A stretch of DNA of 45,754 bases. Origin: Spirochaetales bacterium (GTDB lineage Bacteria; Spirochaetota; Spirochaetia; DSM-2461). Shown here one piece after another: positions 1 to 45,754 of this stretch. The stretch lies in the NCBI GenBank assembly GCA_016936555.1, contig JAFGXR010000101.1, forward strand, positions 1 through 45,754. The letters are read 5' to 3'. The notes beneath the pieces were generated by a model. That model did no database searches, was not told the DNA's origin, and saw only the letters and a program-made list of their open reading frames with translations. A program made the translations under genes and the position numbers. Numbering within the stretch: the first letter of the stretch is position 1; every line of letters begins with the position of its first letter.

Positions 1-1
1 T

Positions 2-3000
2 GCCCAGCATCAATTGGAGATTTTGTCGGGAAGCCAGACTCAAACGGGAGGAACTCTGTCTGCAGATTTCCTGATCCTTTCCGGTGGAGATTTAACAGTC
101 TCATCTCCGGCGGATCTGTCTGTCGGAACGGACTTTACCATTAATAATGCCTCTTCTATCTACGACGGAACGGGATCCGTATCCATAGGATTGGGCAACC
201 TGGCCGTTTCTGCCGGAGAATATAGCGGTAACGGAGCCCTGACCCTGACAGGAGCGGCAACGGGAGACATCCTGATCAGCGGAACAGGTCTTTTCAATAC
301 CCTTTCCGGAGGAGATGCCACACTCACAGCCGGTGATTTTCTCTACAGCAGTACGGGAACCAGTGCTGCTGCCGGTGACATAATCCTGACTGTCGGAGAT
401 CTGATTTTGAGCAGCGGCATCGTTTCGTTAACAGGAGCTGTCACTCTCAATGGGGCCGATGGCGATCTTACTGTCAGCGGAGGCACCCTTTCGGCCAATA
501 GTCAGGTGACTCTCGACGGAGATAACGGCGATCTGACCATCAGCGGCGGAACGCTGAACGGAACGGGCGATATCAATGTGGACGGCAATGTCCTCATCTC
601 TTCCGGAACCCTGGATGGAACGGGCCGTACGATCAATGCGGCCGGAGACTGGGACCAGAGCGGCGGCATTTTTACAGCAGGAAGCGATCTGGTCATCTTT
701 GACGGAACGACGCCATCACTCACTATGAGCGATGATTTTTACGATGTTACAATCAGCGGCGGTGTTACTCTTTTCTCGGATATCGTTCTCGGAGGAGAGA
801 TGATAATTTCGGGCACTCTTGATGTGGGGGCCGATTTCCAGGTGGATGTCGCCGATAGCTGGAGCAACAGCGGAACTTTCATTAGTCAGAACGGACTGGT
901 CTTTCTAGGCGGAAACAGCGCGGGACCTCATACTCTGGCGACTGGCGGCAGTTCTTTCTACGATCTGGAAATCACTTCCGATGATTATTCCTCAACGGCG
1001 GGCGTTGATGTTCAGAATCAGCTTGTAATAAGCAGCGGCAGCCATACTCAAACAGCAGGCTCTCTCTCAACGGATGCCCTTGTGCTTTCGGGAGGAGACC
1101 TGACGGTGTCCGCACCTGCCAGCCTCGCTATAGCAACTGATTTCAATATCAGCAACTCCGCTTCGCTGTATGACGGAACGGGTGTTGTTTCCATAAATTC
1201 AGGCAACCTGGCCGTTTCTGCCGGAGAATATAGTGGTAACGGAGCCCTGACCCTGACGGGAGCGGCAACGGGAGATATTCAGATCACTGGTACCGGACTG
1301 TTCAACAGTCTTGCCAATGCCGATACGACTCTAACCGTCGGGAATCTCATCTACAGCAGTACGGGAACAAGCGCAATAGCCGGAGAGATCACTCTCACAG
1401 CAGGAGATATGACGCTCAGCAATGGCTCAGTCTCTTTTACAGGAACTCTCGATTTCGACGGAGCCGACGGAGACCTTACAGTCAACAGTGGAATCATAAC
1501 CGCAGACAATACAATTGTTTTCAACGGTAGTGACGGCGACATGGCGGTCAACGGCGGAACAGTTGCTGTAAATAGCACAATAACCTTCAACGGAACAGAC
1601 GGAGACCTGACAGTCTCCGGCGGGACATTCTCGGCTAATGATCTGGTAACTCTCTCCGGAACAGGCGGGAACCTGACAATCAGCGGCGGAACATTTGATG
1701 GAACCGGCGATCTGGATATAAACGGCTTCGTTCTTATCAACGGAGGAACCCTCGATGGATCGGCAAGAGCTATTAATGCAGCAGGAGACTGGGATGAAAC
1801 GTCCGGTGCATTCATATGCGGAACCAGTCTGGTTACTTTTGACGGAACTGCCCCGGGATTGGCATCGATAAGCCCTTTCTACAATTTCATTCTCGATGGT
1901 CTATCGGTTACTCTCGACTCAAATCTCGATGTAAACGGTAATTTTACAATTTCCAATGGAACGTTTTCCGGAGCGGATCATAATATCGATGTCGCCGGAA
2001 ACTGGATAAATAATGATACTTTCGATTACGGAACTTCAGGAAATGTCTCAGTCAGCGGGGTGGGAGCCCTTTCAATCACTACCGGCGGCGATCCTTTCTT
2101 CGATCTGACCGTTTCCGGCAGCACTTACGGGATGACTGATGACCTGATAATCGATAACAGTCTGACGACGAGCGGTATATACGAACCGGGAAATCATTAC
2201 ATCACCTTTAACGGAACCCTTTGGACAACGACCGGTTCTTTCGATCATACGGTCGGCGGCGGGGCTAACAGCACAGTTCACTTTACCGACGGTACTGTTA
2301 TTGTCGTCTCGGGCTCGAATAGATTCTACAATTTCCTCTATCAGGAAAACGGGGGTATGATTGAGTTTGAAGAAGGGCAGACGCAGACCGTTTCCAATGA
2401 CTTTACGGTTGAAGGGGATTCGAATACGGAAGCTACGATGATCACTCTGACAAGTATCAACCCCGTTCCCAGCCCCGTAGGAGACGGCGATGAGGACAGA
2501 TGGATCCTCACTCTTGAAGGCTCCGCCAACATTTCAGGAGTCATCATCATCAATAGCCGGGCGACGTTTCCCATTACCCCGGCCCCCGACTGTTTCGACG
2601 GTCCCGGAAATGGAGGAGGAAACAATGAAAACTGGCTGTTCGTCATTCCGGTTATTGTCAGCTGGACTGAGGATTCCGATGGAAACGGACGAATAGACAG
2701 GATACGCGTCCGCGTCGACAATAGAGGGAACCTCACCGACGACATTCTCGATAACGGCGGAGTTATGGATTTCTCCGGTGTTGCCGCGGCAGTTGACGGC
2801 TATACCGTCACAGGGTTCTCCCGGGACGACCGCTCCTTCACGGGAGACCCGGCCGACCCCTATATCGAATACGAGTTTTTGATTCTTCTCCGGGAGCAGG
2901 AACATACCGATACGGACATAACTCCTCAGTGGAAGCTTACGGAAAACACAACTCTGATCGGTTTTGTCGGAACGGCGCCTGTTGAGTACGGGCCGGATGT

Positions 3001-4261
3001 CAATAAACAGACACCTCTTGACAATGCCGCTCCTGTATTTAATTACACACTGGCCAGCGCAGAGAAGAACAGGATCTTCGTTCAGTTTTCCGAAAGCGTC
3101 AGGCATTCCGGCGGCGGCATTGTCGATGAGAACGACTTTTCCTTCCTTGGCGGGGCTACCGTGACCGGTTTGAACCGCATTACGACAGAGGGTGAAGGAA
3201 CCAGTGAACTTGAATTGATTCTCGATAGTCCTGTTGCTGTGGACGAGATCCTGACAGGGGTCACAATACAAACGGGTACGGATTTTGATGACATCATAAC
3301 CTCCGCTCCTGTTTCCAGTTTCCCCAGAGCCGATTCGGACCCCCTGCCGGCACCATATGATGATCCTCTGTTTCCGGCAGGCAACAGCCACCGCGTTTCC
3401 GATCTCGCTCTCGGCCTGACCGGAGACGGCATCCTCCAGCCGGTTTACGCGACCGATGACTCTCAAACCGATTCGGCCCGCGGCGGAATCGGCACCATCC
3501 GCGATTTTACGGGAGGAGCCTGGCTTCAGGATCAACCCATTGAATTAACATCCCATATCAACAGCGGACACAGTGCCCCCAGCGGTACGGTTCCCCAGGT
3601 GGAGCTCTATTTCGACGTCGATGTTCCAACCGCTTACAGGCAGAATAACAGCGAAGAGGGGCTCTGGCTTCCCGGCGTTTCATTCGGCGATACACCCGGA
3701 GCAAATGATTATGATGTCTACGATTTCTACGGAATAGTCCCTTCTCCCAATCCTGACGAGAGAGCGGCAGCTGTTGAGGCCTCTCCTTCAAATCAGCTCA
3801 GGATTCACAGTTTTGATAACGACGACCCTGAGCTCGAATCGGTGGCCGATGTGGAGTTCATTTATTTTCTGCCCGATTACAATCTCTTTGCCGCAAGAAT
3901 TGAAAACTCTTCATCGGGCGAATGGTATCGTCAGGTCAAGCCCTGGACCTTTGCCATTCACGATATTACAGCCCAGGCCGGCGGCGTTACCATTCTGAAA
4001 AACGTCATCAATCCCGAGAACGGGGAAACGACCAATCTTCACTATGAACTGACAGAAGCCGGCATGGTGACAATTCAGGTTTTCGATATATCCGGAGCCA
4101 TGGTCGACATCCTGCAGCGGGGCCGCCAGGAAGCCGGTGAGCACTCAACGGCCTGGGACGGACACAACTCCGGTGGCAGAATCGTAGCCAGGGGCGTATA
4201 CTTTATTAGGGTTGTAGCTCCCGGAATTGATGAAACGAGAAAAGTCATGGTGGTGAAATAA
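2..4261 (+). CDS. Giant repetitive surface/secreted protein, 5'-truncated, with FlgD-type Ig C-terminus
   Basis: The reading frame is open from base 2, so the true start lies upstream; the TTG at 14 is only the first possible start codon in view. Roughly the first 750 residues are Gly/Ser/Thr/Asp-rich short repeats of the type GDLTVSGGT, as in right-handed beta-helix or filamentous adhesin-like proteins. Two large units of about 336 residues follow each other (from about base 17 and about base 1025). After about residue 800 come non-repetitive domains that resemble cadherin/Ig-like modules. The last ~75 residues (NLHYELTEAGMVTIQVFD... AWDGHNSGG... GVYFIRV) fit the FlgD Ig-like domain common at the C-terminus of large secreted proteins. 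Likely exported and exposed at the cell surface; the signal peptide would be outside the window. Ligand and function are unknown. The next gene starts 10 bases after the stop. Confidence 0.75.
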   Translation, partial: AQHQLEILSGSQTQTGGTLSADFLILSGGDLTVSSPADLSVGTDFTINNASSIYDGTGSVSIGLGNLAVSAGEYSGNGALTLTGAATGDILISGTGLFNTLSGGDATLTAGDFLYSSTGTSAAAGDIILTVGDLILSSGIVSLTGAVTLNGADGDLTVSGGTLSANSQVTLDGDNGDLTISGGTLNGTGDINVDGNVLISSGTLDGTGRTINAAGDWDQSGGIFTAGSDLVIFDGTTPSLTMSDDFYDVTISGGVTLFSDIVLGGEMIISGTLDVGADFQVDVADSWSNSGTFISQNGLVFLGGNSAGPHTLATGGSSFYDLEITSDDYSSTAGVDVQNQLVISSGSHTQTAGSLSTDALVLSGGDLTVSAPASLAIATDFNISNSASLYDGTGVVSINSGNLAVSAGEYSGNGALTLTGAATGDIQITGTGLFNSLANADTTLTVGNLIYSSTGTSAIAGEITLTAGDMTLSNGSVSFTGTLDFDGADGDLTVNSGIITADNTIVFNGSDGDMAVNGGTVAVNSTITFNGTDGDLTVSGGTFSANDLVTLSGTGGNLTISGGTFDGTGDLDINGFVLINGGTLDGSARAINAAGDWDETSGAFICGTSLVTFDGTAPGLASISPFYNFILDGLSVTLDSNLDVNGNFTISNGTFSGADHNIDVAGNWINNDTFDYGTSGNVSVSGVGALSITTGGDPFFDLTVSGSTYGMTDDLIIDNSLTTSGIYEPGNHYITFNGTLWTTTGSFDHTVGGGANSTVHFTDGTVIVVSGSNRFYNFLYQENGGMIEFEEGQTQTVSNDFTVEGDSNTEATMITLTSINPVPSPVGDGDEDRWILTLEGSANISGVIIINSRATFPITPAPDCFDGPGNGGGNNENWLFVIPVIVSWTEDSDGNGRIDRIRVRVDNRGNLTDDILDNGGVMDFSGVAAAVDGYTVTGFSRDDRSFTGDPADPYIEYEFLILLREQEHTDTDITPQWKLTENTTLIGFVGTAPVEYGPDVNKQTPLDNAAPVFNYTLASAEKNRIFVQFSESVRHSGGGIVDENDFSFLGGATVTGLNRITTEGEGTSELELILDSPVAVDEILTGVTIQTGTDFDDIITSAPVSSFPRADSDPLPAPYDDPLFPAGNSHRVSDLALGLTGDGILQPVYATDDSQTDSARGGIGTIRDFTGGAWLQDQPIELTSHINSGHSAPSGTVPQVELYFDVDVPTAYRQNNSEEGLWLPGVSFGDTPGANDYDVYDFYGIVPSPNPDERAAAVEASPSNQLRIHSFDNDDPELESVADVEFIYFLPDYNLFAARIENSSSGEWYRQVKPWTFAIHDITAQAGGVTILKNVINPENGETTNLHYELTEAGMVTIQVFDISGAMVDILQRGRQEAGEHSTAWDGHNSGGRIVARGVYFIRVVAPGIDETRKVMVVK
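194..267 (+). repeat. 74-bp near-identical repeat, copy 1 (copy 2 at 1202-1275)
   Basis: Bases 194-267 and 1202-1275 differ at only two positions, both synonymous (Ser AGC/AGT and Thr ACA/ACG), although the flanking repeat units have diverged more. The spacing is 1008 bases, exactly 336 codons, so the copies occupy the same place in the two large protein repeats. Confidence 0.9.
1202..1275 (+). repeat. 74-bp near-identical repeat, copy 2
   Basis: Second copy of the block at 194-267, in the same reading frame and the same position within the second ~336-residue repeat of the surface protein. Confidence 0.9.
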
Positions 4262-4271
4262 TCGGAGGCCG

Positions 4272-5360
4272 ATGGACAGGATAGAAGCCCTCAGTAAAAA
4301 ACAGCTTATTAAACAAAGCCGGCAGGAGCGGTTTGCTGAAAACCAAAGGATCCTTATGTATGCCCCTCTGGTAATCTCGGCGGTCGCTTTTCTCTATCTG
4401 CTTCAGTACAGATTTTTTCCGGGAAGGGAAAATCAGTCCCCTCTATTTCGCTATTATGTCGGCTTGTTCTCCTTTGCTGTTCTGTTCTCTCTCCTGTTCA
4501 GGTTGTGTTTTCCAATCATCCTTAAGCTCAGAAGACTTAATATCAAAGCTGTTTTTTTTGCTTCCTATTATTACCTGATGTTTCTCATCACTGTGTCGCT
4601 CACCACGCTCGATCTTCAAGCCTCAAGTGATTATTCCGCTTATGCCGTGGGGATATTCATGGTCGTTTATCTCTACAGAATCGATTGGAAGCGATATATT
4701 ATGTTTTCCCTATCCGGGTTGATTTATTTTTCTGCGGTTTATTATCTCTTAAAGGCGGAAATGTTGGCTCCCGATAGGTTACTCCCTCTTATTATCTTTA
4801 CCATATTGTCCATTTATCTGGTCTATGTACGTGAAAAAACACGGACCCAGATGCTCGTTCTCAAGGTCAAGCTGGAGGATTCCGCCCTTAAGGATCCTCT
4901 GACCGGCCTCTATAACCGCCGCTATCTCTTCGAAACTCTTCCCTTGAGGATCTCCCTTTTCGGGCGGTACGGAGATAAAACAGCCTTGCTTCTTATCGAT
5001 GTCGATCACTTTAAAAAGATCAATGATCAGTTCGGTCATTCCGCGGGAGATAAAGTTCTGAAAACCCTCGCTGTGATTATTCGCGATGGTATCCGAGAGA
5101 CAGATTCGGCATACCGGTACGGCGGAGAGGAATTTCTGATTGTCCTCAATGATACGGAACGGGATCAGGCGGCTTTAATGGCGGAGAGAATGCGGAAAAC
5201 GGTCGAAGAGTATCCTTTTGAAGGGGTCCCCTGGAATGTCACGGTCTGTATCGGCATTGCCGAAATCAGACCGGGAGATAATGATGATCATCTTATAGAA
5301 CGGGCTGATAATAACCTCTATGAAGCGAAAAGAGCCGGACGGAACCAGGTTGTAAAATAA
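4272..5360 (+). CDS. Membrane diguanylate cyclase (GGDEF)
   Basis: Makes cyclic di-GMP from two GTP. The N-terminal ~190 residues hold about six hydrophobic segments with no recognisable sensor domain, followed by a cytoplasmic GGDEF domain. The active-site motif is GGEEF (residues 284-288). An inhibitory I-site RETD (275-278) sits five residues before it, the canonical product-feedback spacing, so the enzyme should be active and feedback-inhibited. Other GGDEF landmarks are present: DPLTGLYNRRY, and LLIDVDHFKKIND with the metal-binding Asp. No EAL domain. The start is the ATG after GGAGG at 4264-4268. It lies 10 bases behind the giant surface protein, so the two are probably cotranscribed, which may tie c-di-GMP to surface behaviour (inference). 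Its stop codon directly abuts the stop of convergent trmH. Confidence 0.93.
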   Translation: MDRIEALSKKQLIKQSRQERFAENQRILMYAPLVISAVAFLYLLQYRFFPGRENQSPLFRYYVGLFSFAVLFSLLFRLCFPIILKLRRLNIKAVFFASYYYLMFLITVSLTTLDLQASSDYSAYAVGIFMVVYLYRIDWKRYIMFSLSGLIYFSAVYYLLKAEMLAPDRLLPLIIFTILSIYLVYVREKTRTQMLVLKVKLEDSALKDPLTGLYNRRYLFETLPLRISLFGRYGDKTALLLIDVDHFKKINDQFGHSAGDKVLKTLAVIIRDGIRETDSAYRYGGEEFLIVLNDTERDQAALMAERMRKTVEEYPFEGVPWNVTVCIGIAEIRPGDNDDHLIERADNNLYEAKRAGRNQVVK

Positions 5361-6023
5361 TCAATTCGGGTAATCTTTCATGACATAGTCAATCTTCTTT
5401 ATGGAATCTTTCAGCCATTCAACAAGAAGTTCCTTATATTTTTTTTCCGGTAATTGCCAGGATAAATCCGATTCTCTCAGGCGCGAACCGAGCCGACTCA
5501 GAATAATGGCGCAGCTGGCGGAAATATTAAGGCTTTCTACAAACCCTTCCATGGGAATTTGGATATATCCGTCTGCATGATCCAGAATCTCGCGGGAGAG
5601 TCCGTCCCGCTCATTGCCGAAAAACAGTGCAGCCGGTCCGGCGCTCAAATCGAAGGTCCCCGGAGCTGCTCCTCCCGCGAGGGGGGATGTCGCAATGATT
5701 CTGTATCCATCGGATTTCAACTTTTCCACAGCGGTTCTGCTATTGTTGTGTCCTTCATTGAATCGGTTGAGGTGTATCCATTTCAGGGTTCCCCTGACCG
5801 CGTGATTTTTCACTTTAAAGCGGTTGCTGTTTTCAATGACATGGAGATTCTGGATTCCGAAGGCATCGCAGTGCCGAATAACAGCACTGCCGTTCTGGCT
5901 GTAATGCAGATCCTCCAGTACCACCGTCAGGTATTCCGTCCGCCGGGACAGCACGGTTTTCATTCTCTCGAAGCGTTCGGGGCTGATAAACCCGCTCAGG
6001 TATGAAATCAAAGGGTCGGTCAT
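5361..6023 (-). CDS. trmH: SpoU-family tRNA 2'-O-methyltransferase (TrmH-like)
   Basis: Predicted to methylate the 2'-OH of a guanosine in tRNA (Gm18 in the TrmH family) using SAM through the SPOUT trefoil-knot fold. Motif 1 is VVLEDLHYSQNGSAVIRHCDAFG, whose Asn and Arg match the conserved positions. Motif 2 is ALFFGNERDGLS and motif 3 is IQIPMEGFVESLNISASCA. The order and spacing fit TrmH better than RlmB, because the N-terminal L30-like extension is missing. I choose ATG 6023 (MTDPLISY, 220 residues): a -10 hexamer TATTAT ends 6 bases before it and no Shine-Dalgarno is present. An upstream in-frame ATG at 6050 would give 229 residues but lies beyond that promoter. Converges with the diguanylate cyclase with no bases between the stops. 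The exact target nucleotide is not decidable from sequence. Confidence 0.85.
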   Translation of the reverse strand: MTDPLISYLSGFISPERFERMKTVLSRRTEYLTVVLEDLHYSQNGSAVIRHCDAFGIQNLHVIENSNRFKVKNHAVRGTLKWIHLNRFNEGHNNSRTAVEKLKSDGYRIIATSPLAGGAAPGTFDLSAGPAALFFGNERDGLSREILDHADGYIQIPMEGFVESLNISASCAIILSRLGSRLRESDLSWQLPEKKYKELLVEWLKDSIKKIDYVMKDYPN

Positions 6024-6029
6024 TTCTCT

Positions 6030-6059
6030 ATAATAGGCGCAAAGGCTCATTGATGTAAT
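6030..6059 (-). promoter_or_regulatory. Predicted trmH promoter, leaderless geometry
   Basis: On the minus strand ATTACA (6059-6054), an 18-bp spacer and TATTAT (6035-6030) precede the ATG at 6023 by only 6 bases. The normal start of transcription would be at or next to the A of the ATG. Confidence 0.45.
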
Positions 6060-6085
6060 GTTAAAAGCTGTGCTACACCATTTAT

Positions 6086-6946
6086 ATGCTTGAAAATGAG
6101 ACCGTTTCGGTAATAATTCCCGTTTATAATAGAAAAAAGGCTGTTCATGAAGCCATTCGATCGGTTCTCGGTCAGACCTGGAAGAATTGGGAACTGATCA
6201 TTGCCGATGACGGATCAACCGACGGAACGCTGGAGAGTCTGGATATTTACGGACAGGACGATCGGTTTCGCCTTATCAGCCTGAGACATAACGGGCACCC
6301 CGGTTTTGTCCGGAACAGAGCTGTAGAAGAGGCTCGCGGACGATGGATAGCCTTTCTCGACTCCGATGATTTGTGGTCCCCTGACAAACTCTCCCGGCAG
6401 ATCAGCTATATGCGGAACCATGAGGACTGCTCATTTCTTCACAGCAGGGAAATCTGGATGAGAGAGGAAAAAATCATATCCCAGGCTCATAGAAAACACA
6501 GAAAAGAGGGTGATTTATTTAAAGTCTCTTTGGGGAAATGTGAGATAAGTCCTTCAACGGTTCTGATGGAGAGAGCTCTTTTCAACGCTCTGGGTGGTTT
6601 CCGCGAAGATCTGGAAATCTGTGAAGACTATGAGTTGTGGCTCCGGGTAACTTCCCGCTGTTCCGTTGGTTATATAGATGAGGATCTTGTAACCAAGAGA
6701 GCGGGGGGAGGAGATCAGCTGTCCTTCAAGTACGGATTTATCGAGATCTTTAAAATCAGAGCTCTCCGGAGCCTTGTCGAAGGGCACAGTCTTCCACGGG
6801 AAAGGGAGCTCGTCGCGTCGGCGGAGCTTGCCAGGAAGTGCCGTATATATGCGAAAGGCTGCCGGAAAAGGGGACGGGAAAAAGAAGCGGATAAATATGA
6901 TTCACTCTATTTTTTCTATCTCCCTGACGATGGTCATAGAGAGTAA
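6086..6946 (+). CDS. Family 2 glycosyltransferase
   Basis: Inverting GT-A glycosyltransferase that transfers a sugar from a nucleotide donor, probably to a surface polysaccharide or glycolipid. The N-terminus VSVIIPVYNRKKAVHEAIRS is the typical GT2 start. Asp41-Asp42 in ADDGSTDGT bind the nucleotide, and the metal-binding acidic motif is LDSDDLW (residues 91-97). EDYELWLR further on matches the catalytic-base region (ED and the conserved W). The C-terminal ~60 residues are basic and without recognised domain. No membrane segment. No Shine-Dalgarno precedes ATG 6086; TTGATG at 6050-6055 with a weak -10 (6074-6079) could give a leaderless mRNA. The stop overlaps the ATG of the next gene by one base (TAATG), so the HEAT lipoprotein is translationally coupled. 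Acceptor and donor cannot be told. Confidence 0.88.
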   Translation: MLENETVSVIIPVYNRKKAVHEAIRSVLGQTWKNWELIIADDGSTDGTLESLDIYGQDDRFRLISLRHNGHPGFVRNRAVEEARGRWIAFLDSDDLWSPDKLSRQISYMRNHEDCSFLHSREIWMREEKIISQAHRKHRKEGDLFKVSLGKCEISPSTVLMERALFNALGGFREDLEICEDYELWLRVTSRCSVGYIDEDLVTKRAGGGDQLSFKYGFIEIFKIRALRSLVEGHSLPRERELVASAELARKCRIYAKGCRKRGREKEADKYDSLYFFYLPDDGHRE

Positions 6947-8697
6947 TGGAAAGAAAACCTCTTATTATCTTCATTTTTATCGTCTCCCTGTTTTTCTCCT
7001 GCCGCTCGGTTATTGAAGACCTGCCGATGGACAACGCCCAGAACCGGGCGGAATCGGCCCTGATCATTCTGGGTAATCCTCTCGGTACGTTTCCTGTAAC
7101 TCTATCGGATATTCCCGGACTTCTCGCTTTTACCCGGGATCCCAATCCAGCAGTCCGGCATATGGCTGTCTATCAGTTGGGTCAGCTGAATACAGCATCT
7201 TATTACAGCGATCTTCTACCGTTGCTGATTGATGAGGATATATCGGTTTCACGCAATACGAAAGAGCTTCTGCTGCGCAATGAAAAACAGGCTGCCCGGG
7301 TTTTCCGGGAGGCTCTGACAGTAGAAGAGAAAGATCTGGTTCTGAAATTACTGGAACTTCTGGTGTCTATCCGGGACAGAGAGAGTCTCGAAAAAATCAT
7401 TGAGCTGTTTTTAAGTGAAGACAAGACCATCGTCGATAAAGCCGTCTCCAGTGCGGCCCTGCTGGCCGATATCAATGACAGAATCCTCTATGACAGTCTT
7501 TTGAGGCCGGAACCGGAAATCCGGATCGGTATTGTCAGAACATTCAGCCGGATGGGGGATCCCGCGGTTCTGGGGACACTTCTTCCCTACATGTATGATC
7601 CCGAACCAAGGGTTCGCAATGCTGTCAAATTCGCTTTTGTCGATTTCGGGGAGAAATCGGTTCCCTATCTCATCAATGTTCTGAACAATCCCTCGCCGGA
7701 AACCCAGCTGTCTGTCCTGGGCCTCTTCGAGGCTTTGAAAAGCGCCTCATCAATCGATCCCATGATCAATCTCTTCGGCAATGAGAACCAGAGAGTGCGG
7801 GAGCGCGCTGTCTATACCGTTTCCACCTTCGGAGTGACGGCTCTGGAATCTCTGGGGCAGGCCCTTGAAAACGATAGGAAAGATGTCGTCCTGAGTTGTA
7901 TCGCCTTGCTCGGGAAAATCAGAAAAAGCGAATCTCTGGATTATCTGATGTCTCTCCTTGATGAGGAAAACAAGGAGATTCAAAGAGAAGCAATTAAAAA
8001 TATTCTCCTTTTCGGCACGGAAGCCGGTGACAGATTTCTCTCTATTCTGGACCGACACGAAACGGAAAAATACGGATATGCCATTCAGGGGTTAACGGCT
8101 TTAAAGGATGTCAGACTTATCAGTGATTCCGGCACGTCTCTCTATAACAGAAATAACAGGAGTCGCGCCCTCATTCTCTATACCGATGAAAAATCCGTTG
8201 AAACGTATCTGTCCGGACTGGACATCTCCGGATTGCTGAGACGGGATATCGGGTTTATCAAAAAGATCAGTCTTTCATCTCTGGAACTCATTAAAGCGGA
8301 GAGGGAAATCCGTGTTTCCGGATCGCTGTACACGACATTCTATATTTCCAGAAATGATTTCCTCAAGAAATCCGAAGAGGCGCTTAAACTCTCCTTTTCC
8401 TATATGCACAACTATATGGAAAGCCGCGAGGCGGAAGATCTGGAAAAAGCCAAACTCCAGAGAAACTACAGTGACCTTTTTGCCCGGTCAGCAAGGGAAC
8501 TTGAAACACAGCTGGGAAATTATGTCGGTACGAGCGAAAAGGAGAAGCTTCTGATTCAATCTTTTGAGGATTCCAGGACCGCTATCATTTCTTATTACGA
8601 ATCGGTTTCGATCAACAGAAAGAATCTGGCGGATCAGATTCTGGAGGAATTCGGCCTCACATACAATCTGGTTATCGAAGGGGCTTTCGGAGGGTAA
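6946..8697 (+). CDS. HEAT-repeat lipoprotein
   Basis: Predicted lipoprotein: basic N-terminus, hydrophobic stretch and lipobox SLFFSC with the lipidated Cys at 19. The mature part is dominated by HEAT-type helical pairs from about residue 55 to 390, with units such as DPNPAVRHMAVYQLGQL, DPEPRVRNAVKFAFVDFG and NENQRVRERAVYTVSTFG, giving an elongated scaffold for protein contacts. After residue ~400 comes a different, charged helical region (YMESREAEDLEKAKLQRNY) that may be coiled coil. It likely sits in the periplasm or at the inner face of the outer membrane. Coupled to the glycosyltransferase by a one-base overlap. HEAT proteins near glycosyltransferases can act as assembly factors, but the function here is not known. 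No transcription terminator follows on the plus strand. Confidence 0.8.
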   Translation: MERKPLIIFIFIVSLFFSCRSVIEDLPMDNAQNRAESALIILGNPLGTFPVTLSDIPGLLAFTRDPNPAVRHMAVYQLGQLNTASYYSDLLPLLIDEDISVSRNTKELLLRNEKQAARVFREALTVEEKDLVLKLLELLVSIRDRESLEKIIELFLSEDKTIVDKAVSSAALLADINDRILYDSLLRPEPEIRIGIVRTFSRMGDPAVLGTLLPYMYDPEPRVRNAVKFAFVDFGEKSVPYLINVLNNPSPETQLSVLGLFEALKSASSIDPMINLFGNENQRVRERAVYTVSTFGVTALESLGQALENDRKDVVLSCIALLGKIRKSESLDYLMSLLDEENKEIQREAIKNILLFGTEAGDRFLSILDRHETEKYGYAIQGLTALKDVRLISDSGTSLYNRNNRSRALILYTDEKSVETYLSGLDISGLLRRDIGFIKKISLSSLELIKAEREIRVSGSLYTTFYISRNDFLKKSEEALKLSFSYMHNYMESREAEDLEKAKLQRNYSDLFARSARELETQLGNYVGTSEKEKLLIQSFEDSRTAIISYYESVSINRKNLADQILEEFGLTYNLVIEGAFGG

Positions 8698-8723
8698 AAA
8701 AAAGGAACATCTTTCGATGTTCC
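8696..8723 (-). terminator. Rho-independent terminator of the tRNA-Asp unit
   Basis: A perfect 8-bp stem, GGAACATC (8704-8711) and GATGTTCC (8716-8723), with a 4-base loop. On the minus strand it is followed by eight T (8703-8696). It lies 7 bases beyond the second tRNA-Asp gene and touches the stop codon of the HEAT lipoprotein. Confidence 0.92.
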
Positions 8724-8730
8724 CTGATTG

Positions 8731-8804
8731 CGGAAGCGACGGGCCTCGAACCCGCGATCTCCGGCTTGACAGGCCGGCGCGATAACCAACTTCGCTACGC
8801 CTCC
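8731..8804 (-). tRNA. tRNA-Asp(GTC), second copy
   Basis: A 74-base cloverleaf read on the minus strand. The acceptor stem is GGAGGCG paired with CGCTTCC, with G as discriminator. The anticodon stem GCCGG/CCGGC carries the loop CTGTCAA, anticodon GTC. The T-arm is CGGGTTCGAGGCCCG. The 3' CCA is not encoded. Identical in sequence to the tRNA at 8838-8911 and followed by the terminator at 8696-8723. Confidence 0.96.
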
Positions 8805-8837
8805 AGTTGTCTGTTTTAATGGAATGGCTTCCAGGTA

Positions 8838-8911
8838 CGGAAGCGACGGGCCTCGAACCCGCGATCTCCGGCTTGACAGGCCGGCGCGATAACCAACTTC
8901 GCTACGCCTCC
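8838..8911 (-). tRNA. tRNA-Asp(GTC), first copy
   Basis: Same 74 bases as 8731-8804, 33 bases upstream of it on the minus strand. Transcribed from the promoter at 8954-8926. Anticodon GTC in loop CTGTCAA; CCA not encoded. Confidence 0.96.
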
Positions 8912-8925
8912 AGACAACGAACTGC

Positions 8926-8954
8926 ATATTATATATGTAGTAATTTTTTGTCAA
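8926..8954 (-). promoter_or_regulatory. Promoter of the tandem tRNA-Asp genes
   Basis: On the minus strand: consensus TTGACA (8954-8949), 17 bp, then TAATAT (8931-8926); an overlapping TATAAT lies at 8933-8928. The tRNA starts 15 bases downstream of 8926, as expected for a short 5' leader. Confidence 0.85.
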
Positions 8955-8972
8955 CTATGTAGACAAAAAAAA

Positions 8973-9045
8973 TACCCCGGAGACGATTTGAACGTCCGAC
9001 CTACCGCTTAGGAGGCGGTTGCTCTATCCCCTGAGCTACCGGGGC
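8973..9045 (-). tRNA. tRNA-Arg(CCT)
   Basis: A 73-base cloverleaf on the minus strand. The acceptor stem is GCCCCGG with CCGGGGT (a G-U pair at position 1-72) and discriminator A. The anticodon stem CCGC/GCGG region carries loop CTCCTAA, anticodon CCT, which reads AGG. D-arm AGCTCAGGGGATAGAGC and T-arm GACGTTCAAATCGTC are typical. CCA not encoded. An A-run on the plus strand just beyond it (a T-run in its own transcript) has no stem, so read-through into the tRNA-Asp unit is possible. Confidence 0.95.
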
Positions 9046-9060
9046 AAATATGCGAAACTA

Positions 9061-9089
9061 ATCCTACCAGTTCATTTTTTACTTGTCAA
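9061..9089 (-). promoter_or_regulatory. Promoter of tRNA-Arg
   Basis: On the minus strand: perfect TTGACA (9089-9084), exactly 17 bp, TAGGAT (9066-9061). The tRNA begins 16 bases downstream of the -10. Confidence 0.85.
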
Positions 9090-9147
9090 TCCGTTGAATG
9101 GGGCCTTGTTTCTTCATTTGGGGGTACAAAAAATTGATATATCGTTT

Positions 9148-9153
9148 TATCAT
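9148..9153 (+). promoter_or_regulatory. Possible -10 element of pepT
   Basis: TATCAT, five of six matches to TATAAT, ends 6 bases before the pepT ATG. No convincing -35 lies 16-18 bp upstream (TACAAA at 9125-9130 is poor), so support is positional. Confidence 0.3.
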
Positions 9154-9159
9154 CTAAAT

Positions 9160-10401
9160 ATGAAAAAATATAACAGTATAATCGAAGAACAGGTTCAGGA
9201 GAGATTTCTCCGCTACGTAAAAATATGGACGACTTCGGACCGGCGGCTAGCCGAAGAGAAGACCCCATCCACAGCCATCCAGTTCGATCTCCTCAATCTC
9301 CTGGAAAAGGAAATGAGAGAGATGGGAATCAGCGATATCTTTTACAATGAAATGGGATATCTCATCGGAAGGATTCCCTCCAATACGAATGCCGATACCA
9401 TAGGGTTCATGGCTCATGTCGATACAGCTTCAGATGCTCCGGGAAAGGATGTCAATCCACAGGTTCACAAAGAATACGACGGCGGGATCATCGCGCTCAA
9501 TGATTCGTTGAAGATCGATCCGGATGAAGATGAGGATCTGAAACTCTATGTCGGGAAAACGGTTATCACCACAGACGGTTCCACTCTTCTCGGAGCTGAT
9601 GATAAAGCCGGAATCGCAGAGATCATGACGGCTGCATCGATTATTCTGAATAATGATGAAATCAAACACGGCGAAATCGAGTTGATTTTTACACCAGACG
9701 AGGAGACGGGCTGCGGAATGAATAATTTCCCCCGGGAAGAGCTCCGCTCCCTCGCCTGCTATACCATGGACGGCGGAAGAGAAGGAGAGCTAGAAGATGA
9801 GTGCTACTATGCCTACGGCGCCGAAGTGACATTTCAGGGTGTTGTTATCCATCCCGGCTATGCCAGAGGTAAGCTTGTAAACGCCGTAACCATGGCTTCC
9901 GCCTTTGTTTCCATGCTCCCCCGCAACGAAAGTCCCGAAGCAACAGACGGGCGCTACGGTAATTATTGGGCTCAGAGTATCTCCGGATCTCTTGAAAAGG
10001 CGCAGCTTCATCTACTGATGAGATCTTTTGATGCTGATGATATACAGCGGCGCGTCAAAGCGCTTGAAGCATTCGCCGCGGCTGTGGAAGCTGCTTTTCC
10101 CGGAGGGAAAGTCATTGTCGAAACGAAGAAGCAGTATGTCAACATGAAGGAAAAGCTCGATGAAAATCCCCGTGTTATGGAAAATGTGGAGAAAGCTTTT
10201 GAGCTTGCCGAGGTCGAACCCCATAAAGTTGTCATCCGGGGCGGTACAGACGGATCGAGATTGACGGAAATGGGTATTCCAACTCCCAATATCTTTACGG
10301 GAGGTCACAATTTCCACAGCCGAAAAGAGTGGGTCGGTGTTCCGGCAATGGTCAAGGCTGTATCTGTTATTCTTCATCTCGCGGAAACCTGGACAGAATA
10401 G
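9160..10401 (+). CDS. pepT: Peptidase T (tripeptide aminopeptidase)
   Basis: Cytoplasmic di-zinc M20B aminopeptidase that releases the N-terminal residue of tripeptides. Metal-site motifs are in order: GFMAHVDTAS (His86, Asp88), LLGADDKAGI (Asp147/148), FTPDEETGCG (Glu181-Glu182), MDGGREGE (Asp204) and FTGGHNFHSRKEW near the C-terminus with the last His ligand. Length 413 residues matches the family (about 410). The frame is open back to 9019, inside the tRNA-Arg gene, so ATG 9160 (MKKYNSIIEE) is the sensible start. There is no Shine-Dalgarno; TATCAT (9148-9153) ends 6 bases before the ATG, so the mRNA may be leaderless. A strong terminator follows, so the gene is probably monocistronic. Confidence 0.95.
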   Translation: MKKYNSIIEEQVQERFLRYVKIWTTSDRRLAEEKTPSTAIQFDLLNLLEKEMREMGISDIFYNEMGYLIGRIPSNTNADTIGFMAHVDTASDAPGKDVNPQVHKEYDGGIIALNDSLKIDPDEDEDLKLYVGKTVITTDGSTLLGADDKAGIAEIMTAASIILNNDEIKHGEIELIFTPDEETGCGMNNFPREELRSLACYTMDGGREGELEDECYYAYGAEVTFQGVVIHPGYARGKLVNAVTMASAFVSMLPRNESPEATDGRYGNYWAQSISGSLEKAQLHLLMRSFDADDIQRRVKALEAFAAAVEAAFPGGKVIVETKKQYVNMKEKLDENPRVMENVEKAFELAEVEPHKVVIRGGTDGSRLTEMGIPTPNIFTGGHNFHSRKEWVGVPAMVKAVSVILHLAETWTE

Positions 10402-10422
10402 CAGCGGATGCCTTTATCACTG

Positions 10423-10457
10423 AATCCGTCCGGATGATCTTTCGGACGGATTTTTTG
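10423..10457 (+). terminator. Rho-independent terminator after pepT
   Basis: A 10-bp perfect stem, AATCCGTCCG (10423-10432) and CGGACGGATT (10443-10452), with a 10-base loop. It runs into a T-tract. It lies 21 bases after the pepT stop. Confidence 0.94.
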
Positions 10458-10511
10458 TTTTCTCCTCTGTGGATAAACTGATTTATGTGTTAGAATTAAT
10501 ATTGGATAACT

Positions 10512-12350
10512 ATGAAGAAAAAGCTTCTTTTTTTATCAGTTTTGATTCTCTCTCTCTTTTCATGTAACGATGTTTCGGATTTTCTTTTCGAAACGGAGCA
10601 ATCCGTGGAAATCCGAACCGTTGACAGCGGAGCCATATTTTATGGAGGAGAATCGATTCCTCTCGATATCCTGTCCGTTAAAGCCGCGGTCCCGGAAAAA
10701 TATACCGTTACCATAATTGATGAGCTCGGTGTCAACTGGGGTGAAACAACTGTATTGATAGAAAATCCCGAAGAGGAATATGCCTCTTCTCTTGTCGTTC
10801 CACCGGAACTGCCATCAGGAAAGTATATATTCCATATTTCCGTTTTCGAAAATGATGTCCTTATCGCTGATGAAGACCTTACAATTTTCAAAGCCGAAAG
10901 CGCATATCTCATAAATGAACTGATTTCTCTGCCCCAGGAAACCGTAACGGGGAAAGATGTCTTTATTCAGGCATCGATTACCGCCCCTTCCGAAAGGGAT
11001 CCCTTTCTTCGGTGGAGACTGGAAGGTTCTATCCTCAGCGAGGGATATCTCTCAGAAGGCAGCGATACTCTCTACTGGAAGGCCGGCGACAAAACGGGAC
11101 TTTACAGCATTGAACTTGAAGTGTTTCCGGAGCAGGTCAGTGCGGAACTTGTTTCATCGATCCGTGATTCTGTGGTGATAGTCGTTTCGGACAAAGAGCT
11201 TCTCGAGACGGGATCTCTTCAGCCTGAAGAGGATTATTCATTTCTCTATCACTTTGCCGGAGATCTCATTCCTGTTAATCCCGAAAAATTCGTTCATTCC
11301 CTGATCGGGGTAGTCGGGGCAAAAGCCTATAATAATTATTTTCTCTATACTCTGTCCGGAAATAACGGAATCGCCGCAACCGGACCGATACTTCCATCGC
11401 AGGAAAGACTCCTGACCCCTTTTTCCATCAATGGACGTTTCTCCCTCTCACTTCCACCTTCTACAGGAAATATACTCCTCATTGAAGATGAAGAGGGGTT
11501 TCTGTGCTCATTAAGCGCTTTAGAAGGCGGATATTTGAAATTAGATCTCGATGGCTTGGAGAGTGTTTCCGAAGTCCCTTTCGATTATGAAGTCCTTACG
11601 GAGCTGACCGTTCATGTTCTGCCCGGAATAGAGACGACTGAAATCAGATGGTTCATCAATGGTCTGGCTGCCGGTAAGACAGTTCTGGACAGGGGTGATT
11701 TTACCGTTTCAGAGCAACAGAGCTCTCTGGTGGGTGGAAATAGCGAAATAAGGGGTGTCGGTCTCATTCTCGATGAACTGGGTGTATACAGGGGTTCCGA
11801 TATCCTTTCATCTGTAGAGAGTAATCAGTACCTTCGGGTTCTGCAGGAGCAGCTGGGAAGCGATCTTGTTTCAGCCAATGGTTTTGACGGACCGGACTCC
11901 GGTTTGACTGTAAAACCCGGGCAGAGAGTCCGTCTCGCCGATTTTGCCGGATCGGTCAAGGATCTGGTCTTTTATCTCAACTATGAGCCGGTCACTATTG
12001 AGTCTGATCGGGATCTGGTTCTGGCTGGAAGCGGGGGAGAGGAAATTATCAGGCTTTCCAACGATATTCTCGGTTATGAAGATCCTTTGTCTCTCAAGTT
12101 CACCCAGAAGTTTCACATAACCAGAGATAAAAACGGTTCGGCTCTCTTGGAATGTTTCGATGGTGATGGTAAATCAGTCTATAAAGCTGAAATTTCCCTT
12201 AAAACTGGACAACCATATTCTTTATTTTTAGAAATTCCTGTCGAAAATAAAAGTGAAGTTACTCTGGATTATTTTTATATAAAAACTGTAACGGATTCGC
12301 ATTTGCCCCAGGCTGTTGCCGCTGCCGGGGATGAAGAGAATCTTTTATAG
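10512..12350 (+). CDS. Predicted lipoprotein, unknown function
   Basis: Not recognised as a whole. The N-terminus MKKKLLFLSVLILSLFSC is a lipoprotein signal with Cys at 18. The mature protein is about 595 residues and looks mostly beta-rich. Residues ~35-125 (a GGESIPLDILSVKA... region) read like an Ig/MG2-type fold with a second similar stretch to ~225. Around residues 370-425 the order FINGLAAGK ... LVGGNSEIRG ... LDELGVYRG resembles LamG/concanavalin-like jelly-roll domains, and the C-terminal ~100 residues may hold another. A carbohydrate- or protein-binding envelope role is plausible but unproven. It follows the pepT terminator. A TAGAAT at 10491-10496 is a possible -10 with a weak -35. 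The next lipoprotein begins 53 bases later without a terminator between. Confidence 0.65.
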   Translation: MKKKLLFLSVLILSLFSCNDVSDFLFETEQSVEIRTVDSGAIFYGGESIPLDILSVKAAVPEKYTVTIIDELGVNWGETTVLIENPEEEYASSLVVPPELPSGKYIFHISVFENDVLIADEDLTIFKAESAYLINELISLPQETVTGKDVFIQASITAPSERDPFLRWRLEGSILSEGYLSEGSDTLYWKAGDKTGLYSIELEVFPEQVSAELVSSIRDSVVIVVSDKELLETGSLQPEEDYSFLYHFAGDLIPVNPEKFVHSLIGVVGAKAYNNYFLYTLSGNNGIAATGPILPSQERLLTPFSINGRFSLSLPPSTGNILLIEDEEGFLCSLSALEGGYLKLDLDGLESVSEVPFDYEVLTELTVHVLPGIETTEIRWFINGLAAGKTVLDRGDFTVSEQQSSLVGGNSEIRGVGLILDELGVYRGSDILSSVESNQYLRVLQEQLGSDLVSANGFDGPDSGLTVKPGQRVRLADFAGSVKDLVFYLNYEPVTIESDRDLVLAGSGGEEIIRLSNDILGYEDPLSLKFTQKFHITRDKNGSALLECFDGDGKSVYKAEISLKTGQPYSLFLEIPVENKSEVTLDYFYIKTVTDSHLPQAVAAAGDEENLL

Positions 12351-12403
12351 CTGCCGGAAAAAAATAAATACATTCAATAATTAAAAAAGGGGCTGCCATC
12401 ACG

Positions 12404-13834
12404 ATGAGGTGTGGAAAATTTATTACAGGTTTGCTGCTGTTGTTCATCATCTTCAGTTGTGCAACCACACCGGAAAATGAAATTCAGCCCCCGGAATGGT
12501 TTCTCAACCCTCCTCCGGACAATAAGGATTTCAGGTATTTTACTGTTTCTGTCAGAGATTCTTTTTTAAAAGATGTTGTCGCTCTTGCCGGAGAGGAGTT
12601 ATTTGTACAGGTCTCCTCTGTCCTCGGCCTGGGAAGAGGGGAAGCCGGAAAAGAGGATCTGTCTGAAATAAGGGCTGAAATCAGCTCTATTGTCAACGGA
12701 GCGGAAGTCCCGGGATTTAAACTGATCAATAAGCAGATTGATGAATCGGGTACGGAAAGAATCATTTACGTTCTGGTTCGTATGGAAAATGCCAGGGTCG
12801 ATGAGCTGAGAATCGAACTTGAAGATATCTTCAGAGCAGGTTCAACAGCATCTATTTTCTCCGTCGAAGCAGAAGATCTCATCTCCCGGGGAGAAATGTA
12901 TAAAGCGGCTCTCAGTTATATTAAAGCAGCACTGGAGTCTGCCGGTTCAGATAACCGCTTTATCACCGAACAGAATCTCCGCGCGGCTATCGCTATTTTG
13001 AATGATATGCAATTAAGGGTTCTTGATGGACCGTCTGAGCTTTCCGTCGGCAGCAATGGTATTTTCAAGGCACAACTTGTCATGAAATCCTCACAGGAAA
13101 AGACGGTATGGAAAGATGTTTCCGTAAAAATATCTTTCCGTGACAGAAAGAAGGGCGCTGTCATCGGAGACCGCTTCGCCATGGTGCGGAGCTCAGACTC
13201 GGGTCTGGTAAACTTTGTTCACCCCTCTCCCGGATTTACCGGATCCGGAAAAGTTGTCATGTCTCTCGATCTGCTGAATGATCTGGAGGATTTTTCTCTC
13301 CTTGAAGAGAAATTTCCTGATGAATTCGAAGCATTAACAGCTGCCGCCGGTTCTGTTAAAGTTCAATTTGATTTTTCCATTATCTCATCAGCACCTTCTG
13401 TCATGACCGGGGTTTATATTGTCGATTCGGATTTCCTCAGAAAACCTCTTGATTCAAGGCAGACTCAAATCGGATTGGCGTCTTCTCTGGAGGGGGCGGG
13501 TTTCAATGTCAGACAGCTGGAGCTGGACAGAAAATATCTGTTCGATCTGAATGATGATGAATTGCTGAGGGATCTCCCCTATCTTGTGAACGGAGAATAT
13601 CGGAGAGCTGTTTTCGGAGTCGCTCAGATCGTTGAATTTGATGATTCGGCCGCGGGTTTTACCGTCGTAACCGAGGCGAAAGTCCGGGTTCTCGATCTGG
13701 AGTCGGGGGAAATTCTCTTTGAAGAGACTCTCAGCAAAAGAGTTCAGGGCGGGGAATCCCAGGCGACAATCAATACGTCCTTTAAAGAACTTGGTAAGAG
13801 TTTTGCTACTCTGTTAATGGATAAACTACCCTGA
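12404..13834 (+). CDS. Predicted lipoprotein with LPP20/CsgG-like features
   Basis: Signal MRCGKFITGLLLLFIIFSC with Cys at 19. After it comes PPEWFLNPPPDNKDFRYFTVS, a PPxW...NPP pattern seen in LPP20-type and other spirochaetal lipoproteins that lead into a small alpha/beta domain. Residues ~140-200 are helical (GEMYKAALSYIKAALES, TPR-like). The C-terminal ~130 residues carry a region reminiscent of CsgG/LpoB-like folds (VYIVDSDFL... VFGVAQIVEFDD... VRVLDLESGEILFEETLSK). The family assignment is inference; no catalytic residues are apparent. The start is ATG 12404, with AAGGGG about 11 bases upstream, slightly far. Probably cotranscribed with the lipoprotein before it. The stop lies 6 bases from the convergent phosphodiesterase stop. 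Confidence 0.65.
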   Translation: MRCGKFITGLLLLFIIFSCATTPENEIQPPEWFLNPPPDNKDFRYFTVSVRDSFLKDVVALAGEELFVQVSSVLGLGRGEAGKEDLSEIRAEISSIVNGAEVPGFKLINKQIDESGTERIIYVLVRMENARVDELRIELEDIFRAGSTASIFSVEAEDLISRGEMYKAALSYIKAALESAGSDNRFITEQNLRAAIAILNDMQLRVLDGPSELSVGSNGIFKAQLVMKSSQEKTVWKDVSVKISFRDRKKGAVIGDRFAMVRSSDSGLVNFVHPSPGFTGSGKVVMSLDLLNDLEDFSLLEEKFPDEFEALTAAAGSVKVQFDFSIISSAPSVMTGVYIVDSDFLRKPLDSRQTQIGLASSLEGAGFNVRQLELDRKYLFDLNDDELLRDLPYLVNGEYRRAVFGVAQIVEFDDSAAGFTVVTEAKVRVLDLESGEILFEETLSKRVQGGESQATINTSFKELGKSFATLLMDKLP

Positions 13835-13840
13835 TCCGGT

Positions 13841-14599
13841 TCAGATCTCTTTGAGAAGAGCTGCCGCTTCGTTGCTGCAGATCCCGTCGATTTCCCACTC
13901 CTTAAGCCTCCTGAAAGTTTCAAAATCATTGACTGTCCAGCTCATAAGAAAGTATTGACGGCTGAATTTTCTGAAAAGCTTTTCATCGAGAAGGCGGCAA
14001 TCGGGCTTTATCCCGTCGGGACGGGCAATATGCCGCCCCTCTCCTCTTCTGAGGTACGGCGGAACATCTTCCGTATCGGAGTAGATCAGAAAGGATGGGA
14101 TCTCTCCGGTCAGTTTTTTGAACCGGAGAACCGGGAGTGGATTGAATGAAGACACGGCGACTCTATGGGCCAGGCCGAAATCCCTGATCATGGAAAACAC
14201 TTTTTTCTCCAGACCGAAGCTTTTCATATAGTCGGCTTTCAGCTCTATATCGTAATAGACTTTGTCTCCCAGCAGCTGAAATACCTCTTCCAGAAGAGGG
14301 ATTTTTTCTCCTTTGAACTCCGGGGAAAAGAAGGAGCCGTTGTCTAGAGAACGGATCTGTGTCAGGTCGTGATCGATGATATTGCCGTCGAAACCGGTGG
14401 TCCGGAGCATATTGTTGTCGTGGAGAATCACCAGTTCTCCGGACGCGCAGATCTGAACATCCAGTTCCACGCCGGGAATTTTATGGTCCAGTATCTTTTG
14501 AAAAGATGCCAGGGTGTTTTCCGGGGCTTCGAGAGGACATCCTCTGTGTCCGAAGAGTAATGGGGCTTTTTCCCCTACGAATATGCGCGATTCTCTCAT
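13841..14599 (-). CDS. Glycerophosphodiester phosphodiesterase
   Basis: Hydrolyses glycerophosphodiesters (deacylated phospholipids) to glycerol-3-phosphate and an alcohol. All GDPD TIM-barrel landmarks are present: FGHRGCPLEAPENT (His18-Arg19, Glu27-Asn28), GVELDVQ (Glu45, Asp47 metal ligands), VILHDNNMLRTT (His60 acid/base) and YDIELK (metal Glu). Length of 252 residues is normal for the short cytoplasmic UgpQ type. No signal peptide, so it probably acts inside the cell on imported or internal glycerophosphodiesters. TTTTCA-17-TACACT ends 7 bases before the ATG, giving leaderless geometry. Its -35 overlaps the -35 of mnmE on the other strand. Confidence 0.92.
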   Translation of the reverse strand: MRESRIFVGEKAPLLFGHRGCPLEAPENTLASFQKILDHKIPGVELDVQICASGELVILHDNNMLRTTGFDGNIIDHDLTQIRSLDNGSFFSPEFKGEKIPLLEEVFQLLGDKVYYDIELKADYMKSFGLEKKVFSMIRDFGLAHRVAVSSFNPLPVLRFKKLTGEIPSFLIYSDTEDVPPYLRRGEGRHIARPDGIKPDCRLLDEKLFRKFSRQYFLMSWTVNDFETFRRLKEWEIDGICSNEAAALLKEI

Positions 14600-14606
14600 A
14601 TAATTG

Positions 14607-14635
14607 AGTGTAGCCTTTTCCCGCGGAATTGAAAA
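14607..14635 (-). promoter_or_regulatory. Predicted promoter of the phosphodiesterase gene
   Basis: Minus strand TTTTCA (14635-14630), 17 bp, TACACT (14612-14607), then 7 bases to the ATG at 14599. The -35 shares five bases with the opposite-strand mnmE -35 at 14629-14634. Confidence 0.45.
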
Positions 14636-14657
14636 CTCTTTTGAATAGGAGTATTCT
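14629..14657 (+). promoter_or_regulatory. Predicted mnmE promoter
   Basis: TTGAAA (14629-14634), 17 bp, TATTCT (14652-14657). It ends 8 bases before ATG 14666. Back to back with the promoter at 14607-14635 through a shared -35. Confidence 0.45.
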
Positions 14658-14665
14658 CATTGACT

Positions 14666-16024
14666 ATGAAAGATTTTAAGTACGATCCCGATGACCTGAT
14701 CGCCGCTCTGGCGACTCCCTGGGCGGAAAGCGCTCTGGCTGTTATCAGAACATCCGGACCGGATTGTATAGAGGCGGCATCAAGGGTGTTTCACCCATCG
14801 GATAAACTGAAAAATGCCGCAGGCAACACCATCGTATACGGTTATATCTCTGATGGAGATGTTAAGCTCGACGAGGTTACGGCTGCCCTTTACCGGGCGC
14901 CCCGCAGTTATACCGGTCAGGAGAGCGTGGAATTCTTCATCCATGGCAGTCTTCCGGGGATCACAAAAATTCTGGAACTTCTCTTCCGGTCGGGTTTCCG
15001 CGAAGCCTCTCCCGGAGAGTTCACTTTCCGCGCCTTCCTCAATAGAAAGATGGATTTGACGCGGGCGGAAGCCGTTCAGGAGATTATCAGCGCCAAATCG
15101 AATCAGGCTCAGTCACTTGCTCTGAACAGATTGTCCGGTTCCATTGAAAACTCGATCAACAGGATTAAAAGTGATGTTACCGATTTGCTCGCTTCTGTGG
15201 AAATACAGCTCGATTATCCCGAAGACGAGGCTGAGATGCCCGATGTGGAAGCAGGGGAAACCGATCCCATCGTAGATAAAATCGATCGGTTGCTTTCCAC
15301 TTACCGGGCCGGCAGGATCTATCAGGAAGGGGTGCGGGTCGTTCTGGCCGGTAAGACCAATGCGGGGAAGTCCTCTCTTTTCAATCTCTTTCTCAAAGAA
15401 GATCGTTCCATTGTTTCGGATATACACGGAACGACAAGGGACTATCTCGAATCGTGGATATCCATCGGCGGAATTCCCGTCCGGCTTTTCGATACGGCGG
15501 GACTCCGCGATGCCGATCATCCCATCGAGGTGGAGGGAATCCGGCGAAGCAATGAAATCATCGATAACGCCCATGTCATCCTTTATGTGGCTGATGCCCG
15601 GGAGGGAATAACTGCCGATCTGGAAGCTTTTATGGAAGCATATAAAGAAGACAGGCGCTGTCTTTATGTGTGGAATAAAATCGATAAAGCTGTTTCATCG
15701 GCTCCCGCCGACTTTATCAAAGTCAGCGCTTTAACGGCAGAGGGCTTTTCCGATCTCGAAGATGCCATCAAGTCCGTTGTTTTCCGCGATCATTATGTGC
15801 CGGGGAATGAACCGGTTATCGATTCGATGCGCCAGAAAAAACTGCTCGAGGAAGCCCGGGACGCTCTTGGACGCTACAGTCAGGCTCTCCTTGATGGAAT
15901 GCCGATGGATATGGCTGCTGTCGATCTAACCGATGCCCTCAACGCGCTGGGAGAGATCACCGGAGAAGTGACATCGGTCGATGTACTGGAGAGAATGTTC
16001 TCCAATTTTTGTGTAGGTAAATAA
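14666..16024 (+). CDS. mnmE: tRNA modification GTPase MnmE
   Basis: With MnmG it installs the 5-carboxymethylaminomethyl group on U34 of tRNAs reading NNA/NNG codons. The N-terminal folate-binding domain comes first (IAALATPWAESALAVIRTSG). A helical domain is split by a G domain: P-loop GKTNAGKSS near residue 230, switch GTTRDYLES, DTAGLRD and NKID. The C-terminus FCVGK keeps the essential Cys in the usual CxGK position. Two starts compete. TTG 14660 has AGGAG 8 bases upstream. ATG 14666 fits a promoter whose -10 ends at 14657 and would place TTG ahead of the transcript start. I favour ATG 14666. First gene of mnmE-mnmG-rsmG, with one base before mnmG. Confidence 0.97.
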   Translation: MKDFKYDPDDLIAALATPWAESALAVIRTSGPDCIEAASRVFHPSDKLKNAAGNTIVYGYISDGDVKLDEVTAALYRAPRSYTGQESVEFFIHGSLPGITKILELLFRSGFREASPGEFTFRAFLNRKMDLTRAEAVQEIISAKSNQAQSLALNRLSGSIENSINRIKSDVTDLLASVEIQLDYPEDEAEMPDVEAGETDPIVDKIDRLLSTYRAGRIYQEGVRVVLAGKTNAGKSSLFNLFLKEDRSIVSDIHGTTRDYLESWISIGGIPVRLFDTAGLRDADHPIEVEGIRRSNEIIDNAHVILYVADAREGITADLEAFMEAYKEDRRCLYVWNKIDKAVSSAPADFIKVSALTAEGFSDLEDAIKSVVFRDHYVPGNEPVIDSMRQKKLLEEARDALGRYSQALLDGMPMDMAAVDLTDALNALGEITGEVTSVDVLERMFSNFCVGK

Positions 16025-16025
16025 T

Positions 16026-17888
16026 ATGGATTATAAAGCAATTGTCGTCGGCGGGGGACATGCCGGTATAGAAGCGTCACTGGCTATCGCCCGCCTCGGT
16101 TTTCCAACCATGCTGGTGACTCAGAATCTCGATGTTATCGGAAAGCTCTCCTGTAACCCCGCAATCGGCGGACTGGCCAAGGGCAATATCGTTCGCGAGG
16201 TCGATGCCTTAGGCGGAGAAATGGGCAAGCTCATCGATGCTTCGATGCTGCAGTTCCGCATTCTCAATAAAAGCCGCGGACCGGCTGTTCAGGCTCCGAG
16301 GGCTCAGGCTGACCGTTTCCTCTATCAGAAGCTGGCCAAGGAAACAGTGGAAAGTCAGAAAAATCTTCATGTTTATCAGGATACGGTTGTCGATCTGATT
16401 CTCGATCATGAAAAGGGACTCTGCCGTGGTATCGTCACCGAACGGGGGAGACGGATCACCTCCGAAGTTGTCGTTCTGACTACGGGAACATTTATGGAGG
16501 CCAGGATCTTTATCGGAGAATACCGCCAGTCCTCGGGACGGCTCGGGGAACCGGCCGCCATCGGGCTGGGGACGGCGATGCGGGCTCACGGGTATCGTCT
16601 CGGCCGGCTGAAGACGGGAACCCCCGCCAGAGTGAAGAAAAGCTCCATCGACTTCAGCAGAATGGAGGAGCAGTCCGGAGACAATCCGATGCTTCCCTTT
16701 TCCTTTTCCAATGAAGAGATTCATCGCGCCGACCACAGCTGCTATATTACATATACCAACGATGAAACCCACAATATCATCAATGAAAATATGGGTTCAT
16801 CGCCTCTCTATTCCGGGGAAATTGTAGGAGCCGGTCCCCGGTACTGCCCCTCTATAGAAGATAAGGTCGTGCGGTTCCCCACGAGGAACAGGCATCAGAT
16901 TTTCGTGGAGCCCGAAGGTGCCGATTCGGAAGAGATGTATCTGAATGGTATTTCCTCCTCCCTGCCCGAAGAAGTGCAGTACCGCTTTCTGAAGACTCTT
17001 CCGGGGTTGGAGAATGTGGAGATCATGCGGCCCGGATATGCCGTGGAGTACGACTTTGTCGACCCGACGCAGCTGCTGCCCACTCTGGAAAGCAAAATGC
17101 ACAAAGGCCTTTATATTGCCGGACAGACGAATGGAACGTCGGGTTACGAGGAAGCGGCCTGCCAGGGGTTGATGGCGGGGATAAACGGGGCTCTGAGTCT
17201 CCAGGGAAAAGAGCCCCTGATTCTCACTCGGGATGAGGCTTATACGGGAGTTCTGATCGATGACCTGGTTACGCTGGGGACAAATGAGCCCTATAGAATG
17301 TTCACATCCAGAGCGGAATACAGGCTGTCTCTCCGTCATGATGATTGCGATATGAGGCTTTTTCCCAAGAGCCGCTATGCCGGTCTTCTCAGCGGGAAAG
17401 CCATGGAACTCTTTGAAAAGAAAAGGAATTCTCTCGAAGAGATCAAAGAACTCCTGCAGAGCCGCAGAATCAAAAAAGCCGATGTTGAAAATGCCCCGCC
17501 GTCGGTGGCCGGCCACGTGGGAGACTCCCTGTTCAAAGCTGTCAAGGATCCTGAGGTTACCATCGAGGAGCTGGCTGAAATTGAACCGGCCCTGAAAAGA
17601 TATAAATCCCAATGGGTGAAACACGCTGAACTGGATGTCAAATACGAAGGGTATATCGCCAAGCAGGAAAAGCAGGTCGCCCGCTTCAAGAAGATGGAGA
17701 ATGTGAAAATTCCCGCGGACTTCGACTACGATGCCATTGAGGGGATTTCCACTGAATCCCGTGAGAAGCTGAAAAAGATCCGTCCCCTTTCGGTCGGTCA
17801 GGCTTCACGGATTTCCGGTGTGAGAAATCCCGATATCGCCGTGCTTCTCGTGCTAATGGGGAAGGAGAACAATGTCTCTGCTGAGTGA
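16026..17888 (+). CDS. mnmG: tRNA U34 carboxymethylaminomethyl synthase subunit MnmG (GidA)
   Basis: FAD- and NADH-dependent partner of MnmE in U34 modification. The dinucleotide-binding motif VVGGGHAGIEA is at residues 7-17. The MnmG signatures LSCNPAIGGLAKGNIVREVDALGG and FRILNKSRGPAVQAPRAQADR are present, as are GRLKTGTPAR and the C-terminal helical region that binds MnmE (IRPLSVGQASRISGV). Length 620 residues is normal. The ATG follows the mnmE stop by one base and the last 17 bases overlap rsmG, so the three are one coupled operon, the usual gid arrangement. Confidence 0.98.
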   Translation: MDYKAIVVGGGHAGIEASLAIARLGFPTMLVTQNLDVIGKLSCNPAIGGLAKGNIVREVDALGGEMGKLIDASMLQFRILNKSRGPAVQAPRAQADRFLYQKLAKETVESQKNLHVYQDTVVDLILDHEKGLCRGIVTERGRRITSEVVVLTTGTFMEARIFIGEYRQSSGRLGEPAAIGLGTAMRAHGYRLGRLKTGTPARVKKSSIDFSRMEEQSGDNPMLPFSFSNEEIHRADHSCYITYTNDETHNIINENMGSSPLYSGEIVGAGPRYCPSIEDKVVRFPTRNRHQIFVEPEGADSEEMYLNGISSSLPEEVQYRFLKTLPGLENVEIMRPGYAVEYDFVDPTQLLPTLESKMHKGLYIAGQTNGTSGYEEAACQGLMAGINGALSLQGKEPLILTRDEAYTGVLIDDLVTLGTNEPYRMFTSRAEYRLSLRHDDCDMRLFPKSRYAGLLSGKAMELFEKKRNSLEEIKELLQSRRIKKADVENAPPSVAGHVGDSLFKAVKDPEVTIEELAEIEPALKRYKSQWVKHAELDVKYEGYIAKQEKQVARFKKMENVKIPADFDYDAIEGISTESREKLKKIRPLSVGQASRISGVRNPDIAVLLVLMGKENNVSAE

Positions 17889-18495
17889 AGGATTAACAAA
17901 ACTGAATCTCGATTACAAGGAAGAGCAGCTGGCTCTTCTTGAAAAATACATCGGTGAAATCGAACTGTGGAACCCCCGTTACGGATTGGTCAACGCCTCG
18001 GGGGATGATCTCGTTATCAGACACATTCTCGACTCGCTGGCCGGAGTTTCCGCTGTCCTTTCCCGGAATCCTTCCCGTCTTGCCGATGTGGGGTCGGGTG
18101 CCGGCCTTCCGGGAATACCCCTGGCTATCATGATGCCCCATGTCGGCGTTACGCTTATAGAGCGGTCCGGTAAAAGAGTCCGCTTTCTGAGAAATGCGGC
18201 GGCTGTTCTGAACCTGAAAAACCTGACAGTGTTGGAAGCGGATCTCAAAGACGTGGAGGAGCGTTTCGATATTGTCACTTTCAGGGCATTTAAACCTGTT
18301 GAGCCGGGAATTATGGCTCTGCTGATGAAAATTCTGGGAGAAAATGGACTCCTGGCCGCCTACAAGGGAAAAATGGAGAATATCCGGGAAGAAATCGAAC
18401 TTGTTAAATCCACGGCCTCGGTGAAAGATATACTCACATTATCGGTACCGGGACTGAAAGAAGAGAGGCATCTCGTTTTCTACGGGAATATTTAA
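17872..18495 (+). CDS. rsmG: 16S rRNA (guanine527-N7)-methyltransferase RsmG (GidB)
   Basis: SAM-dependent methyltransferase acting on G527 of 16S rRNA; loss in other bacteria gives low-level streptomycin resistance. The family motif EIELWNPRYGLVNASG is followed by RHILDSLAG, the SAM loop LADVGSGAGLPGIPLA, LIERSGKRVRFL and FDIVTFRAFKP. Length 207 residues is typical. The start lies inside mnmG (17-base overlap). It converges with the TPR gene, and both stop codons sit in the palindrome TTAA (18492-18495). Confidence 0.96.
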   Translation: MSLLSEGLTKLNLDYKEEQLALLEKYIGEIELWNPRYGLVNASGDDLVIRHILDSLAGVSAVLSRNPSRLADVGSGAGLPGIPLAIMMPHVGVTLIERSGKRVRFLRNAAAVLNLKNLTVLEADLKDVEERFDIVTFRAFKPVEPGIMALLMKILGENGLLAAYKGKMENIREEIELVKSTASVKDILTLSVPGLKEERHLVFYGNI

Positions 18496-19847
18496 ATTGT
18501 ATCGATTTTATTGAGATACTGGATCAGCTTGTCTTTCGAGATCAGGTCGATTAACCTTGCTTCCACCCACTGCTCCGCCGATTCGGTAAATCCGCCGGCG
18601 GAAAAACAGAATCCTCTTCCGGCATGGTGCTCTTTCAGTTTTTCGTAGAGGTCGCGGACCATCATCTGCCCCACCAGGCCGTCGGTCCGGACAAAGCGGT
18701 AGAGAATCAGGTCCTCCCACTTCTGGGCTTTAACCTCCGCCACGATATCGACATATTCCGCATTGGTGAAGGCCACATCAGTAATATTCACTTTGGTTTT
18801 TTTAATGACGATATTGGTTATATTACGGCAGAGAGATACGAAGTCGGTGGCTGGTGCATTGAGATAAACCTGCAGGTTTTTGTTGGAGCTCAGTTCCCTG
18901 TATTTGCGTACCTGAGTCTGCACATCCTTGTATCCCGGGTCGATTCTGGTAATATCCTTGAGCACTTCCAGAGCTTTGTCGAGTCTTCCTTCAGAGCTGT
19001 ATACCCCGGCCAGGCGGTATTTCAGTTCCAGGAGAATTTCAGAAGGAATGTTTTCGTGCTTAAGGCCGATTTCGAAATCGATTATAGCTTTGTCCATTTT
19101 CCGCATCTTTGTGTGTATCGTTCCGGAATAGAGTGCTGATTTCGGACCCCATACAGGATCGGGGCGGAGATGGGTGAATATTTTCAGGGCGTGCTCCACC
19201 CGGCCGGATTCGTTGCAGCTGATGGCAAGGGCGAACAGGGCTTCCTTGTCGTCTGAATGATCACTGACAGCCCTGTTGAGCCGGGGGACAGCCTCTTTGT
19301 ATTTCTTCATTTTGAAATAGCTCATACCGAGGTATTTGATTGATTCGCTATGGTCGGGCTTCATTTTAAGAGCGTAGAGAAGATAGCTTATGGCCTTGTC
19401 GTATTTCTTCATCATAAACTCGATTTTTCCCAGATAGGCATTGGTCTGGAAATCTTCGGGTTTCGTGTTGCGGGCGAGCATCAGGCTTTTATAGGCTTCT
19501 TTGTATATCTTTTCCTCCATGGCGCTGATGCCGTAGCGGAGGTTTATTTTGTATTCGTCTAGATCGGGGTTGACGGCGCAGAGGTCTACCAGCATTCTAT
19601 AGGTTTTCATCGCCTTGCCGAAGTTGTTGTCACTGAAATAGATGTCAGCTATGGCCATCAGGGCTCCGGAGTCCTTGGGATTTGATGCCAGTTTTTTGTT
19701 GGCTTCCTTCAGGATCGTGGTTTTGGTTTTTCCCTGATATTTATCGTTGTTCTTTCCTCCCCCCGAGGATTTGACGAGTACTAAAGTAACGATGGAACCG
19801 ACAATTACTACACCGAGAATCGCCATATATGGTAAGAGGGACATCAT
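18492..19847 (-). CDS. Membrane-anchored TPR protein with degenerate Mrr-like C-terminal domain
   Basis: MMSLLPYMAILGVVIVGSIV gives one N-terminal membrane anchor. About six tetratricopeptide repeats follow (DSGALMAIADIYFSDNNFGKA, HSESIKYLGMSYFKMKKYKEA and others) to about residue 315. The last ~110 residues resemble the Mrr-type restriction endonuclease fold: VDIVAEVK, then MVRDLYEKLKEHHAGRGFCFSAGGFTESAEQWVE and IDLISKDKLIQYL. The position of the catalytic Q/E-x-K appears to hold other residues, so nuclease activity is unlikely. I choose ATG 19847, where a promoter (TTGTCA-17-AATAAT) ends 6 bases upstream. An in-frame ATG at 19907, with AGGA upstream, would add 20 residues but lies over the divergent promoters. 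Shares its stop palindrome with rsmG. Role unknown; probably a scaffold at the membrane. Confidence 0.78.
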   Translation of the reverse strand: MMSLLPYMAILGVVIVGSIVTLVLVKSSGGGKNNDKYQGKTKTTILKEANKKLASNPKDSGALMAIADIYFSDNNFGKAMKTYRMLVDLCAVNPDLDEYKINLRYGISAMEEKIYKEAYKSLMLARNTKPEDFQTNAYLGKIEFMMKKYDKAISYLLYALKMKPDHSESIKYLGMSYFKMKKYKEAVPRLNRAVSDHSDDKEALFALAISCNESGRVEHALKIFTHLRPDPVWGPKSALYSGTIHTKMRKMDKAIIDFEIGLKHENIPSEILLELKYRLAGVYSSEGRLDKALEVLKDITRIDPGYKDVQTQVRKYRELSSNKNLQVYLNAPATDFVSLCRNITNIVIKKTKVNITDVAFTNAEYVDIVAEVKAQKWEDLILYRFVRTDGLVGQMMVRDLYEKLKEHHAGRGFCFSAGGFTESAEQWVEARLIDLISKDKLIQYLNKIDTI

Positions 19848-19853
19848 GAAGTC

Positions 19854-19882
19854 ATTATTGTTCAAATGGCAATGATTGACAA
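19854..19882 (-). promoter_or_regulatory. Predicted promoter of the TPR gene
   Basis: Minus strand TTGTCA (19882-19877), 17 bp, AATAAT (19859-19854), then 6 bases to ATG 19847. Its -35 overlaps the plus-strand TTGACA at 19876-19881. Confidence 0.6.
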
Positions 19883-19904
19883 GTTTTTTCCGCTCCTTTA
19901 GATT
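19876..19904 (+). promoter_or_regulatory. Predicted promoter of the transglycosylase operon
   Basis: Consensus TTGACA (19876-19881), 17 bp, TAGATT (19899-19904). ATG 19919 is 14 bases downstream of the -10, leaving room for a leader of only about 7 bases. An in-frame GTG at 19910 is nearer still. Confidence 0.65.
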
Positions 19905-19918
19905 CATCTGTGTCCTAT

Positions 19919-22018
19919 ATGAAAAAATATTTATCTCTTTTTCTCCTGTATTTTATTTTCTTCTCCTGCCAGGCCTCGGAACACGGTTCCGACAGGGTCT
20001 GGGATCTGGATGTCTCCGCACTGGTCGAATCCCTCCGCATAGGAGATCTCGCTTTTCTCGACAACGTGGATCTTTACCGCATGGACAGAAAAAACCGTCT
20101 CGGCGAAATAAGCCGAATCCGTGAGGGCGGAGCGCTCTATTTTTCTCATTTGCTGGGCGAAAAAGGGGAGAGAGAATGGCAGATCCGTTTCCTCGAAGAA
20201 GAGCTGACCTCAGGCCTCTATAAAGAGGAAGCGGTCCGGGAGCTATACAGTCTTCTTTCGCCGTCCGGAGAGTGGAACAGATTGTCCCGGATTCTTCTCA
20301 ATGCCTTTGACGAAGGAAGGCTCACGGAGGAACTGGTCGATGTGCTCATCGAGGCTCTTTATGAAAGCGGCCAGAGCGAAAAGGCTTTGCAATATGCGGG
20401 AGAACAGCTGCTTACGCTTCCAGCCGCGAAAGCCTATGTAAAAGGACGAGGCGATCTCTCCTCCGATATTTTTCTCCATTATATTTACGGTCGGGCTTCC
20501 TTCTCCGAAGCTGCCGCACTGTTCAGCCTTCTCGAAGCGGAGGACCGGCTCTCGGAATTGTCCGGTTCATCAGCCGCCTATCTTGAGCTGGCCCGGGCTA
20601 TTGTTTCAGGAAATGATTCTCTCGTCGATCAGAAGCTGGATTTATTTTCCATAAGCCCGGGAATGGCTGAGATGTATCCCTCTCTCATATACCGGTTGAG
20701 AATCCCTCAGATGCAATCATCCCGTACCGGGATCTGGGCCGCCAAGCTTTCTGTCATTCCAACCTTTGAAGCTGTTTTCACAGCGGGCCGTTTATACCGT
20801 TCTGAGAAAAAATTCGAAGACGCCGACCTTATGTTTCGCAACGCCCGTGATCTGGCAGGATCTCCTTTTGAAAGAGACCGGTCCTGGTGGTACCTGATGG
20901 ATCTCTACAGTTCAAACAGTACCTACCTTAACGGTTTGATTGAAGAAGCGGCTCCTCTCTGGAGCGATCCCTTTTACTTTTCCGATATCCTGGAAGAGCA
21001 TCTTTCCAGTCTGGCCGCCGAAGCCAGGTGGGATCTGCTGGAAAGAATCTATCCCTTTATCACTCAATACGGAGACAGGGAAACAGCATCGGCATACAGC
21101 TGGGTCCGCTTTCTCAGCCCCCCCTTCCGCCGTGCCGGGGAGGCCGAGAGACGCTTTGTTCTCTCTATTCTGAAAGAAGCTCCGGCCTTCTCCTTTTATA
21201 GTATACTGGGTCATGTCCTCTCGGGAGATGTCATTCTTTTTGCCGGAGCAGCGGTTCCGGCCGAAGAGACTTATGATGACCGCTATATTCAGGGCTTTTT
21301 TCAATTCGGCCTGGATGAAAAAGCTCTGGAAAACAGCCGTGGCCGGGAAGAGGGGCTCAGCAAACCTCTATTAAGAATTCTGAGTGAGAAAGAGAGGGAC
21401 CGGGGAGATTTCCTCCGATCCATTCAGCTCGCCTCCTATCTTATGCCCGATGATGACAGTCCTGTTCCCATAGAAGATCTGAAATTGCGCTACCCCCTGG
21501 TATTTCATGAACAGATCGAGCAGTACTCGGAGGAATACGGTTTTCCTCCGGAAATTCTACAGGGGATCATCCGAACGGAAAGCGCCTTCACTCATGATAT
21601 CATCTCCCATGCCGGGGCTGTGGGGCTCTCCCAGCTGATGCCCGAGACGGCTGCGGACCAGGCCAGGAAGCTCGGAATGGGCGAGCCGGACCTGACTGAT
21701 CCCGAGACAAATATCCGCATCGGCAGTTCCTATATAAGGTGGATTCTCGACAGGCCCTGGAGCGATAATCTCTCGCAGATGCTCGTCGCCTATAACGGAG
21801 GGGGGGGAAACCTGAGAAAATGGAAAAGAATGTTTCCGGGATACAGCGATGAGCTGTTTATCGAGGCTCTGCCCTATAAAGAAACGAGAAATTATGTTAA
21901 AAAGGTGCTAACTTCATCAGTAGTATACGGTGCTGTCTACGGAGAGGATGATCCGGCCGATATCATCGGAAAAATCTATCCCGATTTTGATTCATTGTTA
22001 GAGATTCACGGCAATTAG
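19919..22018 (+). CDS. Lytic transglycosylase lipoprotein (SLT family)
   Basis: Cleaves the MurNAc-GlcNAc bond of peptidoglycan. MKKYLSLFLLYFIFFSC is a lipoprotein signal (Cys17). About 500 residues of helical hairpins follow, as in the superhelical U/L domain of Slt70-type enzymes. The C-terminal SLT domain starts near residue 535: YGFPPEILQGIIRTESAF with catalytic Glu554, then AVGLSQLMPETA, NIRIGSSYIRWIL, VAYNGGGGNLRKW and YKETRNYVKKV. All the family motifs are present. Total 699 residues, close to Slt70. An in-frame GTG at 19910 would add three residues. No Shine-Dalgarno. It leads an operon with uppP (27-base gap) and ftsK, a peptidoglycan and division set. Confidence 0.93.
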   Translation: MKKYLSLFLLYFIFFSCQASEHGSDRVWDLDVSALVESLRIGDLAFLDNVDLYRMDRKNRLGEISRIREGGALYFSHLLGEKGEREWQIRFLEEELTSGLYKEEAVRELYSLLSPSGEWNRLSRILLNAFDEGRLTEELVDVLIEALYESGQSEKALQYAGEQLLTLPAAKAYVKGRGDLSSDIFLHYIYGRASFSEAAALFSLLEAEDRLSELSGSSAAYLELARAIVSGNDSLVDQKLDLFSISPGMAEMYPSLIYRLRIPQMQSSRTGIWAAKLSVIPTFEAVFTAGRLYRSEKKFEDADLMFRNARDLAGSPFERDRSWWYLMDLYSSNSTYLNGLIEEAAPLWSDPFYFSDILEEHLSSLAAEARWDLLERIYPFITQYGDRETASAYSWVRFLSPPFRRAGEAERRFVLSILKEAPAFSFYSILGHVLSGDVILFAGAAVPAEETYDDRYIQGFFQFGLDEKALENSRGREEGLSKPLLRILSEKERDRGDFLRSIQLASYLMPDDDSPVPIEDLKLRYPLVFHEQIEQYSEEYGFPPEILQGIIRTESAFTHDIISHAGAVGLSQLMPETAADQARKLGMGEPDLTDPETNIRIGSSYIRWILDRPWSDNLSQMLVAYNGGGGNLRKWKRMFPGYSDELFIEALPYKETRNYVKKVLTSSVVYGAVYGEDDPADIIGKIYPDFDSLLEIHGN

Positions 22019-22045
22019 ACGGCCGGTTGATCTCGAAGGAAAGAA

Positions 22046-22843
22046 ATGTCAGTTCTAAAAGCCCTCATTCTCGGCATTATTCAGGGAATCGCCGAATTCC
22101 TGCCCGTTTCAAGCTCGGGCCATCTTCTGGTCACGAGAAATCTTATGGATCTGGGAGATGTCCCTGTTCTTTTTGATGTCCTCCTCCATATTGCGACGCT
22201 TCTTGTTGTTATTTTCGTATTCCGCGAAAGGGTTTTTGTGCTGCTCCGGTCACTCGGGCGCTGGATTATAAGAAAAAGCGATGAGAGCGATAAATACAAT
22301 CTCAATATGATCGTACTGATTCTTTCAGCCACATTTTTTACCGGTATCATCGGGATCGTTATTTCCGAAATGTCATTTTTTGAAAATCCCAAGGTCGTTT
22401 CGGTTTTCTTTCTCGTTACGGCGGCTATTCTCTGGACGACCCGTTATGCCAGGCCGAAAAAGGATTATGATTCTCTGGGATGGAAAGAGGGCGTTCTTCT
22501 GGGGATCGCTCAGGGGTTCGGCGTCATTCCGGGCATTTCCCGCTCGGGAATAACGATTTCCACAGGGCTGATCGGCGGTATCAACCGCGATAAAGCAGGG
22601 GAGATCTCCTTTATCATATCCATTCCCGCCATTCTCGGCGCTCTGCTGCTCGAGCTGAAGGACGGAGGGGCGCTTCTCTCCGAAGTCGGGCTCCTTCCTC
22701 TGGTGGCCGGTTTTGTAATGACTATGGTTGTCGGCTATTTTTCCCTGATCCTGCTCATGAAGCTCATAAAAGGGGGAAGACTTTATTTCTTTTCCTTCTA
22801 TCTGCTGCTCGTCGGGGTTGCGGGGCTCTTCTTTCTTCCCTGA
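22046..22843 (+). CDS. uppP: Undecaprenyl-diphosphate phosphatase
   Basis: Integral membrane enzyme that recycles undecaprenyl pyrophosphate to the monophosphate carrier for wall synthesis; extra copies give bacitracin resistance elsewhere. The active-site signature (Q/E)GxxEFLPVSSSGH is at residues 13-26 (GIAEFLPVSSSGHLL) and the second PGISRSG motif is present in GFGVIPGISRSGITI. About eight membrane segments; 265 residues is normal. AAGGA precedes the ATG by about 6 bases. Between the transglycosylase and ftsK, in a wall-remodelling operon. Confidence 0.97.
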   Translation: MSVLKALILGIIQGIAEFLPVSSSGHLLVTRNLMDLGDVPVLFDVLLHIATLLVVIFVFRERVFVLLRSLGRWIIRKSDESDKYNLNMIVLILSATFFTGIIGIVISEMSFFENPKVVSVFFLVTAAILWTTRYARPKKDYDSLGWKEGVLLGIAQGFGVIPGISRSGITISTGLIGGINRDKAGEISFIISIPAILGALLLELKDGGALLSEVGLLPLVAGFVMTMVVGYFSLILLMKLIKGGRLYFFSFYLLLVGVAGLFFLP

Positions 22844-22880
22844 TCTAAATATCCTTTTCGTTTATCCGATAATAATTCTG

Positions 22881-22896
22881 GGAGGATTGGATGTGA
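22881..22896 (+). promoter_or_regulatory. Shine-Dalgarno with overlapping AUG-stop and GTG start of ftsK
   Basis: GGAGG (22881-22885) is 5 bases before an ATG immediately followed by TGA (22891-22896) and 7 bases before the in-frame GTG at 22893 that starts FtsK. The start-stop pair and the real start compete for the same ribosome site. Confidence 0.6.
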
Positions 22897-25580
22897 ATTT
22901 TCGAATGGATTTAAAGAAAATATCCTATATATTCTACGGTTTCGGCGCTTTGCTTACCCTGTCTCTTCTGTTCGCCCTGGGTGGAATGGGTTCTTTCGGG
23001 GCTGCGCCGGGGAGTTTTCTCTTCGAATCGTTCAGCTTCCCCGCATTTTATCTTCCCTTTTTTCTGATTCTTTACGGTTATCTCTTTTATAGAGATCAGC
23101 TCGATGGAGTGACTCTTGTCGTTTTAACTCTAACAGTTGTACCCTTTTTAACAATATCGCTTTTTTTCCGGATCTGGCTGAACCCCGAGGGGTCGTATCT
23201 GATCAACAGGATGCTTGTCTCTTTCGGGAAAGGGAGGTCTCTCTTTCTTCTTGGCAGTCTTTCCGCTCTTGAAGTCTTTCTTCTTTTTTTTGTTCCCCGG
23301 TATTTTTCTGAAATTCCAGGCGGACAGGAAGAAACAGAAATTGAGGAAGGAACCCAGTCCGACAGTTCGGCAGAGGGGGAGGACGCGGCTTTCAAGGAAT
23401 ACGCTTTCCGGTTTCCCGAGCCCGATGAGGCATATTTCGGCCGTGAACCGGAACCGGCGGAATCTATTGAAGATATTTTCACATCCATACTCTCCGGAGG
23501 ATCGGGATCGGGGACTTCCGAATCCGTACCTCCTCCCAGGCCCGGTGTTATCGAGCCGGTTCACGATGAAGATCCTTTTGAAAATCTTGAATCCCCCTTT
23601 ATTGAGTCCGATCCGGCTTTTGCCGTTCTCTCTCAGGAGCATAAACAGGATGATATTTCCGATGATCTGACCGGTCTGGGGGATTACACTTATCACAGAC
23701 ATCGCGACAGGTCGGACCAGGTGGAAGCCGAAGAGAAAATGACGGAAATCATAGCTGAACTGGACAGTGTTCTGGCTGCTGCGGAGGAGTTGGACCGTCG
23801 GGAAAGACCAGTCCTGTCCTCTCTGGATAAATCCGAATTGTCCGAAATGCCGAATCCTGGTTATCCCCCGGAAGATCTTTCGGATAACTCAGGCTCTGCT
23901 GACCTGACGGAAGAACCGGATTACCGGTCAGGTCATTTCGATGACGGCGGAGAAAGGGGAGACGAATTCGATCGGGATGCCAACGATTATTATGACGATC
24001 GCGATTATAGCGGAGAGGGGTATCTGGAGGACCGGCTCGATGAACTGGATGGTTTCCGCGATATTTCCGATAAACTGGCACCCCAGGAAGGGGAAGAGGG
24101 CGGTGTTCTCCGGGAAGTTGTGAAACCCCGTCAGCCCTATATGGATAATTACAGCGTCCCTGTAGAGGGCGTTCTGGCGGAATACCCCGATGACAAGTAT
24201 CAGGAAATAGATGAGGAAACGAGAAAGGCGGCCCGGGTTCTCGAGGTGACTCTTGAGGAATTCAAGATTTCCGCTAAAGTGACGGGGATTAAAAAAGGTC
24301 CCGTCATCACCATGTTCGAGCTTCTTCCGGCGCCCGGTGTCAAAATTTCCCGAATCACAAACCTCGCGGACAATATCGCCCTCAGGCTGGCGGCTTCCCG
24401 CGTGAGAATCGTTGCGCCGATTCCGGGTAAACACGCTGTGGGGATCGAGGTACCCAATAAGAACAGGGCTATCGTTTCCTTCAGCGAGATGGTGACGGCT
24501 CCGGAAATGAAAGACAAGGATGCAGCTGTGCCGATCGTCCTGGGAAAAGACATCCGCGGAGGTGTTCAGGTTATCGATCTCACCCGCACGCCCCATCTGC
24601 TGATTGCCGGGGCAACCGGATCGGGAAAGTCGGTCTGCGTCAATTCGCTGATCTGCTCCATTCTCTACGAGCGCTCTCCCGCCGATGTGAAGCTGATCAT
24701 GGTCGACCCGAAAATCGTCGAGCTGAAACTCTATAACGATATACCCCACCTTCTGACTCCTGTAATTACAGATCCGAAGAGAGCCATTCAGGCCATCCAG
24801 TGGTGCCTCTACGAAATGGAGAGGCGATACGCCCTACTGGACAGCGTGGGAGTCCGTGAAATTAGAAGCTATAACAGGAGAATCAAGGAGCGGAAACTCG
24901 CGACGACCGAGCTTCCCTATCTGATTCTCGTCATTGACGAGTTCGCCGACCTGATGGCTACGAGCGGAAAGGAACTGGAAGCGATGATCGCCCGGCTCGC
25001 CGCCATGTCCCGCGCTGTCGGAATCCACCTGGTTCTGGCGACCCAGAGGCCCTCGGCCGATGTCATCACGGGCCTGATAAAAGCGAACTTCCCCTCGCGA
25101 ATCGCCTTTATGGTGGCCAGTATGATGGACTCCCGCATCATCATCGATTCCGCCGGAGCGGAAAAGCTCCTCGGAAAAGGCGATATGCTCTTCACCTCGG
25201 CCTGGGACCCCTTCCCCTCCCGTGTTCAGGGGGCTTTCATGTCGGAGGAAGAGGTGGAGCGCGTCGTCGCCTATGTCAAAACCCTCGGGGCTCCCGAGTA
25301 TATAGATGATGAGATTTTTATCGATGACGATGACATGGATGAGCCCTCTCTGGCGGGCGGCGGATCTGTGGATCCCCTTTTCAATAAAGCTCTTGAAATC
25401 GTCTCATCGGCGGGAAAAGCCTCGGCATCCTATCTGCAGCGGCGTTTGAAGATAGGATATAACCGCGCGGCCAGACTTGTCGAGCAGATGGAGGAGATGG
25501 GAATTGTGGGGCCCCAGAACGGAAGCAAGCCCCGCGATGTGATACACACCCATATTCCCGAGTCCTCTAATAATTATTGA
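22893..25580 (+). CDS. ftsK: DNA translocase FtsK/SpoIIIE
   Basis: Septal motor that pumps chromosomal DNA during division. About four N-terminal membrane segments occupy residues 10-145. A long acidic, Pro/Ser/Asp-rich linker follows (to ~residue 420). The alpha and beta motor domains come next: GATGSGKSVCVNSL (Walker A, 573-580), LVIDEFADLM (Walker B, Asp682-Glu683), ATQRPSADVITG, and LLGKGDMLF. A C-terminal gamma winged helix (SYLQRRLKIGYNRAARLVEQME) reads KOPS/SRS-like sites. GTG 22893 is chosen because GGAGG lies 7 bases upstream. The frame is open to ATG 22818, but that would overlap uppP without a ribosome site. The 3' end overlaps the antisense small gene by 14 bases. Confidence 0.95.
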   Translation: MNFRMDLKKISYIFYGFGALLTLSLLFALGGMGSFGAAPGSFLFESFSFPAFYLPFFLILYGYLFYRDQLDGVTLVVLTLTVVPFLTISLFFRIWLNPEGSYLINRMLVSFGKGRSLFLLGSLSALEVFLLFFVPRYFSEIPGGQEETEIEEGTQSDSSAEGEDAAFKEYAFRFPEPDEAYFGREPEPAESIEDIFTSILSGGSGSGTSESVPPPRPGVIEPVHDEDPFENLESPFIESDPAFAVLSQEHKQDDISDDLTGLGDYTYHRHRDRSDQVEAEEKMTEIIAELDSVLAAAEELDRRERPVLSSLDKSELSEMPNPGYPPEDLSDNSGSADLTEEPDYRSGHFDDGGERGDEFDRDANDYYDDRDYSGEGYLEDRLDELDGFRDISDKLAPQEGEEGGVLREVVKPRQPYMDNYSVPVEGVLAEYPDDKYQEIDEETRKAARVLEVTLEEFKISAKVTGIKKGPVITMFELLPAPGVKISRITNLADNIALRLAASRVRIVAPIPGKHAVGIEVPNKNRAIVSFSEMVTAPEMKDKDAAVPIVLGKDIRGGVQVIDLTRTPHLLIAGATGSGKSVCVNSLICSILYERSPADVKLIMVDPKIVELKLYNDIPHLLTPVITDPKRAIQAIQWCLYEMERRYALLDSVGVREIRSYNRRIKERKLATTELPYLILVIDEFADLMATSGKELEAMIARLAAMSRAVGIHLVLATQRPSADVITGLIKANFPSRIAFMVASMMDSRIIIDSAGAEKLLGKGDMLFTSAWDPFPSRVQGAFMSEEEVERVVAYVKTLGAPEYIDDEIFIDDDDMDEPSLAGGGSVDPLFNKALEIVSSAGKASASYLQRRLKIGYNRAARLVEQMEEMGIVGPQNGSKPRDVIHTHIPESSNNY

Positions 25581-25824
25581 GGTCGTCGCGAATCCGCAAA
25601 ACAGTCAGGTTCTCGATATCGTTGAAAACGCCTTCTATCGTTTTCATGATATCTTCTTTGAAATAACCGGTCCGGCCGTAATAGCGGGCCAGATCCATGA
25701 GCCCTTTGGCTCTGAGGTAGTGTTCGATATTGGCCGTTTCGTTATCGGACCGGATTATGGAATTCTGGTATATATTGAGGAATTTCAAAATGTCCTTCAG
25801 GATTTTTCCCTTTCTCATCCCCAT
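25567..25824 (-). CDS. Small hypothetical protein
   Basis: Not recognised. 85 residues, charged and probably all helical, without membrane or signal segment (MGMRKGKILKDILKFLNIYQ... ends RIRDDLNNY). It overlaps the end of ftsK by 14 bases on the other strand. ATG 25824 has no Shine-Dalgarno. The third codon ATG (25818) has TAAGAT 6 bases upstream, which fits the leaderless pattern of the window, so the protein may be 83 residues. Its composition and codon use look like a real gene, and no longer frame competes over 25581-25824. Confidence 0.55.
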   Translation of the reverse strand: MGMRKGKILKDILKFLNIYQNSIIRSDNETANIEHYLRAKGLMDLARYYGRTGYFKEDIMKTIEGVFNDIENLTVLRIRDDLNNY

Positions 25825-25922
25825 ATCTTAGCACAGTTCAGCAATATTTTTTAAAGCCTCTCTGCTCTCTCCGGAAGGTTTTGCGGTTAGCCGGAGTCAT
25901 AACATCAATAGATAAAAAAAAT

Positions 25923-25951
25923 TTGACATTCTTTTCTCAAAGGTCTATATT
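25923..25951 (+). promoter_or_regulatory. Promoter of the gntR-SPFH-ABC operon
   Basis: Perfect TTGACA (25923-25928), 17 bp, TATATT (25946-25951), placing the transcript start near 25957-25959, inside the inverted repeat at 25956-25977. Confidence 0.85.
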
Positions 25952-25955
25952 TATA

Positions 25956-25977
25956 TTGTACTAAAAGTATAGTACAA
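25956..25977. promoter_or_regulatory. Inverted-repeat operator for the GntR/YtrA regulator
   Basis: A perfect 8-bp inverted repeat TTGTACTA-N6-TAGTACAA beginning 5 bases after the -10. GntR-family dimers bind such repeats, and half sites with a GTAC core fit those described for the YtrA subfamily. Position over the transcript start predicts repression by the gene 22 bases downstream. Confidence 0.8.
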
Positions 25978-25998
25978 GTAGACAATAGGAGTTAGCCT

Positions 25999-26418
25999 GT
26001 GGCGGAAACAGGAGTAAAAAAACTGGAATTCAGTCTCGACCCGAAGAGCGGCGTTCCTTTTTACAAACAGATTATTCTCCAGGTGGAAATGGCCATAGCG
26101 GACGGGCGCCTGACCAAGGGCGAGCAGTTGCCGACCGTGAGGAGTCTGGCTGTGGATCTCCGTATAAATCCCAATACGGTAGGCAGGGCCTACAACGAAA
26201 TGGAAATACGAGGCATCGTCAACACGCAGCAGGGTACGGGGACATTCATCAGCGGAAAGGAAGTTCAGCTCGATGCGGTGGAACGGGAGCGCGTCCTCTC
26301 CGGTATAACGAAAACATTCATTTCCAAAGCCGGTTCCTATGGATTTACGCTCGATGAAATTATCAATTATCTGACGGATTTGAAATCAGAAAACGAAAGA
26401 GGAGGGAGTAATCAATGA
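25999..26418 (+). CDS. GntR-family transcriptional regulator, YtrA subfamily
   Basis: A winged-helix DNA-binding domain fills residues ~15-85: GVPFYKQIILQVEMAIADGRLTKGEQLPTVRSLAVDLRINPNTVGRAYNEMEIRGIV, then the wing TQQGTGTFI. Only ~50 helical residues follow, so there is no room for a FadR/UTRA ligand domain. That short C-terminus is the YtrA type, usually an autorepressor of a linked ABC exporter that responds to envelope-active compounds. The start is GTG 25999 with AGGAG 7 bases upstream. Its TGA overlaps the ATG of the SPFH gene (ATGA). A perfect inverted repeat on the promoter is the likely target. Confidence 0.93.
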   Translation: MAETGVKKLEFSLDPKSGVPFYKQIILQVEMAIADGRLTKGEQLPTVRSLAVDLRINPNTVGRAYNEMEIRGIVNTQQGTGTFISGKEVQLDAVERERVLSGITKTFISKAGSYGFTLDEIINYLTDLKSENERGGSNQ

Positions 26419-27539
26419 ACCTCATGCACAACAGGGAGGAGAGAGTCAAAAATCTGAAGGGTTTTAAAATCCAGAAGGATTTTCACTTCAGCTCGGTCTC
26501 TTTTCTATTCCTGGGATTATTTATAATGGCCGGCTATTTATTACAGGTGAACTATGGAGCGTCATCTGATTTGATGGCGATAGTTCAGGTTTCAGGAGCC
26601 ATTCTCGGCGCGGGAGTCGTCCTTACCGTCCTGCCGCTCTGGTCCATGGTTATTTTTGTCATAATCGCGATTCAGCTCAATGTCATCGCGCTGATCCCGG
26701 GCTCTTATTTCTGGCTGACATTTATCGGCTCGGCGGGAATTGTCATTTCCGCGTCGATCCAGCTTGTGTATCAGTGGGATAAGGTCGTGATTCTCAGAGC
26801 GGGGAAGTTCAGGAAAGTCCACGGTCCCGGGCTCTTCTTTCTGGTTCCGCTGCTGGACAGAATCGCCGCCTTCGTGGACACGCGGATCCGGGTGACCGAC
26901 TTTACAGCTGAAAAGACGCTGACCAACGATACGGTCCCCGTCCATGTCGACGCCCTGGCCTTCTGGATGATCTGGGAGCCGAAACAGGCTGTTCTGGAAG
27001 TTGAGGATTATTTCGAAGCCGTTTCTCTGTCCGGACAGACTGCCTTACGCGACGCCATCGGGAAGCACAAGCTGGCGACGCTCCTGGCGGAGAGGGAGGA
27101 GCTCGGCAATGAAATACAGCAGAAGCTCGACGCTAAAACGAATCCCTGGGGAATCACGATTCTCTCCATCGAGATTACGGAGATCATCATTCCGAAAGAA
27201 CTGGAAGATGCCATGAGTAAGCAGGCCCAGGCGGAGCGGGAGAAGAAATCCCGTGTCATTCTGGGAGAGGCTGAAGTGGAAGTCGCCGCTAAATTCGAGG
27301 AAGCGGCCCTGAAATACTCAGGCAATCCGACAGCCCTGCAGCTCAGAGCCATGAATATGGTTTATGAAGGATTGAAGCATAATAACAGTATGATGCTCAT
27401 GCCCTCATCGGCGTTGGATAATATGAATCTGGGGGCTGTTCTGGGCACCGCCGCACTCAATAAAGTCAAAGACCTGCAGGGGCAGGAGATAACTAATAAA
27501 CCCGTTTTGGAAGATAAAGATATGGGAGGAGAAAAATGA
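26415..27539 (+). CDS. Membrane SPFH/band 7 (slipin-like) protein
   Basis: Residues ~27-117 contain about four hydrophobic segments (FLFLGLFIMAGYLLQV, GAILGAGVVLTVL, VIFVIIAIQLNVIALI, WLTFIGSAGIVISASI). The SPFH domain then opens with QWDKVVILRAGKFRKVHGPGLFFLVPLLDRI, the classic stomatin/slipin entry. TRIRVTDFTAEKTLTNDTVPVHVDALAFW and the helical PKELEDAMSKQAQAEREKKSR follow. Such proteins oligomerise into membrane microdomain scaffolds and control partner transporters or proteases. The usual NfeD/ClpP-type partner is absent; instead the gene is coupled to an ABC exporter by ATGA overlaps on both sides. The four-segment N-terminal block is longer than the single hairpin of most slipins. Likely a scaffold for the exporter (inference). 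Confidence 0.9.
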   Translation: MNLMHNREERVKNLKGFKIQKDFHFSSVSFLFLGLFIMAGYLLQVNYGASSDLMAIVQVSGAILGAGVVLTVLPLWSMVIFVIIAIQLNVIALIPGSYFWLTFIGSAGIVISASIQLVYQWDKVVILRAGKFRKVHGPGLFFLVPLLDRIAAFVDTRIRVTDFTAEKTLTNDTVPVHVDALAFWMIWEPKQAVLEVEDYFEAVSLSGQTALRDAIGKHKLATLLAEREELGNEIQQKLDAKTNPWGITILSIEITEIIIPKELEDAMSKQAQAEREKKSRVILGEAEVEVAAKFEEAALKYSGNPTALQLRAMNMVYEGLKHNNSMMLMPSSALDNMNLGAVLGTAALNKVKDLQGQEITNKPVLEDKDMGGEK

Positions 27540-28213
27540 TTAAAGTTGAAAATGTCGTGCGCAATTATCACGCCGGCGAAACAGTCGTCAAGGCCCTGAG
27601 AGGAGTTTCTCTGGAAATCGGTAAAGGAGAATTCCTCTCTATCGCCGGCCCCTCCGGGTCGGGAAAGACAACGCTGCTCAATCTCATCGGATGCATTGAT
27701 GAAATCGATGGGGGGGAGATTCTGATTAAAGATGAAAAGATCTCCACTATGGGGAAAAAAGAGAAGACCAATTTCCGGCGGATCAATCTGGGATTCGTTT
27801 TTCAGACATACAATCTGATTCCCGTGCTGACCGCTTATGAAAACGTCTCTTTTGTTCTGTCGCTGCTGAATCTCAGCGAAAAAGAGATACAGGAAAGAAC
27901 GATGGCCATACTGAAAGAAGTCGGGCTCGAAGGCATGGAGAACAGAAGGCCGTCCCGCCTCTCGGGAGGGCAGCAGCAGAGGGTCGCCATTGCCAGAGCT
28001 CTGGTCAAGAACCCGGAAATCGTCCTGGCCGATGAGCCGACTGCCAACCTCGACTCGGACACGGGAAAGGAAATCCTCGAGCTGATGAAAGAGATGAACA
28101 GAAAACACAACACAACGTTTATCTTCTCGACCCATGACAAGATGGTTATGGAATATGCCAGCAGGCTTGTTATGCTCCACGACGGGCAGATTCTGAGTGA
28201 TGAAAAAAGATAA
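27536..28213 (+). CDS. ABC transporter ATP-binding protein, MacB/LolD type
   Basis: Energises the two FtsX-type permeases downstream. Walker A GPSGSGKT (38-45), Q-loop Gln90 in [18 protein letters not shown], signature LSGGQQQ (142-148), Walker [13 protein letters not shown] (Asp166, Glu167) and switch His200 in STHDKMV are all intact. The LTAYENV and [10 protein letters not shown] versions are typical of the LolD/FtsE/MacB class (mechanotransmitting type VII ABC systems). 225 residues. Its ATG overlaps the SPFH stop (ATGA). The first permease follows after 12 bases with AAAGGAG. Confidence 0.96.
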
Positions 28214-28225
28214 AAGGAGCAGATT

Positions 28226-29473
28226 ATGAAATTCCTTATTTCACTGGCCTTTAAAAATCTGACCAGGTATAAAAGAAGAACGCTCATCACCGCCAGCGCC
28301 ATAGCTTTCGGTCTGATGATGTATATATTTGTTGATTCCATGTTAAAGGGAGCCGAATACGAATCGGTCCGGAACCTCAAATGGTATGAAACGGCTTCAG
28401 CCAGAATCCTCAATGAAGAGTACTGGGAAAACCGATTTCAGAAACCCCTCGATCTGAGCATTTCCAATCCAGACAGGATTCTGTCCAGACTGGACGCTGA
28501 AAAAATCACAGCGACGAAGAGGATCAGTTTCGGAGGTGATCTGATACTCAATAAAGAGGATTTCGGCGAGGAGGGCAATCTTCCCGTCAGTGTTTTTGCT
28601 ATCGATACGGAAAGAGATTTCGATGTGTTCGAATTCGGGGATACTCTTATGAGCGGCCGGTTCCTCGAGCCGGGAGAAGATGCTGTGGTTCTGGGATCCT
28701 GGATGGCGGAAGATATCGGCGCTGAAGTCGGTTACTGGATCACCATCGTCGCCAGAGGTAACGGCGGATTTTACGAAGCCATGGATCTGGAGATCGTCGG
28801 AATCCTCAACTGTCCCAATCCCAATGTGAACAGAACGCTTGTCATGATGCCTTTCGATACGGCCGATGACTATCTGGCCATGGACGGCGCGGCGACGGAA
28901 ATCAATATCAAGCTGCCGGTTAATGCCGATGTGGACAGCGAAGTCGTCAGAATTCAGAATATGCTGAACGGAGACAGCCTCACCGTTATGGGCTGGGAAA
29001 CCATGGCCAAGGATTTTCTCGCTCTGGCGGAAGCCAAGAGGGGAGGAACCGGCATGATCCTCTTTCTGATATTCATCATAGCGGCCGTCGGGATATCCAA
29101 TACCATGCTTATGGCTATATTCGAGCGGATCAGAGAGCTCGGCATGATGAGGTCACTCGGGATGGCGGATAATAAAATCAGATTGGCTTTTATGATTGAA
29201 GCGGCGGGAATCGGAATCGTCGGATCGCTGATCGGCCTGGTTCTGGGGATCGGTGCCGATTTCTTCATCGTGGAAAAAGGCATCGACTTTACCTCGATCA
29301 TGCGCGATATGGATATGGGTTACCGCATTCAGGGTGTTTTCCGCGGCGAATGGAATCCCATGACCATGGTGAAAGCCTTTATCGCCGGGATCGTCATTTC
29401 GTCCCTTGTCGCTTATTTTCCGACGAAGCGGGCTCTGAAGATGGATATTCCATCGTGCCTGAGACATCAGTAA
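28226..29473 (+). CDS. FtsX/MacB-type ABC permease 1
   Basis: 415 residues with the 1+3 membrane layout of FtsX-domain permeases. The first segment is [20 protein letters not shown] (residues ~17-37), followed by a ~235-residue periplasmic MacB_PCD-like domain. Three C-terminal segments are [40 protein letters not shown] and [20 protein letters not shown]. The coupling motif [22 protein letters not shown] is standard. Such permeases move lipoproteins, lipids or peptides from the outer face of the inner membrane by a mechanical stroke. Forms a heterodimer with the next gene, most likely. Confidence 0.92.
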
Positions 29474-29486
29474 GGGGGTAATGCAG

Positions 29487-30722
29487 ATGAATACGAAACT
29501 GCTGAAAACAGCGTTCAGAAATATTTCGCGAAACCGCAGAAGGTCTATCCTTTCGGGGATGGCTATCGGCGTGGCGGCTATGACGATCGTTATGATGTTT
29601 TCGCTGATAGCCGGAATGAGCAACGACATGGCGAACAATCTGATCAACTACTACACCGGCGAGGTCCGCGTGAAGAACGCCCGCTTCGAGGAATTCGAGC
29701 GGTACAATCCCATGCACCTGACCGTGAACCTGGAAAAGGTTGAGAGCGTTCTGGACGGAATGGAAGAGGTCGAGAGCTATGTGCCCCGCACGACTTTCCC
29801 TTCCAGCCTTTACATCGGCGGCTCCAATTTCGGGGCTGTCGGGATCGGAGCGGACTTCGAGAAAGAAGACGCCTATATGGATTTCAGGAGCTCGCTGAAA
29901 GAAGGCCGTCTGCCTGCAAATGGTGAGAAAGAGATGATTATGGGAGCCGTTCTGGCCCGGGACCTCAATCTGAAAATCGGCGATAAAGTGACGGTTATGT
30001 CCACGACCGCCGCCAGAGGAACCAATGCCATGACACTGGAAATCGTCGGGCTCTTCGCCCTTCCCGTAGGGGAGCTGAACGCCAAGTTTTACTGGACTCC
30101 CCTCGATACGGCTCAGTATTTTCTCAGAATGGACGGAGATGTCCTTGAAGTTCTCATTAAAGTCAAAGAGGGATACAACGCCAGAGATTTCGCAGCCAAA
30201 CTGGGCGAGTCTCTGAAAAACGGATCGGGCACGGAATACGATGTGCGGGCCTGGGACCAGATCAGCACGACCTACGGTTTCCTCAAGCTGGCGGATATGA
30301 TTTATAACGTCATGGCATTTGTTTTCTTTATTCTCGGAAGCACGGTCATCATCAATACGACCATGATGGTTATCTACGAGAGGATGAGGGAAATCGGAAC
30401 CCTGGGGGCTCTGGGAATGCACGGCAATGAATTGACCCGGCTCTTCTTCCTCGAAGGCACGATCATCAGCGTTATCGGGACTTCGATAGGCGTCATATTC
30501 GGTATCGCCATTGTCATGTACTTGAGCCGTGTGGGGATCGATTTTACCGATGCCATGTCGGGGCTCGATTTCGAGATATCTTCCTATCTCTATCCCAAAC
30601 TGAAAGTGGGAAGAACCGTTTTCGTCTTCTTCTATTCGGTAATTGTGGCTTCGCTGGCCACACTTATACCTTCGCGCAAAGCGGCGCGGATCCAACCCGT
30701 CGATGCGTTGAGATACATTTAG
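29487..30722 (+). CDS. FtsX/MacB-type ABC permease 2
   Basis: Paralogue of the preceding permease with the same layout: segment 1 in RSILSGMAIGVAAMTIVMMF, a periplasmic domain of about 230 residues, then three C-terminal segments around MAFVFFILGSTVIINTTMMV, LEGTIISVIGTSIGVIFGI and FFYSVIVASLATLIPSRKAA. The coupling motif is YERMREIGTLGALGM. I choose ATG 29487 because the GGGGG ribosome site at 29474-29478 is 8 bases away. The alternative ATG 29481 is only 2 bases from it. Two distinct permeases resemble the LolC/LolE arrangement rather than a MacB homodimer. Confidence 0.92.
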   Translation: MNTKLLKTAFRNISRNRRRSILSGMAIGVAAMTIVMMFSLIAGMSNDMANNLINYYTGEVRVKNARFEEFERYNPMHLTVNLEKVESVLDGMEEVESYVPRTTFPSSLYIGGSNFGAVGIGADFEKEDAYMDFRSSLKEGRLPANGEKEMIMGAVLARDLNLKIGDKVTVMSTTAARGTNAMTLEIVGLFALPVGELNAKFYWTPLDTAQYFLRMDGDVLEVLIKVKEGYNARDFAAKLGESLKNGSGTEYDVRAWDQISTTYGFLKLADMIYNVMAFVFFILGSTVIINTTMMVIYERMREIGTLGALGMHGNELTRLFFLEGTIISVIGTSIGVIFGIAIVMYLSRVGIDFTDAMSGLDFEISSYLYPKLKVGRTVFVFFYSVIVASLATLIPSRKAARIQPVDALRYI

Positions 30723-30745
30723 GAAATGATATTCTGGAGGTTATT

Positions 30746-31486
30746 GTGAAAAACAGATTATTTATACCAATCATTATGGCGGCTCTTTTGGCTCCGGCCA
30801 GCCTTTCGGCTCTGACCGGTGAGGAAATCGTCCGGAGAGCCGATGATATTCAGGTTTTCGACACATCGGCGGCTACAGGGGAAATGCGGATTAAAGACCG
30901 CTTCGGAACTAAGGTCAGCACATTTAAATCATGGTCCAGAGGGGCCGATGAATCTCTTATCGAGTTTACCAGCACGGCGGAAAGGGGGCAGAAAGTTCTC
31001 AGAACCGAGGACGAGCTCTATCTGTACTATCCCGATGCGGAGGAACTGATCCGCATGCAGGGATCCATGCTCAGACAGTCCATGCTGGGGTCCGATGTCT
31101 CCTATGAAGATATGACCGGCAATAAGGACCGGTTGTCCCAGTACGATATCGAGCTGCTCGGCGAAGAGAACTTTAAAGGGCACAACTGCTATGTTGTGGA
31201 AATGACGGCGACGGTGAGAACCGTACCCTATCCCGTGCAGAAGGTCTGGATCGATAAAGAGAGTTTCCTCGGGTGGAAAGGGGAGTATTACACCAAATCG
31301 GGCCGTTTGCTCAAAGAGATGGAAGTGCTTCAGGCGCGGGAAATCAACGGAAGAATGATCGGTGTTGAAACCAGAATCGTCGATAAAATGAAAACAGATA
31401 CGGAAACCATCATGAAGATCAACGATATCGAGATCAATATACGGCTCGATAATAATCTCTTTTCTCTGGATGAGTTGTCATGGTAA
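30746..31486 (+). CDS. LolA-like periplasmic outer-membrane lipoprotein-sorting protein
   Basis: 246 residues with a cleavable signal peptide (MKNRLFIPIIMAALLAPASLSA). The mature part fits the LolA/LolB-like fold of the 'outer membrane lipoprotein-sorting protein' family. It is an open beta-barrel that holds a lipid moiety, with typical strands TGEMRIKDRFG, DELYLYYPDAEELIRM, FKGHNCYVVEMTA, VWIDKESFLGWKGEYYTKSGRLLKEMEV. It starts at GTG 30746 with GGAGG 5 bases upstream. Its place after two FtsX permeases and before an outer-membrane protein suggests it ferries the exported substrate across the periplasm (inference). The stop lies inside the next gene (7-base overlap). Confidence 0.88.
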   Translation: MKNRLFIPIIMAALLAPASLSALTGEEIVRRADDIQVFDTSAATGEMRIKDRFGTKVSTFKSWSRGADESLIEFTSTAERGQKVLRTEDELYLYYPDAEELIRMQGSMLRQSMLGSDVSYEDMTGNKDRLSQYDIELLGEENFKGHNCYVVEMTATVRTVPYPVQKVWIDKESFLGWKGEYYTKSGRLLKEMEVLQAREINGRMIGVETRIVDKMKTDTETIMKINDIEINIRLDNNLFSLDELSW

Positions 31487-32706
31487 AACGCATGATTCCG
31501 GTGCTGCTGCTTCTGGCGGCAGCGCCGATTCTCCCGGCTGAAACCGATATTACCATTGATATGACGCTCTACAATACGGTGATGCGGAGCCGGGAGATCG
31601 ACCTGACGAACCCGCTCGTTCCTATAGCGGGTGAAAAATACTGGGCATTCGGAATGGCCGGAACGGGGGCGCTTTCCATTCAATCGGCGGGAAATGCCAA
31701 TGTCCGGGCTGATCTTGCCGTTGATTTTACCTATCCCGATTTTTCAGGCATTCCCGTGATCACGTTGCAGAAATCCTATGTAAAAGCGAAATTCCCCTCA
31801 TTCCGCCTGACCGTGGGAAAAACAAGGCTGGGCTGGGGCGACGGTTTTGTTTTCAACTCCGGAGATGTTGTGTTCGGCAGTATTTCGCCCGATGTCAATC
31901 TTGTCGGTGCGGAAGTCAGGACGGAAACGGCATGGCTGACATCAGTCAACTTCCCCCTGGGGCGTTTTTCCTTTCTCGAATTCCTGGTAAAGGCTCCGGA
32001 TATGAAATATTCCGGCGCGACACCGGTCGGAATGGGGAAGGTCCGGGATCTTGGCGCGGGAGGACGCATCTATACGAAGCTGGGGAATTTGAAGGTGGAG
32101 ATGGGCTATTATTTTGACGGAGCCGATCTCACCGATTACGACATCAAAGTCACCGATGCGGTTGAAGCGCTGACTCTGAAGGCTTTTCAGAGACCCTACA
32201 TTTCTCTACAGGGGAATCTGGGTGCGGATTTTTATCTGAACAGCTCTGTGGCTGCTCCCGTCGACGCTGTGGATGATATGGTTGATATCATCAAAGATAC
32301 CTGGAATATCAGTTTCGGCCTGTTCCATATGGCCGAAGTCGGATATGGAAATTCCCTGACTTTCAGGATTGAATCGGTTTTCCTTCCTTTTATGGAGTGG
32401 AGCGAAAAACCCGGAGGAAACGGTAATTATGCCGTTCTGCTCTATCCGGAAATCGCCTTCGCCTACGGCCAGAATCTGAATTTTTCGGTGCGGAGCCTTT
32501 TCAGTCCCATCGATCTCTCCGCCATGATAACCGGCGGTTTCAGCTGGAATGTCTTTGAGGGATTCAACCTCCTCGGTTACGGCAATTTCTATATCGGAGA
32601 CGGAAACGATACATTCTCATGGGATAAAGACGATGCCCTCTGGATTCCCGGTTCCGATATCGTGGACGGCGTATCGGTCATGCTGGGACTTCAGTATATT
32701 TATTGA
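31480..32706 (+). CDS. Predicted outer-membrane beta-barrel protein
   Basis: A signal peptide (MVKRMIPVLLLLAAAPILPAE) is followed by 390 residues rich in alternating hydrophobic/polar strands ending with aromatic residues (ADLAVDFTYPDF, LKVEMGYYFDG, SLTFRIESVFLPFMEW). The C-terminal strand MLGLQYIY ends in an aromatic residue, as in BAM-dependent barrels. FRLTVGKTRLGWGDGFVFN resembles barrels of alginate-export/DcaP-like porins. Family assignment is uncertain; membrane location is well supported by pattern. Last gene of the GntR-SPFH-ABC-LolA operon, overlapping the LolA-like gene by 7 bases, so it is probably the outer-membrane end of the pathway. A second ATG at 31492 is possible. Confidence 0.75.
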   Translation: MVKRMIPVLLLLAAAPILPAETDITIDMTLYNTVMRSREIDLTNPLVPIAGEKYWAFGMAGTGALSIQSAGNANVRADLAVDFTYPDFSGIPVITLQKSYVKAKFPSFRLTVGKTRLGWGDGFVFNSGDVVFGSISPDVNLVGAEVRTETAWLTSVNFPLGRFSFLEFLVKAPDMKYSGATPVGMGKVRDLGAGGRIYTKLGNLKVEMGYYFDGADLTDYDIKVTDAVEALTLKAFQRPYISLQGNLGADFYLNSSVAAPVDAVDDMVDIIKDTWNISFGLFHMAEVGYGNSLTFRIESVFLPFMEWSEKPGGNGNYAVLLYPEIAFAYGQNLNFSVRSLFSPIDLSAMITGGFSWNVFEGFNLLGYGNFYIGDGNDTFSWDKDDALWIPGSDIVDGVSVMLGLQYIY

Positions 32707-32716
32707 TTTGCCCATA

Positions 32717-32798
32717 GGAGACAGGAGATCGGAGACATAAGCTAATTCATTTGAGATATATGGACTTTAATCCTCCCTTCTCCCTTCTCCCATCTCCC
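32717..32798. repeat. Inverted pair of 7-base repeat arrays (GGAGA and CTCCC heptads)
   Basis: Three heptads of the form GGAGANN (32717-32737) are followed ~36 bases later by four heptads CTCCCNN (from 32774, C-runs at 32775, 32782, 32789 and 32796). The arms are inverted copies of one heptad and could pair imperfectly. On the minus strand the second arm reads GGG-N4-GGG-N4-GGG-N4-GGG, a canonical G-quadruplex pattern. It ends 22 bases before the next ATG. The possible -10 TATCTT (32808-32813) of that gene lies just downstream. Confidence 0.7.
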
Positions 32799-32820
32799 GA
32801 TATGTGCTATCTTCCCTTTC

Positions 32821-33699
32821 ATGGATAAAAAAAGAACTAAAGCGGAAATATTCCTGGTCATCGTCACCATCATCTGGGGCGGAACCTTTGCCATTATAAA
32901 AACCGGTCTCGAGGATGCTACACCGCTCATGCTGCTCGCTGTCCGATTTGCCGCCGCTTTTATTCTTTTCTCTCTTTTGTACTTCAGGAAATTCCGCTAC
33001 AAGGGTAAACAGACGATTATAAACGGGATAATACTCGGAATATTCATGTTTATCGGTTATGCCGCCCAGACTGTCGGTCTGGCCTATACGACGGCTTCTA
33101 AAGCCGGTTTTATTTCCTTTACCTTTGCCCTGTTCGTTCCGTTCCTCCAGATCTGGATTCTCAAGCGGCGGCCTCTTACGGGCAATATCGTCGGGCTTGT
33201 CGTCGTGTTCTCGGGGATCTGGATTATTTCCAAACCCACAGGCGGACCTTTCAATCTCGGTGATATGATCATGCTTATCGCTGCCGTCGGCTATGCTTTT
33301 TTTATCATCTTTATGGATCTGATCAATAAAAAAGAAAGCCCCGAGCTTATGACTTCCATTCAGTTCCTCACGACATCGGTTCTCAGTTTTATCGCTTCTT
33401 TTTTTCTGGAAGAGCCGAAACTCAATCCGACTCCCTCTTTTCTTTTTTCCATAGCCTACCTCGTAGTCCTGGGAAGTGTCTTCTGTCTCTATATGATGAA
33501 TCTCTACCAGAAGGATACGACGCCGATGCGGGCTGTTCTCATTTATTCCCTGGAACCGGTTTTCGGTGTCATTTTTGCCATATTCCTCCTGGGGGAGAGT
33601 TTTTCCATCCGGGAAATCGGCGGAGCCCTGCTGATCCTTTCCGGTGTCCTTCTTTCCGAATTTTGGGAGATTCTCGCTATTGGGAAGAGGAGGACATAG
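32821..33699 (+). CDS. EamA/DMT-family transporter
   Basis: 292 residues with ten predicted membrane segments arranged as two EamA repeats: the first starts IFLVIVTIIWGGTFAIIKTGLE, the second at GDMIMLIAAVGYAFFIIFMDL. The C-terminal signature PVFGVIFAIFLLGESFSIREIGGALLILSGV is typical of drug/metabolite exporters. Substrate not predictable; amino acids, nucleotides or amines are common. No Shine-Dalgarno before ATG 32821; TATCTT (32808-32813) ends 7 bases upstream, so a leaderless mRNA is possible. Probably the first gene of a three-gene unit with 33726 and 35290 (gaps of 26 and 4 bases). Confidence 0.93.
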   Translation: MDKKRTKAEIFLVIVTIIWGGTFAIIKTGLEDATPLMLLAVRFAAAFILFSLLYFRKFRYKGKQTIINGIILGIFMFIGYAAQTVGLAYTTASKAGFISFTFALFVPFLQIWILKRRPLTGNIVGLVVVFSGIWIISKPTGGPFNLGDMIMLIAAVGYAFFIIFMDLINKKESPELMTSIQFLTTSVLSFIASFFLEEPKLNPTPSFLFSIAYLVVLGSVFCLYMMNLYQKDTTPMRAVLIYSLEPVFGVIFAIFLLGESFSIREIGGALLILSGVLLSEFWEILAIGKRRT

Positions 33700-33725
33700 A
33701 CCGATAATCGGAAGGTGAGGTTCTG

Positions 33726-35285
33726 ATGGATTGGTTTTCTGACATTTATACTCACCCTCTTTTTTCCGGTCTCTCCCGGTCGGCGCTGAATCGATTATCG
33801 GAAGCGTTTTCCGAATATACCTGCGATGAAGGGGCCATCCTCTATTACAGGAATGACGGAAAGGGGGCTTTTTATCTCTTTCTCGAAGGGGAATTCTGCT
33901 CCGCAACGGCCGATAACAGCGTAAAGGAATTCTTTTTTCCCGGAGATTATACGGACCCTGAAGAAATCTTTGCAGACGAACCCTATTCCCGAACCATGAT
34001 TTCACGAAGCCCGGGCCGCTATCTCAAGCTGGAAAGAGAGGCTTTGGTCTCCCTGTCGGGGGAATTGAGAAACAGTGACTTTCAGATTCTGAGCCGGGCC
34101 CTGAAAATTCAGAAAAATGAGTGGAGTCGCAAAAAGCGGAAGACCGGGAATACAGCTCTGATCTGGCGTAAAAGCGGTTTCTATCTCTTTGAACGGCTTC
34201 AGTATCCCTTCTATATCTTTATGGCTATGGGACTGCTCCGGATGTTCTCTTTCTCCTTTCCTTATCAGACATGGTTTTTCAGGTCGGCATCGCTAATCCT
34301 CTTTACTTATTCCCTGACCTGTCTTTTCCTCTGGCTGGCGGAGAAATACACTCTGAAAGGGAGAGAATTGTCCTCACAGCGATTCAGTTTGAATCCTCCG
34401 GGGCTAAGAAGGATCACGCTTCCCGTCGATCAGATATGCGGAATAAAAGTGGAAAAGAAAAAACTGAAAAACCGCTTTTTCAATGTAGGTAATCTTCATA
34501 TTCAGACCGCCGCCGGAACGGTTCTGCTTATGGAGCATCTCGATCGTCCTCAGAAAATCGAGGAATCGATTTCCGCCTTTCTCGCCGCCGGGACCAGCCG
34601 TATGAAAGACCGGGACAGGGTTGAAATCCGCAAACGCATAGAAAAGCACTTTGAGGTCCCCGAAGATATTCACGGTATGGAAGAGGAGGAGAAGAAGACT
34701 GAAAAACCCGAAGAAATAATTTTCAGGAAGTCAGTATACTTTCTTTTCTTTTCAATCTGGTGGCAGATGCTGTCTTTCGGACTGATCATCGCTCTTTTCT
34801 GGATATTCAGGGATAGCGGTGGAGCCTATCTTCTTTTGACTCTTTTACCTTTTCTCGCTATTATGCTCTGGCGGCTACAGGACTGGAGAAATGATTTATA
34901 CAAAGTCGCCGGCGGCAAGATCATCGATATCAACAGAAAGCCCTTCGGAAAGAGCGAAATAACAAATCTGGCCGATATCGGCTATGTCACCAATATCAAA
35001 GCTGAAAAAAAAGGTGTTTTCCAGTACCTTTTTAATTTCGGAGATGTGGAAATCGAAACAGCCGGCGGAAAGCTTCTTTTTGAAACCGTTGCCGACCCCG
35101 TCTCTGTGCAGTATCTTCTTCTTCAACAGCGAGAGTTGTGGAAAGAGCATGAAATGAAGAAACAGAGAGACCGTCAATTCAATGATTTTCTGGTCTATTC
35201 GGAAATATACAAGCAGGCGGAAGAGCAGAACCGCCTCAATCGTTTAACTCCGCCATACGGGGGCGGAAGGAAACAGGGAGTTTAA
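33726..35285 (+). CDS. Cyclic-nucleotide-binding-domain protein with two membrane-PH modules
   Basis: Residues 1-~120 form a CAP_ED-like cNMP-binding fold (HPLFSGLSRSALNRLSEAF, FYLFLEGEF, then EEIFADEPYSRTMISRSPG where the phosphate-binding cassette would be). No DNA-binding domain follows. Two similar modules come instead: a pair of membrane helices (residues ~160-215 and ~340-385), each followed by a bacterial PH (bPH2/YdbS-like) domain, with RITLPVDQICGIKVEK...FNVGNLHIQTAAG and EITNLADIGYVTNIKAEK...FNFGDVEIETAGG as matching strands. The C-terminal ~40 residues are charged and helical. Ligand unknown; the cassette looks imperfect. It may sense a nucleotide and act at the membrane. SD GGTGAGG lies about 5 bases upstream. 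Confidence 0.82.
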   Translation: MDWFSDIYTHPLFSGLSRSALNRLSEAFSEYTCDEGAILYYRNDGKGAFYLFLEGEFCSATADNSVKEFFFPGDYTDPEEIFADEPYSRTMISRSPGRYLKLEREALVSLSGELRNSDFQILSRALKIQKNEWSRKKRKTGNTALIWRKSGFYLFERLQYPFYIFMAMGLLRMFSFSFPYQTWFFRSASLILFTYSLTCLFLWLAEKYTLKGRELSSQRFSLNPPGLRRITLPVDQICGIKVEKKKLKNRFFNVGNLHIQTAAGTVLLMEHLDRPQKIEESISAFLAAGTSRMKDRDRVEIRKRIEKHFEVPEDIHGMEEEEKKTEKPEEIIFRKSVYFLFFSIWWQMLSFGLIIALFWIFRDSGGAYLLLTLLPFLAIMLWRLQDWRNDLYKVAGGKIIDINRKPFGKSEITNLADIGYVTNIKAEKKGVFQYLFNFGDVEIETAGGKLLFETVADPVSVQYLLLQQRELWKEHEMKKQRDRQFNDFLVYSEIYKQAEEQNRLNRLTPPYGGGRKQGV

Positions 35286-35289
35286 TCAC

Positions 35290-36876
35290 ATGAAGAAAAG
35301 CCTACTCATTACAGCTTCTGTGCTGTTTTTCAATATATGTCTTTTTGCCGCAGGGGAGGAATTCCTCTACTTCCGTTCGGTCAGGCAGGACAGTATGTAC
35401 AGGATCCACGGGGTCTCTCCTTTGGACAGTGCCATGGAAAAAGAGATCAACAGCTATAAACTGGGGTTCACCGGAGGCAGACTTGTTTCGGTCGAGTATC
35501 TGATTAATGGCAGAGTCTCGCTTGATCCGGTTCTGGGCGCACAGGTCGTCACTGTGGAATATGAGGATAATTATATCCGGTACCGTTACAAAGACAGCGC
35601 CGGAAATCCTGTCCCCAACAACCGGACCGATGCCTATTCTCTGAGACTCAGGCTCGATGAGTGGGGGAAAACGACAGCGGTCTTTTATTATGACCGCCTG
35701 GGAAACCTCAAACCCAACAAGGACGGAGTTTCCGCGGAAATCTGGACTCTCGATAAAGAGGGGCGCCGCATCAGTTCATTTTTCCTCGATCCCTACGGGA
35801 ACCGGATTACCGATGCTCACGGTACTTTTCAGGATTTTTATAAATATGATGCCAGAGGGAATGTCATAGAACGGGGATCCTTCGGAAGGGACGGAAAGCC
35901 CGCGAACTCGACAAGAACCGGCATCGCCTTCTACGACTGGACCTGGGACAGCTCCGGCAATATGGTCCTGGAGCGACGGTTTGATAAGGACAGGAAGCCT
36001 GCGGTCGATAATACGGGGACATCAGCCTCTTCCTTTATCTATGATTCCATGGGCTATATGATGGAAAAAACCAATATGAATACGGCTTACCAGCCTTTCG
36101 AGGACAATCGGGGTGTCGCCACATATAAGTGGGACTACGACGAATACGGCAACCGTATCCGCGAGGAACACTACAGCCGCAGGGGAATTCTGACGGCGGA
36201 TGAACACGGCGTGACCATATATACATGGACCCATTACAAACAGGGGAATGAGCTGGAAATGTACAATCTCGACGCCGGCGGGAATCCGGTGGAGGATGAT
36301 ATGGGGCTGGCTTCATACCGGTGGATCTACGATGATATGGGGAACAAGCTCGAGGAGAAACATTACGGCCTCGATAATGAACTGAAAGAAGATCCCTGGG
36401 GCATTTCCATCTATAAATGGACATATAACGAAAGAGGGCTTATGACAGGTTCCGAGCACTATTCCGACTACAATGTGCTTATCAGGGATTCCATGGGTGT
36501 TGCGGTTATAAAATGGCAGTATGATGAGAAGGGCAACCGGGTCGCCGTCCGTTATTATGATGAAAATCTGGAAGCTGTAACCAATACGACCGGGGTTTTT
36601 ATGAAAACCTGGTCCTATGACAATTTCGGGTTTGTTCTGGAGGAACGGAACTTCGGACTTTACGGTCAGTTGAAAGCCGATAACAAAGGAGTGGCCATCA
36701 TCAAATGGGACCGCGATTACCGGGGCAAAGAGATCAGTGTGACCAATTACGGGATCGATGAGCAGATTGTCGAGAACGATGAGGGGATCGCCATGTCCCT
36801 ATTTGAATACGACAGATTGGGAAACCGCCTCAATGAAAAGAGATTCAGCAGAAAGAGCCTTTTAAGCGATAACTAG
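35290..36876 (+). CDS. Secreted protein of twelve 32-residue repeats (YD/RHS-like)
   Basis: A signal peptide (MKKSLLITASVLFFNICLFAA) is followed by ~120 residues of non-repeat sequence. From residue 146 to the end there are twelve tandem units of almost exactly 32 residues (one has 33). The consensus is G-[VI]-A-x3-W-x-Y-D-x2-G-N-x3-E-x2-[YF]-x9-D. The aromatic-Tyr-Asp...Gly-Asn core recalls YD repeats of RHS/teneurin shells, but the period is longer and no toxin domain follows. Probably periplasmic or outer-membrane and beta-rich. GGGAG lies 9 bases before the ATG; the gene is 4 bases after the PH-domain gene. Function unknown. Its TAG stop overlaps the ispF stop in CTAG (36873-36876). Confidence 0.8.
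   Translation: MKKSLLITASVLFFNICLFAAGEEFLYFRSVRQDSMYRIHGVSPLDSAMEKEINSYKLGFTGGRLVSVEYLINGRVSLDPVLGAQVVTVEYEDNYIRYRYKDSAGNPVPNNRTDAYSLRLRLDEWGKTTAVFYYDRLGNLKPNKDGVSAEIWTLDKEGRRISSFFLDPYGNRITDAHGTFQDFYKYDARGNVIERGSFGRDGKPANSTRTGIAFYDWTWDSSGNMVLERRFDKDRKPAVDNTGTSASSFIYDSMGYMMEKTNMNTAYQPFEDNRGVATYKWDYDEYGNRIREEHYSRRGILTADEHGVTIYTWTHYKQGNELEMYNLDAGGNPVEDDMGLASYRWIYDDMGNKLEEKHYGLDNELKEDPWGISIYKWTYNERGLMTGSEHYSDYNVLIRDSMGVAVIKWQYDEKGNRVAVRYYDENLEAVTNTTGVFMKTWSYDNFGFVLEERNFGLYGQLKADNKGVAIIKWDRDYRGKEISVTNYGIDEQIVENDEGIAMSLFEYDRLGNRLNEKRFSRKSLLSDN
35725..36873 (+). repeat. Tandem 96-base (32-codon) coding repeats, twelve units
   Basis: Each unit starts at the Gly of G[VIL]xxxxW. The unit length is conserved at 32 codons in eleven steps, one unit having 33. 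Protein-level similarity is clear while DNA has diverged, so the array is old rather than a recent slippage product. Confidence 0.85.
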
Positions 36877-37346
36877 TTCCCTGAGAGCAGCAGCGAGACA
36901 TAGGCTTCGACGGCTTCACCCCGGCCTACGGCGTCGACTTTTTCCTTCGTTTTTCCCTTCACGGAAATTTGTCTGACATCCGCACCGAGCGCCCCGGCTA
37001 TGGAGCTTCGGATTTCCTGCATATAGGGAAGCAGCTTCGGTTTTTCCAGGACAACCGTGCAGTCCAGGTTGACCAGACTGTAGCCTCTGTCCCTGACGAT
37101 TTCCATTGTTTTTCCAAGCAGAACGAGACTGCTGATATCCTTCCATTCTGAATCACCCGGGGGGAAGTGGCTTCCGATATCGCCCTCGGCTATAGCTCCG
37201 AATAAAGCATCGATAAGGGCATGAAGGAGCACATCGCCGTCCGAATGAGCCTCCTCTCCGAATCCGCAGGGGATATGCACCCCTCCGATCATCATCTTTC
37301 TTCCGGTTTTAAGCCTGTGAAGATCGTATCCGAACCCGATTCTCAT
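36873..37346 (-). CDS. ispF: 2-C-methyl-D-erythritol 2,4-cyclodiphosphate synthase
   Basis: Fifth enzyme of the MEP isoprenoid pathway, closing the cyclic diphosphate of MEcPP with loss of CMP. Metal ligands Asp8, His10 (GFGYDLHRL) and His42 are in place. EEAHSDGDVLLHALIDALFG, GDIGSHFPPGD and the C-terminal VGRGEAVEAYVSLLL are family motifs. ATG 37346 gives 157 residues, the usual size; the frame is open further upstream but only into ispD. Follows ispD by 4 bases. The AAGGGGAT in the end of ispD can serve as ribosome site. Separate ispD and ispF genes here, not the fused IspDF of some bacteria. Confidence 0.97.
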   Translation of the reverse strand: MRIGFGYDLHRLKTGRKMMIGGVHIPCGFGEEAHSDGDVLLHALIDALFGAIAEGDIGSHFPPGDSEWKDISSLVLLGKTMEIVRDRGYSLVNLDCTVVLEKPKLLPYMQEIRSSIAGALGADVRQISVKGKTKEKVDAVGRGEAVEAYVSLLLSGN

Positions 37347-37350
37347 TGCT

Positions 37351-38001
37351 TCAGAGATCCCCTTTATATGTGATTTTCCGATTGGCTGTAGCTCCGGGAA
37401 CGGTCGAAACCGGTCCTTTATAACGATCCCATAGCTCTGTGTCATCAATGGCGTTGTAGTTCTCTGCCCGCGCCTGCCGATGGGCGTCGAGAATGCCGGA
37501 AAAGCTGAATCCCTGAGGGGTCTGGGCCGATACCGTCTCTTCTCTCTTCAGATGCTGCCGGATAATACCCTTTCCGTCGATAACTTTCATGGCGTTAACG
37601 GAAGGGACGACCGGGACGGAAGACCCTGTGCTTTCCGTCTGCTCCAGTACGGTGACAACAAGCTCTTCGGTCAGCCAGGGCCGTGCGGCATCGTGAATCA
37701 GAACAACGCCGGGACTATCAGAAACAAGTGCTTCCAGTCCTCTGAAAACGGATTCCTGCCTGGTCGAACCCCCTTCGACAAATTGCAGGGGTACGGCAAT
37801 ATCCTTCAGTGCTTCCTGAAGGTAATCTCTATCGGGGAGAGAATAGGTTATAATAATTTTCTGAAATCTATCGGGATTGGCGAATGGCAGCACTGCCGCT
37901 TCAACAACTGTTCCTCCGCCGAAGGGAAGAAGCACTTTGTTCGTGCTTATCTCCATCCTGCTTCCGGAACCGGCCGCTGTGACAATGGCAGCGGCTCTCA
38001 T
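37351..38001 (-). CDS. ispD: 2-C-methyl-D-erythritol 4-phosphate cytidylyltransferase
   Basis: Third MEP-pathway enzyme, joining MEP and CTP to CDP-ME. The CTP-binding loop AAIVTAAGSGSRM is at the N-terminus, with the conserved Lys in STNKVLLPFGG. GGSTRQESVFRGLEAL, VLIHDAARPWL and SAQTPQGF are present. 216 residues, slightly short but complete. Its ATG overlaps the carD stop by one base (TAATG), so translation is coupled to carD. Confidence 0.95.
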   Translation of the reverse strand: MRAAAIVTAAGSGSRMEISTNKVLLPFGGGTVVEAAVLPFANPDRFQKIIITYSLPDRDYLQEALKDIAVPLQFVEGGSTRQESVFRGLEALVSDSPGVVLIHDAARPWLTEELVVTVLEQTESTGSSVPVVPSVNAMKVIDGKGIIRQHLKREETVSAQTPQGFSFSGILDAHRQARAENYNAIDDTELWDRYKGPVSTVPGATANRKITYKGDL

Positions 38002-38516
38002 TATTCGATCTCTGCTTCCAGTCTGCCGAAGATCATTTCTTCCGTCTCTTCGGTACTTTTTGAAAGGGATGAGGCGATCTCATCAATCAGCAGTTTTAAA
38101 GCCGTATCGAATATCTTGCGTTCGAGTATAGGCAGTTCTTTCACTTTGCTGCGGTGATAAAGCGAGCGCACAACCACGGCGATGTCGAGAACGCTTCCGC
38201 TTTTCAACAGGTCGAGATTCATCTGGTAGCGCATCTTCCAGTCACCTGTGACAGGCTCATTGGGCTGAGAGATCAGTTCAAGGGCTTTTTCGGAGTCTTT
38301 AACCGATACGATAGCCCTTATTCCCAGCTCTTCTGCTTTGTCTACGGGAACCATGACGGTCATATCGGAAACTTCGAGGTATATGTTATAGTAGAGAATT
38401 TCTTTCCCTTTGAATTCTTTCGTGAATATTTCCGTAATTTGTCCTACACCCTGAAGCGGATATACGATAGTCTGTCCCTCGGAGAAGAGGGTGTCATTGG
38501 CTGATTTTTTTTCCAT
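38001..38516 (-). CDS. carD: CarD-family RNA polymerase-binding regulator
   Basis: A Tudor-like RNA polymerase interaction domain (FSEGQTIVYPLQGVGQITEI... LYYNIYLEVSDMTVMVPVDKA) occupies residues ~10-75, followed by a helical C-terminal domain with the DNA-contacting region (DWKMRYQMNLDLLKSG). CarD stabilises open promoter complexes at sigma70-type promoters and is essential in several bacteria. ATG 38516 (MEKKSANDT, 171 residues) fits TTGACT-17-TATACT ending 7 bases upstream; a TTG at 38534 is possible but lies before the predicted transcript start. First gene of carD-ispD-ispF. Confidence 0.93.
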   Translation of the reverse strand: MEKKSANDTLFSEGQTIVYPLQGVGQITEIFTKEFKGKEILYYNIYLEVSDMTVMVPVDKAEELGIRAIVSVKDSEKALELISQPNEPVTGDWKMRYQMNLDLLKSGSVLDIAVVVRSLYHRSKVKELPILERKIFDTALKLLIDEIASSLSKSTEETEEMIFGRLEAEIE

Positions 38517-38523
38517 TATCGCC

Positions 38524-38552
38524 AGTATAAACAATTAATTTCGGCTAGTCAA
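38524..38552 (-). promoter_or_regulatory. Predicted carD-ispD-ispF promoter, leaderless geometry
   Basis: Minus strand TTGACT (38552-38547), 17 bp, TATACT (38529-38524), then 7 bases to ATG 38516. Both hexamers match consensus at five of six positions. Confidence 0.65.
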
Positions 38553-38596
38553 ATATGTCCCCTTCATTTATGCTTTAATCGGGAGCCTCCCTGGAG

Positions 38597-38625
38597 ACGA
38601 CAAAATGAAACAGATAAGGTAAAAT
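38597..38625 (+). promoter_or_regulatory. Predicted promoter of the FliL-like lipoprotein gene
   Basis: ACGACA (38597-38602), 17 bp, TAAAAT (38620-38625), then 6 bases to ATG 38632. No Shine-Dalgarno in the 6 bases. Confidence 0.5.
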
Positions 38626-38631
38626 AGTCCC

Positions 38632-39018
38632 ATGAAGAGACTTATTGTTCTGACGCTACTGCTGACAGCACTCTTTCTCAGCTGCTCAGAGAAAGAAAAC
38701 CCCATTAATTCCTACTATAAAAATATCCCCATGATACAGGGGATGACAAGGGATGTAAAACCCAAAGTCTACAATGTCAAAGTGGACCTGGGATATACCC
38801 AGGGCGATAAGAAAATTCAGACCGAACTCAACAAGCGGAAACAACAGCTCACCGATATCATACGTACTCTTCTCAGCTCTCTTGCCGAGGAGCAGTTTCT
38901 GATTGAAAATCAGCCGGAATTGCGGGAGATGATAAAAGAGGCGGTCAATGAGGTTCTCATCGAGGGAAAGATTACCGATGTCTATCTGCTGCAGCTTCAA
39001 GTTTTTGAGTATAACTGA
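38632..39018 (+). CDS. FliL-like lipoprotein
   Basis: 128 residues. MKRLIVLTLLLTALFLSC is a lipoprotein signal with Cys18 in place of the membrane helix of ordinary FliL. The rest follows the FliL C-terminal domain pattern: VDLGYTQGDKKIQTELNKRKQQLTDIIRTLLSSLAEEQF, then LREMIKEAVNEVLIEGKITDVYLLQLQVFEYN. FliL supports the flagellar stator and has a stomatin-like fold. Here there are no flagellar genes nearby, so this is a second, lipid-anchored member or a relative with another job. Leaderless-type promoter upstream. The 3' end overlaps the convergent oppA-like gene by 22 bases. Confidence 0.75.
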   Translation: MKRLIVLTLLLTALFLSCSEKENPINSYYKNIPMIQGMTRDVKPKVYNVKVDLGYTQGDKKIQTELNKRKQQLTDIIRTLLSSLAEEQFLIENQPELREMIKEAVNEVLIEGKITDVYLLQLQVFEYN

Positions 39019-40556
39019 TCGGCGGTTACGACTCCCGGTATCCTGAAATCCGATTTGAATTTCAGATATTTGAAGGGATGGATGTCCAGAACATTGGGAT
39101 ACCATCCGTCGATAAACCTCAGGTCTATGATATTCAGTGCGGGTGAGTGTCCAAGCGGCATCACCTGGGCGGTGTCGAGAAGGATCGTTTCCGCTTCGCT
39201 CATGAGTCTGTACCTTTCATCCGAATCTTCGGCCGATGATTTTCTGATTCTCTCATCATATTCATCATTGATAAAGCGGGCATCGTTAAGAGAACTGGTC
39301 TGAAGCCACATTTCCAGAAAGGTCATCGGGTCCGCATAGTCTCCGATCCATGTCAGGGCACCTATGGTATAATCGTCTTTTTTCAGAGAGTTGAAGTAGT
39401 AGGGGTAGGGCTCGCTGAGAATATTCACATCGATGTTCAGGTATTTCGTCCAGCTCTCCCGTATCATCTCGCCGATTGCCAGAATGCTTTCGGAACGGGG
39501 AAGCCTCAGCAGTATGGGCGGAAGTCCCTCTCCGTTTTCATAGCCCTCGTCTCTGAGGAGAGCCATGGCCTCATCGGGATCGCTGTTTTTTATGCCTTCG
39601 GCACTTGGGTAATCGGGGATGGCGGGGATCAGGGTGGAACCGGGAATCATCTGGAGAGAGCGGATTTTTTCCCAGGGGAGCAAAAGGGCCATTGCCTTGC
39701 GTACATTCCCGTTGCTCCAGACTGTATTCCTGTTGGAAAAGAAGAGATAGGTGGTTGAAAAGAGGGGATTGAAAACAATGGCTTCGTCGACGTTCAGAAC
39801 AGACAGATCAAAGCTGTCGGCAAGCCAGTCTCTTTCATCTCTGTTGAAAGCTATGGAATTCCCGGTTAAATCATCACTGAAAAATATGTTGATTTTCCCC
39901 ATATTGACGTTGTCCCTGTCCCAGTAGTTCTCATTTTTCCGCAAGACGAGTCTCTCTTCTCCGGTTTCCTCGATAAGGTATGGCCCATTGACGATCAGAT
40001 CGGTTCCTTCCGATTCGAAAAAGCGGGGATGGATGGGAGCGAAGGAATGATGACAGAGCACTTTCAGAAGATGGGGAGCCCTGTGTTCCAGTGTCACGGT
40101 AAGAACGCTCTCTGATTCCGCGACGATACCCACTTCGGAAGCCTCAGCCAGTCCTTCGCGGTAGGCGGCACCGTTTACGACCATATCAAGGAGGGAACCG
40201 TAATCAGAACCGCTTTCGGGAGACATTAGCCGGAGCCAGCTGGATCTGAAGTGTTCCGCTGTAAGCTTGTTTCCGTTGCTGTACCGAAGATCACTTCTGA
40301 GTTTGAAGGTGTATGTCAAACCATCATCGGAGACTTCCCATGACCGGGCTGCCGCCGGGAGTGGCTCGAGGGTTTTCGGGTGATAGGTCACCAGGCCTTC
40401 GAAGATGGCCGTATAGAGCTGGGCTTCCGTTGAGGTGAAGGTCTTATGGGGGTTGAAATTCATATCCACTCCGGAAAAAACAGCGGAGAATTCATCCTGC
40501 GCCCAGATTCCCGGGAATACTGTCAAAAAGATAAATGATATCAATAATTTCTTCAT
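38997..40556 (-). CDS. OppA-like extracellular peptide-binding protein (SBP family 5)
   Basis: Periplasmic or surface solute-binding protein for peptide/nickel-type ABC importers. A signal peptide MKKLLISFIFLTVFPGIWAQ has no lipobox Cys. Family 5 motifs follow in order: FNPHKTFTSTEAQLYTAIFEGLVTYHPKTLEPLPAAARSWEVSDDGLTYTFKLR, then LRYSNGNKLTAEHFRSSWLRL and NGPYLIEETGEERLVLRKNENYWDRDNV. 519 residues is normal. ATG 40556 has AGGA 6 bases upstream; the open frame to 40601 runs into the aldo/keto reductase gene. No permease or ATPase genes are adjacent, so it serves a transporter coded elsewhere or acts alone. Follows the aldo/keto reductase gene by 13 bases. Confidence 0.9.
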   Translation of the reverse strand: MKKLLISFIFLTVFPGIWAQDEFSAVFSGVDMNFNPHKTFTSTEAQLYTAIFEGLVTYHPKTLEPLPAAARSWEVSDDGLTYTFKLRSDLRYSNGNKLTAEHFRSSWLRLMSPESGSDYGSLLDMVVNGAAYREGLAEASEVGIVAESESVLTVTLEHRAPHLLKVLCHHSFAPIHPRFFESEGTDLIVNGPYLIEETGEERLVLRKNENYWDRDNVNMGKINIFFSDDLTGNSIAFNRDERDWLADSFDLSVLNVDEAIVFNPLFSTTYLFFSNRNTVWSNGNVRKAMALLLPWEKIRSLQMIPGSTLIPAIPDYPSAEGIKNSDPDEAMALLRDEGYENGEGLPPILLRLPRSESILAIGEMIRESWTKYLNIDVNILSEPYPYYFNSLKKDDYTIGALTWIGDYADPMTFLEMWLQTSSLNDARFINDEYDERIRKSSAEDSDERYRLMSEAETILLDTAQVMPLGHSPALNIIDLRFIDGWYPNVLDIHPFKYLKFKSDFRIPGVVTADQLYSKT

Positions 40557-40569
40557 TGCCGATCCTGTT

Positions 40570-41517
40570 TCAGGTCTTGTGGCGGAAGATATTCTCTTCA
40601 AGGGGGACCATAGGTCTGATCCTGTCAGAAAGATCGTTCAGCTCTTCCGTCAGTCTGCTGTCCATTGTGATAGAAAAGGGCTTCAGGTTTTCTTCAGTCT
40701 GAGACCTGTTTCTGCAACCCAGTATACTACAATCTATCAGTTCATTCTCTTTTGTCCATAAAATTGATGCCTGAGCCGGGGATAAATCGTTTTTTACGGC
40801 TATCTCCCGGAGGTTATTCATTTCTTTCTGAATCTCCGGGAAGACATCCCTGTCGAAAAGAACCAGTTTGCGCCGCCATTTATATTCCTCGCCTTCGGGG
40901 TACCGGGTAAACTTTCCCGTCAGAATCCCCTGAGCCAGAATGGAATAGGCCGCCGTGGTGATCCCTCTGGCACGGCAGAAGGGAATCAGCTCCTCTTCTT
41001 CTCTTCTCCAGATAAGGTTGTATCCGAACTGGGCGATATCGACAGTTCCGGCTTCCATGATCTCTCTGATTTGATTCACCGAAAAATTGCTGACGCCGAC
41101 GGCTCTGATTTTCCCTTCTCTTCTGTATTGCTCCAGAAGTTCCATGACAGGCCGCATGTCCGCACCACTGGCCGGCCAGTGAATATAGAAAATATCGATA
41201 TAATCGGTATTGAGTCTGCGCAGGCTTGTTTCAAAGCTTTTTGCAAAGACATCCGGTTCTTTGTAAAAGCACTTGTCGGCAATAATGTAATCTCCACGGT
41301 TTTTCCGCAATTGCTGTCCCAGCAGCATTTCAGCCCGGCCTTTGCCGTAAACAGGCGCTGTGTCAAAGTGATTGATTCCCGCTCTTGCGGCGGCTTGGAT
41401 CGCTTTAACCGAATCGCTGTGGTTCTGCGGGCCCCAGTAGTCTCCTCCCAGAGCCCAGGTGCCGAAGACCGCCTCCGTGCCGACTAGTCCACTCTGTCCT
41501 ATATTAATTTTTTTCAT
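40570..41517 (-). CDS. Aldo/keto reductase
   Basis: NAD(P)H-dependent carbonyl reductase on a TIM barrel, 315 residues. The catalytic tetrad is visible: Asp and Tyr in HFDTAPVYGKGRAE, Lys in IIADKCF, His in YIHWPA. The NADP-binding C-terminal loop ILGCRNRSQTEENL is typical of the YdhF/perakine-like AKR branch. Substrate not predictable. The start ATG 41517 is preceded by TATAAA ending 6 bases upstream and no Shine-Dalgarno. Leads a two-gene unit with the OppA-like protein. Confidence 0.93.
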   Translation of the reverse strand: MKKINIGQSGLVGTEAVFGTWALGGDYWGPQNHSDSVKAIQAAARAGINHFDTAPVYGKGRAEMLLGQQLRKNRGDYIIADKCFYKEPDVFAKSFETSLRRLNTDYIDIFYIHWPASGADMRPVMELLEQYRREGKIRAVGVSNFSVNQIREIMEAGTVDIAQFGYNLIWRREEEELIPFCRARGITTAAYSILAQGILTGKFTRYPEGEEYKWRRKLVLFDRDVFPEIQKEMNNLREIAVKNDLSPAQASILWTKENELIDCSILGCRNRSQTEENLKPFSITMDSRLTEELNDLSDRIRPMVPLEENIFRHKT

Positions 41518-41523
41518 AACTAT

Positions 41524-41552
41524 TTTATAGCGAATCGCCTATTAAAAATCCA
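41524..41552 (-). promoter_or_regulatory. Predicted promoter of the aldo/keto reductase gene
   Basis: Minus strand TGGATT (41552-41547, weak), 17 bp, TATAAA (41529-41524), then 6 bases to ATG 41517. Confidence 0.4.
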
Positions 41553-41569
41553 TATCACCTTTTCTATGG

Positions 41570-41597
41570 TTGACTCAGATAGCCACGTTGTTATTAT
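41570..41597 (+). promoter_or_regulatory. Predicted promoter of the DAHP synthase-prephenate dehydratase gene
   Basis: TTGACT (41570-41575), 16 bp, TATTAT (41592-41597). This leaves a leader of about 40 bases with the ribosome site GAGGAG near 41632-41637. I see no leader peptide rich in Phe and no attenuator stem. Confidence 0.5.
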
Positions 41598-41643
41598 TGT
41601 GATATTATCCGCAGAAACAGATCGCGGCTCAGAGGAGATATAT

Positions 41644-43527
41644 ATGGTTGTCGTACTTGAAAACAATATAAGTGATTCCGATAAGGAGATAATCCGGAAT
41701 TTTCTCGAGACAAAGGGTTTTAAAGTCCGGGAAATCGTCGGAGAAAACGATACCATATTCGGAGCCGTCGGAAGCGTAAGCATCGACAAAAGAGAGGTCG
41801 AGCTTCTCAAAGGCGTTGAAAAAGTCGTTCCCATCCACAAGCCCTATAAACTGGCTTCCCGCGAGCTGAAAAAAGAGGACACGGTTATCAGCGTAGGCCC
41901 TGTTAAAATCGGCGGAAACAGAATTGTCGTTATCGCCGGACCCTGTGCGGTGGAATCGAGGGAGCAGATTATCGAGAGTGCCATCGCCGCAAAAGAAGCC
42001 GGAGCGGTTATGCTCAGAGGCGGGGCTTTTAAACCGAGAACCTCTCCCTATTCCTTTCAGGGGCTGGGGAAAGAGGGGCTGGAATACCTCCGGGAAGCCG
42101 GAGATCTGACGGGAATGCCCGTCGTTACGGAAGTCGTCGCCCCAGGCGATGCCGAAATGATGAAAGAATACATAGACATATACCAGATCGGCGCCAGAAA
42201 CATGCAGAATTTCGAGCTTCTGAAAACAGTCGGCTCCATGGGGATGCCGGTCATTCTGAAAAGAGGTCTGTCGGCCACCATAGAGGAGTGGCTGATGGCG
42301 GCTGAATATCTTCTCGCCTCGGGAACCGAGGACGTGATCCTCTGCGAGCGGGGAATCAGAACTTACGAGCCCTATACGCGGAACACACTTGACCTCTCAG
42401 CCATACCCATCATCAGAAAGCTTAGCCATCTTCCTGTTATCGTCGATCCTTCCCACGCCACAGGTATCCGGGACAAAGTTCCTCCCATGGCTCTGGCCGG
42501 CGTTGCGGCGGGGGCTAACGGTTTGATTATCGAAATGCATACCGATCCGGATCACGCCATGTCCGACGGTCCCCAGTCGCTTTATCCCTTTCAGCTCGAA
42601 AAACTGATATGCGATATTGAAGCGCTGGCACCGGTTCTGGGGAAAGAGATGGCCAGGCTGCCTCATATAAATGAAAAGGAAGCTATAGAAAAGAATCTGG
42701 CGAGCGGCGAGGGGAAACTGAAAGCCGCTTTTCAGGGGCAGCCCGGGGCTTACAGCGAAAAAGCGGTTATGCTCTCTTTCCACGAAGATGAGATTTCAGC
42801 TCAGCCCTGCGAAACCTTTAAAGATGTTTTCGATTCCGTATTGAAAGGCGATGTCCGGTGGGGCGTTGTACCTATAGAGAATTCCCTGGCCGGTTCGATT
42901 CTGGAAAATTATGATTTGCTGTCACTCAATCCCGATATCAGAATTGCCGGTGAGGTAAAGGTCAGGATCCGCCACAATCTGATAGCGCCTGAAGGTGTCG
43001 AACTCAAAGATATCAGAAAGGCATATTCACATCCCCAGGCGCTGGCACAGTGTGCTGATTTTCTGAAAAAACACGATATTGAACCGGTCCCCTATTACGA
43101 CACGGCAGGAGCCGTAGCGGATCTGAGCCGATTCGAAGACAAAAGATCTGCGGCGATCGGTAGTGCGGAATCGGCCGATCTCTACAATATGTCTATTATC
43201 AGCGAAGGCATCGAAACAAATCCTAATAACTACACCCGCTTCTTTATTATCATGAGAGAGGAGCTTGTTGCCGTTGAAAAGCCCCAGAAAGCTTCTTTTA
43301 TTCTGACGGTTTCCGATGAGCCCGGTGCTCTGACCGGTTGTCTTTCCGTTTTTTCCGAACACAAACTGAACATGACGAAACTGGAGTCCAGACCCATACA
43401 CGGAAAACCCTGGTCCTACAAGTTTTATATTGATGTCCAGATCCCTGATGATAAGGAGCACTATAAAGCTGCCCTCGAGGCAATTCGACGGAAAGCCGTC
43501 GATTTCAGAGTTCTCGGAGAATACTGA
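41644..43527 (+). CDS. Fused DAHP synthase - prephenate dehydratase - ACT protein
   Basis: 627 residues covering two shikimate/phenylalanine steps. Residues 1-~75 form a ferredoxin-like N-terminal domain as in Thermotoga-type type I-beta DAHP synthases. Residues ~80-345 are the DAHP synthase barrel (VVIAGPCAVES with metal Cys101, MLRGGAFKPRTSPYSFQG, IGARNMQNF, DPSHATG, IEMHTDP). Residues ~370-535 are prephenate dehydratase (AAFQGQPGAYSEKA, VPIENSLAGS, SHPQALAQC, catalytic TRF 531-533). Residues ~550-627 are an ACT domain with the Phe-binding GALT (561-564) and ESRP (581-584) motifs. ATG 41644 has AGAGGAG 6 bases upstream; an upstream in-frame start at 41566 overlaps the promoter. The ACT domain predicts phenylalanine feedback. 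Confidence 0.93.
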   Translation: MVVVLENNISDSDKEIIRNFLETKGFKVREIVGENDTIFGAVGSVSIDKREVELLKGVEKVVPIHKPYKLASRELKKEDTVISVGPVKIGGNRIVVIAGPCAVESREQIIESAIAAKEAGAVMLRGGAFKPRTSPYSFQGLGKEGLEYLREAGDLTGMPVVTEVVAPGDAEMMKEYIDIYQIGARNMQNFELLKTVGSMGMPVILKRGLSATIEEWLMAAEYLLASGTEDVILCERGIRTYEPYTRNTLDLSAIPIIRKLSHLPVIVDPSHATGIRDKVPPMALAGVAAGANGLIIEMHTDPDHAMSDGPQSLYPFQLEKLICDIEALAPVLGKEMARLPHINEKEAIEKNLASGEGKLKAAFQGQPGAYSEKAVMLSFHEDEISAQPCETFKDVFDSVLKGDVRWGVVPIENSLAGSILENYDLLSLNPDIRIAGEVKVRIRHNLIAPEGVELKDIRKAYSHPQALAQCADFLKKHDIEPVPYYDTAGAVADLSRFEDKRSAAIGSAESADLYNMSIISEGIETNPNNYTRFFIIMREELVAVEKPQKASFILTVSDEPGALTGCLSVFSEHKLNMTKLESRPIHGKPWSYKFYIDVQIPDDKEHYKAALEAIRRKAVDFRVLGEY

Positions 43528-43537
43528 TAAATCCGGC

Positions 43538-44929
43538 TCAGGTCTGTTCTATATGGATTCCGAGTTTTTTCAGCTGTTCAATTTCCTCTTTTTGCGACAG
43601 GTAATCGTTTCTTCTTTTCTGTGCGTTGGTCAGGGACATTTTGATGCCGTTCAGCTCGACTTTGACTCCTGAGATTTCCGATTTCACATGCTTGGGCGAT
43701 TTTTCTTTGAAGAACTCATCAAGTGCAGATAATTTTCTGTAACTGCGTTTAAAAACGTCCATGCTGGTGTTGATTTTAATCAGAATGTCTTCATCAGCCA
43801 TTTCCCCGATTTTTTTGAGATTTTCCGGAGTCGAGAGTAAATAGACTTTATGGGCATTTGCCTTCAGTTCCTCTGAAAACTGGGTGTAGTTCAAATGCAC
43901 GGCTTTCTTGACAGTATGTTCGGCGTTGTACACTTCTATATCGTAAAAAATCTTTTTATTTTTATTGAAAGCTTCCGACAGGGTAAAGGCGATTTTCTCG
44001 ATTAGATTTCTCTTTTTCCTGTTTATAAGGATTCCGTTTTCATCGAATTTTTTCAGTATTTTATTGAGTAGAAGAGAGGTTTTACCTAGTTCCTTAACGA
44101 TAATCAGAAGCTCATTCTTATCGAGACCTTTTGTGGTCACGGTTTTTTTCTCTTCAGGCGTCAGTTTTTTCAGCAATTCCTCCCAGCTCGCCGGTGCTTT
44201 CATTTCATCGTCTATCAGCTGGATTACAAGCTGGCTGTAAAAGGGAACCCCTTCCATTTCCCTTTTCATCATGTGCCTGATATTTTTCTCTATGTCCTCT
44301 TTCGTGTCTTCGCGGTAATCGATGACCCCGTTGAAGGCGATGCGTTTTCTCAATTCCGATTTGTACTGCTCCTTTCTCAGAAGCGTTATATCCTGGAGGG
44401 CTTCCTTAAAACTCTGACTCTCTTCACGCAGCCTCTTCAAATCGTTTTTTATGACTTTGACCTGCATGGCATCGGATCCGAGCTTCAGGGTCCCTATCAT
44501 AACGGCAAAGGCTCTGGTCATAAGTTTTCCCGAGTTTTCTGAAAAAGATTCCCAATCTATATAGGTGACAAGATCGGAAAGCTGCTTTATGTTCGCCAGA
44601 TCAAAATTCCCGAGATTGAAAGAGAATGATGTGTTCAGATATTCCAGCTGCTTTTTATAGGCGGCAAAACGGATATTGAGCTCAACCTGTCTTTCCGATT
44701 CAATAAATGGATCCATGGAGGGAACTATCAATTCATTCACAGCCGTTTCATCGCCGTACTGATCGACAGAGAGAAGCTTTTTATCCAGACAGAACTGATA
44801 CAGGTTTTTATAGGAACTGTGGAGTACCGATGCGGATTTTTTCAGTTTGGGAATGGCCGATGCTTCAAGCTTTAATCTGTACTGCTCCAGACCTTTCGCC
44901 AGTTTTACGAGGAATACTTCTTCAGTCAT
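43538..44929 (-). CDS. Hypothetical cytoplasmic helical protein
   Basis: Not recognised. 463 residues, no signal peptide or membrane segment, mostly charged helices with short heptad-like stretches (RREESQ-type region near residue 170 and NAQKRRNDYLSQKEEIEQLKKL at the end) that may be coiled coils. Lys/Glu/Leu-rich composition suggests a structural or scaffold protein; I see no nucleotide-binding or catalytic motif. The -10 TATAAT (44942-44937) ends 7 bases before the ATG and no Shine-Dalgarno is present. Ends 10 bases from the convergent aromatic-pathway gene. Probably a lineage-specific family. Confidence 0.75.
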   Translation of the reverse strand: MTEEVFLVKLAKGLEQYRLKLEASAIPKLKKSASVLHSSYKNLYQFCLDKKLLSVDQYGDETAVNELIVPSMDPFIESERQVELNIRFAAYKKQLEYLNTSFSFNLGNFDLANIKQLSDLVTYIDWESFSENSGKLMTRAFAVMIGTLKLGSDAMQVKVIKNDLKRLREESQSFKEALQDITLLRKEQYKSELRKRIAFNGVIDYREDTKEDIEKNIRHMMKREMEGVPFYSQLVIQLIDDEMKAPASWEELLKKLTPEEKKTVTTKGLDKNELLIIVKELGKTSLLLNKILKKFDENGILINRKKRNLIEKIAFTLSEAFNKNKKIFYDIEVYNAEHTVKKAVHLNYTQFSEELKANAHKVYLLSTPENLKKIGEMADEDILIKINTSMDVFKRSYRKLSALDEFFKEKSPKHVKSEISGVKVELNGIKMSLTNAQKRRNDYLSQKEEIEQLKKLGIHIEQT

Positions 44930-44936
44930 AAAATGA

Positions 44937-44942
44937 ATTATA
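44937..44942 (-). promoter_or_regulatory. Consensus -10 of the hypothetical gene at 43538-44929
   Basis: A perfect TATAAT on the minus strand, 7 bases before the ATG at 44929. The -35 region 16-18 bp upstream does not match consensus. Confidence 0.45.
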
Positions 44943-45003
44943 TACCGAAAAAATAAATTAATTTTATAAATAGGCAGCGAAATTATTCACGTTGTTATAA
45001 AAA

Positions 45004-45750
45004 ATGAAGTTTTTATACCCTTTTATATTTGTATTTCTTATATCATCGTGCCGCTTAATGGGGGACCTGGAGCGGGTTGATCTTTATATGCCCTCATTGC
45101 AGGATAATCTGTTTAGCATGGTGCCGTCCTTCTGGGAGCTTTCGTACCCCGGAGAAAACGGTGAGATGGATACAGAGGAGATTCAAACAGCGGAGGGAGA
45201 GCCCGTCTCACTCTTTCTGGTTAAAGGACGAACCGCTGCCGTGCTTATTCAGGCTGTTTTTCTCCTGGAAGATGGTAAAGTTTTCCGGAGTTATCCGGCG
45301 GGATTTCTCTATCCTTACGACTGCAGCCCCATCGGCTCCGGATCATTTTCCTGGGATGAGGGTTTTCTCTGTTCAGTTATTTCCAGAACCTCCGGATATG
45401 CCAATCCCGATTTATTAAACATACCCCGTCTCCGGGCTCTTATTAATGAAAAAGCCGGAGCAGAGAGCAGATGGAATCTGGATTTTCAGGTCCTCTGTGA
45501 TGAAATCGCTGCAGGCGGATTGTCCTATTATGATGTGCGGAGTGTGCGTTTCAGAGATGTGGACTTGAAACTACCCCGGGGGGTGTGGGCCAACCGCGAT
45601 GTGACAGGAACGGATCTTATATCGCCTGGTTCCGAAATCTCTTCGAGGTATAGCCTCTCCACCGGCATCAATCTGTTTCTCGGACCTTCCGGAGAGATCG
45701 CGGAAGTTCATATTCAGACCGATGGTTCAGCGGAATACATGGCATATTAA
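45004..45750 (+). CDS. Predicted lipoprotein, unknown function
   Basis: Not recognised. MKFLYPFIFVFLISSC is a short lipoprotein signal with Cys16. The mature 233 residues look mixed alpha/beta with no obvious domain. The middle (WNLDFQVLCDEIAAGGLSYYDVRSVRFRDV) is more conserved-looking, and the end (SRYSLSTGINLFLGPSGEIAEVHIQTDG) may form beta strands. Complete within the window: TAA at 45748-45750, four bases before the window end. No Shine-Dalgarno; an AT-rich stretch runs up to the ATG. Probably on the periplasmic face of a membrane. Confidence 0.68.
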   Translation: MKFLYPFIFVFLISSCRLMGDLERVDLYMPSLQDNLFSMVPSFWELSYPGENGEMDTEEIQTAEGEPVSLFLVKGRTAAVLIQAVFLLEDGKVFRSYPAGFLYPYDCSPIGSGSFSWDEGFLCSVISRTSGYANPDLLNIPRLRALINEKAGAESRWNLDFQVLCDEIAAGGLSYYDVRSVRFRDVDLKLPRGVWANRDVTGTDLISPGSEISSRYSLSTGINLFLGPSGEIAEVHIQTDGSAEYMAY

Positions 45751-45754
45751 AAAA

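Follow-up and report, generated by a model that had tools for sequence, protein, structure and literature searches.

Candidate divergent promoters sharing a single -35 box between a TPR gene and a BB0259-family transglycosylase gene in Spirochaetia

INTRODUCTION

The sharing of a core element between divergent promoters through the -10 box is established by the relevant passages of two papers (PMC10268837, PMC12825309), and the overlap of divergent core promoters by those of a third (PMC4207663). In the bidirectional promoters of Warman and Grainger, as set out in parts of PMC10268837, the -10 is the shared element and the transcription starts lie 7–25 bp apart, 18 bp being usual. For five E. 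coli promoters of this shared -10 kind, passages of PMC12825309 report that basal activity is too low for the two directions to compete, and that strong activation of one direction represses the other. On plasmid pLS20, in the reading favoured by the authors in the portion of PMC4207663 concerned, the -10 of promoter Pr falls on the -35 of promoter Pc, and the -35 of Pr on the -10 of Pc. Two further reports are close in subject: passages of PMC11661796 deal with -10 and -35 boxes that overlap one another and with bidirectional promoters, those of PMC3247240 deal with two regions carrying overlapping divergent promoters, and neither set of passages describes a shared divergent -35. About 440 leaderless mRNAs are reported for Leptospira in the relevant part of PMC5243855, a paper whose main text does not contain the word ‘divergent’. 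Among titles and opening abstract lines of the open-access literature we found none on divergent promoters with a common -35, subscription papers lying mostly outside this scope.

Here we describe an intergenic region of a Spirochaetales genome where, on the evidence of comparison between genomes, two back-to-back promoters of the housekeeping-sigma type most likely stand on a common -35 heptamer, an arrangement that would have arisen by deletion (‘-35 capture’).

RESULTS

The two genes and their start codons

The window, by which we mean the whole analysed stretch of 45,754 nucleotides, comes from a draft genome of 4.7 Mb in 134 contigs (G000). The complete intergenic promoter unit occupies 71 bp (19848..19918, no strand assigned) between two divergent genes. 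Gene B, on the plus strand at 19919..22018, encodes a lytic transglycosylase of the BB0259 (flagellar assembly) family: its product scores 499.7 bits against NF047373, for which the curated NCBIfam cut-off is 234, and carries, as judged by eye, a lipoprotein-like signal. The next gene in the same direction, at 22046..22843 (+), is uppP-like. BB0259 is treated as a flagellar-assembly transglycosylase family in the part of PMC8517470 that concerns it. Gene A, on the minus strand at 18492..19847, encodes a TPR protein with an N-terminal hydrophobic segment (judged by eye); family matches returned generic TPR and a weak Mrr_cat match and no equivalog above its cut-off, and the protein is a widespread one. 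The Mrr_cat match (PF04471, restriction-endonuclease-like, 1.3e-06) lies at the C terminus and sits oddly beside the N-terminal hydrophobic segment.

The supported start of gene A is ATG 19847 (or 19844, directly following). A start at ATG 19907, by which the promoter would fall inside the gene, was rejected, as this codon is AAG in the sister species G002 and an in-frame stop lies 10 codons before the ATG in two other genomes of the genus, G001 and G003. Sixty of the 72 best TPR matches (E <= about 1e-95) begin at residues 13–30 of the long ORF. The open frame itself extends for 20 codons beyond the supported start (19848-19907), through the promoter, to an ATG that is preceded by a weak AGGA, and gene callers may annotate the wrong start there. 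ATG 19847 is separated from the -10 by 6 nt, which would make the A of this codon the first transcribed base, and the TPR mRNA, with a predicted start at 19847, should be leaderless; an equal gap is found in 39 of 70 orthologue loci. For gene B, ATG 19919 is present in all four genomes of the genus, while the upstream GTG 19910 is GTG in G002 and ATA in G001 and G003.

Promoter anatomy of the intergenic region

The shared heptamer TTGACAA (19876..19882, no strand assigned) supplies TTGACA to gene B on the plus strand and TTGTCA to gene A on the minus strand. Rightwards, TTGACA (19876-19881) is followed after 17 bp by the -10 box TAGATT (19899..19904, +), with a transcription start predicted at about 19911; leftwards, TTGTCA (19882-19877) is followed after 17 bp by the -10 box AATAAT (19859-19854, -), which lies 6 nt ahead of ATG 19847. 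Either -35/-10 pair agrees with the consensus at 10 of 12 positions, and about 64 bp separate the two predicted starts. By its sequence the unit has the layout of a back-to-back divergent sigma-70 pair (outward -35/-10 pairs, spacers of 16–18 bp, divergent genes) and, in sequence geometry only, a shared -35 divergent promoter, with one TTGWCAA and both -10 boxes at 16–18 bp. A T6 tract in the gene B spacer (19884..19889, no strand assigned) is, on the other strand, an A6 tract just upstream of the gene A -35; we take this tract to be UP-element-like, and it may act as an UP element.

A sequence-only reading of this stretch had placed TTGACAA at 19876-19882, with 17-bp spacers to TAGATT and AATAAT, and these positions are exact base for base. 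Its proposal of two divergent promoters with one common -35 gains support from the genome comparison given below, and the near-absent leaders that it expected agree with our predictions of 0 nt for the TPR gene and about 7 nt for the transglycosylase gene.

Taken by themselves, the motifs carry no significance. A motif scan over 5 kb found 6 sites resembling promoters, as against 5.0 +/- 2.0 in shuffled sequence, and with motif density at chance level the case must rest on comparison between genomes. On the opposite strand TTGACAA becomes TTGTCAA, with a single mismatch to the consensus (5/6), which is why the heptamer can serve in either direction and why sharing is built into the -35 consensus itself; the non-trivial part is the second -10 at the correct distance. 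Both the automatic 5/6 match on the other strand and the lack of any excess of promoter-like sites in the scan would suit another account, namely that a single promoter is active and that the other is a by-product of a near-palindromic -35 consensus in AT-rich DNA. We regard this account as very unlikely, since both -10 boxes and their 17-bp spacing from a -35 are found in all four genomes of the genus, even where the -35 boxes are separate. In the gap the same scan also returned a third candidate, a weaker one on the minus strand (TTGCCA-18-CATGAT, 9/12 consensus), whose -10 overlaps the TPR start codon and whose -35 is not kept in G001 and G003; this failure of a mere motif to be kept likewise argues against a single promoter and a chance companion.

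Conservation between sister species

Part of the evidence for two promoters on one heptamer comes from the sister species G002. Over the 71-bp gap the two genomes differ at three positions (19906, 19914 and 19917), all of them in the stretch that separates the -10 of gene B from the ATG, so that the 58 bp from 19848 to 19905 show no difference and TTGACAA is identical. Over both genes, 177 of 313 fourfold sites (57%) have changed (TPR gene, 92 of 178; aligned portion of the transglycosylase gene, 85 of 135); at this rate the chance of zero changes in 51 bp is about 3e-19 by a simple binomial. The transglycosylases are only 60% identical over the aligned part (292/490; 66% over the whole), so that conservation of the promoter far exceeds that of one of the two genes. 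As judged from these sequences, the significance of the putative promoter pair comes from conservation and not from motifs alone. Sequence comparison establishes this conservation, as it does the existence of relatives with separate boxes and the recurrence described below. Both -10 boxes with correctly spaced -35 boxes are found in 4/4 genomes of the genus, AATAAT and TAGATT being identical in all four, and TTGACAAGTTTTTT, which concerns the T6 tract in the gene B spacer, is likewise present in 4/4. The proteins on either side of this one promoter have evolved at strongly uneven rates, the transglycosylases of the two species being 66% identical and the TPR proteins 95%.

Between G000 and G002 conservation of the spacers equals that of the hexamers, beyond what sigma-70 needs, and the block might on that ground be mainly an operator, with a regulator that controls the two genes by binding the conserved spacers, the overlap at the -35 being secondary. 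We think this unlikely. In G001 and G003 the spacers are in part different; moreover, in a unit with a shared -35 each spacer is at the same time the upstream region of the other promoter, so that the layout alone predicts extra spacer constraint.

Separate boxes in congeners and the origin of the fused form

In the congeners G001 and G003 the TPR gene is likewise preceded by AATAAT, and the transglycosylase gene by TTGACAAGTTTTTT with TAGATT, and about 50 extra bases lie between them. These bases contain a -35 belonging to the TPR gene alone (TTGACT, 17 bp from AATAAT), and the copy of TTGACAA stays with gene B; there are thus two -35 boxes, 46 and 44 bp apart in these genomes, each 17 bp from its own -10.

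The alignment is most likely accounted for by a single deletion in the G000/G002 line. Such a deletion, of about 50 bp, would have removed the TPR gene's own -35 and set its -10 at 17 bp from the -35 of gene B. Here the direction of the indel is something that we infer from a comparison of four genomes of the genus. If the direction were the reverse, the fused form would be ancestral in the genus and G001 and G003 would have been split by tandem duplication. Both -35 copies in these two genomes are indeed followed by CAAGTTTT on the plus strand, and local alignments of the copies score 20 and 18; this similarity, however, is not significant in shuffles (P 0.09 and 0.27), a single gap block suffices for the alignment, and TTGAC opens the -35 of the TPR gene in 65 of the 69 orthologue loci. 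An ancestral fused form accordingly has a low probability in our estimation, and we retain the deletion as the preferred account.

TPR loci across the class

The TPR locus set comprises 70 of 72 genomes with a best match of E <= about 1e-95, weaker matches being unused and G004 and G088 (partial) being left out. A candidate TPR promoter was found in 69 of the 70 loci, its -35 being TTGACA in 52 of the 69. In 65/70 loci the distance from the -10 of the top-scoring promoter to the TPR start codon is 5–9 nt; since proximity of a start codon raised the score in the scan, these counts represent an upper view. The promoter of this gene appears to be leaderless class-wide, the start codon following the -10 by 6 nt in 39/70 loci.

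A loose screen for a shared -35 is passed by only eight of 69 loci, a count that weighs against our reading: G000, G002, G071 and G087 with 10/12 matches, G019 and G043 with 9/12 (the latter with an 18-bp spacer) and, more weakly, G080 and G075 with 8/12. Judged by alignment, G019, from another genus, is the clearest further case at the TPR locus. Compared with its congener G024 it lacks 19 bp, among them the last part of the -35 belonging to the partner gene itself, and its spacer; the retained partner -10 (TAGGAT) is separated from the TPR heptamer by 17 bp, and the partner ATG follows 6 nt beyond. In G071 and G087 (family f31) the -35 is common to the TPR gene and the first gene of a set consisting of partner, transglycosylase and uppP. 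At most other TPR loci there are two distinct -35 boxes, which in two cases (L051, L053) abut each other.

Gene order was checked in 13 larger stretches upstream of the TPR gene (L109, L111-L122). A transglycosylase homologue is divergent from the TPR gene in eight (L109, L112-L117, L121), the partner gene, which has a weak Hsp70 match at residues 26–105, was matched before the transglycosylase in seven of these, and an ORF fills its place in L109. A uppP homologue lies beyond the transglycosylase in 6 of the 13, and no transglycosylase was found in five (L111, L118, L119, L120 and L122). The partner was not found in the four genomes of the window's genus by a search that carried no positive control, and the transglycosylase gene may consequently have become the first gene of the set there.

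Recurrence of the geometry

For the wider survey a strict pattern was used, in which the -35 is shared and both start codons lie 6 nt from their own -10 boxes. It gave 36 sites in 32 of 297 genomes of the class, compared with none in 297 for control spacers of either 21 or 13, and the reversed pattern gave zero in all three runs (true spacer, 21 and 13). A further point against our reading is that the site described here is absent from the 36, its gene B -10 being 14 nt from the ATG. The first base of the -10, which the pattern leaves free, is T in 52 of the 72 hexamers from these 36 sites, against a background of 0.325 (P about 6e-12), the sites not all being independent. Twenty of the sites were inspected: in 18, each side carries an ORF of 100 aa or more, a judgement of length by which some (e.g. 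L098, L099 and L102) may be spurious, and two (L094 and L095) fail; by eye, the N termini represent about 10 distinct gene pairs. In a sample of the phylum, the strict pattern at a single spacing was found in 37 of 214 genomes of the class and in 1 of 178 others (G311). When start codons are left out the geometry is hardly enriched, with 17 sites in 26 family genomes versus 13 (N21) and 3 (N12), and 8 (true spacing), 14 (N21) and 15 (N12) for the reversed pattern; enrichment of the bare geometry was dropped as an argument for recurrence, the counts not being clearly above controls and weighing against our reading.

The genome of the window has a second site with the shared -35 geometry (L087, G000:C67:60138-60188), matched in the sister species (L085, G002:C6:29257-29307), where one neighbouring frame is presumably that of a ROK-like repressor and the other that of another gene. 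Among looser sites of the family, in genus g5 (L082, L084) a shared -35 lies between a gene that we take to be ptsI-like and a gene whose product starts MAKKTIDP, each side having a start codon no more than 7 nt from its -10; a pattern match in a third genome, G007, is closely similar.

DISCUSSION

We have described a compact intergenic unit in which one heptamer would serve two housekeeping-sigma promoters, the leftward one for the TPR gene and the rightward one for the transglycosylase gene. Two polymerases cannot, for steric reasons, occupy one -35 box together, and mutual exclusion of polymerase occupancy at the shared -35 is likely. If promoter activity, start points and polymerase competition are as we infer, the unit would act as a splitter, with one polymerase at a time on the box and each binding event assigned to one gene. 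The central base of the heptamer would favour one side; here it is A, favouring gene B (TTGACA) over the TPR gene (TTGTCA). At low firing rates the two outputs would be nearly independent.

The sequence-only reading had gone further and proposed that the two genes are mutually exclusive in initiation. Taken as a switch, this has in its favour that one -35 cannot hold two holoenzymes, and that on plasmid pLS20 overlapping divergent promoters form a switch together with a regulator, according to the portion of PMC4207663 on this system. We nevertheless consider a switch improbable at the present locus, where neither flanking gene is a regulator by family matches; and the five E. coli bidirectional promoters lack competition at basal activity in the account given in passages of PMC12825309. 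As these E. coli cases illustrate, exclusion of binding need not bring exclusion of expression, and a modest ceiling or an effect on noise is as likely as exclusion. Our working hypothesis is a splitter.

It is quite possible, if still somewhat doubtful, that divergent promoters with a shared -35 constitute a recurrent and compact promoter class of Spirochaetia, born of deletion, sharing the heptamer and equipped with a polarity lever. If so, the A or T at the centre of the heptamer would set the side with the perfect -35 and serve as a one-base lever of polarity, and with both genes leaderless the control region of two genes would shrink to about 63–71 bp. A deletion could then lend a promoter the -35 of its neighbour, and sister species with separate and fused forms would provide a natural experiment on promoter competition, expression and noise. 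At the locus described here, the unit pairs a flagellar-assembly transglycosylase of the BB0259 family with a widespread TPR protein.

In relation to the systems described so far, the candidate unit resembles the bidirectional promoters of Warman and Grainger, as presented in parts of PMC12825309 and PMC10268837, in that a near-symmetric core element is read both ways and polymerase binding one way excludes the other. It differs in that the -35 is shared, the -10 boxes face outwards and the starts, which are predictions, are about 64 bp apart, placing it outside a category defined by a shared -10 and starts at 7–25 bp. With Pc and Pr of pLS20 it has in common overlapping divergent core promoters, of which, as argued in the relevant portion of PMC4207663, one polymerase binds; that pair is run by the regulator Rco, whereas the pair described here is back-to-back on a common -35 and has no known regulator. 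The predicted transcripts would be comparable to the leaderless mRNAs of Leptospira, for which part of PMC5243855 describes transcript starts within 10 nt of the start codon. Ordinary back-to-back divergent promoters, the state seen in G001 and G003, likewise consist of two outward sigma-70 promoters in a short gap, but each has its own -35, whereas here the two -35 boxes are one heptamer. The bidirectional promoters of these papers are described by way of -10 symmetry; a shared -35 would be a second route to symmetry, predicting that one mutation affects two genes and that polymerase makes its choice at -35 recognition. As judged by its sequence, a shared -35 with outward -10 boxes appears to be a new form of overlapping divergent promoters.
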